From contig JAGFIY010000030.1 of NCBI GenBank assembly GCA_024103215.1, forward strand, positions 1-58,605: a DNA stretch of 58,605 nucleotides, in the 5' to 3' direction. The notes under the pieces were generated by a model. That model saw nothing but the letters and a program-made list of their open reading frames with translations, was not told the origin of the DNA and searched no databases. The stretch comes from Melioribacteraceae bacterium. GTDB taxonomy: Bacteria; Bacteroidota; Ignavibacteria; Ignavibacteriales; Melioribacteraceae. Position 1 is the stretch's first letter, and every line of letters starts with the position of its first letter. Positions 1-58,605 of the stretch are shown here, one piece after another. Position numbers and translations under genes: made by a program.

Positions 1-1
1 A

Positions 2-250
2 TTGACGATGTCAGTATCCGGGTTGCACACTGATTGCGTCGAACAGGTCGGCAGCGATGCCTACCTGCTCACTTACACCTACGGCACCGACCACCAGCGC
101 GCGAAAAGCGAGCTGAAAAGGAACGGGATCAGCATTGAAACGCGGATCTATTGCGGGGCTTATGAAGAGCAGCGCCTGCCCGGCACCACCAACAAGATCC
201 ATTATGTGAACGGCCCCGGCGGACTGAGTGCCATGCTCGTGCAGGCCTAA
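2..250 (+). pseudogene. RHS/YD-repeat protein fragment, truncated
   Basis: The 82 residues resemble the stretch just before the RHS-repeat-associated core: a YTYGTDHQR segment, a GAYEEQ segment and KIHYVNGPGGLSAMLVQ, matching the usual pattern 'FTYGPDxQR...YxGxYEE...xIHYxxGxxGLAAI'. In intact RHS proteins the chain continues into the core and a variable toxin or adhesin tip. Here a stop follows at once, so the right part is missing. The left part is cut by the window edge, so the true start is unknown. Base composition is clearly GC-rich with mostly G/C third positions, unlike the AT-rich DNA that begins at the stop codon. It could be a displaced RHS remnant, a recently acquired piece, or an assembly join. 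Family recognition is from motifs only. Confidence 0.6.
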
Positions 251-271
251 AAATATTTTTACTTATCTTAT

Positions 272-2518
272 TTAGTTGTCGTATTTGATGTAATCTGTCG
301 TTGTAATAAATTGTGCTGCCCAGTCAGCAAATATTCTGGTTTGAGATGTTGTAAGATTGTAGGTATATTCAGCTAAACTATTTACAGCGTCAGGGTCAGC
401 GAGGTTGTAGATTGCGCTCATCATTTCTTCATGTTTGGTATGTCTTTGTGCGTTTTCTGAGAAGCTTGCGAATCCGTAGTCTTGTTCTATTAGTCCGTTA
501 GTTGCTGTTCCAAAATTATTTCCGTGTCCAGGTGGTCCTGATTGACCGACATCAGTGTAGTAGAAGTCTTCGTTTCCTGGTATGGTCATGTATTGCCAGT
601 CTGGGTCACTTTGATCTACTGGTTCGGATATTCTGTATGGGTAATTTCCAAGGAGTGCTACTTTTATTAGTTCTTCTGTGTTTTCTTGTTGCACACTTGG
701 ACTTATGGGGTCGCCGGTTAGTGCTTCGAAGTGTGGTGATGAGTATATGAATTCTCCTCCGGGTATTTCGTCTGGGAACATTCTTATTATGTATCCTGTT
801 CCGTGGTTGTGTGTTAGTATTCTTTTTACTTCTGCGCTTTCTAGGTCTACTAAGTCGTTTGTGTCGTTGTTGTTTTGTAGTTGGCTTCTTATTCTGTATA
901 GCTTGATTATTCCTTGGTCTTCTAGATCTTGTAGGTTTGCGTTTACTGGCTGAAAATTATTGGAGGCATTTCTTTCCCATTTATACAAATTTAAGTCCAT
1001 TGAACTTGGGTTTTCTTTGGTTGCAAAAGCAATGTTCTGATAACCACTTTTAGGAACGGGAGTAATAGTAATATTAGGATTATCAGCTGTAATATCTACG
1101 TTGATAACATCTCCGTTGTATTCATGATCTTCGCCGTCGACGTTCAAAATGATGCCGGCTACTACGTCTTCTTCCAAGATGTTTCTATGATCAATAACAA
1201 AAACGTATTGTTCTCCAGTCACGATTTTTTCTAGTTCTAGGTCTGCCGTCATTCCGTTTTGGTTGAATGGTATTGTTGTGTTGTCTGGGTTGTATCCGGT
1301 CTTTGAGCCATTGACATTAAGATTGTTTGGTAGTATTATGCTTGGACTGTATGGGTATGAATCAAAATTCAATGTAATATTATAGTTTCCTTGGCTGTCC
1401 GTATTGTCGGAGCTGTTTTGTATGTGGTTTCCGTTTGCTGTCACATTCACTCCCTGTAAATTATTCTGAGAATCATCCTTAACATTACCAGAAAGATTCG
1501 CTTGCTCTTGTACAATTCTTTGTTCTAAAACTAATTCTCCAACATCCATATCTTCAGAAAAATCAACAGTCTTACTAGAACTTCCCAAATTATCACCAGT
1601 CAAAATAACACTAGCTTCATTAAATTCTATCAGTTCGTCATCCGGATTTTGTGGGTTTACGAAATAGTCATAAACTATCCCATCAACATCAAATGTTCCT
1701 CCACTCACACTCACATAACTGTAGGTATTTCCATCAAGTTTTATTTCAGCTTGCATCCCTTCCAAATCAATCTCCGGCGCGGGATTGCTTGTATAACTTC
1801 CTTGAATAGAAGCACTTTTTTGTCGTGCAATCTGTTCTAATTCAACATCAAAAGTCTGACTAACATTTTCTATTGCCTCTTCAGTAACCGCATATGTTCC
1901 ATCCAATGAAACAAATTTAATTGTGATCATTCCGTATGATGTTTTGTTAAAACTTCCACTCCCGCTGCTATACTCAACTCTTGCTGAATAACTGCTCCCA
2001 TCCAACTGTATCATCTTCTTTGTTTCAGTGAAGCTATTTGATGATATTCTGTAGAAGTATATGCCGGCTGCACCTAATCCGCTAACTTCAAATCTATGTG
2101 AACCAGATCCATAATAGCTGTTTGAATAAATGATTCTGCCTATTACATCGAATATCTCAAATCTAAACTCTTCTTTGTAGGCTGAGTAATACTCTATTAT
2201 TGTAGATGGATTGAATGGATTTGGGTAGTTTTGACTCAAGGAATAGCCCCCGGGATTATACGGTTCGTCATTGGCAACAGAAGTTAGAAGATTTTCAAAA
2301 CCCCACAAACCATCGGCATCGGTTGTGTCCTTTCCGTAGACAACATCCGGGTGGTCTTTATCGGAGATTTTTATTTCGATGTTTGGGATACCGGATCCCT
2401 CAAAACGTGAGTCGGAAGTCTTTCCGTTAATGTTTATTGTTTGTGCCCACGTATTTATAGGCTGAGAGGTTATTATAAAAAATATTAGGAAAGCAAGTAC
2501 CGGGCATTTTGATGTCAT
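272..2518 (-). CDS. Secreted multidomain protein with internal T9SS-like domain and carboxypeptidase-regulatory-like repeats
   Basis: A 748-residue protein with a signal peptide (about residues 1-26, ending TWAQ). A short CarboxypepD-reg-like segment follows (about 28-80). Residues 92-172 look like a T9SS type A sorting domain (NYPNPFNPSTII, FEIFDVIGR, GIYFYRI), but this lies near the N-terminus rather than at the end. Next come further Ig/carboxypeptidase-regulatory-like units (for example LSGNVKDDSQNNLQGVNV at roughly 345) and a C-terminal region of about 280 residues that I do not recognise. It is probably exported and surface or matrix associated. Codon use changes abruptly along the gene: T-ending codons dominate in 945-1215 and 1441 onward, while AAC/GAC/ATA/CTA-type codons dominate in about 545-945 and most of 1215-1440. 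The stop is 20 bp from the GC-rich RHS fragment. No function is claimed. Confidence 0.75.
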   Translation of the reverse strand: MTSKCPVLAFLIFFIITSQPINTWAQTININGKTSDSRFEGSGIPNIEIKISDKDHPDVVYGKDTTDADGLWGFENLLTSVANDEPYNPGGYSLSQNYPNPFNPSTIIEYYSAYKEEFRFEIFDVIGRIIYSNSYYGSGSHRFEVSGLGAAGIYFYRISSNSFTETKKMIQLDGSSYSARVEYSSGSGSFNKTSYGMITIKFVSLDGTYAVTEEAIENVSQTFDVELEQIARQKSASIQGSYTSNPAPEIDLEGMQAEIKLDGNTYSYVSVSGGTFDVDGIVYDYFVNPQNPDDELIEFNEASVILTGDNLGSSSKTVDFSEDMDVGELVLEQRIVQEQANLSGNVKDDSQNNLQGVNVTANGNHIQNSSDNTDSQGNYNITLNFDSYPYSPSIILPNNLNVNGSKTGYNPDNTTIPFNQNGMTADLELEKIVTGEQYVFVIDHRNILEEDVVAGIILNVDGEDHEYNGDVINVDITADNPNITITPVPKSGYQNIAFATKENPSSMDLNLYKWERNASNNFQPVNANLQDLEDQGIIKLYRIRSQLQNNNDTNDLVDLESAEVKRILTHNHGTGYIIRMFPDEIPGGEFIYSSPHFEALTGDPISPSVQQENTEELIKVALLGNYPYRISEPVDQSDPDWQYMTIPGNEDFYYTDVGQSGPPGHGNNFGTATNGLIEQDYGFASFSENAQRHTKHEEMMSAIYNLADPDAVNSLAEYTYNLTTSQTRIFADWAAQFITTTDYIKYDN
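2003..2245 (-). other. Internal T9SS type A sorting-like domain (residues about 92-172)
   Basis: This segment of the 748-residue protein contains the NYPNPFNPSTII opening, FEIFDVIGRII, and GLGAAGIYFYRI closing with KKMIQLD, the order seen in T9SS C-terminal sorting domains. In this protein about 575 more residues follow it. Known T9SS sorting domains act at the extreme C-terminus, so this copy may be only a structural beta-sandwich or a relic of a fusion. Confidence 0.6.
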
Positions 2519-2869
2519 AATCTACACCGTTTGTTATCTTATAAACTTTGTTAAATATAAACAGATAATAGAATAATTTCAGAATTTTATAGATTTTTCA
2601 ACAGAGCAGAGGGTAAGGTTATTAGCAATCAGCAAAGAATGATGAAGCAAGGTGTCAGAAGTCAGAGGGATAGAGGAATGAGCTTAAAATTTATATCCCC
2701 TTCTCTTATTTTGAGAAAGTGGATTTGGGGATAAACAAAGAGGTATAATGCGCTTGGTAATTTTCGATTTATTTTAAGTATAGATTTTAATTTTATGAGT
2801 TTACTTAATCCCAAAATCCATTTACATAAACTATTTTACGGAATCACTTATCAACTTTACAGAATAAAG
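2519..2869. other. Intergenic stretch without a gene (351 bp)
   Basis: This AT-rich region lies between the start of the secreted protein gene and the end of topA, both on the minus strand. No open frame with coding character was found. It holds one imperfect inverted repeat (2694-2733) and presumably the promoter for the 272-2518 gene near 2530-2600, where no clear consensus is visible. Confidence 0.6.
2694..2733. repeat. Imperfect inverted repeat / possible REP-like hairpin
   Basis: The outer arms TATCCCC (2694-2700) and GGGGATA (2727-2733) are perfectly complementary. Inside them TTCTC and GAGAA also pair across TTATTTT, leaving a bulge of about 9 nt on one side. Such hairpins are often dispersed short repeats in bacterial genomes, but only one copy is seen here. 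It could also contribute to termination after topA. Confidence 0.35.
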
Positions 2870-5200
2870 TTAAGATTTTTTAGACTTTCTCTTCCTTCCG
2901 GGAGTGTAATTTTTTTCAAGTTCTAAGCATTCTTCATATGTCAAACTCGAAGGCTCTCGATCTTTCGGGATTGGAATATTTTTTTTCCCCGCTTTAAGAA
3001 ACGCTCCCCACCTTCCGTTTTGAATCTGATAATTTTCATCCTCCTCAAAAACCTTGATTATCTTTTCAGCATCTTTTTTCATCTTTTCTTCAATCACATG
3101 AATTGCATCGTCAATCTGAATCGTATGAGGATCATAATCGTTTCCTAATGAATAAAACTTACCTTTGTATCTAAGATAAGGACCGAATCTTCCGATAGCT
3201 GCAACAACTTCTTCGCCGTCATAATCACCCACTGTTCTCGGAAGTTTGAACAGTTCCAGTGCTTCTTCAAGAGTGATCTGCTCAAGTTTTTGCCCGGATC
3301 TAAGTCCCGCATATTCAGGCTTAGCTTCAGGATCATCGAGATCCGTCAACTGTGCAACCGGACCGAATCGAGCCATTCTAACAGAAACTTGTTTTTTTGT
3401 TTTAGGATCTATTCCCAATATTCTTTCGCCCGACACTCTTTCACTTGTTTCTAGAGTGTGTTCAACTTGATCGTTGAAAGGATGATAAAATTCATCAAGC
3501 ATCGCATGCCAATCGAGTTTGCCTTCTGCAATATCGTCAAGTTCTTTCTCAACATGTGCTGTAAATTTATAATCCAGAATTTTCGGAAAATATTCGAGCA
3601 GGAAATCATTAACTAGCATTGCAATATCCGATGGATAGAGTTTCCCTTTTTCAGCGCCTGTTATTTCTTTTAATCTTTCCGAAACAATCTTTCCTTCCGG
3701 CGATAAAGAGAGAGAACCATACTCTCGTTCAACACCAGGTCTTTCCTCTTTAACAACATATCCCCTTTTCTGAATTGTGCTTATGGTCGGAGCATAAGTT
3801 GAAGGACGACCGATTCCTAGTTCTTCCAATTTTTTAACGAGACTTGCTTCTGTGTACCGCGGTGCGGGTCTGCTGAACCTTTCAACTGCATTAATCTTTT
3901 GGAAATTTAATTTTTCACCCTTATTAAGCGGGGGAAGAATTCCTTCGGATTCGCTGTCCCCGTTTTCGTCATCAGTAGATTCAAGATAAACATTCAAAAA
4001 TCCGTCAAATTTTATCACTTCACCTTTTGCAGTAAAATATTCATCCCTGTTTGAAAGAACTATCTTTACAGTTGTTCTTTCAATTTCAGCATCGCTCATC
4101 TGCGAAGCAATTGCACGCTTCCAAATAAGTTCATAAAGAGCTTGTTCGTCCGGGGTTCCGTTTATAGATTCTTTTTCGAAATAACTCGGTCTTATTGCTT
4201 CGTGTGCCTCCTGTGCGGATGAAGATTTAGTTTTATACTGTCTAGTGTGAGAATATTCCTTTCCGTTTCTTTTTATTATTTCATCCTTTGCAGCATTTAG
4301 GGCAAAGTCTGATAAATTCACCGAATCAGTTCTCATGTAAGTAATGTGTCCGGCTTCATATAAACTTTGAGCAACTCTCATTGTTCTTGCGACAGAAAAT
4401 CTTAATTTTCGCGATGCCTCTTGTTGGAGTGTGGAGGTTGTAAACGGTGCTGCCGGAGATTTCTTAACAGGTTTCTTTTCAAGTGAATCAATTATAAAAT
4501 CTGCATCTACACAACTATTTAAAAAATCCTCGGCTTCTTTTTGCGAATCAAATCTTTTGTTTAATTCAGCTTTAAAAATATTTTTCTTTCCGTTTGAATT
4601 GTTTCCAATGAATTCGGCGACAACTCTATATTTCGATTCGGGTTTGAAGCCATCAATCTCGCGTTCTCTTTCTACAATAAGTCTAACTGCAACCGATTGA
4701 ACTCTGCCAGCGCTCAAGGATGGTTTAACTTTTCTCCAAAGAACGGGTGATAGTTTAAAACCTACAAGCCTATCAAGAATTCGCCTTGCTTGCTGAGCTT
4801 CAACCAGGTTATAATCAATATTTCTCGGATTTTTAATCGCATTAAGAATTGCATTCTTTGTAATCTCGTGGAATATTATTCGTTTTATTTTATCATCTTT
4901 TAGTTTTAAAACTTCTTTCAAGTGCCAGGCAATTGCTTCCCCTTCACGGTCTTCGTCTGAAGCAAGCCAAACCACTTCAGCATCTTCGGCAAATTTTTTC
5001 AAATCTTTAACTACATTTTTTTTGTCTGCCGGGACTTTATACAACGGTTTAAAATTATTTTCTATTTCAACACCGTTGTTTTTCTTCTCAAGATCGCGAA
5101 CGTGACCGTAACTTGATTTAACAATAAATTCATCGCCAAGAAATTTTTCTATTGTTTTAGCTTTCGCAGGTGACTCAACTATAACCAAATTTTTAATCAT
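2870..5200 (-). CDS. topA: DNA topoisomerase I
   Basis: Type IA topoisomerase that relaxes negative supercoils through a 5'-phosphotyrosyl intermediate. The N-terminus has the Toprim opening LVIVESPAKAKTIEKFLG and the acidic DEDREGEA motif. The catalytic tyrosine sits in ITYMRTDS, near residue 290. The GRPSTYAPTISTIQKRGY segment is also canonical. The 776-residue length is normal. The C-terminus has no Cys4 zinc ribbons. Instead it carries repeats of the kind 'GRFGPYLRYKGK' and 'GRWGAFLKAGKK' and a lysine-rich tail, as in many Bacteroidota enzymes. The ATG at 5200 gives the expected N-terminus. It appears to be transcribed alone, with a terminator and a separate gene upstream. Confidence 0.97.
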   Translation of the reverse strand: MIKNLVIVESPAKAKTIEKFLGDEFIVKSSYGHVRDLEKKNNGVEIENNFKPLYKVPADKKNVVKDLKKFAEDAEVVWLASDEDREGEAIAWHLKEVLKLKDDKIKRIIFHEITKNAILNAIKNPRNIDYNLVEAQQARRILDRLVGFKLSPVLWRKVKPSLSAGRVQSVAVRLIVEREREIDGFKPESKYRVVAEFIGNNSNGKKNIFKAELNKRFDSQKEAEDFLNSCVDADFIIDSLEKKPVKKSPAAPFTTSTLQQEASRKLRFSVARTMRVAQSLYEAGHITYMRTDSVNLSDFALNAAKDEIIKRNGKEYSHTRQYKTKSSSAQEAHEAIRPSYFEKESINGTPDEQALYELIWKRAIASQMSDAEIERTTVKIVLSNRDEYFTAKGEVIKFDGFLNVYLESTDDENGDSESEGILPPLNKGEKLNFQKINAVERFSRPAPRYTEASLVKKLEELGIGRPSTYAPTISTIQKRGYVVKEERPGVEREYGSLSLSPEGKIVSERLKEITGAEKGKLYPSDIAMLVNDFLLEYFPKILDYKFTAHVEKELDDIAEGKLDWHAMLDEFYHPFNDQVEHTLETSERVSGERILGIDPKTKKQVSVRMARFGPVAQLTDLDDPEAKPEYAGLRSGQKLEQITLEEALELFKLPRTVGDYDGEEVVAAIGRFGPYLRYKGKFYSLGNDYDPHTIQIDDAIHVIEEKMKKDAEKIIKVFEEDENYQIQNGRWGAFLKAGKKNIPIPKDREPSSLTYEECLELEKNYTPGRKRKSKKS

Positions 5201-5348
5201 ATAAAATAATACCGTCTAATGTTTTGCAAAATTCGAAGTGGCAAGTAAATGAATTTAGGATAAAATTCAAAATTTATTTTATCGTGCATATGATAACAAC
5301 CGGGGATAAATTCTTTTATAACAATATGTTATTATTCAAAAAGAAATA

Positions 5349-5377
5349 AAAAACCCGGCAGCAAAAACCGGGTTTTT
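5349..5377 (-). terminator. Rho-independent terminator after the DUF1579 gene
   Basis: A perfect 10-bp stem (AAAAACCCGG at 5349-5358 with CCGGGTTTTT at 5368-5377) encloses a 9-nt loop. Read on the minus strand it is followed by a T-rich run (TTTTTTATTTC), 25 bp after the stop of the 5402-5983 gene. Confidence 0.85.
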
Positions 5378-5401
5378 AAAGGAACGAATGTTTACTTCAA
5401 A

Positions 5402-5983
5402 TTATTTTTTTGTAAAAACTATTTCCATGTTTTTAAATTCCGTTCCTTGAACTTCCATATACATTTCGAGAAGCATTGTGTTATCTTCTTTAAAATGTAT
5501 TGTCTGTTTAAATGGTTTATCTTTTCCTTCATCCATTGGATCGCAATAAGTGCCATTATAAGTAAGTGTTTTACCTTCTGCGTCATAATTGCCGGTGGCA
5601 TACATTAAACCGGTTCCCATGTTATCGATCCATGTGGAGAAAAATTCTTTCTTTGCATTATCATAACCTTCAAGACTTATTCCTTCGAAAGGCATTCCCC
5701 ACATTTCGCCGGAATGATGCATTTGCAAATATCTTCCTCCTAAAATCATTTCACCTTTTGCCTTACCTTCAGAAACTATTGGTTCAGCATCCGGCGTCAT
5801 CCAGAATTTTGCTGTATATGTATAATCACCAACACCATGAGACAACATTTCGTGTCCCCAGCTCGGTGTCATATATTCCATCCAGACTTTCTGTTCATCG
5901 GTCATCTCCTGACCTTCTTGAGAAAATATTGAACAGAATGAAGCTAATAGTAGAAACAAAACAAAAGTTGTTTGTTTTAACAT
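5402..5983 (-). CDS. DUF1579 family exported protein
   Basis: A 193-residue protein with a clear signal peptide (residues 1-21, ending IFSQ). The mature part fits the DUF1579 pattern: WEYM/HEMLSHGVGDYTYTAKFW near the start, GRYLQMHHSGEM, FEGISLEGYDNAKKEF, GTGLMYATGNYD and a closing FTKK strand. The family adopts a lipocalin-like beta barrel and has no established biochemical role. The start is supported by a strong Shine-Dalgarno (AGGAGAGGAGTT just upstream). The gene has its own terminator and a plausible upstream promoter, so it is probably monocistronic. Periplasmic location is inferred. Confidence 0.85.
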   Translation of the reverse strand: MLKQTTFVLFLLLASFCSIFSQEGQEMTDEQKVWMEYMTPSWGHEMLSHGVGDYTYTAKFWMTPDAEPIVSEGKAKGEMILGGRYLQMHHSGEMWGMPFEGISLEGYDNAKKEFFSTWIDNMGTGLMYATGNYDAEGKTLTYNGTYCDPMDEGKDKPFKQTIHFKEDNTMLLEMYMEVQGTEFKNMEIVFTKK

Positions 5984-6115
5984 AGCTAACTCCTCTCCTT
6001 TTATAAATAAAATTATTTTATGTGGATAAAAAGTGGAGGAATAAATTAAACGAATATCAACTAAGTTGCAACCACCAACTAGAATTTTCAGTAATTATTT
6101 AAGATGTGCGGGTGC

Positions 6116-7165
6116 TTATCTGATTCGGTTTTCGTATTTTTGCGCTTCATCGAATGAGTTAAAATATCCCACTCGAACGCGATACCAATTCTGATTTTTA
6201 CTGGAAATAAAAATATCCATAAGATATGCATCATGTCCGGCAGATTTTAACCTAGCCACTTCATTCTCTGCTTTTTCTTTGTTTCTCCAGGAAGATACTT
6301 GAATAGTGAATAAATTTCCGTCGGTCCAGATATTTCCTCTATAGTTTCTGTCGCTACTTCTATCATAAACAGTTGAAGGTTTTTTCTTTTCGGCGGGTGA
6401 CTTTTCCGAAGTATTTTCATTTACCATTAAAACAGGTAATTCCGTTATTTTTTCCTGTTCCTTTTTGATGCTGTCTCTTTTTGCACGCACTTTTTCAACA
6501 TCATCCGCAAGAACAGATTTCAGCTGCTTGCCTACAATAAACTTCAAAGTATCATTTGTTTCTGTTACAACAATATTTTCGGGTGTTTCCTCTTTTTTGT
6601 CTCGGTTCTCGGAAGGTTTTTGATTTAAAAGTGTTTCGAAATCGCTTTTGATTTCTATCGTTTGATCCTTTTTCACGTATGAAGTATCGATTTCTTGAGG
6701 CTGCACATTCCTTCGCGGAAGAAACTCACTTCGTTCAGCTGTGATTGAACCAGTGTTCAAATATTCTACAGCTTTCGCATAAATAATTTTAATTGTCTCG
6801 TTTGATTTAATATCGCTGGCAACTATGTCATTACCAATAATATTTGCACCGCTCGTTTCACCGATTATTCTTCCTTTATCATCGTAATAAAGAATTCCGA
6901 TTGTAGAGTAAGTTTCATCCGCGGTGTTGAATAATAAATTTGATTTGACAGAACTCACTTGTCTATTAAACGGATTTAGTTCAACCGGTTTTCTATATTT
7001 TATCATACTTCTTAAGGTAAGATTTTTATTAAGCAGTTGAATACTCGAAACATCCAAATAAACTATCTTATCCTCAAGGTCCTGGATAATAAGCCATTGC
7101 CTGCTGCTTTGAGCGAGAAGAATTGATTGGACGAAAATTGTAATAAAAAGTATTGCTTTAATCAT
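6116..7165 (-). CDS. SPOR domain-containing exported protein
   Basis: The frame is open from 7195, but the methionine at 7165 begins a good signal peptide (MIKAILFITIFVQSILLAQ), so this start is preferred. After a region of about 110 residues with mixed strands comes a charged, low-complexity linker (about residues 170-270). The C-terminus is a typical SPOR domain (LFTIQVSSWRNKEKAENEVARL ... YRVRVGYFNSFDEAQKYENRI). SPOR domains bind denuded glycan strands at division sites. The N-terminal half is not assigned. A role in cell envelope or division-site biology is an inference from SPOR alone. It is divergent from cydA. Confidence 0.8.
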   Translation of the reverse strand: MIKAILFITIFVQSILLAQSSRQWLIIQDLEDKIVYLDVSSIQLLNKNLTLRSMIKYRKPVELNPFNRQVSSVKSNLLFNTADETYSTIGILYYDDKGRIIGETSGANIIGNDIVASDIKSNETIKIIYAKAVEYLNTGSITAERSEFLPRRNVQPQEIDTSYVKKDQTIEIKSDFETLLNQKPSENRDKKEETPENIVVTETNDTLKFIVGKQLKSVLADDVEKVRAKRDSIKKEQEKITELPVLMVNENTSEKSPAEKKKPSTVYDRSSDRNYRGNIWTDGNLFTIQVSSWRNKEKAENEVARLKSAGHDAYLMDIFISSKNQNWYRVRVGYFNSFDEAQKYENRIR

Positions 7166-7216
7166 TTTTCTCAACAAAAAAAAGTAAGTTAACATTTTTT
7201 GAGTAATATTTCATTT

Positions 7217-7230
7217 TTGCGTCTAATCAA
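7217..7230. promoter_or_regulatory. Possible FNR-like half-conserved box upstream of cydA
   Basis: TTGCG-TCTA-ATCAA matches 8 of 10 specified bases of the FNR/Crp-family consensus TTGAT-N4-ATCAA. It lies in the divergent region about 37 bp before the cydA ATG. cyd operons are commonly under oxygen-responsive Crp/Fnr regulators in other bacteria. AT-rich DNA gives such matches by chance, so this is weak. Confidence 0.25.
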
Positions 7231-7266
7231 ACAATTATTATTTTAGAGTAACAAATAATTTTGATT

Positions 7267-8613
7267 ATGGATACTGAACTTTTAGCAAGACTTCAATTCG
7301 CATTTACAATTGCATTTCATTATTTGTTTCCCCCTCTAAGCATAGGTCTCGGTTTACTTCTAGTAATAATGGAAGGAATGTATTTAAAGACAAAAAGAGA
7401 ATACTTCCAAACTATGACAAAATTCTGGGTTAAAATTTTCGCCTTAATTTTCGGGATGGGTGTTGCTACGGGAATCGTAATGGAATTCGAATTTGGAACC
7501 AATTGGGCAACTTACTCTAGGTATGTGGGAGATATTTTCGGAAGTGCCTTGGCGGCGGAAGGTATTTTCGCATTCTTCTTGGAATCCGGATTTTTGGCGA
7601 TCCTTGTTTTCGGATGGAACAAAGTTGGTCCTAAAATGCATTTCTTCTCCACAATTATGGTTGCGCTCGGATCGATGATGAGTGCTGTTTGGATAATAGT
7701 TGCAAACAGTTGGCAGCAGACTCCAGCAGGTTTTCATATTGTTGGCGAAGGACTTCAAGCTCGTGCGGAAGTGACAAGTTTTTGGGAGATGGTATTAAAT
7801 CCGTCTACACTTGACCGACTTTCTCATACTCTTTCGGCATGTTTCTTAACAGGAGCTTTTTTTGTTTTAAGTGTAAGTGCATATTATATTTTAAAAAACC
7901 GTGAATTAGATATAGCCAAAGCAGGAATTAAAATTTCTCTTATTGTTGCTGCCTTAGCCTCGCTGCTACAATTGACAACCGGCCACCAAAGTGCGGTTAC
8001 GGTCAGCCATACCCAACCGGCAAAACTTGCTGCTATGGAAGCTCACTTCAACACATCTAAGTCAGCCCCGCTTTATCTATTTGGCTGGGTAAATGAAGAA
8101 AATCAGGAAGTGAATTTCGGTTTGCAGATTCCGGGTATGCTCAGTTATTTAATTTACGGTGATTCGGATGCCGAAGTAACGGGATTAAACGAATTTCCGG
8201 AAGAAGACAGACCACCGGTGAATATTGTATTTCAATCATATCATATAATGGTTGGAATCGGTTTCGGCTTAATATTGATTTCATTTTTAGGGATTTATTT
8301 CTGGTGGCGGAAAAAGTTATTCGATAAAAAATGGTATTTAATAATTTTGATTTTTTCTGTTCTCGGTCCTCAAATCGCGAATCAACTTGGATGGATCACA
8401 GCCGAGGTTGGAAGACAACCTTGGATTGTTTACGGCTTGCTCAGAACTTCGGATGCACTTTCCAAAGCAGTTGATGCAAATCAAATTTTATTTTCGCTTA
8501 TACTTTTCGGTATAATATATCTTTTACTCTTCATATTATTTATTTATCTACTCAACGATAAAATTAAAGCAGGACCTCAAAAATTAGCTCACAGCAGTTC
8601 AACGGAAGAATAA
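7267..8613 (+). CDS. cydA: Cytochrome bd ubiquinol/menaquinol oxidase subunit I
   Basis: Quinol-oxidising subunit of the high-affinity terminal oxidase, in the inner membrane. The heme b595 ligand histidine is in FAFTIAFHYLFPPLSIG (about residue 18). The second histidine is in LSHTLSACF, and the b558 methionine in YHIMVGIG. The quinol-site segment TQPAKLAAMEA and the GWITAEVGRQPW motif are both present. At about 448 residues it is a short Q-loop type, shorter than the E. coli enzyme. A TTG six bases upstream is also in frame, but the ATG at 7267 gives the usual N-terminus. It is followed at once by cydB through a TAATG overlap. Confidence 0.96.
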   Translation: MDTELLARLQFAFTIAFHYLFPPLSIGLGLLLVIMEGMYLKTKREYFQTMTKFWVKIFALIFGMGVATGIVMEFEFGTNWATYSRYVGDIFGSALAAEGIFAFFLESGFLAILVFGWNKVGPKMHFFSTIMVALGSMMSAVWIIVANSWQQTPAGFHIVGEGLQARAEVTSFWEMVLNPSTLDRLSHTLSACFLTGAFFVLSVSAYYILKNRELDIAKAGIKISLIVAALASLLQLTTGHQSAVTVSHTQPAKLAAMEAHFNTSKSAPLYLFGWVNEENQEVNFGLQIPGMLSYLIYGDSDAEVTGLNEFPEEDRPPVNIVFQSYHIMVGIGFGLILISFLGIYFWWRKKLFDKKWYLIILIFSVLGPQIANQLGWITAEVGRQPWIVYGLLRTSDALSKAVDANQILFSLILFGIIYLLLFILFIYLLNDKIKAGPQKLAHSSSTEE

Positions 8614-9641
8614 TGGAATTTACATTTGATCTAAATACTATCTGGTTCATACTGATCGGTGTTCTACTAGCCGGTTATGCAATACTCGACGGTTTTGATC
8701 TTGGCGTCGGTTCACTTTATTTATTAACCAAAAGCGATAAAGACAGAAGAGTTTTGTTGAATTCAATTGGTCCGGTTTGGGACGGAAATGAGGTTTGGCT
8801 TGTAACCGGAGGCGGAGCCTTGTTTGCGGCATTCCCCGAAGTTTATGCTACTGTCTTTTCCGGTTTTTATACTGCATTTATTCTGTTGCTTTTCGGATTG
8901 ATCTTTAGAGCTGTAGCAATTGAGTTTAGAAGCAAACAGCCCGGAAGAATTTGGAGAAGAAATTGGGATTGGGCTTTCAGCATAGCAAGTATTTTGATTG
9001 CATTTTTAATGGGAGTTGCATTGGGAAATATAGTGGCCGGAGTTCCTATTGCCGAGGATAGAGAAATGTATGTTTCTTTATTCGGATTGATAACGCCATA
9101 TACTGTACTGGTGGGAATTACAACCGTTGCACTATTTATAATGCACGGAGCAATATATGCGGCTATGAAAACCGAAGGTGAGCTTCAAAAACAAACAAGT
9201 GGATGGATTAATAATTCCATAATCTTTTTTGCAATTTGTTATGTGACCACAACTATGGCAACTCTTATTTACTTCCCGGATATGGTCCAGCACTTCATAG
9301 ATTTTCCATTCCTCTTTTTTGTTGCAGTTTTAAATATGCTTGCAATAGCAAACATCCCGAGAGAAATTCATCACGGAAGACATTTCAGAGCCTTTTTCTC
9401 TTCTGCCGCAAGTATATTTCTTCTTTTGTTTATCTTCGCTGCCGGCATTTTTCCGAATATTGTAAAATCTTCAATTGATCCGCAGTACAGTTTAACTTTG
9501 TATAACGCTGCATCTTCACAACAGACTTTGATGAATATGCTAATTATTGCAATCATTGGTATTCCTTTTGTGCTTGCCTATACAATCAGCATCTACTGGA
9601 TTTTTAGAGGAAAGGTTAAACTCGACTCTAGTTCTTATTAG
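8613..9641 (+). CDS. cydB: Cytochrome bd oxidase subunit II
   Basis: Integral membrane partner of CydA, 342 residues with about 8-9 hydrophobic segments. It has the signature start (WFILIGVLLAGYAILDGFDLGVG) and the family core (GPVWDGNEVWLVTGGGALFAAFPEVYA), then FRAVAIEFRSK. Its ATG overlaps the cydA stop by one base (TAATG), so translation is probably coupled. The next gene begins four bases after the cydB stop, in the same operon. Confidence 0.96.
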   Translation: MEFTFDLNTIWFILIGVLLAGYAILDGFDLGVGSLYLLTKSDKDRRVLLNSIGPVWDGNEVWLVTGGGALFAAFPEVYATVFSGFYTAFILLLFGLIFRAVAIEFRSKQPGRIWRRNWDWAFSIASILIAFLMGVALGNIVAGVPIAEDREMYVSLFGLITPYTVLVGITTVALFIMHGAIYAAMKTEGELQKQTSGWINNSIIFFAICYVTTTMATLIYFPDMVQHFIDFPFLFFVAVLNMLAIANIPREIHHGRHFRAFFSSAASIFLLLFIFAAGIFPNIVKSSIDPQYSLTLYNAASSQQTLMNMLIIAIIGIPFVLAYTISIYWIFRGKVKLDSSSY

Positions 9642-9645
9642 AAGA

Positions 9646-10542
9646 ATGACAGAAGAACTTAATCTACCCTTGAGCTGGAATTGGATTCAGCAAGAGGCAG
9701 ATTCAATCTCACGTTTTAAATTATCTAACAATCGAATCTGGATAACCTCCGCATCACTTCACACAGAAGAAAATGAATCCTTTCTTGAAATTTTAAGTAA
9801 TTTTAAAGAAGAAAATTTACTTATTCGGGGATTAAATGAAAGCCAGAAAAATCTAATGTGTAGGAAAGGATTTGAAGCACTTTATTCTGGACTAGAAGCC
9901 GAAATTGATCTTAATAATTATATTAATCGAAAAAAATCTCTCATCGAACTAATTAAAAGAGGATTAAAGAAAGGAAGCGTAATTGAATATTCGGTAAATA
10001 AAATAACTGAAGAAAAAATAAATGACCTGTTGAAGCATTCCAGGCACTCCGATGAACCAAAATTAAAATATCTTTTTCAGACCGAAATAAACGAAAACAT
10101 CAGAATTTTTGTGCTTGAAGATAGGACAAAAAATCTTCTCGGCGGAATTACGATTTCGAGAAATTCTAAAACGAAATATCATGCTGAGCTACTTATCAAA
10201 AGAAAAGGTGCCCCGGTTGGTGTTATGGAAGCCTTGATTGACGGAGTCTGTTTAAAACTGATCGATGAAGGTGTTGCAAAATTTAGTCTCGGTGAGGTTC
10301 CGCTAATTGTAAATAAGCCACTGAAGTTGAAGGGAAAATTTATTCACTTGTTGGGAAAGATCTTAAGCGCTAATTACAATTATAAAGGTTTGTTCAATTT
10401 CAAAAACAAATTCAATCCAAATTGGAAACCGTTATATATATGTGCTTATCCAAAAATATATTATTCAGATCTTGTCAAAATCAGCATAGCTTCTAATTTA
10501 TTCAGACTTTTCCTTTTCCGCTTTCGGAAATTGATTTCTTAA
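9646..10542 (+). CDS. DUF2156 / MprF C-terminal-like (GNAT-fold) protein in the cyd operon
   Basis: About 298 residues from the ATG at 9646, four bases after the cydB stop; the frame is open further upstream but only inside cydB. The architecture is two GNAT-like halves without membrane segments. Family-like segments are MCRKGFEALYSGLEAEIDL, LGGITISRN, APVGVMEALIDGVCLKLIDEG and FSLGEVPLIV, the last corresponding to the 'xSLGxAPL' motif of phosphatidylglycerol lysyltransferase C-terminal domains. Those enzymes move an amino acid from aminoacyl-tRNA to a lipid or other acceptor. This one lacks the MprF flippase part, and its substrate is unknown. It overlaps the convergent GH13 gene by 41 bp. 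Operon membership with cydAB suggests a link to membrane or respiration, by inference. Confidence 0.7.
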   Translation: MTEELNLPLSWNWIQQEADSISRFKLSNNRIWITSASLHTEENESFLEILSNFKEENLLIRGLNESQKNLMCRKGFEALYSGLEAEIDLNNYINRKKSLIELIKRGLKKGSVIEYSVNKITEEKINDLLKHSRHSDEPKLKYLFQTEINENIRIFVLEDRTKNLLGGITISRNSKTKYHAELLIKRKGAPVGVMEALIDGVCLKLIDEGVAKFSLGEVPLIVNKPLKLKGKFIHLLGKILSANYNYKGLFNFKNKFNPNWKPLYICAYPKIYYSDLVKISIASNLFRLFLFRFRKLIS

Positions 10543-13500
10543 TCATCTCAACCAGCATTTCAAGATTATATTTTGAATTTATACTTAACCTTATAATTTC
10601 TTCATAATCTTTCAACACTTCTTTTACAGCAGATAAATTTTCTATCTTCAATTTTTGTTCTGTAAGACCAATTTTGGACTTCTCTTCAATAGATTCGTGT
10701 TTGCTTTGTTCAACTTTCTTTTCACTTTGAGAATTTACCTCAGAACCCGTTTCGATTGATACTTCAAGCATCGATGTCAAATGAACAGTCAGAAGCCATT
10801 CTATCAAGTCCTCAAATTTTTCTTTACTGAAATACCAAACTTCATCGTAATAATTAACATCGAGAAGAGCTTTTACATAATCGTCTTCCAACAAGTCAAC
10901 TATTAAGTTTTTTGTCTTCAACATCTCCTGATCTTCTTGAGCAGAATGTTTTTCTTCCGAATAATTTTCAAGAAGATTTTCAAACTTCATCAAAACATTT
11001 AGAAGTGCAAATTCAAAGTAAAGATCTGATTCCCTTCCAAGCCGTTGAAGAATTTTCCTAACCGGAATTTCGAGTAGTAATTCTTCAATAAAATTGTTCT
11101 TATTTATTTTTTCATTTTCGGACAGTGATTTATCGACTGCATTTAAAAGAAGATGAACAAAATAAATTAAGTAGTTAGTCCTATAATTTGATTTCTCGGA
11201 CAACTTCAATCTTCTAAATATATTTATCTGTTCTTCGGTTTTTGGTTTAATAATTCTGGAATTCAATAAATAGGTCAACCCACATGTTTTCAACAATCTT
11301 TCACTAAGATACCTCAAACCAGACCGTGCATTAGACTTAATTGTCAATTCATTTTCAAGAACATTTAAGAAAGCTTCAAACCTATTCGAAAATTGTACGC
11401 TGCAATCATCGATGTTGTTTGAATTCATAAGGTAGTGCATCAATTCTTTAACTTTCACTGATGTTAAAATTTCTTCGAACGAGTTATGGATAGGTTCGAA
11501 TTCAAGTTCTAACAAAGTCCTTTCAATGGAAACCACACCACTTCCGTTTAGTCTGTTGTATAAATTTCTGTATTTGCCTGATGTATCGTAAACTTCACGA
11601 AAATCAAGAAGCACCATTGTTTGAAATCCTTTGAGTTCGGCATAAAATCCATTGCTGTCAATCGATGAACCTTCAACCAAAAACTCGAGTCCTGAAACGT
11701 GTTCTTTGTAAACGTAAAAATAATTCCATTCACTTTTTATTTTAAGAGCTTCAGAAAGTGTTAGATTATAAGTTCGATTTTTATTCATTGAATCCAATTT
11801 CGGAGTCGAGAATTTTATTTTGCCTTTCGCTATTTCATACCGGTTATTGAAAAATATCAATGCTCTTTCTCCACGGGCAAAGTTTGAATAAGCAAAAACA
11901 TTTTCATTTATATTTCCGAATTGATCTATGAAATCATAGAAGTAAAAATTTTCAACCTGACTGAACAAAAATCGTTTCTTTATGAGCGGGAAAATTAATT
12001 TTTCATGTTTTTCGATTAACCACTGATTCGGTTGTTCGTTATAATAAGCTCGTTTGTATTCCATTCCATACTTTTCGTTATAACCTTCAACCTGACCGTG
12101 AGCAAACATAGGGAGACCCGGTAATGTTACCATTAATGAAGACACACCAAAATATTTATCATCAGCTCCGAATTGATTTATTGCCGTTTCTTCGTCAGGG
12201 TTACTCATAAAGTTTACATATCTTTTAAGAATCTCAGGTTCGAATTCAAGAGTGTTTGTTATCAGATCCCGATACTTTTCATTCTCCTCGTTCATCATCA
12301 TATGCATAAAAGCACTGTTGTAAACTCTATGCATTCCGAGCGATCTAACAAAATATCCTTCCATAAGCCAGAAAGCTTCCGCAAGAAGAAGTGTTTCGGG
12401 CATCTCGTTATTAATTCTATCAACAACCTCACGCCAAAATTCTTCAGGGAATAAATCATCAAATTGTTTTTTTGTAAGAGCAAAATCAGCACGTGAAGGA
12501 ATATCTCCACCTTTGCCGGGCTGCGGATACCACAATCTTGAAAAATGTCTTTTTGTTAATGTCATTGCTGCATCAAATCGAATTATTGAAAATCTTCGTG
12601 CAACATCCATTATCTTTTGAATAACGGCTTCGCGTACTTCCCTTTTGAGCATATCCAATTGAGCCGTATCATTCCATGGCATATTTGTACCATCATTGCC
12701 ATGATATATAAACCTCGCCTTACCGGTTCGATTATCAATGTAACGGAAAACAACCGCTGCATCTGATCTTCGCCAATAACCATCCTCAATTCTAATATCG
12801 AAATCAGGATGTTCGGATAAATTTTCTCCCGTAAAACTGTAATTGGGAAACGGTGGAAATTCCGACTGGATAAAATAATCCGGTTTTTCAATCACCCATT
12901 TTGAATAAATCCCTGTATGGTTCGGAACCATATCGCTTGCTAACCTTATCCCCCGCTGTTTAGCGCGTTGATTTAGATTATTATAAGCTGCTTCGCCGCC
13001 TAAATCGTGAGCAATTTCATAATCGTAAAGAGAATAAGCCGAAGCAACTGCGTCAATGTTTCCCATTATGTGTTTAATCCGTTTAGAAGCCCGACTCCGC
13101 TCCCAAATACCGATGAGCCATAGTCCGGTAAATCCCCAACGTGAAAGAAGATCAAGTTCCTCGTCCGGAATTTGATCAAGTTTTGTGATTGATCTGCCGT
13201 ATTTTTTTGAAAGCTGATCAAGCCATACATATGTGTTTTTGGCAAGTAGAACAACGCTCGGCATCCAATCAATATCCGCTGTAAATCTTTCAGGTTCATC
13301 GTAAACTTCGTTAATATCTTCGGCATAATTAAATGCTGATTTTCCCAGCACAAAGTTATCTGCGAATGCTATTTTTCCTTTATAAGCAGGGACCGGTGTA
13401 GGAGGTTTGCCGCCAAAAGATTCCTCGGTTAGGTATGTTTCTTTTGCAAAATCAAATCCCGATAAAATTTTATTCATAAAATCCGGACTTAACATTATTC

Positions 13501-14209
13501 CCCAATGATCCTTAACGTAACCAAGCTGGGCATAAAGATCTCTTGGATTCATCAAGATCGGTGTTTTGAGAAATGATAAAACATCCTTACCGCTTTTACC
13601 TATCGGTTCTTCGTTTTGAAAAAACTTTTCAGTTTCGGTCATTAACTGAAGATAATCTTCTTTTTTTTTGAGATAAGAATCATCAATAAGCTCTTTTACT
13701 TTCTCTGCCGCCGGATTGAAATTTGAAAGATAAAAAAGAAGTAATTCTTCAAGAGTAATTTCGTAATTTGATTTTTCCCCGGCGTAGTTTTGTAGATATT
13801 CAAGTGTTGAAAGCTTTCCTTTGTAAACATCAGTCGGGGGGAAAACCGAAACAAATTCAAACAAAATATCTTGAGTTTTTATTTCTCCGAAATGATCATA
13901 AAGTGTTTTTAGCGCTCGTTTAAATACACCGGGATTCTGCTTCTGCTCATACTCCCTTAATACAAAGTGATAAATTTCCTCTAGAAGACCCAGTGAATTA
14001 ATTTCACCAGGACTTAATTTTTGATCATCACTTCTGTGCGTATTCACAAGATGAACAAATTTTCTTACAGCCGCGAAGTTTGCGAAGATTATTCTACCGG
14101 TTATCGAGAAAAATTCATCTTCGAAGTTATATTTTTTTCTAACTTCTTTCGCAATATGAAGTTCATACTTCGCGGAGTGGTTTTTGGAAGCAATGAAAGT
14201 TGTTTTCAT
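10502..14209 (-). CDS. Large GH13-like alpha-amylase family protein
   Basis: A 1235-residue protein with no signal peptide, so probably cytoplasmic. The middle (about 340-760) is a GH13 (beta/alpha)8 barrel. It shows GLWLIGIWERS, RGIRLASDMVPNHTG (region I), IIRFDAAMTL with the nucleophile aspartate near residue 546 (region II), and LLLAEAFW with the acid/base glutamate near residue 612 (region III). A later segment, VTLPGLPMFAHGQVEGY, resembles the region around the third acid. The N-terminal 300 residues and C-terminal 380 residues are largely helical and not recognised. They include an acidic, lysine-rich tail. GH13 enzymes act on alpha-glucans, but whether this one hydrolyses, debranches or transfers cannot be decided. 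It overlaps the convergent DUF2156 gene by 41 bp. Confidence 0.8.
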   Translation of the reverse strand: MKTTFIASKNHSAKYELHIAKEVRKKYNFEDEFFSITGRIIFANFAAVRKFVHLVNTHRSDDQKLSPGEINSLGLLEEIYHFVLREYEQKQNPGVFKRALKTLYDHFGEIKTQDILFEFVSVFPPTDVYKGKLSTLEYLQNYAGEKSNYEITLEELLLFYLSNFNPAAEKVKELIDDSYLKKKEDYLQLMTETEKFFQNEEPIGKSGKDVLSFLKTPILMNPRDLYAQLGYVKDHWGIMLSPDFMNKILSGFDFAKETYLTEESFGGKPPTPVPAYKGKIAFADNFVLGKSAFNYAEDINEVYDEPERFTADIDWMPSVVLLAKNTYVWLDQLSKKYGRSITKLDQIPDEELDLLSRWGFTGLWLIGIWERSRASKRIKHIMGNIDAVASAYSLYDYEIAHDLGGEAAYNNLNQRAKQRGIRLASDMVPNHTGIYSKWVIEKPDYFIQSEFPPFPNYSFTGENLSEHPDFDIRIEDGYWRRSDAAVVFRYIDNRTGKARFIYHGNDGTNMPWNDTAQLDMLKREVREAVIQKIMDVARRFSIIRFDAAMTLTKRHFSRLWYPQPGKGGDIPSRADFALTKKQFDDLFPEEFWREVVDRINNEMPETLLLAEAFWLMEGYFVRSLGMHRVYNSAFMHMMMNEENEKYRDLITNTLEFEPEILKRYVNFMSNPDEETAINQFGADDKYFGVSSLMVTLPGLPMFAHGQVEGYNEKYGMEYKRAYYNEQPNQWLIEKHEKLIFPLIKKRFLFSQVENFYFYDFIDQFGNINENVFAYSNFARGERALIFFNNRYEIAKGKIKFSTPKLDSMNKNRTYNLTLSEALKIKSEWNYFYVYKEHVSGLEFLVEGSSIDSNGFYAELKGFQTMVLLDFREVYDTSGKYRNLYNRLNGSGVVSIERTLLELEFEPIHNSFEEILTSVKVKELMHYLMNSNNIDDCSVQFSNRFEAFLNVLENELTIKSNARSGLRYLSERLLKTCGLTYLLNSRIIKPKTEEQINIFRRLKLSEKSNYRTNYLIYFVHLLLNAVDKSLSENEKINKNNFIEELLLEIPVRKILQRLGRESDLYFEFALLNVLMKFENLLENYSEEKHSAQEDQEMLKTKNLIVDLLEDDYVKALLDVNYYDEVWYFSKEKFEDLIEWLLTVHLTSMLEVSIETGSEVNSQSEKKVEQSKHESIEEKSKIGLTEQKLKIENLSAVKEVLKDYEEIIRLSINSKYNLEMLVEMIKKSISESGKGKV

Positions 14210-14287
14210 TAATTGCCCATAAATCAGATTTGAAATTGATTTTTTAATATAGCTATTTTAACACTTATTTGCGGAGATAAGATATGA

Positions 14288-14310
14288 AAGGCTCCCGTTA
14301 AAGGAGCCTT
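14288..14310 (-). terminator. Terminator after the DUF3078 gene
   Basis: A perfect 8-bp stem, AAGGCTCC (14288-14295) with GGAGCCTT (14303-14310), encloses a 7-nt loop. It lies 5 bp beyond the stop of the 14316-15155 gene. The following T-run on the minus strand is short (TTTCAT), so termination may be partial. Confidence 0.7.
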
Positions 14311-14315
14311 AAATT

Positions 14316-15155
14316 TTAGAATAGATCATATGAAATTCCCAATTGAAGTGCTTCTTTCAACTGGGTTTTTACCGTTTCATCTTTATCATAAATCAGAAGC
14401 ACATTTAAATTAACATTAATCAAATCCGTCAACTTTGCCATTATTGTTGTATCCCATCTTACGTCCCAAATATCGATATCCGAAAAGGCACTGAATAGAA
14501 ACAACTCACTTTTAAGGTTAATTATTTCGGTTAACGGATATTGTGCTTTCGCAACGAATTCAACACCGGTTTCGAACTTAAATTTTTCCACTTCATCTGT
14601 TTCAGGATCGTCGGAATAGGAATTATAATCGCTGGTAAAAGTTTCCTTAAAACCAAATCCTAATCTGGCATTGAAGAACTCATTTTTATCATAAATTAAA
14701 CCGATACCTTGATTAAGATAACCGGGATCAAAAAACTTGGATATTTGAAAACTTGTATCTGCTTCATAAGCGTAACCGCTTGTTATTACGGTTCTAGCAG
14801 TATTGCTTATGTAGGGATCAAAAATCCAATCAATTTTTTTTGAAAGAAGATTATCCATAAAAATTTCGTTGTCGGTATTCTTAAAATCATCGTCACCTAA
14901 TTTTGTTCGTCCATAAGAGATCTTGAGTGAATTATCAAAAATCCAAGACGGTCCGTCATACTTAGCTGCTCCATTTCCAACAAGATTGTATGCAAGAGAG
15001 TTATCGCCTCCCTGCGCCCAATTACTTAAAGCAACTTGACTTATATTAAATCCTACAACCCCTGATGTTTTCCAATAGGAAGTATCTGCCGGAACTTGTT
15101 CCTGCGCCACAATCGCTACGGAAGACAACACAAGAAAAAGAATTATTTTTTTCAT
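14316..15155 (-). CDS. DUF3078 family outer-membrane-like protein
   Basis: A 279-residue protein with a signal peptide (MKKIILFLVLSSVAIVAQ). The mature N-terminus has the DUF3078 hallmark, GFNISQVALSNWAQGGDNSLA. After that come many short amphipathic strands with aromatic ends (SLKISYGRTKL, IDWIFDPYIS, ARLGFGFKETF) that close with LQLGISYDLF, as expected of a beta-barrel in the outer membrane. The family is common in Bacteroidota and its function is not known to me. Its start is 15 bp after the stop of the MscS gene, so the two genes are probably cotranscribed and end at the terminator at 14288-14310. Confidence 0.85.
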   Translation of the reverse strand: MKKIILFLVLSSVAIVAQEQVPADTSYWKTSGVVGFNISQVALSNWAQGGDNSLAYNLVGNGAAKYDGPSWIFDNSLKISYGRTKLGDDDFKNTDNEIFMDNLLSKKIDWIFDPYISNTARTVITSGYAYEADTSFQISKFFDPGYLNQGIGLIYDKNEFFNARLGFGFKETFTSDYNSYSDDPETDEVEKFKFETGVEFVAKAQYPLTEIINLKSELFLFSAFSDIDIWDVRWDTTIMAKLTDLINVNLNVLLIYDKDETVKTQLKEALQLGISYDLF

Positions 15156-15170
15156 GCTATCCTCATATTA

Positions 15171-15977
15171 TTATGATTGATGTATGTAAACGTCTCTCTG
15201 TGGAAACGGTATTGATAATTTATGATCGTCGAATGATTTTTTGACTGCCTCGGTTATGTCGAAATAAACTCCCCAATAATCGGTAGAATTTACCCATGGT
15301 CTTACATTAAAATTGACACTGCTGTCGGCAAGTGCAGAAACAACAATTTGCGGAGCAGGCTCTTTCAATATTCTCGGATCGTTTGAAATAATTTGATTAA
15401 TGACATTTTTAGCTTTATCTATGTCATCACTATAACTTATACCAAATACCATATCAACTCTTCTCTTATCTTTTACCGAGTAGTTGATTATTGAATCTCC
15501 CATTAATTTGGAGTTTGGTATATAGATGACTTTGTTATCCGGAGTGATTAATACCGTAACAAAGATTCCAACCTCCTCAACGGTTCCCGACTGTCCAGCA
15601 CCTTCGATAAAATCTCCAACCTTTATCGGTCTAAAAATTATCAACATAACACCTGATGCAAAATTAGAAAGAGAACCCTGCAGAGCAAAACCAACAGCAA
15701 ATGCTGCGGCTCCTAATACTGCAACGAAAGAAGTAGTTTGTATTCCTACTCTATTTATCGCAGCTAAGATAACAAAGGTTATCAATGCAATTCGTGTTAA
15801 AGCAGTTACAAATTTTGAAAGTGTGGGATCGACATTTCTTTTGTTGAGAGTGTTCAGCAAAGACTTTGCTAAAACCTTTGCGAGCCAAAGTCCCACGACA
15901 AGAATTAATATTGCAAATAGCAAATTCAACCCATATTGACTTGCATAAAACTCAAGCTGTGTTATAATATTATCCAT
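15171..15977 (-). CDS. MscS-family mechanosensitive channel
   Basis: A 268-residue small-conductance mechanosensitive channel. It has an N-terminal hydrophobic helix (LLFAILILVVGLWLA), a second one (RIALITFVILAAINRVG), and a glycine/alanine-rich pore helix (FVAVLGAAAFAVGFALQGSLSNFASGVMLIIFRP). The MscS beta domain follows: KVGDFIEGAGQSGTVEEVGIFVT and the segment VIYIPNSKLMGDSIINYS. The family releases solutes on hypo-osmotic shock. It is the first gene of a two-gene unit with the DUF3078 protein and is divergent from mutS. Confidence 0.93.
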   Translation of the reverse strand: MDNIITQLEFYASQYGLNLLFAILILVVGLWLAKVLAKSLLNTLNKRNVDPTLSKFVTALTRIALITFVILAAINRVGIQTTSFVAVLGAAAFAVGFALQGSLSNFASGVMLIIFRPIKVGDFIEGAGQSGTVEEVGIFVTVLITPDNKVIYIPNSKLMGDSIINYSVKDKRRVDMVFGISYSDDIDKAKNVINQIISNDPRILKEPAPQIVVSALADSSVNFNVRPWVNSTDYWGVYFDITEAVKKSFDDHKLSIPFPQRDVYIHQS

Positions 15978-16094
15978 TATTACCTCTTGTTTTTATTGAT
16001 ACATTATTTAGAAATTTCAACTAAAATAAACTTTTTAACTTATTATACAAATATATTTAAGTCGCCATCCGCTTAAAGTCTAATTTCAGGACGT

Positions 16095-16106
16095 CTCTTT
16101 AAAGAG
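16095..16106. promoter_or_regulatory. Palindrome CTCTTTAAAGAG in the mscS-mutS divergent region
   Basis: A perfect 12-bp palindrome about 80 bp before the mutS ATG. A second inverted repeat (ATACCT-atta-AGGTAT, 16144-16159) lies 28 bp before it. Either could be a protein binding site, but no known operator is matched. Confidence 0.25.
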
Positions 16107-16186
16107 GTTAGGATTTGACTAATTCCTCTTGCATTGAAATTAGATACCTATTAAGGTATATTTTTTGTTTGTAATTTAATGATTCT

Positions 16187-18820
16187 ATGACACAAACACC
16201 GTTAATGAAACAATATTACGACGTAAAAGCAAAATATCCGGATACGATTTTGCTTTTTCGAGTCGGCGATTTTTTCGAAACTTTTGATGAAGATGCTAAG
16301 ACTGCTTCTAAAGTTCTTGGAATTACTCTGACCAAACGTGCTAACGGAAAAGCAGAGAATGTGCCGCTGGCTGGATTTCCACACCACGCAATCGATACTT
16401 ATCTTCCCAAGCTTGTTAGAGCAGGTTTCAGAGTTGCTGTGTGCGAGCAGACGGAAAACCCAAAGTTTGCAAAAGGAATCGTAAAGCGGGATGTTGTCGA
16501 AGTTGTAACACCGGGAGTATCGCTTAACGATAAACTGCTCGATCATAAACAAAATAATTACTTAATGTCGATATATATTGAGAACGAAAATGCCGGATTA
16601 GCTTTCTGCGATATCTCAACTGGTGAATTCTTTTGCTTTGAAACAACTCAGTCAAAAATTTGGTCTCATCTTTCCTCTCTTGCGCCATCAGAGTTAATTA
16701 TTGCAAAAGAACAAAAAGAAATTATAGAATCTAAAATCGAAAAATTTGCTTCCCCGCTTAGAGTGACTAAAATTGATAACTGGCTGTATGATTTTGAATT
16801 TGCTAACAGTCTGCTTCTTAATCACTTTCAAACCAAATCATTAAAGGGATACGGAATCGAAAGAATGAAGCTGGGGATTTCCGCTGCCGGAACAATTCTA
16901 AAATATGTGAAAGAAACACAGAAATCCGGCTTGAAGCAGATAAATAAAATTTCGAGATACAACAGTGAAGATTTTCTTCAACTCGATCCTTCGACAAAAA
17001 GAAATCTAGAAATTATTTTCACAATGCAGGACGGGGTGCGGGAAGGTTCATTAATCTCAATTCTCGATAAGACTGAAACTGCAATGGGCGGAAGGATGCT
17101 AAAAAAATGGATAACAGCACCTTTAAGAAACGGAAAGCAAATACTGCAGAGACAAGAATGCATAAAAGAATTTTTTAACAACAAAATGTTAAGAAAAAAT
17201 ATAAACGAGGAATTGAAAGAGATCGGCGATCTCGAAAGACTGATCTCAAAAGTGTGCAACGCGAGAGCAAATCCAAGGGAAATGATTGCCATTAAAACTT
17301 CGCTTAAAAAAATTCCTCTTATTCGTCAGCTTCTAGATCAATCCGAATCTAAAACTTTAAATGCAATAAACGAAAAGTTCAACGATCTTGAAAATGTAGT
17401 AACAAGAATTGATGAAGCTATCGTGGAAAACCCGCCGGCCAGTTTGAACGACGGCGGAATAATTCGAACCGGATTTAACGAAGAATTGGATGAACTTCGC
17501 GATATTTCTACAAATGCGAAAGGATGGATTGCAAATCTACAACGAACTGAAAGAGAACGTACGGGTATCCCCTCTCTTAAAGTGAATTATAATAAAGTGT
17601 TCGGATATTACATCGAAATAAGCAACGCTCATAAAAATAAAGTGCCGGATGATTATATAAGAAAACAGACACTAGTAAACAGCGAGCGGTATATTACACC
17701 CGAACTAAAAACTTACGAGGATAAAATTCTAAATGCCGAGGAAACAATTGCAGACTTAGAATTAAGTTTGTTCGATAGAGTCAGAACACAGGTTGCTGAG
17801 TCCACAGTAGAAATTCAAGAGAATGCAAAGCTAATTGCTATGCTCGATTGTTATACTTCACTTGCTGAAGTAGCGGATAATTATAACTATAGCTGTCCAA
17901 AAATCAATGACGACGAGATAATTGAGATAAAAAATGGTCGACATCCGGTTGTTGAAAGAATTTTGCCACCGGGTGAAAAATTTACACCAAACGATACACT
18001 TCTCTCAAATTCAGACTATCAGATAATATTGATAACCGGACCTAATATGGCAGGTAAATCAGTGTATCTTCGTCAAGTGGGATTGATAGTACTTCTGGCA
18101 CAGATTGGGTCTTTCGTCCCGGCTGATTCTGCAGTAATTGGAATCGTTGATAACATCTTTACTCGTGTTGGGGCAAGTGATAATATTATAGGAGGTGAAT
18201 CTACATTTCTTGTTGAAATGCAGGAAGCCGCAAACATATTGAACAATGCAACTAGCCGAAGTTTAATTCTGCTCGACGAAGTTGGAAGAGGAACCAGCAC
18301 TTTTGATGGAATATCAATTGCATGGGCAATAACTGAATATCTTCACGAAAATCCGAAGACGCAGGCAAAGACATTGTTTGCAACACACTACCACGAACTG
18401 AACGAAATGGCAGACATATTTCCGAGGATTAAAAATTTCAAAGTTGAGGTCCGCGAAATAAATGATAGAGTAATTTTCCTTCACCGTGTTTCAGCAGGAG
18501 GAGCAGATCATAGTTATGGAATTCAGGTTGCACAGATGGCAGGTTTACCGGAGTTCATAACAAAAAGAGCCAAAGAAATTTTATTCAATCTCGAAGACAA
18601 AGAACTGACACCAAATGAAGTGAAGAAATTAAAGAAGAGAAAATTCTCAGCCGATGGGGATGTGCAAATCAGTCTCTTTGAATACAAGGATGAAGAACTT
18701 CGAAACGAAATATCGAATATCCCTATAGACAACCTTACACCGCTGGATGCACTAAACAAACTGAATGAACTAAAAAAGAAATTAAATAAAAACGAAAAGG
18801 ATAATGATGAAAAGAATTAG
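16187..18820 (+). CDS. mutS: DNA mismatch repair protein MutS
   Basis: An 877-residue mismatch sensor. Domain I has the mismatch-wedging Phe-x-Glu in RVGDFFETFDED. The connector, lever and clamp regions are of normal length. The ATPase shows Walker A GPNMAGKSVYLRQVG (about residue 618) and the DEVGRGTSTFDG Walker B/signature (about 697), followed by the ATHYHEL motif. A helix-turn-helix and acidic tail close the protein. The ATG at 16187 gives the standard N-terminus (MTQTPLMKQYYDVK). The stop overlaps the start of the next gene by 14-17 bp, suggesting coupling. Confidence 0.98.
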   Translation: MTQTPLMKQYYDVKAKYPDTILLFRVGDFFETFDEDAKTASKVLGITLTKRANGKAENVPLAGFPHHAIDTYLPKLVRAGFRVAVCEQTENPKFAKGIVKRDVVEVVTPGVSLNDKLLDHKQNNYLMSIYIENENAGLAFCDISTGEFFCFETTQSKIWSHLSSLAPSELIIAKEQKEIIESKIEKFASPLRVTKIDNWLYDFEFANSLLLNHFQTKSLKGYGIERMKLGISAAGTILKYVKETQKSGLKQINKISRYNSEDFLQLDPSTKRNLEIIFTMQDGVREGSLISILDKTETAMGGRMLKKWITAPLRNGKQILQRQECIKEFFNNKMLRKNINEELKEIGDLERLISKVCNARANPREMIAIKTSLKKIPLIRQLLDQSESKTLNAINEKFNDLENVVTRIDEAIVENPPASLNDGGIIRTGFNEELDELRDISTNAKGWIANLQRTERERTGIPSLKVNYNKVFGYYIEISNAHKNKVPDDYIRKQTLVNSERYITPELKTYEDKILNAEETIADLELSLFDRVRTQVAESTVEIQENAKLIAMLDCYTSLAEVADNYNYSCPKINDDEIIEIKNGRHPVVERILPPGEKFTPNDTLLSNSDYQIILITGPNMAGKSVYLRQVGLIVLLAQIGSFVPADSAVIGIVDNIFTRVGASDNIIGGESTFLVEMQEAANILNNATSRSLILLDEVGRGTSTFDGISIAWAITEYLHENPKTQAKTLFATHYHELNEMADIFPRIKNFKVEVREINDRVIFLHRVSAGGADHSYGIQVAQMAGLPEFITKRAKEILFNLEDKELTPNEVKKLKKRKFSADGDVQISLFEYKDEELRNEISNIPIDNLTPLDALNKLNELKKKLNKNEKDNDEKN

Positions 18821-19427
18821 GAAAATTGTCTTAACAATATTGATTGCATTGTTTATGATATCCTGCACTTCTAAATATTCACCTGAGGAGGAAAAATATA
18901 TTGAAGAAATAGAAGCGTACAGAGAACATAAAGATTCTTTGATGCAGTTTGCTTCGAATTCCCCCTTCAATTTTAAAGAAAAAGTTGAATTTCATCCTTT
19001 GAATTATTTTGATGTTAAACCTAAATTTGTATTTAAAAGCAAACTTCACAAATATGAAAATCCCGACACAATAACAATTTACGGCACTCAAGGTGAACCG
19101 CGGGAAACAATCAGGTATGGATATTTACCGTTTACTTACAACGACACATTATACAATCTAAATGTCTATAAGACAAAAGCATCAAACGATGCATATTATT
19201 ACGGAATTTGGTTTACCGATAGAACTACAAACAATGAGACTTACGGTGTGGGCAGATACCTTGATTTCGAATACGTTGATGAACCGGATCATATTTACAC
19301 TCTTGATTTTAATTTGGCTTACAATCCATACTGCGCTTACAGTTCGGCTTACTCTTGTGCTATTCCAACCAAGGAAGATTACCTGGATTTAGCTATTTTA
19401 GCCGGTGAGAAAAATTTTCATGATTAA
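18807..19427 (+). CDS. DUF1684 family lipoprotein
   Basis: About 206 residues. Two consecutive ATGs exist (18804, 18807). The second has the better spacing (6 nt) from the AAAAGG Shine-Dalgarno. The lipobox is LFMISC, with the cysteine near residue 20, so the mature protein is a lipoprotein. DUF1684 features follow: EEIEAYREHKDSLM, PRETIRYGYLPF, YGIWFTDRTTNNETYGVGRYLDFEY and the closing LDFNLAYNPYCAYS ... CAIPTKEDYLDLAILAGEK. The biochemical role of the family is not established. It overlaps the end of mutS and precedes aroF by 14 bp, so it may be translationally coupled to mutS. Confidence 0.85.
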   Translation: MKRIRKIVLTILIALFMISCTSKYSPEEEKYIEEIEAYREHKDSLMQFASNSPFNFKEKVEFHPLNYFDVKPKFVFKSKLHKYENPDTITIYGTQGEPRETIRYGYLPFTYNDTLYNLNVYKTKASNDAYYYGIWFTDRTTNNETYGVGRYLDFEYVDEPDHIYTLDFNLAYNPYCAYSSAYSCAIPTKEDYLDLAILAGEKNFHD

Positions 19428-19441
19428 TTAACGGAGACGTT

Positions 19442-20455
19442 GTGGTTGTAGTTGTTAAAAAAGACGCGAGTGAAGAACAAATAAGAGATATTCTAAAACA
19501 TTTGGAAGATTACGGTTTTAAGACTCACGTATCAGTTGGGGAAATGCGTACCATTATAGGCGCAATTGGTGTTCAGCCAGATTTCGATATCAGAAAAGTG
19601 AAAATTCTTGAGGGTGTTGCTGATGTTTACAGAATTACCGATCCATTTAAACTTGCAAGCCGAAATTTCAAAAAAGAAGATACTGTTGTAAATATTAAGG
19701 ATTGCAAAATTGGAGGGGACAATATTGTACTTATTGCCGGTCCTTGTTCTATCGAAAGCGAAGAGCAAATTTTTAGATTAGCAGAAATTGTTCATAGTTC
19801 CGGAGCAAAAATACTTCGTGGAGGTGCTTTTAAACCCCGCTCTTCTCCATATTCTTTTCAAGGTCTCGGCGAAGAAGGATTAAAGATGATCAGAAAGGCT
19901 GCAGATGAATTCGGACTTTTGGTCATCACCGAAGTTCTGCAGATCGGACAAATTGATTTGATAAGTAAATATGCTGACATCCTTCAGGTTGGTGCTCGTA
20001 ACATGCAGAATTTTTCTTTACTTAAAGAACTAGGTCAATCAGATATTCCTGTGATGCTGAAACGCGGGTTATCAGCCACAATCGAAGAATGGCTTATGTC
20101 CGCAGAGTATTTGCTTTCGAGCAACAACAAAAATGTTTTCCTATGTGAACGAGGCATCAGAACTTTTGAAACTTATACCCGAAACACTTTCGATCTTTCT
20201 GCAATTCCGGTGGTTCACGAAAAGAGTCACCTTCCCGTAATTGCAGATCCTTCGCATGCGACAGGTCTTAGAAATCAAGTTCCGCCTATGGCTAGAGCTG
20301 CTATTGCTGCTGGTGCGGATGGATTGATGATAGAAATTCACGATGATCCTGAAAAAGCACTTTCGGACGGTCCCCAAGCACTTCTACCAAACCAATATTT
20401 AGACCTCATAAAAGAACTGAAGCTAATTGCTAAAGCTATCGGCAGAAATCTATGA
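19442..20455 (+). CDS. aroF: 3-deoxy-7-phosphoheptulonate (DAHP) synthase, class I-beta
   Basis: First enzyme of the shikimate pathway: PEP plus erythrose-4-phosphate gives DAHP. The 337 residues split into an N-terminal ferredoxin-like regulatory domain (about 1-70) and the KDO8P-synthase-like barrel. The barrel has LIAGPCSIESEEQ (metal-binding Cys), GGAFKPRSSPYSFQGLG, LQVGARNMQNFSLL, MLKRG and the VIADPSHATG motif near the end. The start is a GTG at 19442 with GGAG five bases upstream. The stop overlaps the next ATG by 4 bp (ATGA), tying it to tyrA. The regulatory domain suggests feedback control by an aromatic amino acid, as known in this class. Confidence 0.95.
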   Translation: MVVVVKKDASEEQIRDILKHLEDYGFKTHVSVGEMRTIIGAIGVQPDFDIRKVKILEGVADVYRITDPFKLASRNFKKEDTVVNIKDCKIGGDNIVLIAGPCSIESEEQIFRLAEIVHSSGAKILRGGAFKPRSSPYSFQGLGEEGLKMIRKAADEFGLLVITEVLQIGQIDLISKYADILQVGARNMQNFSLLKELGQSDIPVMLKRGLSATIEEWLMSAEYLLSSNNKNVFLCERGIRTFETYTRNTFDLSAIPVVHEKSHLPVIADPSHATGLRNQVPPMARAAIAAGADGLMIEIHDDPEKALSDGPQALLPNQYLDLIKELKLIAKAIGRNL

Positions 20456-21528
20456 TCCAAAAAGTGACTATTGTGGGGTTGGGATTAATCGGAGGTTCAA
20501 TCGCAAAGTCATTGAGAAAATCCGGACTCGATCTTGAACTATGGGGAATTGACAATACTGAAATTTCTCGAACTGCTTTAACTGAAGGAAGTATCGATGA
20601 TGTAATTGGACTGGATGAAATATCTAAAAGTGATATTATATTCATCTGCACTCCGTTGAGAGCTACGCTTGAAATTATGGAAAGAATAGCACCGTTAGTA
20701 AAGAAAACAACAATAATTACGGATGTTTGCGGTGTAAAATCGGTATTAAGACAAAAATGGATATCGCTCAAAAGTGATGGTTTCTATGTAGGCGGACATC
20801 CCATGACCGGAAAGGAATCAGGTGGGTATTTAAATTCCGATCCTCTTTTATTTGAAAACTCTGTATACATTCTAACAAATGAGATAAACAACCTTCCAAA
20901 CAAAGTTGAGTTAGTCAAAATAATAGAATCACTGGGTGCAAGAATAAAGATACTCGATGCAGACACTCACGATTCAATTGTTAGTAAGGTAAGCCATCTC
21001 CCTCAGATTATATCAGTCTCCCTTATCAACGCTATTACAAAAGAAGACGCTAAAGCATTAGATTTTGCTGCAGGCGGATTCCGGGATATGACACGTATAG
21101 CTTCATCCGATTTTTCAGTTTGGGAAGATGTTATAATATCTAACAGAGAAAAAATTTTGATAGAAATCGACCAACTTCAAAAGGAACTAGACGAAGTAAG
21201 AGAACTAATTTCATCCGGAAAAAAATCGGAATTGCGACAAAAGTTTGAACTTGCAAGAAAATCCCGGGACGAAGTTCCGAAAAATACAAAAGGATTTTTA
21301 ACTCAATTATTCGATCTGTTTGTATTTGTAACTGACGAACCCGGTGTTATAAGTAAAATTTCAAGTGCTTTATTCGAAAAAAACATAAACATAAAAGATA
21401 TTGAACTTTTAAAAATCCGTGAAGGAACAGGAGGTACATTTCGCATTTCGTTTGAATCTGCTGAAGATTCAGATTCAGCAAAAGTTATTATAAATAAGAT
21501 AGGCTACGAAGTAAAAGCTGCCGAATAA
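20452..21528 (+). CDS. tyrA: Prephenate dehydrogenase with C-terminal ACT domain
   Basis: Oxidatively decarboxylates prephenate to 4-hydroxyphenylpyruvate in tyrosine synthesis. The 358 residues begin with a Rossmann motif, VTIVGLGLIGGSIAKSL. The family histidine/Gly segment YVGGHPMTGKESGG is present, as are the helical domain motif VSHLPQIISVSL and AAGGFRDMTRIASS. The last ~75 residues form an ACT domain (DLFVFVTDEPGVISKISSALFEKNINIKDIEL), a usual site of feedback by tyrosine. The ATG overlaps the aroF stop (ATGA), so the two are a coupled aromatic operon. It ends 4 bp from the convergent FAD gene. Confidence 0.95.
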   Translation: MIQKVTIVGLGLIGGSIAKSLRKSGLDLELWGIDNTEISRTALTEGSIDDVIGLDEISKSDIIFICTPLRATLEIMERIAPLVKKTTIITDVCGVKSVLRQKWISLKSDGFYVGGHPMTGKESGGYLNSDPLLFENSVYILTNEINNLPNKVELVKIIESLGARIKILDADTHDSIVSKVSHLPQIISVSLINAITKEDAKALDFAAGGFRDMTRIASSDFSVWEDVIISNREKILIEIDQLQKELDEVRELISSGKKSELRQKFELARKSRDEVPKNTKGFLTQLFDLFVFVTDEPGVISKISSALFEKNINIKDIELLKIREGTGGTFRISFESAEDSDSAKVIINKIGYEVKAAE

Positions 21529-21532
21529 TTTT

Positions 21533-23086
21533 TTATTGTTTCAATTTATTAATTACAGCAGTAGCGCAATTTCTTCCGTCAATCGCGGCTGATACTATTC
21601 CACCGGCATAACCAGCACCTTCTCCACAAGGAAATAATCCGGAAACCTGGACATGTTCAAATGTAACTTTATCCCGTGGAATTCTAACCGGTGAACTGGT
21701 TCTAGATTCGGGAGCTAAAATTTGTGCTTCTTCGGTAAAATAACCGCGCTTCTTTTGCCCAAAAAATAGAAGAGCTTTTTTCATTCTTTCTCTAATTTCC
21801 TTTGGAATTATTTCATGAAGAGGTGTGGAAATAACACCTGGAATATAAGATGTTTCCGGAAGTGTAACTGATAGATCTCCGTTGACAAAATCTGTTATCC
21901 TCTGTGCTGGTGCCGTCTGTTTTGATCCTCCCGCAATAAAACACAAGTTTTCATAGTACTTTTGATACTCCAGACCGGCAAAGATTCCATGCTTTTCAAA
22001 ATTTTTAAGATCATTTCTAGTTACGCTGACAACAAATCCAGAATTTGCAAATCTTGAATTCCTTCTTGAAACTGACATTCCATTAAGTACAAGTTCTTCT
22101 TTATTTGTTGAAGCTGGTACAATTATCCCACCCGGGCACATACAAAATGAATATACTCCTCGCTCATCAATTTGACAGGAAAGATTATAACTTGCTGCCG
22201 GCAGATTTACTTCACGTATCTTTTGTTTATATTGAATTTCATCAATAATTTGCTGCGGATGTTCGATTCTCACACCCATCGCAAAATCTTTCTGTTCTAG
22301 TTTAATATTTTTGCGATTAAGCAGTTCATAAACATCTCGTGCCGAATGACCCACGCATAGAATCACATTATCAAATACAAACTCTTCCTTATCGTTTATT
22401 ATAATCCCAATAACTTTTGAATTATCGATAATAATATCAGTCAATTTTGAATCGAAATAAATTTCACCTCCCCCATTAAGTATAGTTTGACGGATATTAT
22501 TAACGACTTTTGGAAGTTTGTTAGAGCCTATATGCGGATGAGCATCAATTAATATTTCTTCGGAGGCGCCATGCTCCACCAGTGCTCTTAATATTTCATT
22601 CACGCTGCCTCTTTTAAGGGATCTTGTATAAAGTTTTCCATCTGAGTATGCTCCCGCTCCTCCCTCCCCGAAACAATAGTTTGAATCAGGATTAACTAGA
22701 TGATCCCTCATCAAATTACGAATATCTCTTCTTCTCGATTGAACATCTTTGCCTCTTTCAAAAATTACAGGTTTTAAACCCGATTCCAATAGTTTAAGTG
22801 CGGCAAACATGCCCGCAGGACCAAAACCAATTATCGCAGTTTTTTGATCCTTTCTAACCATATAAGTCGTTCTTTCAAAAGGATTATCGTGCTCCACTTT
22901 ATCGATAAATACTCTGACTTTTAATCTATATATTGGTCTTTGCCGGGCATCAATCGAACGTTTGAGAATTTTTATTTCTAAAATTCTTTTTTGAGGAATG
23001 TTTATAATATTAGCTGCAGAAGAAATATGAGCTGAAGTATTATAAATATCTTTTGGAAAACAAGTTATCTCAATATCTTTAAACAT
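21533..23086 (-). CDS. FAD-dependent dehydrogenase (COG2509-type)
   Basis: A 517-residue flavoprotein. After an N-terminal domain of about 80 residues (ferredoxin-like, ISSAANIINIPQKRILEIKILKRS) comes the FAD-binding GFGPAGMFAALKLLESG motif with the distal E in IFERG. Other family segments are DSNYCFGEGGAGAYSDGKLYTR, GHSARDVYELL, a cysteine-containing stretch (FCMCPGGIIVPAS), and a closing GLFPCGEGAGYAGGIVSAAIDG. The family is widespread and annotated as NAD(FAD)-utilising dehydrogenase, with an unknown substrate. It is 26 bp downstream of the SDR gene on the same strand and may share a transcript. Confidence 0.88.
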   Translation of the reverse strand: MFKDIEITCFPKDIYNTSAHISSAANIINIPQKRILEIKILKRSIDARQRPIYRLKVRVFIDKVEHDNPFERTTYMVRKDQKTAIIGFGPAGMFAALKLLESGLKPVIFERGKDVQSRRRDIRNLMRDHLVNPDSNYCFGEGGAGAYSDGKLYTRSLKRGSVNEILRALVEHGASEEILIDAHPHIGSNKLPKVVNNIRQTILNGGGEIYFDSKLTDIIIDNSKVIGIIINDKEEFVFDNVILCVGHSARDVYELLNRKNIKLEQKDFAMGVRIEHPQQIIDEIQYKQKIREVNLPAASYNLSCQIDERGVYSFCMCPGGIIVPASTNKEELVLNGMSVSRRNSRFANSGFVVSVTRNDLKNFEKHGIFAGLEYQKYYENLCFIAGGSKQTAPAQRITDFVNGDLSVTLPETSYIPGVISTPLHEIIPKEIRERMKKALLFFGQKKRGYFTEEAQILAPESRTSSPVRIPRDKVTFEHVQVSGLFPCGEGAGYAGGIVSAAIDGRNCATAVINKLKQ

Positions 23087-23112
23087 ATTTATGAAAAAAT
23101 TTCATTGTATTT

Positions 23113-23904
23113 TTAAAAAGTAGATTTTATTGCACCGCCATCAACGGCAATTGTGCTTCCGGTTATATATCCACTGTGCTCCGAAGCAAGGAAGGTTATA
23201 AGAGAAGCAATTTCATATGCTCCACCTACTCTTTTTAATGGTACCGATTCTCCCATTGTTTTAATTTCATCCTCAGTTGTAATCCCTTTTTCATTTGCGC
23301 GAATCTCAGCCAATTCTATTAGACGCGAGGTTAATGTATAACCGGGAGCAACATTATTTACAGTAATATTATACTTACCAACTTCGTTGGAGAGTGATTT
23401 AGCGAAACCGATAAGTCCCGTTCTGAATGTATTTGATAACATCAAATTATCGACAGGTTGTTTAACTGATAGAGAAGTAATATTAATTATGCGCCCCCAC
23501 TTTTTGATTTTCATATTTGGCAGCACCAATTCAGCTAATTTAACTGCACTACGTAGTACTTGAATATAAGCTTTATCCCAATCTTCATCAGAAAGTGATT
23601 CGAAATTACCCGGAACAGGTCCACCGCAATTATTTACCAGTATATCAATTTCACCAAACTCTTTTTTAACCTTTTCATAGGATAAAAAGATGGATTCCAA
23701 TGAATTTAAATCGCATACTATAGAAAAGACATCGCGGTTATGTTTCTCTTTTAATTTATATGCTGCTGCTTCAATATTATTTTTATTGCTTGAAAGAATT
23801 ACGACCTTTGTTCCTTCCTCCATTAACATATCGGCTGTCGCAAAACCAATCCCCTTACTTGCAGCAGTAATAAGAGCCAGTTTTCCATTCAAATATAGAT
23901 TCAT
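23113..23904 (-). CDS. SDR family oxidoreductase with atypical active site
   Basis: A 263-residue Rossmann-fold SDR. The cofactor motif ITAASKGIGFATADML (the TGxxxGIG class) and the NNCGG segment are present. The serine of the active site is in INITSLS. The usual YxxxK is not: where most SDRs have 'YSASKAGL', this protein reads LSNTFRTGL, so Tyr and Lys are replaced by Ser and Arg in a collinear alignment. The C-terminus is normal (NITVNNVAPGYT, GYITGSTIAVDGG). A subgroup of FabG-like proteins with this LSNxxR pattern is known to me. Whether such proteins catalyse reduction is unclear. It sits between ackA and the FAD dehydrogenase. Confidence 0.85.
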   Translation of the reverse strand: MNLYLNGKLALITAASKGIGFATADMLMEEGTKVVILSSNKNNIEAAAYKLKEKHNRDVFSIVCDLNSLESIFLSYEKVKKEFGEIDILVNNCGGPVPGNFESLSDEDWDKAYIQVLRSAVKLAELVLPNMKIKKWGRIINITSLSVKQPVDNLMLSNTFRTGLIGFAKSLSNEVGKYNITVNNVAPGYTLTSRLIELAEIRANEKGITTEDEIKTMGESVPLKRVGGAYEIASLITFLASEHSGYITGSTIAVDGGAIKSTF

Positions 23905-23942
23905 TGAATTCCTTTTTGAAGATTAACGATTTAAAATAAAAA

Positions 23943-23966
23943 ATCCCGGACAAATGTGTACGGGAT
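23943..23966 (-). terminator. Terminator after ackA
   Basis: Stem ATCCCG (23943-23948) with CGGGAT (23961-23966) and a 12-nt loop. On the minus strand it is followed by TTTTTTATTTT. It lies 21 bp beyond the ackA stop. Confidence 0.75.
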
Positions 23967-23987
23967 AGAAAAAGATTTTTTGGAAGG

Positions 23988-25202
23988 TTACTTTAAGCTC
24001 TCTAAATGTTTAGAAACAATTTCTTCTGTATCTAGAGCAATAACCAATTCTTCATTAGTCGGGATTCTAAAAATTCTCACCTTTGAATCATCTGTGGATA
24101 TATCCGCCTCACCTTTCGGAGATTCATTTTTAGTTTCATCAAGTTTAAGACCAAGGTAGTCCATATTTGAACAAACATCTTTCCTAACAAGAGTCGAGTT
24201 CTCACCTATTCCACCAGTGAATACCAATGCATCAATTCCGCCCAAAGCTGCAGAATAAGCTCCTATATACTTTTTAATTCTATAAGTAAAGAGATTAAAC
24301 GCTTCTGAAGCTTTTTTATCGTTTGCAGCTTTGGCTTCTTCAATTTCTCTCATATCGCTGCTTTCACCACTAACACCTATCAAACCGCTATGTTTGTTCA
24401 TTAGTGTATTTGCTTCACCAATCGAAAGTCCCTCTTTACCCATAATATATAGAATAACCGAAGGATCCATATCGCCGCATCTTGTTCCCATAAGCAAGCC
24501 TTCGAGCGGTGTGAATCCCATTGATGTATCGATCGATATACCACCGTTAATTGCAGCAATGCTTGCACCATTTCCAAGATGTGCTGTAATTATTTTCAAT
24601 TCCGTTATATCCTTTCCCATAAGTTCAGCTGCACGCTTAGATACAAATCTGTGAGAGGTGCCGTGAAAACCGTAACGTCTTATCTTATATCTTTTATATA
24701 ACTCACGGGGAATGCCATAAAGATAAGCGTGTGGAGGCATCTTAGCGTGAAATGCCGTATCAAAAACGCCGCACTGAGGAGTATTCGGAAGTTGAATTGT
24801 AACTGCTTCTATACCTTTGATATTCGGCGGGTTATGAAGCGGTGCCAATTCGATATTTTCTTTCAATGCACGCATAACGTTTTCTGTTATTAGAACCGAT
24901 CCGGAAAATGTCTCACCTCCGTGCACAACTCTATGCCCTACAGCATCAATTTCGTTTTTATCTTGTATTACACCGTGATTCGGAGAGAGTAAAACCGCAA
25001 TCACATATTCGATTGCAATTTTATGGTCCAATATTTCACCAACAATCCTAATTTTTTCTTTTCCAGCGGGTTGATGAGTAAGAACTGCGCTCATCATTCC
25101 AATTCTTTCAACTTGACCTTTTGCGAGCGGAGCAGCAATTTCGGTATCGATAAATTGATATTTTATCGATGAGCTGCCGCAATTTAGAACTAATATTTTC
25201 AT
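23988..25202 (-). CDS. ackA: Acetate kinase
   Basis: Converts acetyl phosphate and ADP to acetate and ATP, the energy-yielding step of acetate fermentation. The 404 residues begin with the signature VLNCGSSSIKYQFID. Other canonical segments are GHRVVHGGETF, LAPLHNPPNIKGIEA, VFDTAFHAKMPPHAYLYGIP, RRYGFHGTSHRFVSKRAAEL, TAHLGNGASIAAINGG, DTSMGFTPLEGLLMGTRCGDMDPS and the closing FTGGIGENSTLVRKD. No pta gene is visible in the window. Its ATG is 15 bp after the stop of the 3-hydroxyacyl-CoA dehydrogenase gene, so the two are likely cotranscribed. Confidence 0.98.
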   Translation of the reverse strand: MKILVLNCGSSSIKYQFIDTEIAAPLAKGQVERIGMMSAVLTHQPAGKEKIRIVGEILDHKIAIEYVIAVLLSPNHGVIQDKNEIDAVGHRVVHGGETFSGSVLITENVMRALKENIELAPLHNPPNIKGIEAVTIQLPNTPQCGVFDTAFHAKMPPHAYLYGIPRELYKRYKIRRYGFHGTSHRFVSKRAAELMGKDITELKIITAHLGNGASIAAINGGISIDTSMGFTPLEGLLMGTRCGDMDPSVILYIMGKEGLSIGEANTLMNKHSGLIGVSGESSDMREIEEAKAANDKKASEAFNLFTYRIKKYIGAYSAALGGIDALVFTGGIGENSTLVRKDVCSNMDYLGLKLDETKNESPKGEADISTDDSKVRIFRIPTNEELVIALDTEEIVSKHLESLK

Positions 25203-25217
25203 AAATATCTCTTTTCC

Positions 25218-26153
25218 TTAATTTATAATTTTTCCTTCGGCATCATACTTAAAGAATCCTTCCCCGGTTTTTTTACCAAGTTTTCTTTCACGTACTAATT
25301 TTCTTAGTATTGGACATGGACGGTAACGTGGTTCTCCGAGAGTTGACCAAAGTTGTTCCATCCAAGCCAGCACTTCGTCCAATCCCATCGTATCTGCCAT
25401 TTCAAGCGGTCCCGTTTGAAAATTATAACCGAGTTTCATTGCTGTATCGATATCCTTTGCTTTCGCAACTCCTTCAAGCAGAATATGCATAGCTTCGTTG
25501 AGCAAGGGAACGATTGCTCTGGTCGTCACAAAACCCGGATATTCATAAACTTCAACCGCAGTTTTACCTATTTTTGCAGCAAACAATTTTGTAATCTCAA
25601 CCGTTTTGTCGGAGGTTTCAAGTCCTCTTATCAATTCAACCAAAGGAATTTTAGGTACCGGATGAAGGAAATGCATACCAATAATTCTGTCACTGCGATT
25701 TGTAATCTCAGCAATTTTTGTAAGGCTTAGTGTTGAAGTGTTTGATACGCATATCGTCTCGGGTTTTGCAACTTCGTCCATCTTTTTGAAGAGCATTCTT
25801 TTCAACTGGAAATTCTCTTCAACTGCTTCGATTATAATATCGCAATCCGACATTTCGTTTAGATCCAAAGTCCAAGTAATTCTACTTAAAACAGCTTTCA
25901 TCTCACTTTCGGTAAGACTCCACCTTGAAATATCTCTTTTCATTGATTCCGTCAGTTGAGCTTTAGCTGCTTCTAAAGTTTCTTCATTTTTTTCAACTAT
26001 AAGAACATCCAATCCGGCTGCGGAAACCGTTTGAGCAATTCCCTGACCCATAACTCCTGCTCCGATAATCGCCACATAATCTATTCTTCCTTGTTCGACT
26101 TCTTTAGCTTTTTCACTGATAAGATCTTCCAGTTTTAATTTTTCTTCGGGCAT
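25218..26153 (-). CDS. 3-hydroxyacyl-CoA (3-hydroxybutyryl-CoA) dehydrogenase
   Basis: NAD(P)-dependent oxidoreduction between 3-hydroxyacyl-CoA and 3-ketoacyl-CoA. The 311 residues have a short N-terminal extension, the Rossmann motif VAIIGAGVMGQGIAQTVSAAG, DIIIEAVEEN, and the serine in CVSNTSTLSLTKIA. The catalytic-histidine region reads MHFLHPVPKIPLVELI, with histidine where Asn is usual after 'HFF'. The Asn of 'GFxxNR' is also changed: PGFVTTRAIVPLLNEA. The C-terminal 3HCDH domain (TGPLEMADTMGLDEVLAWME, KLGKKTGEGFFKY) is normal. It could serve beta-oxidation or butyryl/PHB-type chemistry. Pairing with ackA suggests acyl-CoA catabolism to acetate (inference). Confidence 0.92.
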   Translation of the reverse strand: MPEEKLKLEDLISEKAKEVEQGRIDYVAIIGAGVMGQGIAQTVSAAGLDVLIVEKNEETLEAAKAQLTESMKRDISRWSLTESEMKAVLSRITWTLDLNEMSDCDIIIEAVEENFQLKRMLFKKMDEVAKPETICVSNTSTLSLTKIAEITNRSDRIIGMHFLHPVPKIPLVELIRGLETSDKTVEITKLFAAKIGKTAVEVYEYPGFVTTRAIVPLLNEAMHILLEGVAKAKDIDTAMKLGYNFQTGPLEMADTMGLDEVLAWMEQLWSTLGEPRYRPCPILRKLVRERKLGKKTGEGFFKYDAEGKIIN

Positions 26154-26240
26154 ACTTTTCTCATTATTATTATATAATTAGTAAGATTCTTCAACATTGA
26201 TGCCAATAAAATTATTAAAATAGATAAAAAAAGCTCTATT

Positions 26241-27074
26241 TCAGTAATCTTTTTTATTAAAAATAATAATCGAGAAATATAAAATGAGAATCATAAATGC
26301 AAGGGATGTTAGAATAGGCTGGAAGTCATCAATACCCCCGGAAATGGATAAGTCACTCATTTGTGTGCCGAGTTCAGAAGTTTTAGGAACGATGTAATAT
26401 AAAACATCAATAATTATTTCGGTCGCCTTGCTGTCGATAAGAGGGTAAAAATTTTCGCGAAAAGCAAGTATTGGTGAAATAATAATAAAAATAATGTATG
26501 AAAGCATCATTGCTAAAATCGAACTTTTAGTCAAAATCCCGACGATTATTATAAGTGAATAGAGCACGGCAAAAGTGAAAGTGATCATCGGAATTGAGTA
26601 TAAAAACGCTGTTTCCCAAATACCAAACTTAATTCCGAAAAGTATCCACATTCCTATTACCAAATAAGCGATGTTAATAAACACAACAAGAGTCCCACCT
26701 AAAAATTTTCCTATAATAATCTGATAACGAGCAACCGGTTTTGATAATAATAGATCAATATTCCCTTTCTCCAGCATATTTGGGACTAAGCTCGAAACGC
26801 TGAAGATTGAAAGAAACAATCCGAATCCGAAAAGCGGACTTACGATCATAAGTTTCAGCCCGCTAAGTATTTCACTCAGTATTATCTCATTGTTTTGCGC
26901 TTTTTGTCCGAAGAACGACATAAAACTTTCAACATCTACTGATGCGAGAATTATTCCCATCGTAATTAATGAAAGTGTTGAAATCGCAAAAAAAGCAATG
27001 AATATTTTTCGTGAAAAAGTTTCGCGTAAGGTTAAAATTGTTATTAAATATATGTTGCGCATAATATCATTCAT
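26241..27074 (-). CDS. ABC-2 type transporter permease
   Basis: A 277-residue integral membrane protein with about six hydrophobic helices, starting with the amphipathic segment TLRETFSRKIFIAFFAISTLSLI. A conserved ABC-2 feature is the segment MLEKGNIDLLLSKPVARYQIIIGKFLGG near the middle. Its start overlaps the end of the ATPase gene by 8 bp, so the pair forms one exporter. The substrate is unknown. ABC-2 exporters of this type move lipids, polysaccharides, antibiotics or copper-related cargo. No neighbouring gene points to one of these. Confidence 0.88.
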   Translation of the reverse strand: MNDIMRNIYLITILTLRETFSRKIFIAFFAISTLSLITMGIILASVDVESFMSFFGQKAQNNEIILSEILSGLKLMIVSPLFGFGLFLSIFSVSSLVPNMLEKGNIDLLLSKPVARYQIIIGKFLGGTLVVFINIAYLVIGMWILFGIKFGIWETAFLYSIPMITFTFAVLYSLIIIVGILTKSSILAMMLSYIIFIIISPILAFRENFYPLIDSKATEIIIDVLYYIVPKTSELGTQMSDLSISGGIDDFQPILTSLAFMILILYFSIIIFNKKDY

Positions 27075-28014
27075 TATCTTCCCTGTTATCTGTCTCGTGA
27101 ATTAAATTAATGAACATATCTTCCAACGAAGTTTTTAGCGGAAGCATAGCTTCTATTGAAATTCCGTTTTGCCTGAATTTATCGAGAAGTTTATCCCGCT
27201 GTTCAGGACTTTCAACTTTCAGATGCAGTGTATAATCATCTTTTTGCGAAAACGAAAATCCTTCGGTTGATTTACGGACTATTTCGGAATCTAATTTTTG
27301 ATTTATCTTAATCTCATAAATTTCCTTTTGAGTGGTTATATCCACAACCGTCCCCTCCCTAACTAAACTTCCTTTGTGAAGAATTGCAACTCTATCACAA
27401 ACCAGTTCAACTTCCGAGAGCAGATGACTGTTCAAAAAAATTGTTTTCCCTTCACTTTTAAGTTCAAGCAAAATATCTCTTATTTCTTTGCGCCCAAGTG
27501 GATCAACCCCGTCCGTTGGTTCATCCAGAAAAATTATTTTGGGATCTGCAATCAATGCATGAGCTAATCCCAAACGCTGCATCATGCCTTTGGAATAACT
27601 TTTTACTTTTGTCCGTTTCCACTTGTACATTTTAACAAGTTTAAGGAGCGAATCGATTTTTTCTTGCAGACCTTCTTTTGAACAACCGGAAAGTTGAGCA
27701 TAGTATTTAAGTACATCCTCGCCGGTTAAATAGAGCGGAAATTTATGGTTTTCCGGCAGATAACCAACATGCTTCCTAACCAAATAATCATCTATCTTTT
27801 TATTAAGTATTTCAGCAGTTCCGGAAGTTGGGAACACGATTCCAAGTAAAATTTTTATCAATGTTGTTTTACCTGCACCGTTTGGTCCTAATAATCCAAA
27901 GATTGTAGATTCATTGACAGTTAAAGAAAAATTGTTTAACGCAGTAACTCGCGATGACTTTGAATTAGGATTAAATATTTTTGTAAGATTGTTTATAGTA
28001 ATTATATTCATCAA
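27067..28014 (-). CDS. ABC transporter ATP-binding protein
   Basis: A 315-residue ATPase of the CcmA/ABC-2 exporter type. Walker A is GLLGPNGAGKTTLIKIL, the Q-loop lies in VGYLPENHKFP, the signature is SYSKGMMQRLGLAHAL, and Walker B is IIFLDEPTDGVDPLGRKEIRD followed by the H-loop FLNSHLLSEVE. The C-terminal ~90 residues (EIYEIKINQKLDSEIVRKS ... TSLEDMFINLI) are the regulatory tail usual in this group. It overlaps its permease partner by 8 bp and is divergent from recQ. Confidence 0.95.
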   Translation of the reverse strand: MMNIITINNLTKIFNPNSKSSRVTALNNFSLTVNESTIFGLLGPNGAGKTTLIKILLGIVFPTSGTAEILNKKIDDYLVRKHVGYLPENHKFPLYLTGEDVLKYYAQLSGCSKEGLQEKIDSLLKLVKMYKWKRTKVKSYSKGMMQRLGLAHALIADPKIIFLDEPTDGVDPLGRKEIRDILLELKSEGKTIFLNSHLLSEVELVCDRVAILHKGSLVREGTVVDITTQKEIYEIKINQKLDSEIVRKSTEGFSFSQKDDYTLHLKVESPEQRDKLLDKFRQNGISIEAMLPLKTSLEDMFINLIHETDNREDNE

Positions 28015-28105
28015 AAATTCCGTGTTAAAGATTAATCAATCGAATAATCAAGTCTGTATTTATTCTTATATTTCAAAATAAACTTTAATAAGGTTATTAC
28101 AAAAA

Positions 28106-30715
28106 TTGCCGAAGAAAAATCCCGAACAAATATTAAAACAATTTTTTGGTTTTGATCAGTTTAGAGAAAATCAACTTGAAATCATCGAAACCATTTTAAA
28201 GGGTAAAAACCTACTTTCGGTACTTCCGACAGGAGCAGGAAAAACTCTATGTTACCAAATACCTGCACTTTTATCGGAAAAATTTTCGATTATAATTTCC
28301 CCCTTGATTTCCTTGATGAAAGATCAAGTCGATGCAATAAACCAAATAGAAAAAGTTTCTGCTTTCATCAACAGTACATTAGACTATTCCACAAGCGAAA
28401 AGGTTTTAAATAATATCGAGAAAAAAAAAATAAAATTACTCTATATCGCACCTGAACGTCTTGAGAACGAAATTTTTCTTCAAAGGATTAAGCAGTTGGA
28501 TCCCGACTACCTCTTCATCGATGAAGCACACTGTATAAGTCAGTGGGGACACAATTTTAGACCAAGTTATAGGAACATCAAAAAGATTATTGAATTAATT
28601 AAATTCAAAAACATCGCGGCTTTTACCGCAACCGCAACAAAGGAAGTAAGAAAAGATATTGCAACTCAGCTCGGATTGGAGAAACCAAAAATTATAGTCG
28701 GCGGTTTCGAGCGAGAAAATCTTCATCTGAACGTTATACATACGCGAGATAAAAAGGCAGAATTGCTTTCAATCCTAAGAGATAAAAATCATCTTCCCGC
28801 AATAATTTATTCGGCGACGAGAAAGAGCTGTGAAGCCATAAGCGAACTTCTTTACGAGAAAAAAATTCAAAACAGAGTTTATCATGCAGGAATTTCAAAT
28901 GAGATACGCGAGATAATTCAGGATGAATTCAGTTCCGGTCAATCAGATTTAATCGTTGCAACAAATGCATTCGGAATGGGCATTGATAAGTCCGATATTA
29001 GAAGTATAATCCACTATCACTTTCCGGGAAGCTTAGAAAGCTATTACCAAGAAATTGGAAGAGCGGGAAGAGATGGTAAGGATGCTGAAATTTTTCTTCT
29101 CTTCGATCCAAAAGATCATGGCGTTCAGGAGTATTTTATAAACAGTACTCATCCAACCCCAAACGAGATTCAAATTGTTTATAACACTTTGTTTGATTAC
29201 AACCAAATCGCGCTTGGATCAAAAAGCGATCAAACCTTAATGATAGATCCGGGAATAAAAATTCTTTTTGAAAGCAAAAGCATAAATGAAAGCAAACTGA
29301 ATTCTATTTTACTAAAACTTCAGGAACTTGGAGTACTAAAGTTTACAAATAACACCGGCAAATTTTATCATTGCAAAATTAGAATCCCAAGCAACGATCT
29401 TCATAATTATCTTAAGCAAACACGTTCGAAAAAAATAAGGTCGATTATAACAGAGTTACTTAAAATTTATGGGGCTGGAATTTTTGTTAAATCAATAAGG
29501 CTAGATCCGCAATCGTTATCCTCAAGATGCGATTTAAGTTTTTCCGAATTGATTAACGAACTAAATTCCCTGAACTCAAAGGGAATTCTTGAATTCAAAA
29601 TAATCGATTCGTCAGGTTTTGTACAGATGCTGCAGGAAAGAAGGAGATTCAGCGATCTAAAATTAGATGAAACCGAATTATTATTAAATTTAGAAAATGC
29701 AAGACGTAAACTGAGAATGATGCTCGATTACTGCTATACGAAGTCTTGCCGCTTCAAATTTTTACTTGATTATTTTGAAGGGAACAGTACTACTTACACC
29801 TGCAGAAAATGTGACAACTGCAAAGGAGAAAACAAAAGTAAAATTCTTGAACGCAACGAATACTTAGAGAACAAAATAATTTCTCTGATAGGAGAGGCTG
29901 ACTTTGCAGTAAGAGAACATTTGATTCATAAAATATTACGTGGTGAAGCAAAAAATTTCACGCGACAAAATTTATCCTCATTCGGAAGTTGCGAACATTA
30001 CTCGAGAGATGAAATTCAAAATTCACTTGATTATCTCTTGAGCAGAAATCTAATTAAAAAAATTAACTCCACTTATGGATTGCACGAAAAAGGAATCGAT
30101 CTAATTTTAGATGACTCCAAAATTGACTTAAAAAACATTGATGAGATTGATCGAACGCTGGAAATATTTAATCAACTCCGAGAAGTAAGAAAAGAAGCCG
30201 CAAAAAAATTCGGTCAGCCGATTCAATTTATATGTTCCGATGAACTTCTTCGCAAAGTTGCAGAACTTGAACCAACCACTCAATCGGAATTGATGAGTAT
30301 AAACGGTTTCACTCAAAAAATGTTTAATAAATTCGGCGAGGATATAATCTTTATTATTTCGGAATACAAAAGAAAATATCCGGAAGAGATTATGACAAAA
30401 GCATTGCCCGAAAATCTAAGTTTCTTAAGAACCATGCTTGATAAAAAATACTCGATGCAAGACATTTCTAGAATTACAAAACTGCCTTCTGCCGTAATTT
30501 CACTACAGATTGAATCATTGCTGGAATATGACAACAAACTTGATATTCATAGCATCATTAATCCAAAAATTATTGATAAAATCAGAGACGTTGTTGAAAA
30601 AAATAGATCGGCAAATCTCAAAGAATTAAAGGCGTTGTTACCGAATGATGTTTCTTATGCAGAAATAAGAATTGTTAAGAAGAAGATTGAGGTTCTTGAT
30701 CCGAAGCAGTTTTAA
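28106..30715 (+). CDS. recQ: ATP-dependent DNA helicase RecQ
   Basis: 3'-5' helicase for recombination and fork repair. The 869 residues start from a TTG at 28106, the only in-frame start that keeps the Q motif (FGFDQFRENQLEII). Walker A is LPTGAGKTLCYQIPA (about residue 40) and the DEAH box is FIDEAHCISQWGHNFRPSY. The second RecA domain ends with YYQEIGRAGRDG. The RQC zinc site comprises CYTKSCRF ... CRKCDNC (about residues 548-572). It is followed by a winged helix, an HRDC domain (about 690-770) and an extra C-terminal helix-turn-helix-like segment (SMQDISRITKLPSAVISLQIESLL). At 869 residues it is longer than E. coli RecQ (about 610). Its last 41 bp overlap the convergent DUF4296 gene. Confidence 0.95.
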   Translation: MPKKNPEQILKQFFGFDQFRENQLEIIETILKGKNLLSVLPTGAGKTLCYQIPALLSEKFSIIISPLISLMKDQVDAINQIEKVSAFINSTLDYSTSEKVLNNIEKKKIKLLYIAPERLENEIFLQRIKQLDPDYLFIDEAHCISQWGHNFRPSYRNIKKIIELIKFKNIAAFTATATKEVRKDIATQLGLEKPKIIVGGFERENLHLNVIHTRDKKAELLSILRDKNHLPAIIYSATRKSCEAISELLYEKKIQNRVYHAGISNEIREIIQDEFSSGQSDLIVATNAFGMGIDKSDIRSIIHYHFPGSLESYYQEIGRAGRDGKDAEIFLLFDPKDHGVQEYFINSTHPTPNEIQIVYNTLFDYNQIALGSKSDQTLMIDPGIKILFESKSINESKLNSILLKLQELGVLKFTNNTGKFYHCKIRIPSNDLHNYLKQTRSKKIRSIITELLKIYGAGIFVKSIRLDPQSLSSRCDLSFSELINELNSLNSKGILEFKIIDSSGFVQMLQERRRFSDLKLDETELLLNLENARRKLRMMLDYCYTKSCRFKFLLDYFEGNSTTYTCRKCDNCKGENKSKILERNEYLENKIISLIGEADFAVREHLIHKILRGEAKNFTRQNLSSFGSCEHYSRDEIQNSLDYLLSRNLIKKINSTYGLHEKGIDLILDDSKIDLKNIDEIDRTLEIFNQLREVRKEAAKKFGQPIQFICSDELLRKVAELEPTTQSELMSINGFTQKMFNKFGEDIIFIISEYKRKYPEEIMTKALPENLSFLRTMLDKKYSMQDISRITKLPSAVISLQIESLLEYDNKLDIHSIINPKIIDKIRDVVEKNRSANLKELKALLPNDVSYAEIRIVKKKIEVLDPKQF

Positions 30716-31028
30716 GCGAATCGATTATTCTTTCTGCCTCGTTAAAAAGCACATTCCATTTTTTTTCGTCTAGTCCATAAATGGAGAACGATCGCTCATA
30801 CTTTGATTTATCAAAATTGTGCTCCCGAAAATATTCATCTTGTTTTATTCTAACGGAATCGGTACCTGATAAATTTGATTCCTCGATAATCAGAAGATCA
30901 ACATAAATTCGCGCAGTTGTTTTTTCATCGTAATAATTTTCTGAGGAACAAGAAACTACAACCGTCAGAAAAAATAATACAGCGAAACTAATTACGCTTA
31001 CTTGCTTCAAATAAGATTTTCTTTTCAC
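30675..31028 (-). CDS. DUF4296 family lipoprotein
   Basis: A 117-residue small lipoprotein. The N-terminus is positively charged, with a hydrophobic stretch and a lipobox ending LTVVVSC (cysteine near residue 27). The mature part matches DUF4296: TARIYVDLLIIEESN, an aspartate/tyrosine-rich helix and IYGLDEKKWNVLFNEAERIIDSLK. The role of the family is unknown. The gene is squeezed between neighbours: its first 41 bp lie inside the rhomboid gene on the same strand, and its last 41 bp overlap the end of recQ on the opposite strand. Confidence 0.8.
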   Translation of the reverse strand: MKRKSYLKQVSVISFAVLFFLTVVVSCSSENYYDEKTTARIYVDLLIIEESNLSGTDSVRIKQDEYFREHNFDKSKYERSFSIYGLDEKKWNVLFNEAERIIDSLKTASDQEPQSSS

Positions 31029-31953
31029 GCTCTGTAAGATTTTGATATCCTGATTGACTAATTTTATCCAATATTCTATCTATTTCTTCCTGAGTAACAT
31101 AATCATCATCAGTTCGTGATTTATCGCTTAGATCAAAAAATTCCGCTTCTTCCACTTTCGGTTTCGTTGAACCGAACATTCGAGGTTTCCTAAAAGTATT
31201 ATCAGAATTGCGAAAATGATTTTTAGATGAGGATTGAGAATCAATTTTTCGTTTGACGTTTCTCCACCATCCATCAATATTAAAATGATATTTCCTGTCG
31301 AGCAGAATAAAAATCAATGCGGTAATTGCGCCTCCTATATGAGCCAAGTGTGCCACGATACTTGGACTACCAACGGAGAGGAATTCAATAATTATCAAAA
31401 ATCCAATTAAGTATTTTGCGCGGATCGGCAGAAGAAAGTAAAGATAAATAGGCCGATCAGGAAAGAAGAACGCGAAAGCCAGCATAATTCCGTAAACTGC
31501 CCCCGATGCACCAATTGTTGGCGCTGCACCGCCCGATAAAAGCGGTGATAAAAAGATATGTAATAGCCCCGCACCGATTCCCGAGAGAAGATAGAATATT
31601 AAAAATTTCTTTGATCCCCACATGTTTTCCAATTCCATACCGAACATCCATAGCATCAAAAGATTGAAAAAGATGTGAGAAAAACCGCCGTGCATAAACT
31701 GATAAGTTATTAATTGCCATACTTGAAAATTGAAAGGCTGTCCTGCTTGATCAATGCCAGCAAGCGGATTTAATGCAAAATAACGATTCAATACATACCA
31801 TCCGGGAACACCACCAAAAGTCAGATTATCAAAAATCATTTGAATAAAAAATACAATTACATTTATAATTAAAATCTTTTTAATTACATGGGGAAATAAA
31901 CTAAATCCTCCAAACCCCGTAGGTCTGTAATAATCTCTTGAATCGTAACTCAT
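30988..31953 (-). CDS. Rhomboid family intramembrane serine protease
   Basis: A 321-residue membrane protease with six or more transmembrane helices. The catalytic serine is in PTIGASGAVYGIMLAFAFFFP (GASG motif) and the histidine partner in VAHLAHIGGAITALIF. The tryptophan/arginine-type loop (MHGGFSHIFFNLLMLWMFG) is also conserved. After the last helix comes a soluble tail of about 100 residues ending YVTQEEIDRILDKISQSGYQNLTEREKKILFEAS, a short helical module seen on many Bacteroidota rhomboids. Substrates are unknown. The DUF4296 lipoprotein start lies within its 3' end. Confidence 0.94.
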   Translation of the reverse strand: MSYDSRDYYRPTGFGGFSLFPHVIKKILIINVIVFFIQMIFDNLTFGGVPGWYVLNRYFALNPLAGIDQAGQPFNFQVWQLITYQFMHGGFSHIFFNLLMLWMFGMELENMWGSKKFLIFYLLSGIGAGLLHIFLSPLLSGGAAPTIGASGAVYGIMLAFAFFFPDRPIYLYFLLPIRAKYLIGFLIIIEFLSVGSPSIVAHLAHIGGAITALIFILLDRKYHFNIDGWWRNVKRKIDSQSSSKNHFRNSDNTFRKPRMFGSTKPKVEEAEFFDLSDKSRTDDDYVTQEEIDRILDKISQSGYQNLTEREKKILFEASKRN

Positions 31954-32010
31954 CTATTACCTTGTAATCTCTAATTCGTTATTTAAGTTAATTGTTTTCG
32001 GAAAAAATGC

Positions 32011-32047
32011 AAGAAGCAATCTAAACCGGTTATTTAGACTGCTTCTT
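32011..32047 (-). terminator. Terminator after pgk
   Basis: A 15-bp stem, AAGAAGCAATCTAAA (32011-32025) with TTTAGACTGCTTCTT (32033-32047), has one G-U wobble in the minus-strand RNA and a 7-nt loop. A T-run (GCATTTTTTCC) follows on the minus strand. It lies 22 bp past the pgk stop. Confidence 0.85.
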
Positions 32048-32068
32048 TATCAATTTTGTTTCTATGGT

Positions 32069-33265
32069 TTAATTATCCGTCAAAGCAGCAACACCAGGAA
32101 GAACTTTTCCTTCCAAAAACTCAAGTGAAGCACCGCCTCCTGTTGATACATGCGAAACCTTTTCTTCAAGTCCCGCTTTCTTGATTGCTGCCGCAGAATC
32201 TCCTCCTCCAATAACAGTTACTGCGCCTCCGCTCGTAGCTGCGGCAAGTGCTTCGGCAACTGCATTTGTTCCATGAGCAAAATTATCAAATTCGAAAACA
32301 CCCATCGGACCATTCCAAATTATAGTTTTACTCGACTTAATAACATCACAGAAAATTTTAATAGTATCTTCGCCAATATCAAGACCCATTTTTTCAGCCG
32401 GAATAGAATTGATTTTGTAGAAACTTCCCGGTGCATCGTTCGAAAATTCATCTGCAGCTTTTACATCCACCGGAAGTAAGAAATTAACCTTGCTGTTTTT
32501 AGCTTTTTCTAAAAGTTGTATTGCAAGTTCAATTTTTTCTTCTTCAAGAAGTGATTTCCCAATTTCAAAACCTTGAGCTTTGAAAAAAGTATAAGCCATT
32601 CCGCCGCCGATAAGAAGATTATCAACCTTCGGCAGCAGGTTTTCAATAACATCAATTTTCCCGGAAATTTTTGCGCCGCCCAATATAGCAGTGAATGGTC
32701 TTTTCGGATTTGACACAGCAGTACCCAAGTATTCAAGTTCTCTTTGCATCAAATAACCGGCTGCACATTTGTCAATAAATTTTGTAACTCCTTCCGTTGA
32801 TGCGTGTGCACGATGTGCCGATCCGAATGCATCGTTTACATAAACATCCGCAAATTCTGAAAGCTGTTTCGCAAAGTTCTCTTCGTTATCGGTTTCTTCT
32901 TTGTGAAATCTCAAATTTTCGAGAAGAAGTACATCTCCCGGTTGTAAATTTGCAACCAGATTTTTTACACTCTCCCCTATGCAATCATCAGCAAAACGAA
33001 CCTCTTTCCCAAGCAACGATGAAAGTCTTTCTGCAACTGGCTTTAGAGAAAATTCCATCTTCCTTTCTCCTTTTGGTCTGCCCAAGTGACTCATCAAAAT
33101 AGTCTTTCCACCGTCGCTAATAATTTTTTCTATTGTCGGAAGAGCGGCTGTGATTCTAATATCGTCGGTGATTTTTTGATTCTCGTCCAGTGGAACATTA
33201 AAATCCACCCGCACCAGAACTCTTTTGTCTTTCAGTTCTAAATTATCGATAGTTAATTTGTTCAT
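32069..33265 (-). CDS. pgk: Phosphoglycerate kinase
   Basis: Glycolytic/gluconeogenic enzyme that moves phosphate between 1,3-bisphosphoglycerate and ADP. The frame opens at 33298, but the ATG at 33265 follows a strong GGAGGAAC Shine-Dalgarno and gives the normal N-terminus ([26 protein letters not shown]), about 398 residues. Family segments: [86 protein letters not shown] and [13 protein letters not shown]. It lies downstream of gap, separated by a strong terminator, so much of its transcription may start locally or depend on readthrough. Confidence 0.97.
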
Positions 33266-33288
33266 TGTTCCTCCAAAATCAAAAAAAA

Positions 33289-33313
33289 GACGCAGCAAAA
33301 ATTTTACTGCGTC
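33289..33313 (-). terminator. Terminator between gap and pgk
   Basis: Stem GACGCAG (33289-33295) with CTGCGTC (33307-33313) and an 11-nt loop. It is followed on the minus strand by an uninterrupted run of eight T. It ends gap transcription 30 bp past its stop and precedes the pgk ribosome binding site. Confidence 0.85.
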
Positions 33314-33342
33314 CTTTTGTTATAAAGATATCATAATTTTTC

Positions 33343-34376
<1,034 letters not shown>

Positions 34377-34382
<6 letters not shown>

Positions 34383-34405
34383 GCTAGAAAGCAATGATTT
34401 ATCAA
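34377..34405 (-). promoter_or_regulatory. gap: Predicted promoter of gap
   Basis: On the minus strand: TTGATA, a 17-bp spacer, then TATATT. The -10 ends about 42 bp before the gap ATG, leaving a short leader with a GGAGG ribosome site. This is a sigma-70-like arrangement; Bacteroidota may use other consensus elements. Confidence 0.5.
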
Positions 34406-34460
34406 TTTAGTTAAGCTTCGTAAATATCATTCCTTTATAGAATAATATTTATATGTAAAC

Positions 34461-34504
34461 TTGATTTAGGGCAGAAATTTTTGTATAAATGATTTTGTTA
34501 TAAT
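34461..34504 (+). promoter_or_regulatory. Predicted promoter(s) of the Crp/Fnr-type gene
   Basis: TTGATT (34461-34466), a 17-bp spacer and TATAAA (34484-34489) form one sigma-70-like promoter. Just downstream, TGTTATAAT (34496-34504) is an extended -10 with a perfect TATAAT. The Shine-Dalgarno GGGAGAGG precedes the ATG at 34530. Confidence 0.45.
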
Positions 34505-34529
34505 CACTTATAGAGAAAACGGGAGAGGT

Positions 34530-35213
34530 ATGGAGTCATTATCTGATTTTCTCCTATACGTACCGATTTTTTCGGACTTACCAAAAGAAACAATCGAAAA
34601 AATCTCACAAATAGGAACAAGAAAAAAGTTTGTGAAGGACAGCGTGATCCTAATGGAAGATGAACAAGGCGGCGCGCTTTTTGTAATCGTTAGTGGAAAG
34701 GTGAAAGTCACAAGAACCAGCAGTGACGGCCGCGAGGTTATTTTAACTATTTTGTCCGACTCCGACTTTTTCGGAGAGATGGCTTTATTGGATGGAATGA
34801 CCCGTTCGGCAACGGTGATTGCAACTGAAGATTCTGAAGTATTTATGATTCAGCGCAGCGAGTTTCTTGTTTTACTGAAGGACCATCCTGAAATCTCGAT
34901 TGCACTGCTTCAAGAGTTAACCAAGAGACTGAGAGCCGCCGATATGAAAATTAAATCCCTCTCCTTGAAAGATGCCGAAGGAAAAGTTGCAACAGTATTA
35001 CTGCAGCTTGCCGATGATGTGGGCAAAATTAAACAGGGAGTAGTTGAGATTGAAAAACTTCCGCTTCAGCAGGATCTTGCCAATATGGCGGCAACCTCGA
35101 GAGAAACTATTTCAAGAACACTTCATTCCTTTGCAAAAAAAGGTTTGGTGGAATTGGAAGGCTCAAAATTAAGAATTTTAGATTACGAAAAATTTAAAGA
35201 ATTATATCACTGA
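34530..35213 (+). CDS. Crp/Fnr family transcriptional regulator
   Basis: A 227-residue regulator. Residues ~10-125 form a cyclic-nucleotide-binding beta-roll with FFGEMALLDGMTRSATV, which keeps the glutamate and arginine that contact the cyclic nucleotide phosphate in CRP. The C-terminal Crp-type helix-turn-helix is PLQQDLANMAATSRETISRTLHSFAKKGLVEL. There are no cysteines at all, so it is not an iron-sulfur FNR; a cAMP-type or ligand-independent mode is more likely. It is divergent from gap and could act on the shared intergenic region (inference). The stop overlaps the start of the PHP gene by one base (TGATG). Confidence 0.93.
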   Translation: MESLSDFLLYVPIFSDLPKETIEKISQIGTRKKFVKDSVILMEDEQGGALFVIVSGKVKVTRTSSDGREVILTILSDSDFFGEMALLDGMTRSATVIATEDSEVFMIQRSEFLVLLKDHPEISIALLQELTKRLRAADMKIKSLSLKDAEGKVATVLLQLADDVGKIKQGVVEIEKLPLQQDLANMAATSRETISRTLHSFAKKGLVELEGSKLRILDYEKFKELYH

Positions 35214-36043
35214 TGAATAGAAAAGTCGACTTACATATGCACACAAATTATTCGGATGGAGCTTTATCTCCTTTCGAACTTATCAAGCGTGCAAAAGAAG
35301 CCGGACTTGAAATAATCTCAATCACGGATCACGACGGTATAAGCGCTCTTGAGGATGCAATGGCTTATGGAAAAGATCTTGGAGTTGAAGTTATACCCGG
35401 GTTGGAAATAAGTACGGATATAGAGGATAAGGAAGTTCATCTACTTGGATATTTTATCGATATTCATGATGACGAGCTGATCAAATATCTCCGCTTTTTC
35501 AGAGAAGAACGTTTTCACAGAGCAAGAAGGATAGTCAGAAAATTAAGAAACCTTGGTCTTAACATAACCTTAGACGATGTGGTCGACCAAGCAAAAAATT
35601 CGGCAATCGGAAGACCCCACATTGCACTAGCCATGCTTGAATTAGGATTAATAAATTCTTACTATGAAGCATTCGATAAGTACATTGCCGATAACGGACC
35701 TGCTTACGAAAAGAAAATTCATATCTCACCAAGAAGTGCTTTAAAGTTGATCGGAGATGCCGGCGGATTATCTTTTATTGCGCATCCGGGTTATATGAAA
35801 GAATCTATTCTTACATATCTCATTAAATCCGGCATCGACGGAATAGAGGTCGTTCATCCCTCTCATAAAGATCACCAAGTTAGATTTTATCGCGGCATAG
35901 TAAGTCAATACTGTCTTCTTGAATCCGGTGGTTCGGATTTTCATGGCGGAAAGAAAGGTGATGACGATAATCTCGGCAAATACTATATAGCTCCGAATAA
36001 ACTTATCGCAATGAGAAAAATGCTTCTTAGAGACAGCGCATAA
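35213..36043 (+). CDS. PHP-domain phosphoesterase (RNase AM / YciV-like)
   Basis: A 276-residue PHP domain protein of COG0613 type. The metal-binding histidine clusters are visible: VDLHMHTNYSDGALSP, ISITDHDGI, the glutamate in VIPGLEIS, the VHLLGY segment, FIAHPGY and a closing SGGSDFHGG. The characterised relative in E. coli removes phosphate from 3',5'-nucleoside bisphosphates and trims RNA 5' ends. The same role here is inferred. Its ATG overlaps the regulator stop by one base, so the two are coupled. Confidence 0.9.
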   Translation: MNRKVDLHMHTNYSDGALSPFELIKRAKEAGLEIISITDHDGISALEDAMAYGKDLGVEVIPGLEISTDIEDKEVHLLGYFIDIHDDELIKYLRFFREERFHRARRIVRKLRNLGLNITLDDVVDQAKNSAIGRPHIALAMLELGLINSYYEAFDKYIADNGPAYEKKIHISPRSALKLIGDAGGLSFIAHPGYMKESILTYLIKSGIDGIEVVHPSHKDHQVRFYRGIVSQYCLLESGGSDFHGGKKGDDDNLGKYYIAPNKLIAMRKMLLRDSA

Positions 36044-36150
36044 CCAACCTAACTCACAAAAAAATATTAATTTCTGACTTGTTTTGTTTTATCTTAATAA
36101 TTATTTATGAGAAATCATTGTCATTAAACTTTAAAATTTGCAGGAATAAT

Positions 36151-38385
36151 ATGAAAAAAAATTATTGCTCCTTTCTGTTACTTTTCTTAACAAATATTAT
36201 CATGTTCGGTCAATCAGAAGATGTCTGGCGAAATTATACAAACATGAGTGAAGTAAGAAAAGTTGCCGCTCAGGGTAATCTTCTTTGGGCAGCAACAACG
36301 GGCGGACTTTTCGGTTTTTCAATCCCACAACAGTCCTTCACACAAATTACGCAATCCGAGGGATTAAGCAATCAAATTTTAACTTCAATGGCACTTGGAG
36401 ACGAAAATTCGATTTGGATGGGAAGTTCAAACGGCAGCATCAACATTTTAGACTTAGACAATTTTTCAATTCGAAGGTTGCTTCAAATTGCAAATTCAGA
36501 GAAGACAAATAAATCTATAAATGATATATATATTTCAGGCGATACCGTTTTTGTTTCAACAGCATTCGGGCTTTCCATCTTTGATAAAACCGATTTATCG
36601 CTAGATGATACTTTTCTCAAGTTCGGTTCGTTTCCTTCAGAATCTCCCGTTCAATCAGCATTTAAACATAAGCTTATTTATGTGGTAACTTCCGAAGGTA
36701 TAGCAGTACAAAAATTAGGAGCAACAAATCTTAACGCGCCTGAATCTTGGAATGTTTATGATTACGGCAATCACGTTAATGCTAATCAAGTCTATAAATT
36801 TGGTGTTTATAATGATGAAGTGATTGCTGCAAGTTCCTCGGGCTTGCTTGCACTGAGAGACACAAGCTGGATGCCGATTTTATACTCAAACGAAAACATA
36901 CTTGATTTTACTTATAAATCCGATTCTTTGTTTGTTTTAATCCCAAGACAACTAAAACTCTTTCACAACAACCAAAATTCGGAAATAGTTAGGAGCAGTG
37001 AATTTTCATTTTACAATTTTACATACAAAGGTGACGGAAGTTTTTATTTTTCAACAAACAACGGAGCAGGTGTTTTCAAAAACGGTGAACTAAATTTTAT
37101 ATTCCCAAACTCCCCCGCTTCAAATTTATTCACCGGTCTTTCGGTAGATAGTAAAGGAAATCTATGGTCGGCATCCGGTAAAGACGGCGCAGGCAAAGGA
37201 GTTTATAAGTTTGACGGATTAAATTGGTTTAACTATAACAGAAATACAGTAAGCGAAATTACATTTAACGATTTTCACAAAACATTTGCCGGAAATGATG
37301 AGCAAGTATTTTTATGCACGTGGGGAAGGGGTTTCAGCATTTATCAAAACGATTCCTTCAAAATTTATAATGCCGAAACTTCACCGCTGGTTGGAATTCC
37401 CAGCTTCGAAGATTTTATTGTTATATCAGGGGTCTGTAATGATTCGAAGGGAAATATCTGGGTATTAAATTACAATTCGGCAGAACGAGAAGTGATTTCT
37501 GTATTAACCACCGACGGAAATTGGCATCACTATAAAATGGACGATCCTTTCGTTTCAAATTTTGATTTGGCTGAATATTTTGTCATCGATCAGTACGACA
37601 ATAAATGGTTCTCGATTAAAGGAAAAGGAGTTTATTACTTCAATGAGAACGGAACTTTCGAATCAACTACCGACGATGTGACGGGAAGAATTACATCAAG
37701 CAGCGGACTCACAAGCGGAGATATTACTGCTCTTGCCCTTGATAAACGGGGCGAATTATGGATCGGCAAAACACCTGGAATAAACATTTTATCAAACCCG
37801 GGAAGTCCTACAACCTCCTCAAAAACAGATTTACCGGCATTTAGAAACCAATTGATTTCTGATATTGCGGTGGATGCAATAAATCAAAAATGGATTGCAA
37901 CAAAGGAAGGGGTGTTTGTAACTTCTCCGGATGGTTATTTTATTTTAGAACATTTCACAAGTGAAAACAGTCCACTCCCGAATAATGATATAAAAAGTAT
38001 TGTATCAGATGATGTAAACGGAATCATTTATATCGGAACTGATTTCGGATTAACAAGTATCAAGACAGCTTCAATTTCACCGAGTGAATCGCTTGAAAAT
38101 ATGTTTGTTTTCCCAAATCCATTTGTAGTCGGAGATGGAAAAGGAACAATATTGACCATAGACGGATTGGTAAGTAATTCTGAACTTAAATTACTCAGCA
38201 TAAACGGAAAACTTATTAAAACCATCTCCGCAGGAAGCGCCGGTTCTCCAGGCGGAAATCGTGCGTATTGGGATGGAACAGACGAAAACGGAAATTTTGT
38301 TACAAGCGGTGTTTACTTAATTGTTGCATTTGATCAAGAAGCAAACAATGTAGGCACGGTTAAAGTAGCCGTAATTCACAAGTAA
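36151..38385 (+). CDS. T9SS-exported protein with two-component-regulator-like propeller repeats
   Basis: The frame opens at 36079, but the ATG at 36151 (preceded by AGGAATAAT) starts a signal peptide (MKKNYCSFLLLFLTNIIMFGQ), giving about 744 residues. The body is built of repeated blades of the reg_prop type, for example LSNQILTSMALGDENSIWMGSSNG, ITALALDKRGELWIGKTPG and NDIKSIVSDDVNGIIYIGTDFG. The last ~90 residues are a T9SS type A sorting domain: FVFPNPFVVGDG, a central LKLLSINGKLIKTI, and GVYLIVAFDQEANNVGTVKVAVIHK. It is probably secreted or surface-attached. Such lone propellers, without a kinase, are common in this group and have no assigned role. An ABC-F gene follows 4 bp later. Confidence 0.85.
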   Translation: MKKNYCSFLLLFLTNIIMFGQSEDVWRNYTNMSEVRKVAAQGNLLWAATTGGLFGFSIPQQSFTQITQSEGLSNQILTSMALGDENSIWMGSSNGSINILDLDNFSIRRLLQIANSEKTNKSINDIYISGDTVFVSTAFGLSIFDKTDLSLDDTFLKFGSFPSESPVQSAFKHKLIYVVTSEGIAVQKLGATNLNAPESWNVYDYGNHVNANQVYKFGVYNDEVIAASSSGLLALRDTSWMPILYSNENILDFTYKSDSLFVLIPRQLKLFHNNQNSEIVRSSEFSFYNFTYKGDGSFYFSTNNGAGVFKNGELNFIFPNSPASNLFTGLSVDSKGNLWSASGKDGAGKGVYKFDGLNWFNYNRNTVSEITFNDFHKTFAGNDEQVFLCTWGRGFSIYQNDSFKIYNAETSPLVGIPSFEDFIVISGVCNDSKGNIWVLNYNSAEREVISVLTTDGNWHHYKMDDPFVSNFDLAEYFVIDQYDNKWFSIKGKGVYYFNENGTFESTTDDVTGRITSSSGLTSGDITALALDKRGELWIGKTPGINILSNPGSPTTSSKTDLPAFRNQLISDIAVDAINQKWIATKEGVFVTSPDGYFILEHFTSENSPLPNNDIKSIVSDDVNGIIYIGTDFGLTSIKTASISPSESLENMFVFPNPFVVGDGKGTILTIDGLVSNSELKLLSINGKLIKTISAGSAGSPGGNRAYWDGTDENGNFVTSGVYLIVAFDQEANNVGTVKVAVIHK

Positions 38386-38389
38386 AAAC

Positions 38390-40348
38390 ATGATCGATCT
38401 TCTAAATCTATCCGTTCAATTCAGCGGAGAATATCTTTTCGAAAATGTAAATGTTAGGATAAATCCAGGCGATAAAATTGCATTGGTTGGTTCTAACGGT
38501 TCAGGAAAATCTACACTGTTAAAAATAATTAGCGGATTATTGGAACCAGAAAGTGGTATAGTTCAATCACAGAAGAACATTAAAATTGGTTATCTCCCCC
38601 AAGAACTTATATCAAACAGCGAAAGATCGATCTTTGAAGAAGTCAAATCAAGCATAAGTTTCGTAAACGAGCTTGACAACGAAGAGTCAGAAATTCATGA
38701 CAAATTAAACTCTGCCTACTCCCTCTCCGAAGAATTTCATGATAAATATATTCACCGGCTCGGCGACATTAACAATATTAAAGAAAAGTTTGGTTACTAT
38801 AAAATCGACAGCGAGATTGAAAAAATTCTTCTTGGGCTTGGATTTAAAGTCAGTGATCTTTTAAGACCATGCGATGAGTTTTCCGGCGGCTGGCAGATGC
38901 GGGTAGAACTTGCAAAAATTCTTGCAAATGAAAACGATTTAATTCTGTTGGACGAACCTACAAATCATCTCGATATTGATTCGTTGCAGTGGCTTTTGGA
39001 ATTTCTTCAAAATTTTAAGGGCGCAATTCTACTTGTTTCACACGATAAATATTTTGTTAACAATGTAACGACAAAAACACTTGAGATATTCAATAAAGAA
39101 GTTAATTTCTACAAAGGTAAATACGACGATTATCTTAATTTCAAAAAAGAACGAGATGAACAGTTGATTGCCCGATACAGAAATCAACAATTAAAGATAA
39201 AATCAACAGAAAGATTTATAGAAAGATTCAGGTACAAGAACACAAAAGCCAAGCAGGTTCAAAGTAGAATTAAACAGCTTGAAAAATTAGAAAAGATTGA
39301 ATTGCCGGTAGAGTTTGAGTCAAATATAAAAATTAGATTTCCGGAACCTCCGCGAAGCACTATTCATCCTGTTGAGCTTGAAAACGTTACTAAATCTTAC
39401 GGCAGTTTAGAAGTTCTAAAAAATATTAACTTTAAAATTGAACGAGGAGAAAAGATCGCTTTCGTTGGCCCTAACGGAGCAGGGAAAACTACACTGGCAA
39501 GAATTATTGCCGGAGAATTATCAGTGACATCCGGGAGAATTATAATCGGAGATGCAACCCGAATTGCATATTACGCTCAAGAAGTTGCCGACAATTTGGA
39601 TACAAGTTTAAATATCTTAGAAAGTGTTTCTGAAATTTCACCGGATTCAACAGAATCAAGACTTAGGTCTATTCTCGGTTCATTTCTATTCTCCGGCGAC
39701 GACGTTTATAAAAAGCTATCCATACTTTCAGGGGGTGAAAAAAGTCGGGTTGCCCTTGCAAGAATTTTATTAACCAAGGCAAACCTCATAGTTCTTGACG
39801 AACCAACTAACCATCTCGATGTTCAATCGAAAGAAATTCTTCAGAATGCACTTGTCAACTATACCGGCTCGTTGATAATTGTCTCTCACGATGTCGATTT
39901 TCTAAGACCTGTGATAGATAAAGTTATTGAAATTAGACCGATGCAATTTAAATATTATTATGGCGGAATTGATTATTATCTTCAAAAAAAATTTGAGGAA
40001 ACACATACTTTTTCCGAAAAAAACAAACCGGTTGAAATTAAAGTAAACAAAAAAGAACAAAAACGAATTGAAGCGGAAATCAGACAGAAAAAATTTTCAG
40101 CTACAAAAGAGTTAAAACAAAGAATTGATTTTCTAGAAAAGGAAATCGAAAAATTGGAAGATGTGAAAACGAAACTCGAAAGCGAACTGTTAAAAGAATC
40201 TGTTTATTTAAATCCCGTAAAATTAAAAGATACAAATCAGCACTACACAGACACAAAAACAAAACTCGAGAAGGCAATTTCCGAATGGACGGAAAAATCA
40301 GATGAACTATCGGAAATCGAAAAAAGTTTTAAAGAAAATTTTAATTAA
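38390..40348 (+). CDS. ABC-F family ATP-binding cassette protein
   Basis: A 652-residue soluble protein with two ABC domains. The first has VALVGSNGSGKSTLLKII, the signature EFSGGWQMRVELAKIL and the DEPTNHLD Walker B. The second has VGPNGAGKTTLARIIAGE, the signature LSGGEKSRVALARIL and VLDEPTNHLD. A charged linker (about 245-300) and a lysine/glutamate-rich C-terminal coiled coil (about 560-652) place it with the Uup/YdiF-like ABC-F proteins. Members act on the ribosome or its assembly. No membrane domain is present, so it is not a transporter. It overlaps the convergent ROK gene by 8 bp. Confidence 0.93.
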   Translation: MIDLLNLSVQFSGEYLFENVNVRINPGDKIALVGSNGSGKSTLLKIISGLLEPESGIVQSQKNIKIGYLPQELISNSERSIFEEVKSSISFVNELDNEESEIHDKLNSAYSLSEEFHDKYIHRLGDINNIKEKFGYYKIDSEIEKILLGLGFKVSDLLRPCDEFSGGWQMRVELAKILANENDLILLDEPTNHLDIDSLQWLLEFLQNFKGAILLVSHDKYFVNNVTTKTLEIFNKEVNFYKGKYDDYLNFKKERDEQLIARYRNQQLKIKSTERFIERFRYKNTKAKQVQSRIKQLEKLEKIELPVEFESNIKIRFPEPPRSTIHPVELENVTKSYGSLEVLKNINFKIERGEKIAFVGPNGAGKTTLARIIAGELSVTSGRIIIGDATRIAYYAQEVADNLDTSLNILESVSEISPDSTESRLRSILGSFLFSGDDVYKKLSILSGGEKSRVALARILLTKANLIVLDEPTNHLDVQSKEILQNALVNYTGSLIIVSHDVDFLRPVIDKVIEIRPMQFKYYYGGIDYYLQKKFEETHTFSEKNKPVEIKVNKKEQKRIEAEIRQKKFSATKELKQRIDFLEKEIEKLEDVKTKLESELLKESVYLNPVKLKDTNQHYTDTKTKLEKAISEWTEKSDELSEIEKSFKENFN

Positions 40349-41300
40349 GAAATTCCTCCACTAGTGAAAGTCCGCCGTAAAGCGGGGCATCATCACCTAA
40401 CTTTGTTGCAGTTATTTTAGTCAATTTACCGGGTTCCGGCAGCACTGCTTTATCAAACGCACTTTTAATATTTTTTGTTATAAAATCCGGCATAGCCTCA
40501 ACAACCCCACCTCCGAGAATTATTGTGTCTATATTAAGCAGTGTAGTTAAACTTCCGAGCGAAGTACCTATCGTTCTGCAAGCATCGGTAATATGACGAA
40601 TAGCAACTTTATCTTTTCCCTTTACTGCTTTTGCTAACGCGCTGCTTTTAATTTTCTTTTTCTGCTTAAAATAATCTTTCAAAAGTGAATCACTTCCATT
40701 TTTTATGTCCGCTTTAATTCGCTTCACAATTTGCGGTCTGCTTGCTGCTTTCTCCAAGGTCATTTTCCCGGGCTTGCTAGTGAATGATCCGTTCTCGTTC
40801 AAAATCATATGACCGATCTCCCCGGCGTAAAAACTTGATCCCCTGTACAAAGTGTTATTAAAAATCAATGCGCCTCCTATACCGGTTCCGATAAACACGA
40901 CAAGTGCATTTTTCAACTTATCCTTGTACTCAAATTTTTTAATTCCAAGCGCGGCGATATTCACATCGTTCTCAATCAAAATCGGAAGCTTAAGATTTTT
41001 TTTTAATTCTTTCCCGATATTAAAATTAATAAGCTTTAAATTAGGAGCAACTGCTATAATCCCCTTTTCTGGATTGACTGTTCCCGGCACGCCTAATGCT
41101 ATTGCTTCAATGTCCGATGATTTTAATTTTGCTTCAGTTAATAATTGAGCTATCGAAGAAGTTATCGTTTTAACAATCTTACTCTTGGAAGGAATGACAG
41201 AATTTTTCAACCGGTTTATTATTTTACCGTCTCTCGTAAGCAATGCTGTTAATACTTTTGTTCCGCCCAAATCCACAGCGATTACAAATTTTTTCTTCAT
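40341..41300 (-). CDS. ROK family sugar kinase-like protein without the zinc cysteines
   Basis: A 319-residue protein with the ATP/actin-fold motif FVIAVDLGGTKVLTALL, the catalytic aspartate in LIENDVNIAALG, GTGIGGALIFNNTLYRG and the histidine segment AGEIGHMIL. The ROK zinc signature (CxCGxxGCLE) is replaced position by position with GSFTSKPGKMTLE, so all three cysteines are lost while the following glutamate and AAS remain. Known ROK members phosphorylate glucose, fructose or N-acetyl sugars, or act as repressors; no helix-turn-helix is present here. Glucokinase is possible but not proven. It is convergent with the ABC-F gene (8-bp overlap) and divergent from rsmA. Confidence 0.85.
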   Translation of the reverse strand: MKKKFVIAVDLGGTKVLTALLTRDGKIINRLKNSVIPSKSKIVKTITSSIAQLLTEAKLKSSDIEAIALGVPGTVNPEKGIIAVAPNLKLINFNIGKELKKNLKLPILIENDVNIAALGIKKFEYKDKLKNALVVFIGTGIGGALIFNNTLYRGSSFYAGEIGHMILNENGSFTSKPGKMTLEKAASRPQIVKRIKADIKNGSDSLLKDYFKQKKKIKSSALAKAVKGKDKVAIRHITDACRTIGTSLGSLTTLLNIDTIILGGGVVEAMPDFITKNIKSAFDKAVLPEPGKLTKITATKLGDDAPLYGGLSLVEEFLN

Positions 41301-41401
41301 CTTTCTTTTCTCGACATTTTTATTCCAATATACCTATCGGATGTTTTATTTACAATAAATTGCTTGCTATATTAACCAGAACATTTTGTGGTAATAGATC
41401 G

Positions 41402-42184
41402 ATGATGATAAGACCAAAAAAATCTCTTGGACAGAATTACCTCAGAGATAAGAATATAATTAGAAAAATTTTTGAAGTTATAAATCCGCAAATTGATGAT
41501 CAATTAATTGAAATCGGTCCGGGTTTAGGCGCACTGACTGAAGAGCTAAGTAAAATCGTTAAGAATTACACAGCTATTGAAATTGATGAACGTGTGATTG
41601 ATGACTTAAAAGAAAATTATCCTCAATCGAACATAATTAATGAGGATTTCTTAAAAACTGATTTAAGTAAATTTTTTACCGGCAAAAAACTTAGAATCGT
41701 CGGAAATGTACCCTACAATATTACTTCTCCCATCATTTTTAAAATGATCTATAACCGAAAAATAATTGAAGATTCGGTACTAATGATTCAACATGAAGTC
41801 GCAAAAAGACTTCATGCAAAACCTCGCACGAAGGATTATGGAATTTTAAGTGTGCTGCTCAACTATTTCGGCGATGTAAAATATTGTTTTAAAGTTCCGC
41901 CTTCAGTTTTTATTCCCAAACCCAAGGTCGATTCAGCAGTTGTTCAAATTCGCTTGAAAGATTTTGAACCCGAAGTTGAGGATAAATATTTCATTTCGGT
42001 TGTTAAATCGGCATTCAACAACAGAAGAAAAACATTAAAAAATTCGCTATGTAATAGTATATTTGCAGATACTGATTTTAATTGCTGTACGGTTGATATT
42101 TCTAAACGAGCTGAAGAATTATCGCTGGATGAATTTCTCAAACTAGCAAAATTCCTTCTGAAGGACTCTATTAATGAGCGATGA
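41402..42184 (+). CDS. rsmA: 16S rRNA dimethyladenosine transferase
   Basis: Dimethylates two adjacent adenosines in the 3' hairpin of 16S rRNA (KsgA). The frame is open from 41243, but the first 53 codons have no family similarity and overlap the divergent ROK start. The ATG at 41402 (or 41405) gives the normal start MIRPKKSLGQNYLRD, about 260 residues. The SAM motif is IEIGPGLGALTEEL and the catalytic NxPY is in IVGNVPYNITSPII. The C-terminal helical domain includes KSAFNNRRKTLKNSL. The gene overlaps mgtE by 11 bp. Confidence 0.96.
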   Translation: MMIRPKKSLGQNYLRDKNIIRKIFEVINPQIDDQLIEIGPGLGALTEELSKIVKNYTAIEIDERVIDDLKENYPQSNIINEDFLKTDLSKFFTGKKLRIVGNVPYNITSPIIFKMIYNRKIIEDSVLMIQHEVAKRLHAKPRTKDYGILSVLLNYFGDVKYCFKVPPSVFIPKPKVDSAVVQIRLKDFEPEVEDKYFISVVKSAFNNRRKTLKNSLCNSIFADTDFNCCTVDISKRAEELSLDEFLKLAKFLLKDSINER

Positions 42185-43562
42185 AAAAATTCAAAATGTT
42201 AAGGACGTTATCCAGATAGATGAAGAATTATTGGATAATATTTCTGAATTAATCGAAAATCGGGCTTCTAAAAATCTACTACTCTTGCTAGCAGATCTTC
42301 ACCCGGCTGATATCGCTGAAATAATAAACCATCTCAATACAGATGATGCACTATTCCTTTTTAATTTGCTTGATTCATCCACTGCAGGCGAAGTAATAAC
42401 TGAGGTTGATGAAAACCATCGCGAAAAAATTCTTAAGCGAGTTGATTCCTTCAAGATTGCGGCGATTGTCGAAGAACTTGATACAGACGATGCAACCGAT
42501 ATTGTTTCAGAACTTCCGGAATCTGTTGCCGAGGATGTTCTCAAAAAGATTGATCCTGAAGATTCGGTCGATGTAAAAGCGCTGCTTCAATACCCGGACG
42601 ATAGTGCCGGCGGTATAATGAGCAGCGATTTTCTCTACGTTCTTGATGAGGCAACGGTTCAAGACGGAATTGAGGAAGTGAAAAAAAATTCCGACGAGTT
42701 TGATTATGTTTATCACATTTATGTCCTTGATAAAAACGATAAGTTTTTGGGATTGGTTCAGCTTAAATCACTAATAATAAACTCACCAGACACAAAATTG
42801 TCGGATATAATGAAAACCGACATAATCTATGCAACTCCCGATATGGACCAGGAGGATGTTGCACAGATGATGAAAAAATACGATCTAGTTTCTGTGCCGG
42901 TATTGGATGAAAACAGAACTATGCTTGGAAGAATTACAATTGACGACGTAATGGAAGTAATGCAGGAAGAAGCTGATGAAGATCTTCAAAAAGTTGCCGG
43001 TCTCGCCGAAGATCAAGAATTAAGCGACTCTATTTTCAGAATTTCGAGAATACGATTACCCTGGCTTGTCATTGCTCTTGTTATGGAACTTATTGCTGCA
43101 CTTGTGCTTTCAGGTTATGAAAATATTATTTCGGAAATGGTTATAGCAACTTTCTTTATACCAGTCGTGATGGCAATGGGCGGAAGTTCGGGAACACAAG
43201 CTGCAATAGTGATGGTGAGAGGCTTGACGACAACCGATATTTGGATCGGTGAAAGTATGAAAAAACTGATGAAAGAATTCGGAGTTGCGTTAATTAACGG
43301 CTTAGTCTGCGGGTTAATTTTATATGTTTCAGCATCAATACTTTTCGATAAAATCGATTCAATAAAATTTACTTTAGTAATTTCATTTGCACTTTTAACT
43401 ATAATTATAGTAGCCACAATGGTTGGGGCTTTTATTCCACTATTGTTAAGAAAATTTGGTGTTGATCCGGCAATCGCAACCGGTCCATTCGTAACAACTA
43501 CAAACGATATTTTAGGCTTACTCATTTATCTTTCCTTCATAATATTCTTCTTTTTCAGCTAA
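42174..43562 (+). CDS. mgtE: Magnesium transporter MgtE
   Basis: A 462-residue Mg2+ channel/transporter. The N domain of superhelical repeats (LLADLHPADIAEIINHL, ELDTDDATDIVSELPE) leads to YPDDSAGGIMSSDFLYV. Two CBS motifs (about residues 135-255) are followed by the plug helix. Five transmembrane helices include the signature VVMAMGGSSGTQAAIVMVRGL and PFVTTTNDILGLLIYL, with the pore aspartate. Magnesium binding between the N and CBS domains is known to close the pore. It overlaps rsmA by 11 bp and the PAP2 gene by one base. Confidence 0.96.
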   Translation: MSDEKIQNVKDVIQIDEELLDNISELIENRASKNLLLLLADLHPADIAEIINHLNTDDALFLFNLLDSSTAGEVITEVDENHREKILKRVDSFKIAAIVEELDTDDATDIVSELPESVAEDVLKKIDPEDSVDVKALLQYPDDSAGGIMSSDFLYVLDEATVQDGIEEVKKNSDEFDYVYHIYVLDKNDKFLGLVQLKSLIINSPDTKLSDIMKTDIIYATPDMDQEDVAQMMKKYDLVSVPVLDENRTMLGRITIDDVMEVMQEEADEDLQKVAGLAEDQELSDSIFRISRIRLPWLVIALVMELIAALVLSGYENIISEMVIATFFIPVVMAMGGSSGTQAAIVMVRGLTTTDIWIGESMKKLMKEFGVALINGLVCGLILYVSASILFDKIDSIKFTLVISFALLTIIIVATMVGAFIPLLLRKFGVDPAIATGPFVTTTNDILGLLIYLSFIIFFFFS

Positions 43563-44509
43563 TGCTCAAACTAAAACGACTAACAGAAATACTAACCCCG
43601 GTTGATTTTATTACCATTTGTTTCGGTCTATTTCTCACCGGATTGAATATTACTTACCACACGAGAGTTGAAACTTGGTATCTTCTTGTAGCAGCAAATG
43701 TTATTGGAATTGCATTTATTATCACAGTTGCTCATTTAAAATATAAATATGGCGGTTTTTGGGATTTCATAAACAAATGGTATATGATTCCGCTAATGTT
43801 CTTAACATTTAAAGAACTTTATGTGATGATAAAACCCATTAGACAAGTAGATCTAGATCTTTGGTTGATAGAAATCGATAGAATTCTATTCGGGTTCGAT
43901 GTAACAGTTGTGCTCTATGATATAGCAAATCCGGTATTGACGGAACTGCTTCAAATTTCTTACGGAACATTTTTCTTTCTACCATTGATATTGGGTGTTG
44001 ATCTCCTTGTAAACAAACGTGAGGAAGCATTTTACTTCGCAGCTTTTTCAATTGTATATGGTTTTTTTCTTTCTTTCTATGGATATTTTCTCGTTCCTGC
44101 GGTTGGACCGAGATTTTATCTTCATGATTTTCACACGATAAATCAAGAACTGCCGGGACTGTTTTTAACAAATTTTTTGAGAGACATGGTCAATGCGGGT
44201 GAATCATTGGAACGAGGAATGCTTAATCCTGAATTTTATGTTCAACGCGATGTTTTTCCAAGCGGTCACACTCAGATGACTTTAATTGTCATGTATCTAG
44301 CCTATAAACTTAAAACCAAGTCTCGGTACTTCTTGATTCCGAATGGAATACTTCTTGTTTTTTCAACTGTTTATTTGAGATACCATTATTTGATAGATGT
44401 CGTTGCAGGACTTTTGTTTATGATATTCACCATGTGGAGTGGATATAAGATTTACAACGCTTGGAAGAAAGCTGGAGGCAAAAATGAATTTGATTATGAA
44501 AACTATTAG
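43562..44509 (+). CDS. PAP2-superfamily membrane phosphatase (IPC-synthase-like)
   Basis: A 315-residue polytopic membrane protein. The PAP2 catalytic motifs are in FPSGHTQMTLIVMYLAYK (C2, PSGH) and STVYLRYHYLIDVVAGLL (C3, with Arg, His and Asp). A segment YFLVPAVGPRFYL resembles the PAP2_3 group that includes inositol-phosphorylceramide synthases. Members hydrolyse or transfer phospho-headgroups on lipids at the outer face of the membrane; the lipid here is unknown. It starts at the mgtE stop (one-base overlap), so the rsmA-mgtE-PAP2 genes form a unit. It overlaps the convergent Cys4 protein by 4 bp. Confidence 0.85.
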   Translation: MLKLKRLTEILTPVDFITICFGLFLTGLNITYHTRVETWYLLVAANVIGIAFIITVAHLKYKYGGFWDFINKWYMIPLMFLTFKELYVMIKPIRQVDLDLWLIEIDRILFGFDVTVVLYDIANPVLTELLQISYGTFFFLPLILGVDLLVNKREEAFYFAAFSIVYGFFLSFYGYFLVPAVGPRFYLHDFHTINQELPGLFLTNFLRDMVNAGESLERGMLNPEFYVQRDVFPSGHTQMTLIVMYLAYKLKTKSRYFLIPNGILLVFSTVYLRYHYLIDVVAGLLFMIFTMWSGYKIYNAWKKAGGKNEFDYENY

Positions 44510-44829
44510 ATTAGTCCGGCATCAACTTTTTTAATCGTATCGACAATTATCATATAATAGCGATCTATTGAACAATTTACATCATCTCTTAGATAACATG
44601 CTCCGTTGCCGTCAAGCGAATTACAGTTTGCGCAGATTTCATCCTTCATCAACTGATAATACTCTTCGATGTTTTCGGAATCCAGACTGTGAACAATTTC
44701 AACAATTTTGGGAAGATACAACTGTACGGCACAAACTTCTTCTCCATTCATCGTACAGAAACCTTTTTCGTTTGAATCGACACAAATTTCACAAACATTT
44801 TCTCGAATTGCTTTTTTATATTTGTCCAC
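44506..44829 (-). CDS. Small protein with two identical-spacing Cys4 modules
   Basis: A 107-residue cytoplasmic protein with no signal peptide. It starts at a GTG (44829) with AGGAG six bases upstream. It is an internal duplication: C13-x2-C16-x8-C25-x7-C33 is repeated exactly as C66-x2-C69-x8-C78-x7-C86. Each module is followed by a similar helix (LYLPKIVEIVHSLDS and RYYMIIVDTIKKVDA). Four cysteines per module suggest a metal site, either zinc or an iron-sulfur cluster. I do not recognise a named family, though short Cys-rich proteins of this style occur in anaerobes. It stands alone between the PAP2 gene and menG/ubiE. Function unknown. Confidence 0.8.
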   Translation of the reverse strand: MDKYKKAIRENVCEICVDSNEKGFCTMNGEEVCAVQLYLPKIVEIVHSLDSENIEEYYQLMKDEICANCNSLDGNGACYLRDDVNCSIDRYYMIIVDTIKKVDAGLI

Positions 44830-44881
44830 AATAATCTCCTTTTTTGAACAATTTGGAACCGCATTAATCTTTTAAAATACT

Positions 44882-45580
44882 ATGAATAATATTGGAAATA
44901 ATGACAAAAAAATAAAGGTGCAAAATATTTTCGATTCTATCTCAAAAAGATACGATTTGCTTAACCATCTTCTGAGTGCTGGAATCGATATCTATTGGCG
45001 GAAAAAGGCACTTAAACTCACGAAACTTAACAACAATTCTGTATTGTTGGATGTAGCTTGCGGAACGGGCGATTTTTCGATTGAAGCAAGAAAGTCCGGA
45101 ACAAAGAAAATATTCGGTGCGGATTTATCGATTAATATGCTGCAGCACTTTACTGAGAAAACCGATTGGAGCAAAGGAAACATAGTACAATGCGTTGCAG
45201 AAAATCTGCCTTATAAGAATTCGATATTCACAAATATAATTGTTGCGTTTGGAGTCAGAAATTTCTACGATATTCTCGAAGGATTCAGCTCGTTTAACAG
45301 AGTGTTGGCAGAAAATGGAAAAGTTACGATACTTGAATTCAGACTGCCTAAGAGCAAATTCATAAGAAAATTTTATTTATTCTATTTCAATAAAATTTTG
45401 CCGTTGATTGGAAGGATGATTTCGAAGGATGAACAAGCTTACACTTATTTGCCGGAATCTGTCGGCGAATTTGACCAAAATATAGATTTGGAAAAATTAC
45501 TTCTTGAAGCAAATTTCACTTCGGTTGAGAAACATTCTTTAACTTTTGGATTAGTTCAAGTTGTTATTGGAAAAAAGTAA
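44882..45580 (+). CDS. ubiE: Demethylmenaquinone methyltransferase (UbiE/MenG)
   Basis: A SAM-dependent C-methyltransferase for the last step of menaquinone (or a step of ubiquinone) synthesis, 232 residues. It begins with the family pattern VQNIFDSISKRYDLLNHLLSAGIDIYWRKKAL. The SAM site is LLDVACGTGDFSIEA. Further signatures are VAFGVRNFYDILEGFSSFNRVLAENGKVTILEF and the closing YTYLPESVGEF. Given the lineage suggested by the window, menaquinone is the likely quinone and would feed the cytochrome bd oxidase at 7267. Its last 30 bp overlap a convergent lipoprotein gene. Confidence 0.95.
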   Translation: MNNIGNNDKKIKVQNIFDSISKRYDLLNHLLSAGIDIYWRKKALKLTKLNNNSVLLDVACGTGDFSIEARKSGTKKIFGADLSINMLQHFTEKTDWSKGNIVQCVAENLPYKNSIFTNIIVAFGVRNFYDILEGFSSFNRVLAENGKVTILEFRLPKSKFIRKFYLFYFNKILPLIGRMISKDEQAYTYLPESVGEFDQNIDLEKLLLEANFTSVEKHSLTFGLVQVVIGKK

Positions 45581-46363
45581 ATGAAGATCTGAAGCTGAAG
45601 TGAGCATTTGTAAAATTTTTCTGTTTCTGTAGATCACGGATAATCTTTTTCCAAACATGAAATCGATAATAATAGAATCTCCGGCAAAATTCAGTAAGCC
45701 AACCTCAATTCCGTATTCGGCTTGTGCATTAAAAATATATTCAGTTGGCGGTAATGTTAAATCTTCTTCCGGAACAACAACTCTTAACTCATAATTATAT
45801 TTAAGCGAAGGAATGTTCAACCCAAGCGTGTCGGAAATGAAATTACTTTTTTCGATCAAAGTTGCTTTCAACGAAACAACCGTGAACACTAACAAGTTGT
45901 TGTAAACTATATTGACTTTAGCAACATTCCAAGAAAGGGAATCTTGCGGTGGAAGAGAAAGATAATTCATTTCTCTATCGTAAACTAACTTCAATGAATC
46001 ACCAAGAGGCGGAATATAATCACTGAAATAATCAATGTAAGTTGAATCAAATAAAAAGTATAAACCCCGATCGGTTCTTCTAAAATATTTTTGTTCAATG
46101 ATATTATTATACGATATTCTGTACTCAGTATAATTCGTGTTATTTATCAGTGTATCGTTTAAAAAATATACTTCTCTGAAACCGATCTTTGTTGTATCGT
46201 CCCTCAATTCAAACAAATCGTATTTTAATGGATAGGATGGGAAATATTGATAAACATTTTCGGGCGGAATGTTAGGCGAAACCGGATCATCATTCTCTTT
46301 GCAGCTCCCAAAAGTGAGAATTGCAATCAGAGTAATAATTACTATGGATTTAGTATTTCTCAA
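45551..46363 (-). CDS. Hypothetical lipoprotein
   Basis: A 270-residue protein with an N-terminal signal and a lipobox (ILTFGSC, cysteine near residue 21). The mature segment starts with a short acidic/proline spacer (KENDDPVSPNIPPEN). The rest is strand-rich with many aromatic and aspartate residues (YFLNDTLINNTNYTEYRISY, LYFLFDSTYIDYFSDY). I do not recognise the family. It starts 14 bp inside the end of the XTP/dITP pyrophosphatase gene, which follows uvrA, so the three are probably one transcript. Its 3' end overlaps menG/ubiE by 30 bp. Confidence 0.7.
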   Translation of the reverse strand: MRNTKSIVIITLIAILTFGSCKENDDPVSPNIPPENVYQYFPSYPLKYDLFELRDDTTKIGFREVYFLNDTLINNTNYTEYRISYNNIIEQKYFRRTDRGLYFLFDSTYIDYFSDYIPPLGDSLKLVYDREMNYLSLPPQDSLSWNVAKVNIVYNNLLVFTVVSLKATLIEKSNFISDTLGLNIPSLKYNYELRVVVPEEDLTLPPTEYIFNAQAEYGIEVGLLNFAGDSIIIDFMFGKRLSVIYRNRKILQMLTSASDLHLLFSNNNLN

Positions 46364-46937
46364 CTAACTTTTTCTTTAATTTATTAAATGCTTCTGCTCT
46401 GTGACTTAATTTATTCTTTTCTGAGATATCAAGTTCGGCTAATGTTTTATCATATCCAACCGGCAAAAATATCGGATCATATCCAAAACCTTTAGTCCCT
46501 CTAAAGATCCTTATAATTTCCCCTTCACATTTTCCTTCCGTAATAATAAATTCTTTTCCATCATAATATACCGCTGTACAGTGAAACTTTGCTTTATGAG
46601 GCTGAGAATAATCTTTCAATTCATCTAAAAGTTTTTTGTTATTATCATCATATGTGCAATTTTCACCGGCATATCTTGCACTGTGTACACCTGGTTTTCC
46701 GTCAAGTTGTTCAACAACCAACCCTGAGTCATCAGCTATGACCGGAATTTTGTAAACATCGTAAATTGTTTCGGCTTTCTTTTTAGCATTTCCTTCAAAT
46801 GTGTTTTTATCTTCAATAATTTCGGTTTTATCCCCGAGGTCATTTAAGGAAATTATCGCAAAATCCGTTTTCTCGAAAAGATGTTTCACCTCTTTTGATT
46901 TGCCTTCGTTAGATGTCGCGAAAATTATTTTATTCAT
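46350..46937 (-). CDS. rdgB: XTP/dITP pyrophosphatase (HAM1/RdgB)
   Basis: A house-cleaning enzyme that hydrolyses dITP, XTP and ITP to monophosphates. The 195 residues start with IIFATSNEGKSKEVKHLF. The family core is visible: NTFEGNAKKKAETIYD, VIADDSGLVVEQLDGKPGVHSARYAGE, GTKGFGYDPIFLPVG and SHRAEAFNKLKK. Its ATG overlaps the uvrA stop by 8 bp, so both are probably cotranscribed. Confidence 0.96.
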   Translation of the reverse strand: MNKIIFATSNEGKSKEVKHLFEKTDFAIISLNDLGDKTEIIEDKNTFEGNAKKKAETIYDVYKIPVIADDSGLVVEQLDGKPGVHSARYAGENCTYDDNNKKLLDELKDYSQPHKAKFHCTAVYYDGKEFIITEGKCEGEIIRIFRGTKGFGYDPIFLPVGYDKTLAELDISEKNKLSHRAEAFNKLKKKLVEKY

Positions 46938-49770
46938 TATTACCCTTTTTCAATTCTTTTGAGAGAAATTTTCCGGTTTCACTTTTTTTTACGGATGCGA
47001 TCACTTCCGGAGTTCCTTCTGCAATTATACTTCCACCATGCTCCCCACCTCCTGGACCAAGATCAATAACATGATCCGCAACCTTTATAACGTCCATGTT
47101 GTGTTCAACAACAATTACAGTATTTCCTTTATCAACAAGTTTAGTCAATACACCTAGAAGAATATTTACATCTTCGAAATGGAGACCAGTTGTAGGTTCA
47201 TCGAGCACATATAAAGTTTTTCCGGTTCCTATTTTACTTAATTCTGTCGCAAGTTTTACACGCTGAGCTTCTCCTCCGGAAAGAGTTGTGGCTTGCTGTC
47301 CAAGTCTGATGTAACCCAAACCGACATCATTTAATGATTTAATTTTTCTTTTTATTCTTGGAAGATCACCGAAAAATTCAAATGCTTCTTCAACTGTCAT
47401 ATCGAGTACATCGGAAATGGATTTTGTTTTATAAAGGATTTCTAATGTTTCCTTATTATATCTTTTACCTCTGCATGTTTCACATTCAACATAAACATCC
47501 GGAAGAAAATTCATCTCTATTTTCTTCAATCCATCCCCTTGACAATCCTCGCATCTGCCCCCCTTTACATTAAAGCTGAATCTCCCCGGCTGATAACCGC
47601 GGATTTTGGATTCGGGTAGCTGAGAATATAGTTCGCGGATAAATGTAAACAGTCCGGTATAAGTTGCCGGATTTGATCTCGGGGTTCTGCCAATGGGTGA
47701 TTGATCTATCTCGATTATCTTATCGATATGTTCCAATCCGGAAATGTCTTTATATCTTAAAGGAATAACCTTACTTTTGTAAATTTGTTTGTATAAAATT
47801 TTTACCAAAGTTTCATTTATTAGTGTTGACTTTCCCGATCCGCTCACTCCCGTGATTACAACAAATTTTCCTAAAGGAATTTTCACATTTATGCATCTCA
47901 AATTATTACCGGCAGCACCTATAATTTCCAAATAATTTCCGTTCCCCTCTCTTCGTGCTGCTGGAATTTTTATCTCTTTGATTGAATGGAGATAATCCAG
48001 TGTTAGAGATTTGGGTGACCCGTTCTTCTTTATCAGTTTTTTTGTCTCACCAGTCAAACAAACATTTCCTCCGTGTATACCGGCTCTTGGACCTAGGTCA
48101 ACCATATAATCAGATTTTTCTATTGTTTCACGATCATGCTCGACTACAATTATTGTGTTCCCGAGATCTCTTAGTTGTTTCAATGAGTTTATCAGTTTAA
48201 CGTTATCAGTTTGATGTAAACCTATGCTTGGTTCATCCAGAACGTACAAAACTCCGGCAAGCTGCGAACCGATTTGAGTTGCAAGTCTTATTCTCTGGGC
48301 TTCACCTCCGGAGAGAGTTCTAGCTGATCTATCCAACGTGAGGTAATTTAATCCAACATTTAGTAAAAAACTTAATCTTTCCGTGATTTCTTTCAAAATC
48401 GGCTTAGCGATTACCGAATTTCTCTCGTTAAGATTTAATTTCTCAAAAAAATTCAGCGTTTTTTCAATTGATAATGATGTAATTTCAGAAATATTCTTTT
48501 CATTTATTTTCACAGAAAGTGATGCCGGTTTAAGTCTTCCACCGTTGCAGGTTGAGCAGGTGTGAGTGTTCATAAACGATTCAGCCCAGTCTCGAATTTT
48601 ATTTGATGATGTGTTATCAAAATAATGCTTGAGATAATTCTGAACACCATTAAATTTATGATAGTAGGTTACTGCTTTACCCTTTCCGTAAGTATAGCTA
48701 AAGGGAATCTTCTCCTTGCTCCCATTTATAAGTACATCAAATTGTTCGCTAGTCAATTTGTTAATTGGAGTATCGAAAGTAAATCCGAATTTAGCTGCAA
48801 CACCTTCCAATTGGTTAAAAAACCAAATATTCCTCGGTTTTCCGAGTGGAGCAATTCCTTCTTCATTAATTGATTTTGATTTATCAGGAATTATAAGATC
48901 GAGATCAAATTCTTTCCTTTCGCCTAAACCATCACAATCGGTGCATGCTCCGAATGGAGAATTGAACGAAAAGGAATTGGGAGCAAGCTCTTGAATGCTG
49001 ATCCCGCAAAAACTGCAAGCCAAATCGCGGCTGAAAACATTATCTTCTTTCCCATCGTTGATTATTACTAAACCATTTCCATAATTCAATGCCACTTCAA
49101 TTGATCCGCTTAATCTAAACCGAGAAGAATCAGTTATCTTCAATCTATCAATTACGATTTCAATGTTGTGAATTTTGTATCTGTCAACTTTGAAACCTTT
49201 TTCTAATTCTTTGATTTCACCATCCACTCGAACACGAAGAAAACCGTCTTTTTGAATATCCTCAAACAATTCTCTATAATGTCCTTTTCGTCCCCGAACG
49301 ACAGGAGCGAGAATAGCAATTTTTTTATCGAAGAAATTTGCTTGAATAGAATCGATGATTTGTTCGGTGGATTGTTTTTCAACAGGTCTTCCGCAATTAT
49401 AACAATGCGGCTTTCCAACGCGGGCAAAGAGAAGTCTCATATAATCATATATCTCGGTAACGGTTCCAACTGTAGATCTTGGGTTTCCCGAAGTTGATTT
49501 CTGTTCGATAGAAATTGCCGGACTTAAACCCTCAATCAAGTCAACATCCGGTTTTTCAAGCATGTTCAAGAATTGTCTTGCATAAGCCGATAGCGATTCG
49601 ATATATCGTCTCTGTCCCTCGGCATAAATAGTATCGAAAGCCAGCGATGATTTTCCCGAACCGCTTAATCCTGTTATAACAACTAAAGAATCGCGGGGAA
49701 TTTCGAGATCAATGTTTTTAAGATTGTGTTCTCTTGCGCCTTTTATGATAATTTTATTTTCGTAATCCAT
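46930..49770 (-). CDS. uvrA: Excinuclease ABC subunit A
   Basis: DNA damage sensor of nucleotide excision repair, 946 residues, in the normal range. The first ATPase has [34 protein letters not shown] (split here as the usual UvrA start). The zinc modules are CYNCGR, CSFCGIS ... [14 protein letters not shown] and the insertion CEDCQGDG ... CETCRGKRY. Signatures [17 protein letters not shown] and [17 protein letters not shown] and the second Walker [20 protein letters not shown], are all present. It heads the uvrA-rdgB-lipoprotein unit and is divergent from the YigZ gene. Confidence 0.98.
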
Positions 49771-49846
49771 TTATGTAATTTTCAATTGATCAAAACATGA
49801 ATTTTACCTATTGTGAGTTATAAAAGCAATTTTTAGATCAATTATT

Positions 49847-50464
49847 ATGCATGAAAAAATAATAACCATCACAAACGCCCCCGAAAGTGAAATAAAAGAA
49901 AAAGGATCCCGGTTTTTTGGGAAAGCTTTCCCTGTTTTTTCGAAAGAAGAAGCTGAAAGTATACTTATTGGACTACGGAAAGAATTTTATGATGCAACTC
50001 ATGTATGCTATGCTTATAAATTATTGCAAGATGATATTAAATATTCGGATGATGGTGAACCGAGCGGAACCGCAGGTATTAGATTATTGAATTCAATTAA
50101 TCACTTTGAGCTTAGTTATATTTTGGTAGTTTCCATTCGCTATTACGGGGGAACAAAGTTAGGTGTGGGAACTTTGGGAAAGACTTACTATCAAAGCGGA
50201 GTGGAAACATTAAAACAAGCTTATATATCCGAAAAGGAATTGTATCAGAAGTTAAAAATTCAGTATGAATTTGAGCACTCAAGCATAATCCATAATGTTA
50301 TGAATGAATTTAATGCGATAGAAATTAGACAGGACTATTCAGACAAACCGTTAATCTATTGTTCGGTGAAAAAAAAATTTATTGAGGATTTTAGGAAAAA
50401 AATAATTGATCTCACCAACGGTAAAACGGACATCAAACTTAATAACTCACCTATTTACATCTAG
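49847..50464 (+). CDS. YigZ/IMPACT family protein
   Basis: A 205-residue protein of the UPF0029/IMPACT family. It shows SEIKEKGSRFFGKAFPV, a central ATHVCYAYKL and SDDGEPSGTAGIRLL, then VVSIRYYGGTKLGVGTLGKTYYQSG, followed by a C-terminal ferredoxin-like domain. Eukaryotic IMPACT modulates Gcn2; bacterial members have been linked to ribosomes or proline dipeptidase-like genes, but the molecular role is unsettled. It is divergent from uvrA. Confidence 0.9.
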   Translation: MHEKIITITNAPESEIKEKGSRFFGKAFPVFSKEEAESILIGLRKEFYDATHVCYAYKLLQDDIKYSDDGEPSGTAGIRLLNSINHFELSYILVVSIRYYGGTKLGVGTLGKTYYQSGVETLKQAYISEKELYQKLKIQYEFEHSSIIHNVMNEFNAIEIRQDYSDKPLIYCSVKKKFIEDFRKKIIDLTNGKTDIKLNNSPIYI

Positions 50465-50556
50465 AGATCTTAAAACTCGATGAGAAAGCCCCAATTTATC
50501 GCAAAAATAGCTTTACTATATAAAACAATAAGGTATTATTTTCCGATTAAGAAATC

Positions 50557-50585
50557 TTGACAAAAAATCTCATTTTACCTACTTT
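50557..50585 (+). promoter_or_regulatory. Predicted promoter of the Rrf2 gene
   Basis: A perfect -35 TTGACA (50557-50562) is followed after 17 bp by TACTTT (50580-50585). It is 70-100 bp before the ATG of the Rrf2 regulator. Confidence 0.4.
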
Positions 50586-50621
50586 TATAAAAGATATTTG
50601 AATCTCTATAAATTATTTAAG

Positions 50622-50631
50622 TAATCGATTA
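50622..50631. promoter_or_regulatory. Palindrome TAATCGATTA before the Rrf2 gene
   Basis: A perfect 10-bp palindrome in the presumed leader, 25 bp before the ATG. Rrf2 regulators often control themselves, so it may be part of an operator. The link is inference. Confidence 0.3.
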
Positions 50632-50656
50632 ATCCAATTACCTGAGGATTTAAAGA

Positions 50657-51088
50657 ATGATTTACACAAAGACAGGCGAATATGCCATTAGAGCAATATT
50701 ATTTTTAGCCAGACAGAAAAAAGACCAGTTAATCATGTCTTCTGAAATTGCCAAAAGCGAGGATATTCCATCACATTACCTTGCAAAAATTCTTCAAAGA
50801 ATGGCAAAGTACGGATACGTCGATTCATTTAAGGGCAGGGGCGGAGGATTTAAGATAACTGAGTTAGCGAAGAAAAGTTCAATTTTAGAAATTGTAGAAC
50901 GCGTTGAAGGTCCGGTAATCAATTTAAAATGTGTGACCGGATTAAAGGAATGTTCCGAAGAGACTCCTTGTCCTCTTCATAACGAATGGGCTGAACTGCG
51001 CGACAGAATTTACAATCTTATTTCCAGCAGATCCGTTCAAGAGGTAGCTGAAAAATATTCCGAGACTTTAAGACGACAGGTAGATTAA
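50657..51088 (+). CDS. Rrf2 family transcriptional regulator
   Basis: A 143-residue winged-helix regulator starting MIYTKTGEYAIRAILFLARQ. The helix-turn-helix is SSEIAKSEDIPSHYLAKILQRMAKYGYV, followed by the wing SFKGRGGGFKI. Three cysteines in the C-terminal loop are spaced C-x6-C-x5-C (KCVTGLKECSEETPCPLH), the layout used for an iron-sulfur cluster in IscR/NsrR-type members. Sensing of cluster status, nitric oxide or oxygen is therefore possible. No isc/suf genes are near. A strong terminator follows, so it is monocistronic. Confidence 0.93.
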   Translation: MIYTKTGEYAIRAILFLARQKKDQLIMSSEIAKSEDIPSHYLAKILQRMAKYGYVDSFKGRGGGFKITELAKKSSILEIVERVEGPVINLKCVTGLKECSEETPCPLHNEWAELRDRIYNLISSRSVQEVAEKYSETLRRQVD

Positions 51089-51095
51089 ATTTTTT

Positions 51096-51117
51096 CCCCG
51101 GTGACTTTATGCCGGGG
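51096..51117 (+). terminator. Terminator after the Rrf2 gene
   Basis: Stem CCCCGG (51096-51101) with CCGGGG (51112-51117) and a 10-nt loop, followed by TTATTTTTTT on the plus strand. The hairpin abuts the stop of the convergent O-methyltransferase gene. Confidence 0.85.
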
Positions 51118-51759
51118 TTATTTTTTTATACCAACTCCAAGTCCATCCCCTACCGGAAAAAGTGTTGACACAAGTTTGTCGCTGCTAAAAAAATACGAGT
51201 TAAACTTTCGAATATGCTTTGTTGAAATTTCATATTCTTTCGGTACAGTTTGCGAAGCGGGAAATCCTTTCCATAGAAGGTTATCTACAATGTAAATTCC
51301 ATCATCGTTAAGTAGTTCTATTGACTGGTCGAAAAGTTGTTCATAAGCTTCCTTATCAGCGTCAAGAAAAATAAGATCGTACTTATTAGATAAATTTGGG
51401 ATGATCTCACTTGCATCACCCTCAATCAAATTTATTTTATTTTGAAAGCCGCTGCGTTCAATATAGCTTTTTGCTATTGTCAAATTATCTTTACTTTTTT
51501 CGATTGTATCGATTAAAGAATTTTCCGGCAAAACCTCTGCGATTTGAATTGTTGTAAATGCAATTGCCGTACCCAATTCAAGAACTCGAGAAGGTTTTTT
51601 AATTTTAATAAATGTTTTTATTAACTCAACCGATATATCTTCGAGAATCGGAATTTTTCTATGGATCGCATAATTCCTCATCTCAAGAATCAGCGGATCC
51701 TCGACTTTGTTGAATTGTTTTATGTAGTCAATTTGAGTTGTATCAAGTATGATTGCCAT
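51118..51759 (-). CDS. Class I SAM-dependent O-methyltransferase
   Basis: A 213-residue enzyme of the catechol/caffeoyl-CoA O-methyltransferase type (Methyltransf_3). The SAM motif is RVLELGTAIAFTTIQIAEVL, with the second acidic residue in LIDTIEKSKDN. The metal/substrate segment is YDLIFLDADKEAYEQLFDQS, followed by YIVDNLLWKG. The substrate is unknown. Its start lies one base after the stop of the S8 protease gene, so it is probably the last gene of the lepA-lepB-protease unit. Confidence 0.9.
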   Translation of the reverse strand: MAIILDTTQIDYIKQFNKVEDPLILEMRNYAIHRKIPILEDISVELIKTFIKIKKPSRVLELGTAIAFTTIQIAEVLPENSLIDTIEKSKDNLTIAKSYIERSGFQNKINLIEGDASEIIPNLSNKYDLIFLDADKEAYEQLFDQSIELLNDDGIYIVDNLLWKGFPASQTVPKEYEISTKHIRKFNSYFFSSDKLVSTLFPVGDGLGVGIKK

Positions 51760-51760
51760 T

Positions 51761-53731
51761 CTATTTCACCAAAATAGTTTTCTTTGAATAAATTTCGGAT
51801 GTTGTGGTCAAAACAATTATATAAACACCGCTGGATACCATTGAACCGAAGTCATTCTCACCATTCCAAATGAAAGCATTTTTACCCGCAGAAAGTTCAG
51901 AATTAAAAAGAGATTTTACCTTTCTACCAAGAACATCGAATATTTCAATCCGTGCAGATTCTGTCTTGCCCAAATTAAACTCTATTCTTGTAAAATCCTT
52001 AAATGGATTTGGATAAGTGGTCAAGATTCCGGTCATTGAATCATCTTCGTTTATTACGTGTGCTACTTTATAAAATAGATTCTTGGTTCCATAAATATAT
52101 TTGTATGTGTCACTTTCGGGAAGAAGTTGCATTATATTAGATGAATCGATGAATGAAAATTTTATGTCTAACGTATCTCCATGGTTATAACCGGATAAAT
52201 CAAAAGCATACTTATTATCCCCTACCATATTCATTAGATATTCTGTTGATCCATTAGAATGTTGAACATGAATTTTCACATTAGAGACTGAATTTCCTAC
52301 AAAGGATTTATAAAGTTTAATGCCGTTTTCCGTTAATTCAATATTAGGAAAATTAATCGCCCCTATTGCTGAAATGAGACCGTATCCAAAACTATTATCG
52401 GGATCCGAAGCACGATCTCCGGATTCCAGCAAAATTCGCCTTACTTGAACATTGTCAAGATGCGGATAATAAGAAACCACCTGTGCTGCTATTCCAGCAA
52501 TTATAGGTGCTGCGAATGAAGTCCCGCTTCCGTAACCGTAACCTCGATCGAAAGAACGTGCATTATAAACACTTGTTGCTTTTGCCGTGAGATCAGGTTT
52601 AATTCTTCCGTCATATGTAGGACCGTAAGATCCGCTTCTATATCGAGAGGAAGATGAAGTATCAACTCCTCCCGCGGCAATTACGTTGAATGCGTCAGCC
52701 GGTGCAATTATATAACGCCAAGGCATAAGTCCCTCATTGCCTGCGGAAGTAATAGTAACTATTCCTCTATCGAATGCAAAATTATAAGCTTTTGTAACTA
52801 TTGTAGAGTTCCCGTCCATATCTTCATAAGTATAATCACCCTCGCCTGAATCAAATTCGTTATAGCCGATGGAACTTGAGATTACATCAACTCCGAGGTT
52901 TTCCATCCATTCAACAGCGCGTGCAAAGTTATCCTCTTCAATATGAGTTTCGGTGCCAAGAAATTCGGTCTTTGCTAAAATATAAGACGCATTGAATGCT
53001 GGTCCGACAATATTACCTTCATCAAAACCGCCGATTATACTAAACACGGAAGTGCCGTGATAATCTTGATTAGTAAGATCGCCGATTTGGTTTCTTGTGA
53101 TCGTATCGTTGAATACAAAATCATATTCATCAATTACGTTTCTTAATCTCAACGAAGGATGATCTTTCCAATTAAAACCGCTGTCGAGCAATCCGACTCT
53201 TACACCTTCGCCAGTTATACCTTCATTGTGAAGCGGGGGAATATCTGAAAGCTGATATTGAAAAAACGATGGACCGTAATTATAAGTTGTTTCATCGCTT
53301 GATATAGATAAAAAATTATTCACAGATTTCTTATCATCAATACTCTTAAACCTTATCTTTCTTACAGGTTCAATCATTTCAACAAATGGAAGATTTTCTA
53401 CGGTTTTAAGAATTGAAATATCTTTCACCGTAACCGAAACCGCATTCATCCATTTAATTTTGTGAATAATTTTAAAACCGAAATTTTCCAGAGTTAAGAT
53501 ATAATCTGCAAATACAGGAAGATCAGCTTGTGTAAGTATGTCATTATCTGAAGATAAAACTTTTTGTCTTCTCAGTACTGCCTCATGAGATATTCCTAAA
53601 CTTTCAGGTGTTGTTTTTAGAAGCTGATTTTCGGATGGCCCTTTATCCACAAAGTAGACAAAATATTTTTCTTGAGTATAACTAAGTTCAAGAAAAAATA
53701 AAATTAAGAATATTATTCTGATCCATCTCAT
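51761..53731 (-). CDS. Subtilisin-like (S8) serine protease with T9SS sorting domain
   Basis: The ATG at 53731 starts a signal peptide (MRWIRIIFLILFFLELSYTQ), so it is preferred to the in-frame start at 53788; length about 656 residues. After a propeptide region (about 20-140) comes the catalytic domain: aspartate in VRVGLLDSGFNW (about 182), histidine in DYHGTSVFSIIGG (about 225), and serine in GYGSGTSFAAPIIAGIAAQ (about 405). The C-terminus is a T9SS type A sorting domain (TTYPNPFKDFTRIEF, IEIFDVLGRKVKSL, GVYIIVLTTTSEIYSKKTILVK). It is a secreted or cell-surface protease with unknown targets. It follows lepB by 46 bp. Confidence 0.94.
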   Translation of the reverse strand: MRWIRIIFLILFFLELSYTQEKYFVYFVDKGPSENQLLKTTPESLGISHEAVLRRQKVLSSDNDILTQADLPVFADYILTLENFGFKIIHKIKWMNAVSVTVKDISILKTVENLPFVEMIEPVRKIRFKSIDDKKSVNNFLSISSDETTYNYGPSFFQYQLSDIPPLHNEGITGEGVRVGLLDSGFNWKDHPSLRLRNVIDEYDFVFNDTITRNQIGDLTNQDYHGTSVFSIIGGFDEGNIVGPAFNASYILAKTEFLGTETHIEEDNFARAVEWMENLGVDVISSSIGYNEFDSGEGDYTYEDMDGNSTIVTKAYNFAFDRGIVTITSAGNEGLMPWRYIIAPADAFNVIAAGGVDTSSSSRYRSGSYGPTYDGRIKPDLTAKATSVYNARSFDRGYGYGSGTSFAAPIIAGIAAQVVSYYPHLDNVQVRRILLESGDRASDPDNSFGYGLISAIGAINFPNIELTENGIKLYKSFVGNSVSNVKIHVQHSNGSTEYLMNMVGDNKYAFDLSGYNHGDTLDIKFSFIDSSNIMQLLPESDTYKYIYGTKNLFYKVAHVINEDDSMTGILTTYPNPFKDFTRIEFNLGKTESARIEIFDVLGRKVKSLFNSELSAGKNAFIWNGENDFGSMVSSGVYIIVLTTTSEIYSKKTILVK

Positions 53732-53777
53732 AACAAAGCAATTATAAAGAAATGTAAATGAAAAGAATACTGCAAAA

Positions 53778-54665
53778 TTAATCCACAATCATTGCTATTC
53801 GGTTAAATCTTATCGACCCCAAAAGTTTGAAGAATTCCGAGAAAGATATGTTTGGGTTCCAAGACCAATAAATCATCAGAGCCTGGCCCACAATTTTATC
53901 TCTCGGCACCAATCCCCAAAAACGGCTGTCAGCGCTATCGTCACGATTATCCCCCATCATAAAATAGTAATCTTTTTTTATTACATAGAAATCAGCAGGT
54001 TTACCATCGATATAAACATCACCGTTTTTCAATTCAGTAACTCTTCTCTCGTGTTCGCGATCAATTAAAGTTTTCCACCAATCGATATTTGCTGGACTTA
54101 ATTTTATTGTATCACCTATTTTCGGGATTATATAAGGACCATAGTTATCCTTATTCCAACCGCTCCCCTTCGGAAAAATGTCCTGCTGAGGCACACCTTC
54201 GGGAATAAAATAGTTTGCGTTATACTGAATCATCGGAGGTCTTTCGGCTTCAACACCGTTTCTAAAAACAACTTTTCTGTCGATTACAATTGTATCTCCA
54301 GGAGTTCCGATGCATCTTTTAACATAATTAAGGATTTCTTTCGGTTTGAATTCATCTCTATCGCCGGGATATTCGAATACAACAATATCTCCTGCTTCAG
54401 GTTCTCTTATCGCCGGAAGTTGAAAATAAGGGAGTTCAATATTTGTAAAAGGAATGTTTCTAGGTGACGAGGATCCGTAAATGAATTTATTCACAAATAG
54501 AAAATCGCCGATTAATATAGTCTTTTCCATAGAACCCGTAGGTACGCGGGAAGTTTCGATTAAAAATGTTTTTATTAAAAGTGCAGCAACAGCAGCAAAC
54601 AATAAGTTTTTTAGAAAATCCAAAAATCGTCTCAGAGGAGATTTATTAACAACTTTTTTCTTCAT
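53778..54665 (-). CDS. lepB: Signal peptidase I
   Basis: Membrane serine/lysine protease that removes signal peptides. The 295 residues have one N-terminal transmembrane helix (FLKNLLFAAVAALLIKTFLIE). The catalytic serine is in RVPTGSMEKTILIGDFLFVNK (about residue 45) and the lysine in YVKRCIGTPGDTI (about 113). Box E, YFMMGDNRDDSADSRFWGLV, is intact. An insertion of about 50 residues separates boxes D and E, as often in Bacteroidota. It lies 12 bp after lepA, a classic pairing. Confidence 0.96.
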   Translation of the reverse strand: MKKKVVNKSPLRRFLDFLKNLLFAAVAALLIKTFLIETSRVPTGSMEKTILIGDFLFVNKFIYGSSSPRNIPFTNIELPYFQLPAIREPEAGDIVVFEYPGDRDEFKPKEILNYVKRCIGTPGDTIVIDRKVVFRNGVEAERPPMIQYNANYFIPEGVPQQDIFPKGSGWNKDNYGPYIIPKIGDTIKLSPANIDWWKTLIDREHERRVTELKNGDVYIDGKPADFYVIKKDYYFMMGDNRDDSADSRFWGLVPRDKIVGQALMIYWSWNPNISFSEFFKLLGSIRFNRIAMIVD

Positions 54666-54677
54666 TTAATCCTTCTC

Positions 54678-56477
54678 TTAATCTTCAATTTGTAGAACAG
54701 CCAAAAATGCTTCCTGCGGAATCTCAACATTTCCAACTTGCTTCATTCTTTTCTTTCCTTCTTTCTGTTTTTCCAGCAGTTTACGTTTACGAGTTATATC
54801 ACCGCCGTAACATTTTGCCAAAACATTTTTACGTAGAGCTTTGATTGTAGTGCGCGAGATAACCTTGTTCCCAATTGCAGCTTGAACAGCAATTTCAAAC
54901 ATCTGCCGTGGAATTAAATCTTTGAGTTTCGAACAGACTTTTCTTCCCCAATCATAAGCTTTATCTTTATGAACAATTATTGACAAAGCATCGACCGGTT
55001 CCCCGTTAAGCAGAATATCCAACTTCTGAAGATCGGATTCCCTGTAACCGATGTATTCGTAATCGAAAGATGCATAACCGCGAGTAGTCGATTTCAACTT
55101 ATCGTAGAAATCAAATATAATTTCTGAGAGAGGAAATTCAAATTGCAAGTCGGCTCTTGTCGGATCGATATATGTAGTATTTTTATAAACACCCCGTTTA
55201 TCCATTGCAAGTTTCATGATGTTTCCAACGTACTCGCTCGGAGTAACAATCTGTGATTTTATATAAGGTTCTTCAATGTACTCGATTTCTCCCAATGGCG
55301 GCATTTCCGCCGGATTATCAACTACAATCTTTTTTCCACTTTTTGTAAATACATAATACTCAACGTTTGGCAGGGTTGTTACGATAGATTGATCATATTC
55401 TCGTTCAAGTCTTTCCTGAACAATTTCCATGTGAAGCATTCCAAGAAATCCACATCTAAAACCGAAACCCAGTGCAGCTGAAGTTTCAGGCGCATAGAAA
55501 AGAGCTGAATCGTTCAATCTGAATTTTTCGAGTGCATCCCTTAAGTCCTCAAAATCATCGGAAGATGTCGGATACAATCCGCTGAAGACCATCGGTTTAA
55601 TTTCACGATAACCGGGAAGAGGTTTTTCAGCTCCATTTTTGCTGTGAGTTACCGTATCACCGACTTTGGTATCGTGAACATCTTTAACACCTGCAATTAA
55701 ATAACCAACATCTCCGGCTTTTAATTCTTTAGTTTTCTTTTTTGTTAACTGGAGAATCCCGATTTCTTCGGCGAAAAATTTCTTCCCGTTTGCGAAAAAC
55801 TTTATCTCATCTCTCTCTCTGATAATTCCGTTCATAACCCTAATATAAGCAATAGCGCCGCGGTAAGAATCAAAAATAGAATCAAAAACTAGGGCTTGGA
55901 GGGGTTTTTCCTCATCGCCTTTAGGAGGAGGAATTCTTTTCACAACAGCTGAAAGAATTTTATCAATTCCTACTCTTGTTTTTGCACTGGCTAAAATAAT
56001 ATCATCCTCTTCACAGCCGATCAAGTCAATTATTTGAGATTTAACAACATCAACCATCGCACTCGGTAAATCAATCTTATTTATAACCGGAATAATTTCC
56101 AATCCGGCTTCGATTGCAAGATACAAATTGCTTATGGTTTGAGCTTCGACACCTTGTGCAGCATCTACTACAAGTAGCGCTCCTTCGCAAGCAGCTAATG
56201 ATCTGCTCACTTCGTATGAAAAATCAACGTGTCCGGGTGTATCGATGAGATTTAGAGTGTATATTTCACTATTCTCATCCTTGTATTTCATCTGGATTGC
56301 ATGGGATTTTATTGTGATTCCGCGCTCTCTTTCTAAATCCATATTATCGAGCAACTGAGATTTTGCCTCTCTAGCAGTAATCGAACCGGTAAATTCCAAT
56401 AAACCATCGGCAATTGTTGATTTCCCGTGGTCAATGTGCGCAACTATGCAGAAATTTCTTATCTTTTCCATATTCAT
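54678..56477 (-). CDS. lepA: Elongation factor 4 (LepA)
   Basis: Ribosome-associated GTPase, 599 residues, the usual length. G1 is [16 protein letters not shown] and the switch I region has [15 protein letters not shown]3 is [33 protein letters not shown] and G4 is VINKIDLP. The C-terminal LepA-specific domain is present (YHDRK-type basic tail [28 protein letters not shown]). The first ATG (56477) and the one two codons later are both possible starts. It heads the lepA-lepB-protease unit. Confidence 0.97.
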
Positions 56478-56609
56478 TTTAATTTAGCTAGTTAATATAA
56501 GGACGAGTTGAGGTAATATCAATTTAGAAAGGTTTCGCCACTCCCCTATTATACTTCCGTTTCAAGTGAAATTCATTTTTCTTAGATTGCATGGAAAATA
56601 TTACAATTT

Positions 56610-58424
56610 ATGAAGCGGTTTTTATTATACATATTACTCATTTTTCCTTTGACAACTTTGACAATTGCGCAGAAAGTTAATTTTGCTATTTTGAGTTCAC
56701 CCCAAATTGGAAAACAAGAAAATCAATCTATCTTTAAAAATATCCTTCAGCAGATCTCAAGTTTAAAGGAGCTGGAATTTGCAATAATTTTAGGAAACTT
56801 AACTGAAAACGGAACCAAGCAGGAATTTACAAATCTTAGAAATATCTCAAAGAATTTAAAGATCCCACTTTATGTGCTTCCTGGTGAAGCGGATATAAGT
56901 TCAAACTTGCTTTCTGAATTGAATTTTATTGAGGTTTTGGGTGATACACGATTTTCGATCACACAAGATAGTCTCTTAATATGCGGAATAAGAACCGCCC
57001 AGAATAATACAGGCGGAATTCCGCACATTTCTATCGAAGATAGAAATTGGATTTTTGAACTTATTGATGAAAACACAAAACATTGTTTGTTAATTTTAGA
57101 TAACGTTCCGGAAAAAATACAAAATATAAATATTTTATTGGATGGGCTTGTCGAAAAAGAAATAAAATTAATTATTTCAGCTGAATCAGCTTCTAAATTT
57201 TCAAATAACAGTATGGTACAAATTGCCTCTCTTCAAAAAAATTTATGTAATAAATTTTCAATAAACGATTCAGTTCTAGAAACATATTCGGGCAAGGATT
57301 TTTTTAGTCTTAAGAAAAATGTCACAACTGAATTTAAGCTCCCCACCACTGAAGTTGTAGAGACAGAACAAACCGAATCGGAAATCGTTTGGCAGAAAAG
57401 CATAAATTATTCCGTTACTGCAAACCCGGTTTTAAGCAAAAACAGAATTTTCGTGATCGATAAATTGGGACTTATTTACGCATTCGGTTTTAATGGAAAA
57501 CAAATTTGGCAAAATGATCTTTTCGGTGATGTCATTTCATCCGGTGTTTATGCGGATAATTTCTTTGCCTCCGCAACGCTTCAGGGAGATTTAAGTACAA
57601 TAAATTCCTCCAATGGCGATCTTTTACAAACAATAGGATTTAATCAAGCAATAACAACCGATTTAATTACATTCAACTACAGAGGCAGGAAGCGGCTGAT
57701 GATTCCAAAATCGACAAATTCAAATGCAGTGGTTCTTGCCGGAACAGAATCGGGAGAAGTATATTGTCTCGATATTGAAACACTCGAGCAGATTTGGAAA
57801 AATAACTCTTCAAGGTTTGCAGTAATCGGAAAGCCGGTTTATTATAACGACAAAATATTTTTTGCAAATATAAACAATGAAATATTTTGTATTGATGCAA
57901 ATGAAGGATGGTTAATTTGGAAATGGTCATCGAGTAAGACTAGCACAGAAAATGCGTTGGGCGGCAGCTTATTAGTTGGGAATAATATATTATTCTATGC
58001 CTCATCTAACGGAAATATTTATTCTGTTGATGCTAATTTGGGAAAGCTACTTTGGAAAAATGAGAAAATTGATGCTTCTAAAGGAGTTTCAATTTCTGCC
58101 GACGAGAAGACTCTCTATCTAAAAAGTAGTGAGGATAAATTTCATATTCTTAATGCCAGCGACGGTAAAATTATTAAATCGATCAATATGCGTTACGGTT
58201 GGGATAATTCCGAAGCCGCTGCTCTTGAAGGAAAAAATATAATCATGGTTCCGGCATCAAACGGTAGAGTGTATAGGATCAACAGCGAATATCTTTATAA
58301 AACAATTTTCATAGCCCGGAACGATCCGATTATTTCTATTGATCATATAGAAAACGAACCTAACAACTATTTTATAACTACTGCAGACGGAAATCTTTAC
58401 AAAATTAGATACGAAGAGGAATAA
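56610..58424 (+). CDS. Exported fusion of a degenerate metallophosphoesterase-like domain and a PQQ-type beta-propeller
   Basis: A 604-residue protein with a signal peptide (MKRFLLYILLIFPLTTLTIAQ). Residues ~22-225 follow the calcineurin-like phosphoesterase fold order, but the metal ligands appear to be replaced. NFAILSSPQIG stands where 'DxHxG' is expected, IILGNLTENGTKQEF where 'GDLTxxG' is expected, and VLPGEADIS where 'xxGNHD' is expected. The 'GHxH' equivalent reads IISAESAS. Residues ~265-600 are PQQ/WD-like blades (KLGLIYAFGFNGKQIWQND, GEVYCLDIETLEQIWKNN, GNIYSVDANLGKLLWKN). The likely role is binding, perhaps as an envelope scaffold (inference). A HAD gene starts 2 bp after its stop. 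Confidence 0.75.
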   Translation: MKRFLLYILLIFPLTTLTIAQKVNFAILSSPQIGKQENQSIFKNILQQISSLKELEFAIILGNLTENGTKQEFTNLRNISKNLKIPLYVLPGEADISSNLLSELNFIEVLGDTRFSITQDSLLICGIRTAQNNTGGIPHISIEDRNWIFELIDENTKHCLLILDNVPEKIQNINILLDGLVEKEIKLIISAESASKFSNNSMVQIASLQKNLCNKFSINDSVLETYSGKDFFSLKKNVTTEFKLPTTEVVETEQTESEIVWQKSINYSVTANPVLSKNRIFVIDKLGLIYAFGFNGKQIWQNDLFGDVISSGVYADNFFASATLQGDLSTINSSNGDLLQTIGFNQAITTDLITFNYRGRKRLMIPKSTNSNAVVLAGTESGEVYCLDIETLEQIWKNNSSRFAVIGKPVYYNDKIFFANINNEIFCIDANEGWLIWKWSSSKTSTENALGGSLLVGNNILFYASSNGNIYSVDANLGKLLWKNEKIDASKGVSISADEKTLYLKSSEDKFHILNASDGKIIKSINMRYGWDNSEAAALEGKNIIMVPASNGRVYRINSEYLYKTIFIARNDPIISIDHIENEPNNYFITTADGNLYKIRYEEE

Positions 58425-58426
58425 TA

Positions 58427-58605
58427 TTGTTAAATATTGAAGGTGTTATTTTTGACATCGACGGAACACTTTGCAAAACCAACCAATTAATTTTTGAATC
58501 ATTCAGACACATCAACAAAAAATATTCGGGAAGAAATCTAACCGATACAGAAATTATCTCCTACTTTGGCCCCACCGAAACCGAGATCATATCAAAACTT
58601 TTTCC
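58427..58605 (+). CDS. HAD-superfamily phosphatase, partial (cut by the window end)
   Basis: A TTG at 58427, with GAAGAGGA six bases upstream, starts a frame open to the window end (59 codons visible). It begins LLNIEGVIFDIDGTLCKTNQLI, giving HAD motif I, DxDGT. It continues with a cap-like helical segment (ESFRHINKKYSGRNLTD) and YFGPTETEII, resembling phosphoglycolate phosphatase / beta-phosphoglucomutase-like members. The substrate cannot be set from this piece. It is probably cotranscribed with the propeller gene. Confidence 0.8.
   Translation, partial: MLNIEGVIFDIDGTLCKTNQLIFESFRHINKKYSGRNLTDTEIISYFGPTETEIISKLF

Follow-up and report, generated by a model that had tools for sequence, protein, structure and literature searches.

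The gene at positions 272 to 2518 on the reverse strand of the window, that is, of the whole stretch of 58,605 nucleotides that was analysed, changes its codon usage abruptly within a single open reading frame, and this patchwork is real and extreme. The gene is best described as a mosaic surface gene whose segments are marked by a codon dialect, mosaic surface genes as such being already known. The features to which the following paragraphs refer are:

272 to 2518, reverse strand: gene of 748 codons for a predicted secreted cell-surface protein, in an uninterrupted frame that is retained over all patch borders
2009 to 2227, reverse strand: type IX secretion type A sorting domain, amino acids 98-170 (TIGR04183 and PF18962)
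1439 to 1663, reverse strand: patch in the opposite style, T-ending with C avoided (third-position C/T 3/37)
1355 to 1495, reverse strand: CarboxypepD_reg-like stretch, amino acids 342-388 (PF13620, E 1.3e-6)
1226 to 1438, reverse strand: first A/C-ending patch, from a two-state HMM (C/T 25/12, A/G 29/4)
1019 to 1120, reverse strand: T-ending islet (C/T 7/21)
557 to 949, reverse strand: main patch, A/C-ending in 119 of 128 informative codons
401 to 499, reverse strand: third A/C-ending patch (29 of 31 codons A/C-ending)
1 to 250, forward strand: fragment that forms the end of the contig, GC-rich (58%) and unique in the genome; an open frame in it ends at 250

The patchwork had been proposed in a sequence-only reading of this DNA, which had the coordinates and the direction of the patches right. 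The fitted change points at 1441 (95% support 1435-1444) and 949 (943-949) lie where that reading put them, the T-ending style that it described at 1441-1650 was borne out by the patch at 1439-1663, and the T-ending islet that it saw at about 1345-1400 is real and lies between the two core runs of the first A/C-ending patch (1406-1438 and 1226-1303). It had the A/C-ending style persist to about 545. A change point was fitted at 556 (517-574), but a further A/C-ending patch follows at 401-499. The edges at 1441 and 949 are sharp to 1-3 codons, and the frame stays open through at least five patch borders. At 545-950, the third bases are A76 C44 G2 T10, where the codon usage of the genes around it would predict 41.8, 21.4, 17.2 and 51.4, and G-ending codons are down to 2% in the patch. 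All 57 informative codons of one 60-codon window within 557-949 end in A or C; in this window, 96% of the four-fold and Ile codons have A, and the two-fold pyrimidine codons all have C. In the A/C-ending patches, Ile is encoded by ATA 14 times and by ATC twice, where the genome prefers ATT, and CTA accounts for 11 of 15 Leu codons and TTA for one, where the genome prefers CTT and TTA. The Ser codons are more mixed (AGC 5, TCA 3, AGT 3, TCC 2), and codon positions 1 and 2 of the patch are near normal (+1.7 and +0.8 s.d.).

When the 1108 open reading frames of 1.416 Mb (44% of the genome) were surveyed, the best 60-codon window of the focal gene had a z of 8.6, followed by 6.0 for gmd on contig C181 and 5.1 for a lipoprotein gene on contig C34; in the first 322 of these reading frames, the runner-up had reached 3.8. 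The mean-centred codon autocorrelation was 16.2 for the focal gene and 4.2 for the runner-up in the full survey. After 1000 rounds of synonymous shuffling within the gene, the maximum z was at most 6.55 (8.59 observed) and the standard deviation of the window z at most 1.51 (2.93 observed). An effect of the next base does not account for the pattern either, since after correction for this context the 119 A/C-ending codons still stood against 61.1 expected (z = 11.1). A whole-genome scan for runs of 25 A/C-ending codons gave 107 matches and, among the matches listed, on which this reading rests, those outside the focal gene and gmd were of low complexity; the same scan across the class was swamped by low-complexity sequence. 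Milder cases only, with a best z of 4.7, were found in 400 kb of another genome, G043. The suggestion that the style resembles that of some archaea was not supported: the 369 genes surveyed around fcl, from 80 other genomes that included archaeal ones, gave 20,018 windows, and the A/C-ending share was at most 0.85 in all of these, compared with 1.00 in the focal gene. The style had also been called unlike that of all other genes. This holds in that none of the 1108 open reading frames comes close, but a milder version occurs in a pair of lipoprotein genes elsewhere in the genome. A literature search found nothing on point.

The genome comprises 3.2 Mb in 186 contigs. Its fcl gene finds its nearest named relatives in Stygiobacter, Melioribacter and Ignavibacterium, by which the uncultured organism is placed, probably, in the class Ignavibacteria. 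The focal gene is at one end of contig C153, next to the fragment at 1-250, which, recognised by eye, is possibly a piece of an Rhs-like gene and had no Pfam match. The N-terminus of the protein consists of a signal-peptide-like start and then an Ig-like stretch. The sorting domain scored 41.3 bits with TIGR04183 (curated cut-off 23) and 37.1 bits with PF18962 (cut-off 27), and PF13620 scored 29.1 bits, slightly below its cut-off of 32.3. The codon border at 1441 falls inside the CarboxypepD_reg-like stretch at 1355-1495. The domain profile search recognised no domain in the C-terminal region, and structure prediction for the protein was unusable (pLDDT 31). The type IX sorting domain stands near the N-terminus, preceded by a signal peptide and a CarboxypepD_reg-like stretch and followed by the main domain of the protein. 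Several genomes of the class have this layout in front of an M19 dipeptidase domain, where Por_Secre_tail was called by Pfam in four of five cases and the motif was present in all five. Open frames on the opposite strand of the focal gene at 502-750 and 678-953 are in different frames from each other and were not taken as an overlapping antisense gene, because the T/G-rich composition of that strand would leave few stops.

The sole paralogue of the focal gene, on contig C30, has the same architecture and aligns to amino acids 1-574 through both borders (BLAST E 4e-48, a value that owes much to the sorting domain). When amino acids 436-620 alone were compared with it in a pairwise test, the same register was recovered at a statistically weak E of 5e-4. 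The identity is about 30%, no DNA tract is common to the two genes, and the codons of the paralogue are ordinary throughout (window z -2.7 to 2.2). A collinear relative with ordinary codons indicates that the patches are re-spelled homologous sequence, and a foreign inserted domain could be ruled out because this relative is collinear across the borders and the border at 1441 cuts through a domain. For any segment after the sorting domain, this distant paralogue was the only clear relative. No donor, allele or clear relative for amino acids 221-748 was detected in relatives, class-wide genomes, phages, plasmids, or viral and genome contigs, nor in 2.8 Mb of sequence that was examined in addition, and no DNA copy was present elsewhere in the genome (best match 26 nt). 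In the sequence-only reading, matches of the patches to different taxa were to count as support. None came up in the searches, since outside the sorting domain the one paralogue is the only clear relative of the sequence.

A second gene with A/C-ending patches, the lipoprotein gene cut off by the end of contig C34, belongs to a family present in 68 of 116 relatives. In 36 homologues, the N-terminal module was more A/C-ending than the remainder of that gene (0.59 vs 0.50; p 6e-8 by Wilcoxon test, although the members are kin and such p-values overstate their independence), with T at the third position at 0.28 vs 0.39 and C in two-fold codons at 0.46 vs 0.29. The switch point lay on average about 30 codons beyond a shared motif in 32 members, and its place is constant in many genera. 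Within genomes, the module was 65-99% identical in 16 of 20 paralogue pairs and at least 70% (up to 99%) identical in 13 of the 20, where the next domain averaged about 50%. Between genomes, the module was about 31% and the following domain 38% identical, and none of 120 pairs reached 70%. Among identical residues of the paralogues, synonymous differences amounted to 18.6% in the module and 32.8% outside it, and the DNA identity of the C34/C19 pair in the focal genome ran in tracts of 90-98%, then 50-60%, then 90-100%. Since the module is mostly so similar within a genome and so diverged between genomes, the A/C-leaning segment of this family is copied between paralogues segment by segment, in the focal genome and in the class. 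The pattern of the module in Ignavibacteria has the form of concerted evolution or cassette-like copying. In the sequence-only reading, patch boundaries held in common throughout a clade were to count against recent mosaic assembly. The lipoprotein family shows such sharing, though less strongly, and its common switch point argues against a purely recent mosaic there.

Because of the segment-wise copying in the lipoprotein family, our leading explanation for the focal gene is that it is a mosaic produced by segmental copying among diverged homologues of surface proteins, some of which carry the A/C dialect, an explanation that we prefer tentatively and to which we give somewhat less than an even chance. 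Segments of about 10-130 codons in the A/C-ending dialect would alternate with the ordinary T-ending dialect of the genome; they would most likely have been exchanged, by gene conversion or recombination, among surface-protein family members that have diverged, and the A/C-ending segments would derive from members bearing a hypothetical donor dialect. Segmental recombination, one of the causes suggested earlier, is therefore the best supported by analogy with the lipoprotein family, but a donor or a second allele was not found for the focal gene. We infer that the focal gene may have acquired its patches as the lipoprotein family did. The discrete segments with sharp breakpoints expected of a mosaic are present, the edges at 1441 and 949 being unlike a mutation gradient, and the replacement of homologous sequence, collinear with an unmixed relative, can be followed along the C30 paralogue over amino acids 1-574, weakly beyond amino acid 436. 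The A/C-leaning codons of fcl and gmd on contig C181 also speak for copying among surface genes. Against it, a comparably pure A/C style was absent from every other gene looked at, some tracts in the focal gene are just 5-10 codons long, and the lipoprotein module is milder, with no depletion of G-ending codons (13% vs 11%).

The chief alternative, which we consider possible rather than probable, is that certain segments have long been under directional pressure. Here a strand-specific force acting in place would have been held for a long time on limited segments; it could be mutational, or it could be selection that keeps T and G scarce on the coding strand, for instance for unfolded mRNA. 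The lipoprotein module keeps both its lean and its switch point despite an identity of about 31% between genomes, and a lean that outlasts such divergence points to a lasting force rather than one import. Furthermore, the Leu codons of the focal patches avoid T at the synonymous first position too, and folding of the patch mRNA was predicted to be weaker than in synonymous controls made according to genome usage (z 3.7 and 3.2). However, synonymous shuffling within the patch left folding unchanged (-46.0 vs -47.3 +/- 4.1), so that folding adds nothing beyond composition and selection for weak mRNA folding as such was not seen. The nearly normal codon positions 1 and 2 and the sharp patch edges also count against directional pressure, as does the behaviour of secreted proteins, which as a class have no shift (mean residual 0.003), so that a general property of such proteins was rejected. 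Strand-specific mutation, which had been suggested at the outset, is disfavoured in its simple form of transitions (T to C, G to A) because ATT is replaced by ATA and not by ATC. It is very improbable that a strand-directional gene conversion, templated by RNA or by a single strand, spreads segments of surface genes within the class and writes A and C at synonymous positions, in which case the dialect would be a footprint of the copying itself.

Ordinary horizontal transfer of the whole gene, or of its C-terminal half, from a donor with an A/C-ending genome and with partial adjustment since then, is unlikely. In its favour, the focal gene looks lineage-specific, and fcl and gmd on another contig lean to A/C wholly or in part, but some T-ending stretches exceed the T lean of the genome, which adjustment would not yield, the collinear C30 paralogue has ordinary codons, and no sampled genome has such a dialect. 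An artefact, be it misassembly at a contig end or non-natural sequence, is quite improbable. The position of the gene at a contig end beside the GC-rich fragment of 250 bases, and a patch core that is nearly deterministic, with A in four-fold boxes and C in two-fold ones, would fit it; against this, a chimeric join gives one border while the frame stays open through at least five, and a milder form of the A/C lean recurs in other genomes of the class. Back-translation with a single codon per amino acid was discarded as well, because the Ser codons, not being fully deterministic, do not fit it. Finally, it is hardly credible that the gene is the target of a diversity-generating retroelement or a similar retro-copying element, although the bias is strand-specific with respect to the direction of coding. 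Known diversity-generating retroelements change A to any base, whereas A is enriched in the focal patches. For the retro-type copying invoked earlier, neither a repeat resembling a template in 1-2700 (27 nt at 78% was all that turned up) nor a copy in the genome longer than 26 nt was found.

Odd codons or inserts were also observed at two other loci. On contig C181:1-5767, two surface-sugar genes, fcl and gmd, have codons that lean to A/C; additional sequence (VIARSVATWQSS...) is present within the frame of gmd, which is followed downstream by a partial second copy of gmd, with short open frames between. On contig C9:1-4329, a gene like UDP-GlcNAc 2-epimerase (2479-3735) has a repeated insert that keeps the frame (AEPGRSTV AEPGQSTV ...), and one of its windows is strongly T/G-ending (z -5.4).

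Codon usage is normally seen as a property of a genome or of a gene, whereas in the focal gene it changes internally and abruptly, with a resolution of codons and an almost pure style. Across a whole bacterial class, the milder A/C form is found where segments are homogenised between paralogues. If this link holds, a codon dialect may flag shuffled segments and allow segmental copying to be mapped where alleles are not known, and the question of how the A/C bias arose would become a testable one about a strand-specific process.

Several known systems share part of this picture. As in the mosaic genes for surface antigens of Neisseria and streptococci and in Campylobacter alleles, sharp-edged segments alternate in a gene for a surface protein. 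However, the segments of those mosaics are known by their matches to different alleles, whereas the focal segments, for which no donor was found, are recognised by codon style alone and differ by synonymous choices. The lipoprotein module resembles paralogous surface genes under concerted evolution in being near-identical among the copies of one genome but diverged from one genome to another; the focal gene differs in that it has just one paralogue, which is about 30% identical to it and shares no DNA tract with it. With type A cargo of type IX secretion, the focal protein has in common a sorting domain above the cut-offs and a signal-like N-terminal stretch, but the domain is C-terminal in such cargo and lies at amino acids 98-170 of 748 here. 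In animal mitochondria, the third bases of the coding strand are mostly A or C, with T and G avoided, just as in the focal patches; there, however, the asymmetry spans the whole strand, whereas in the focal gene it is switched on and off within one gene.
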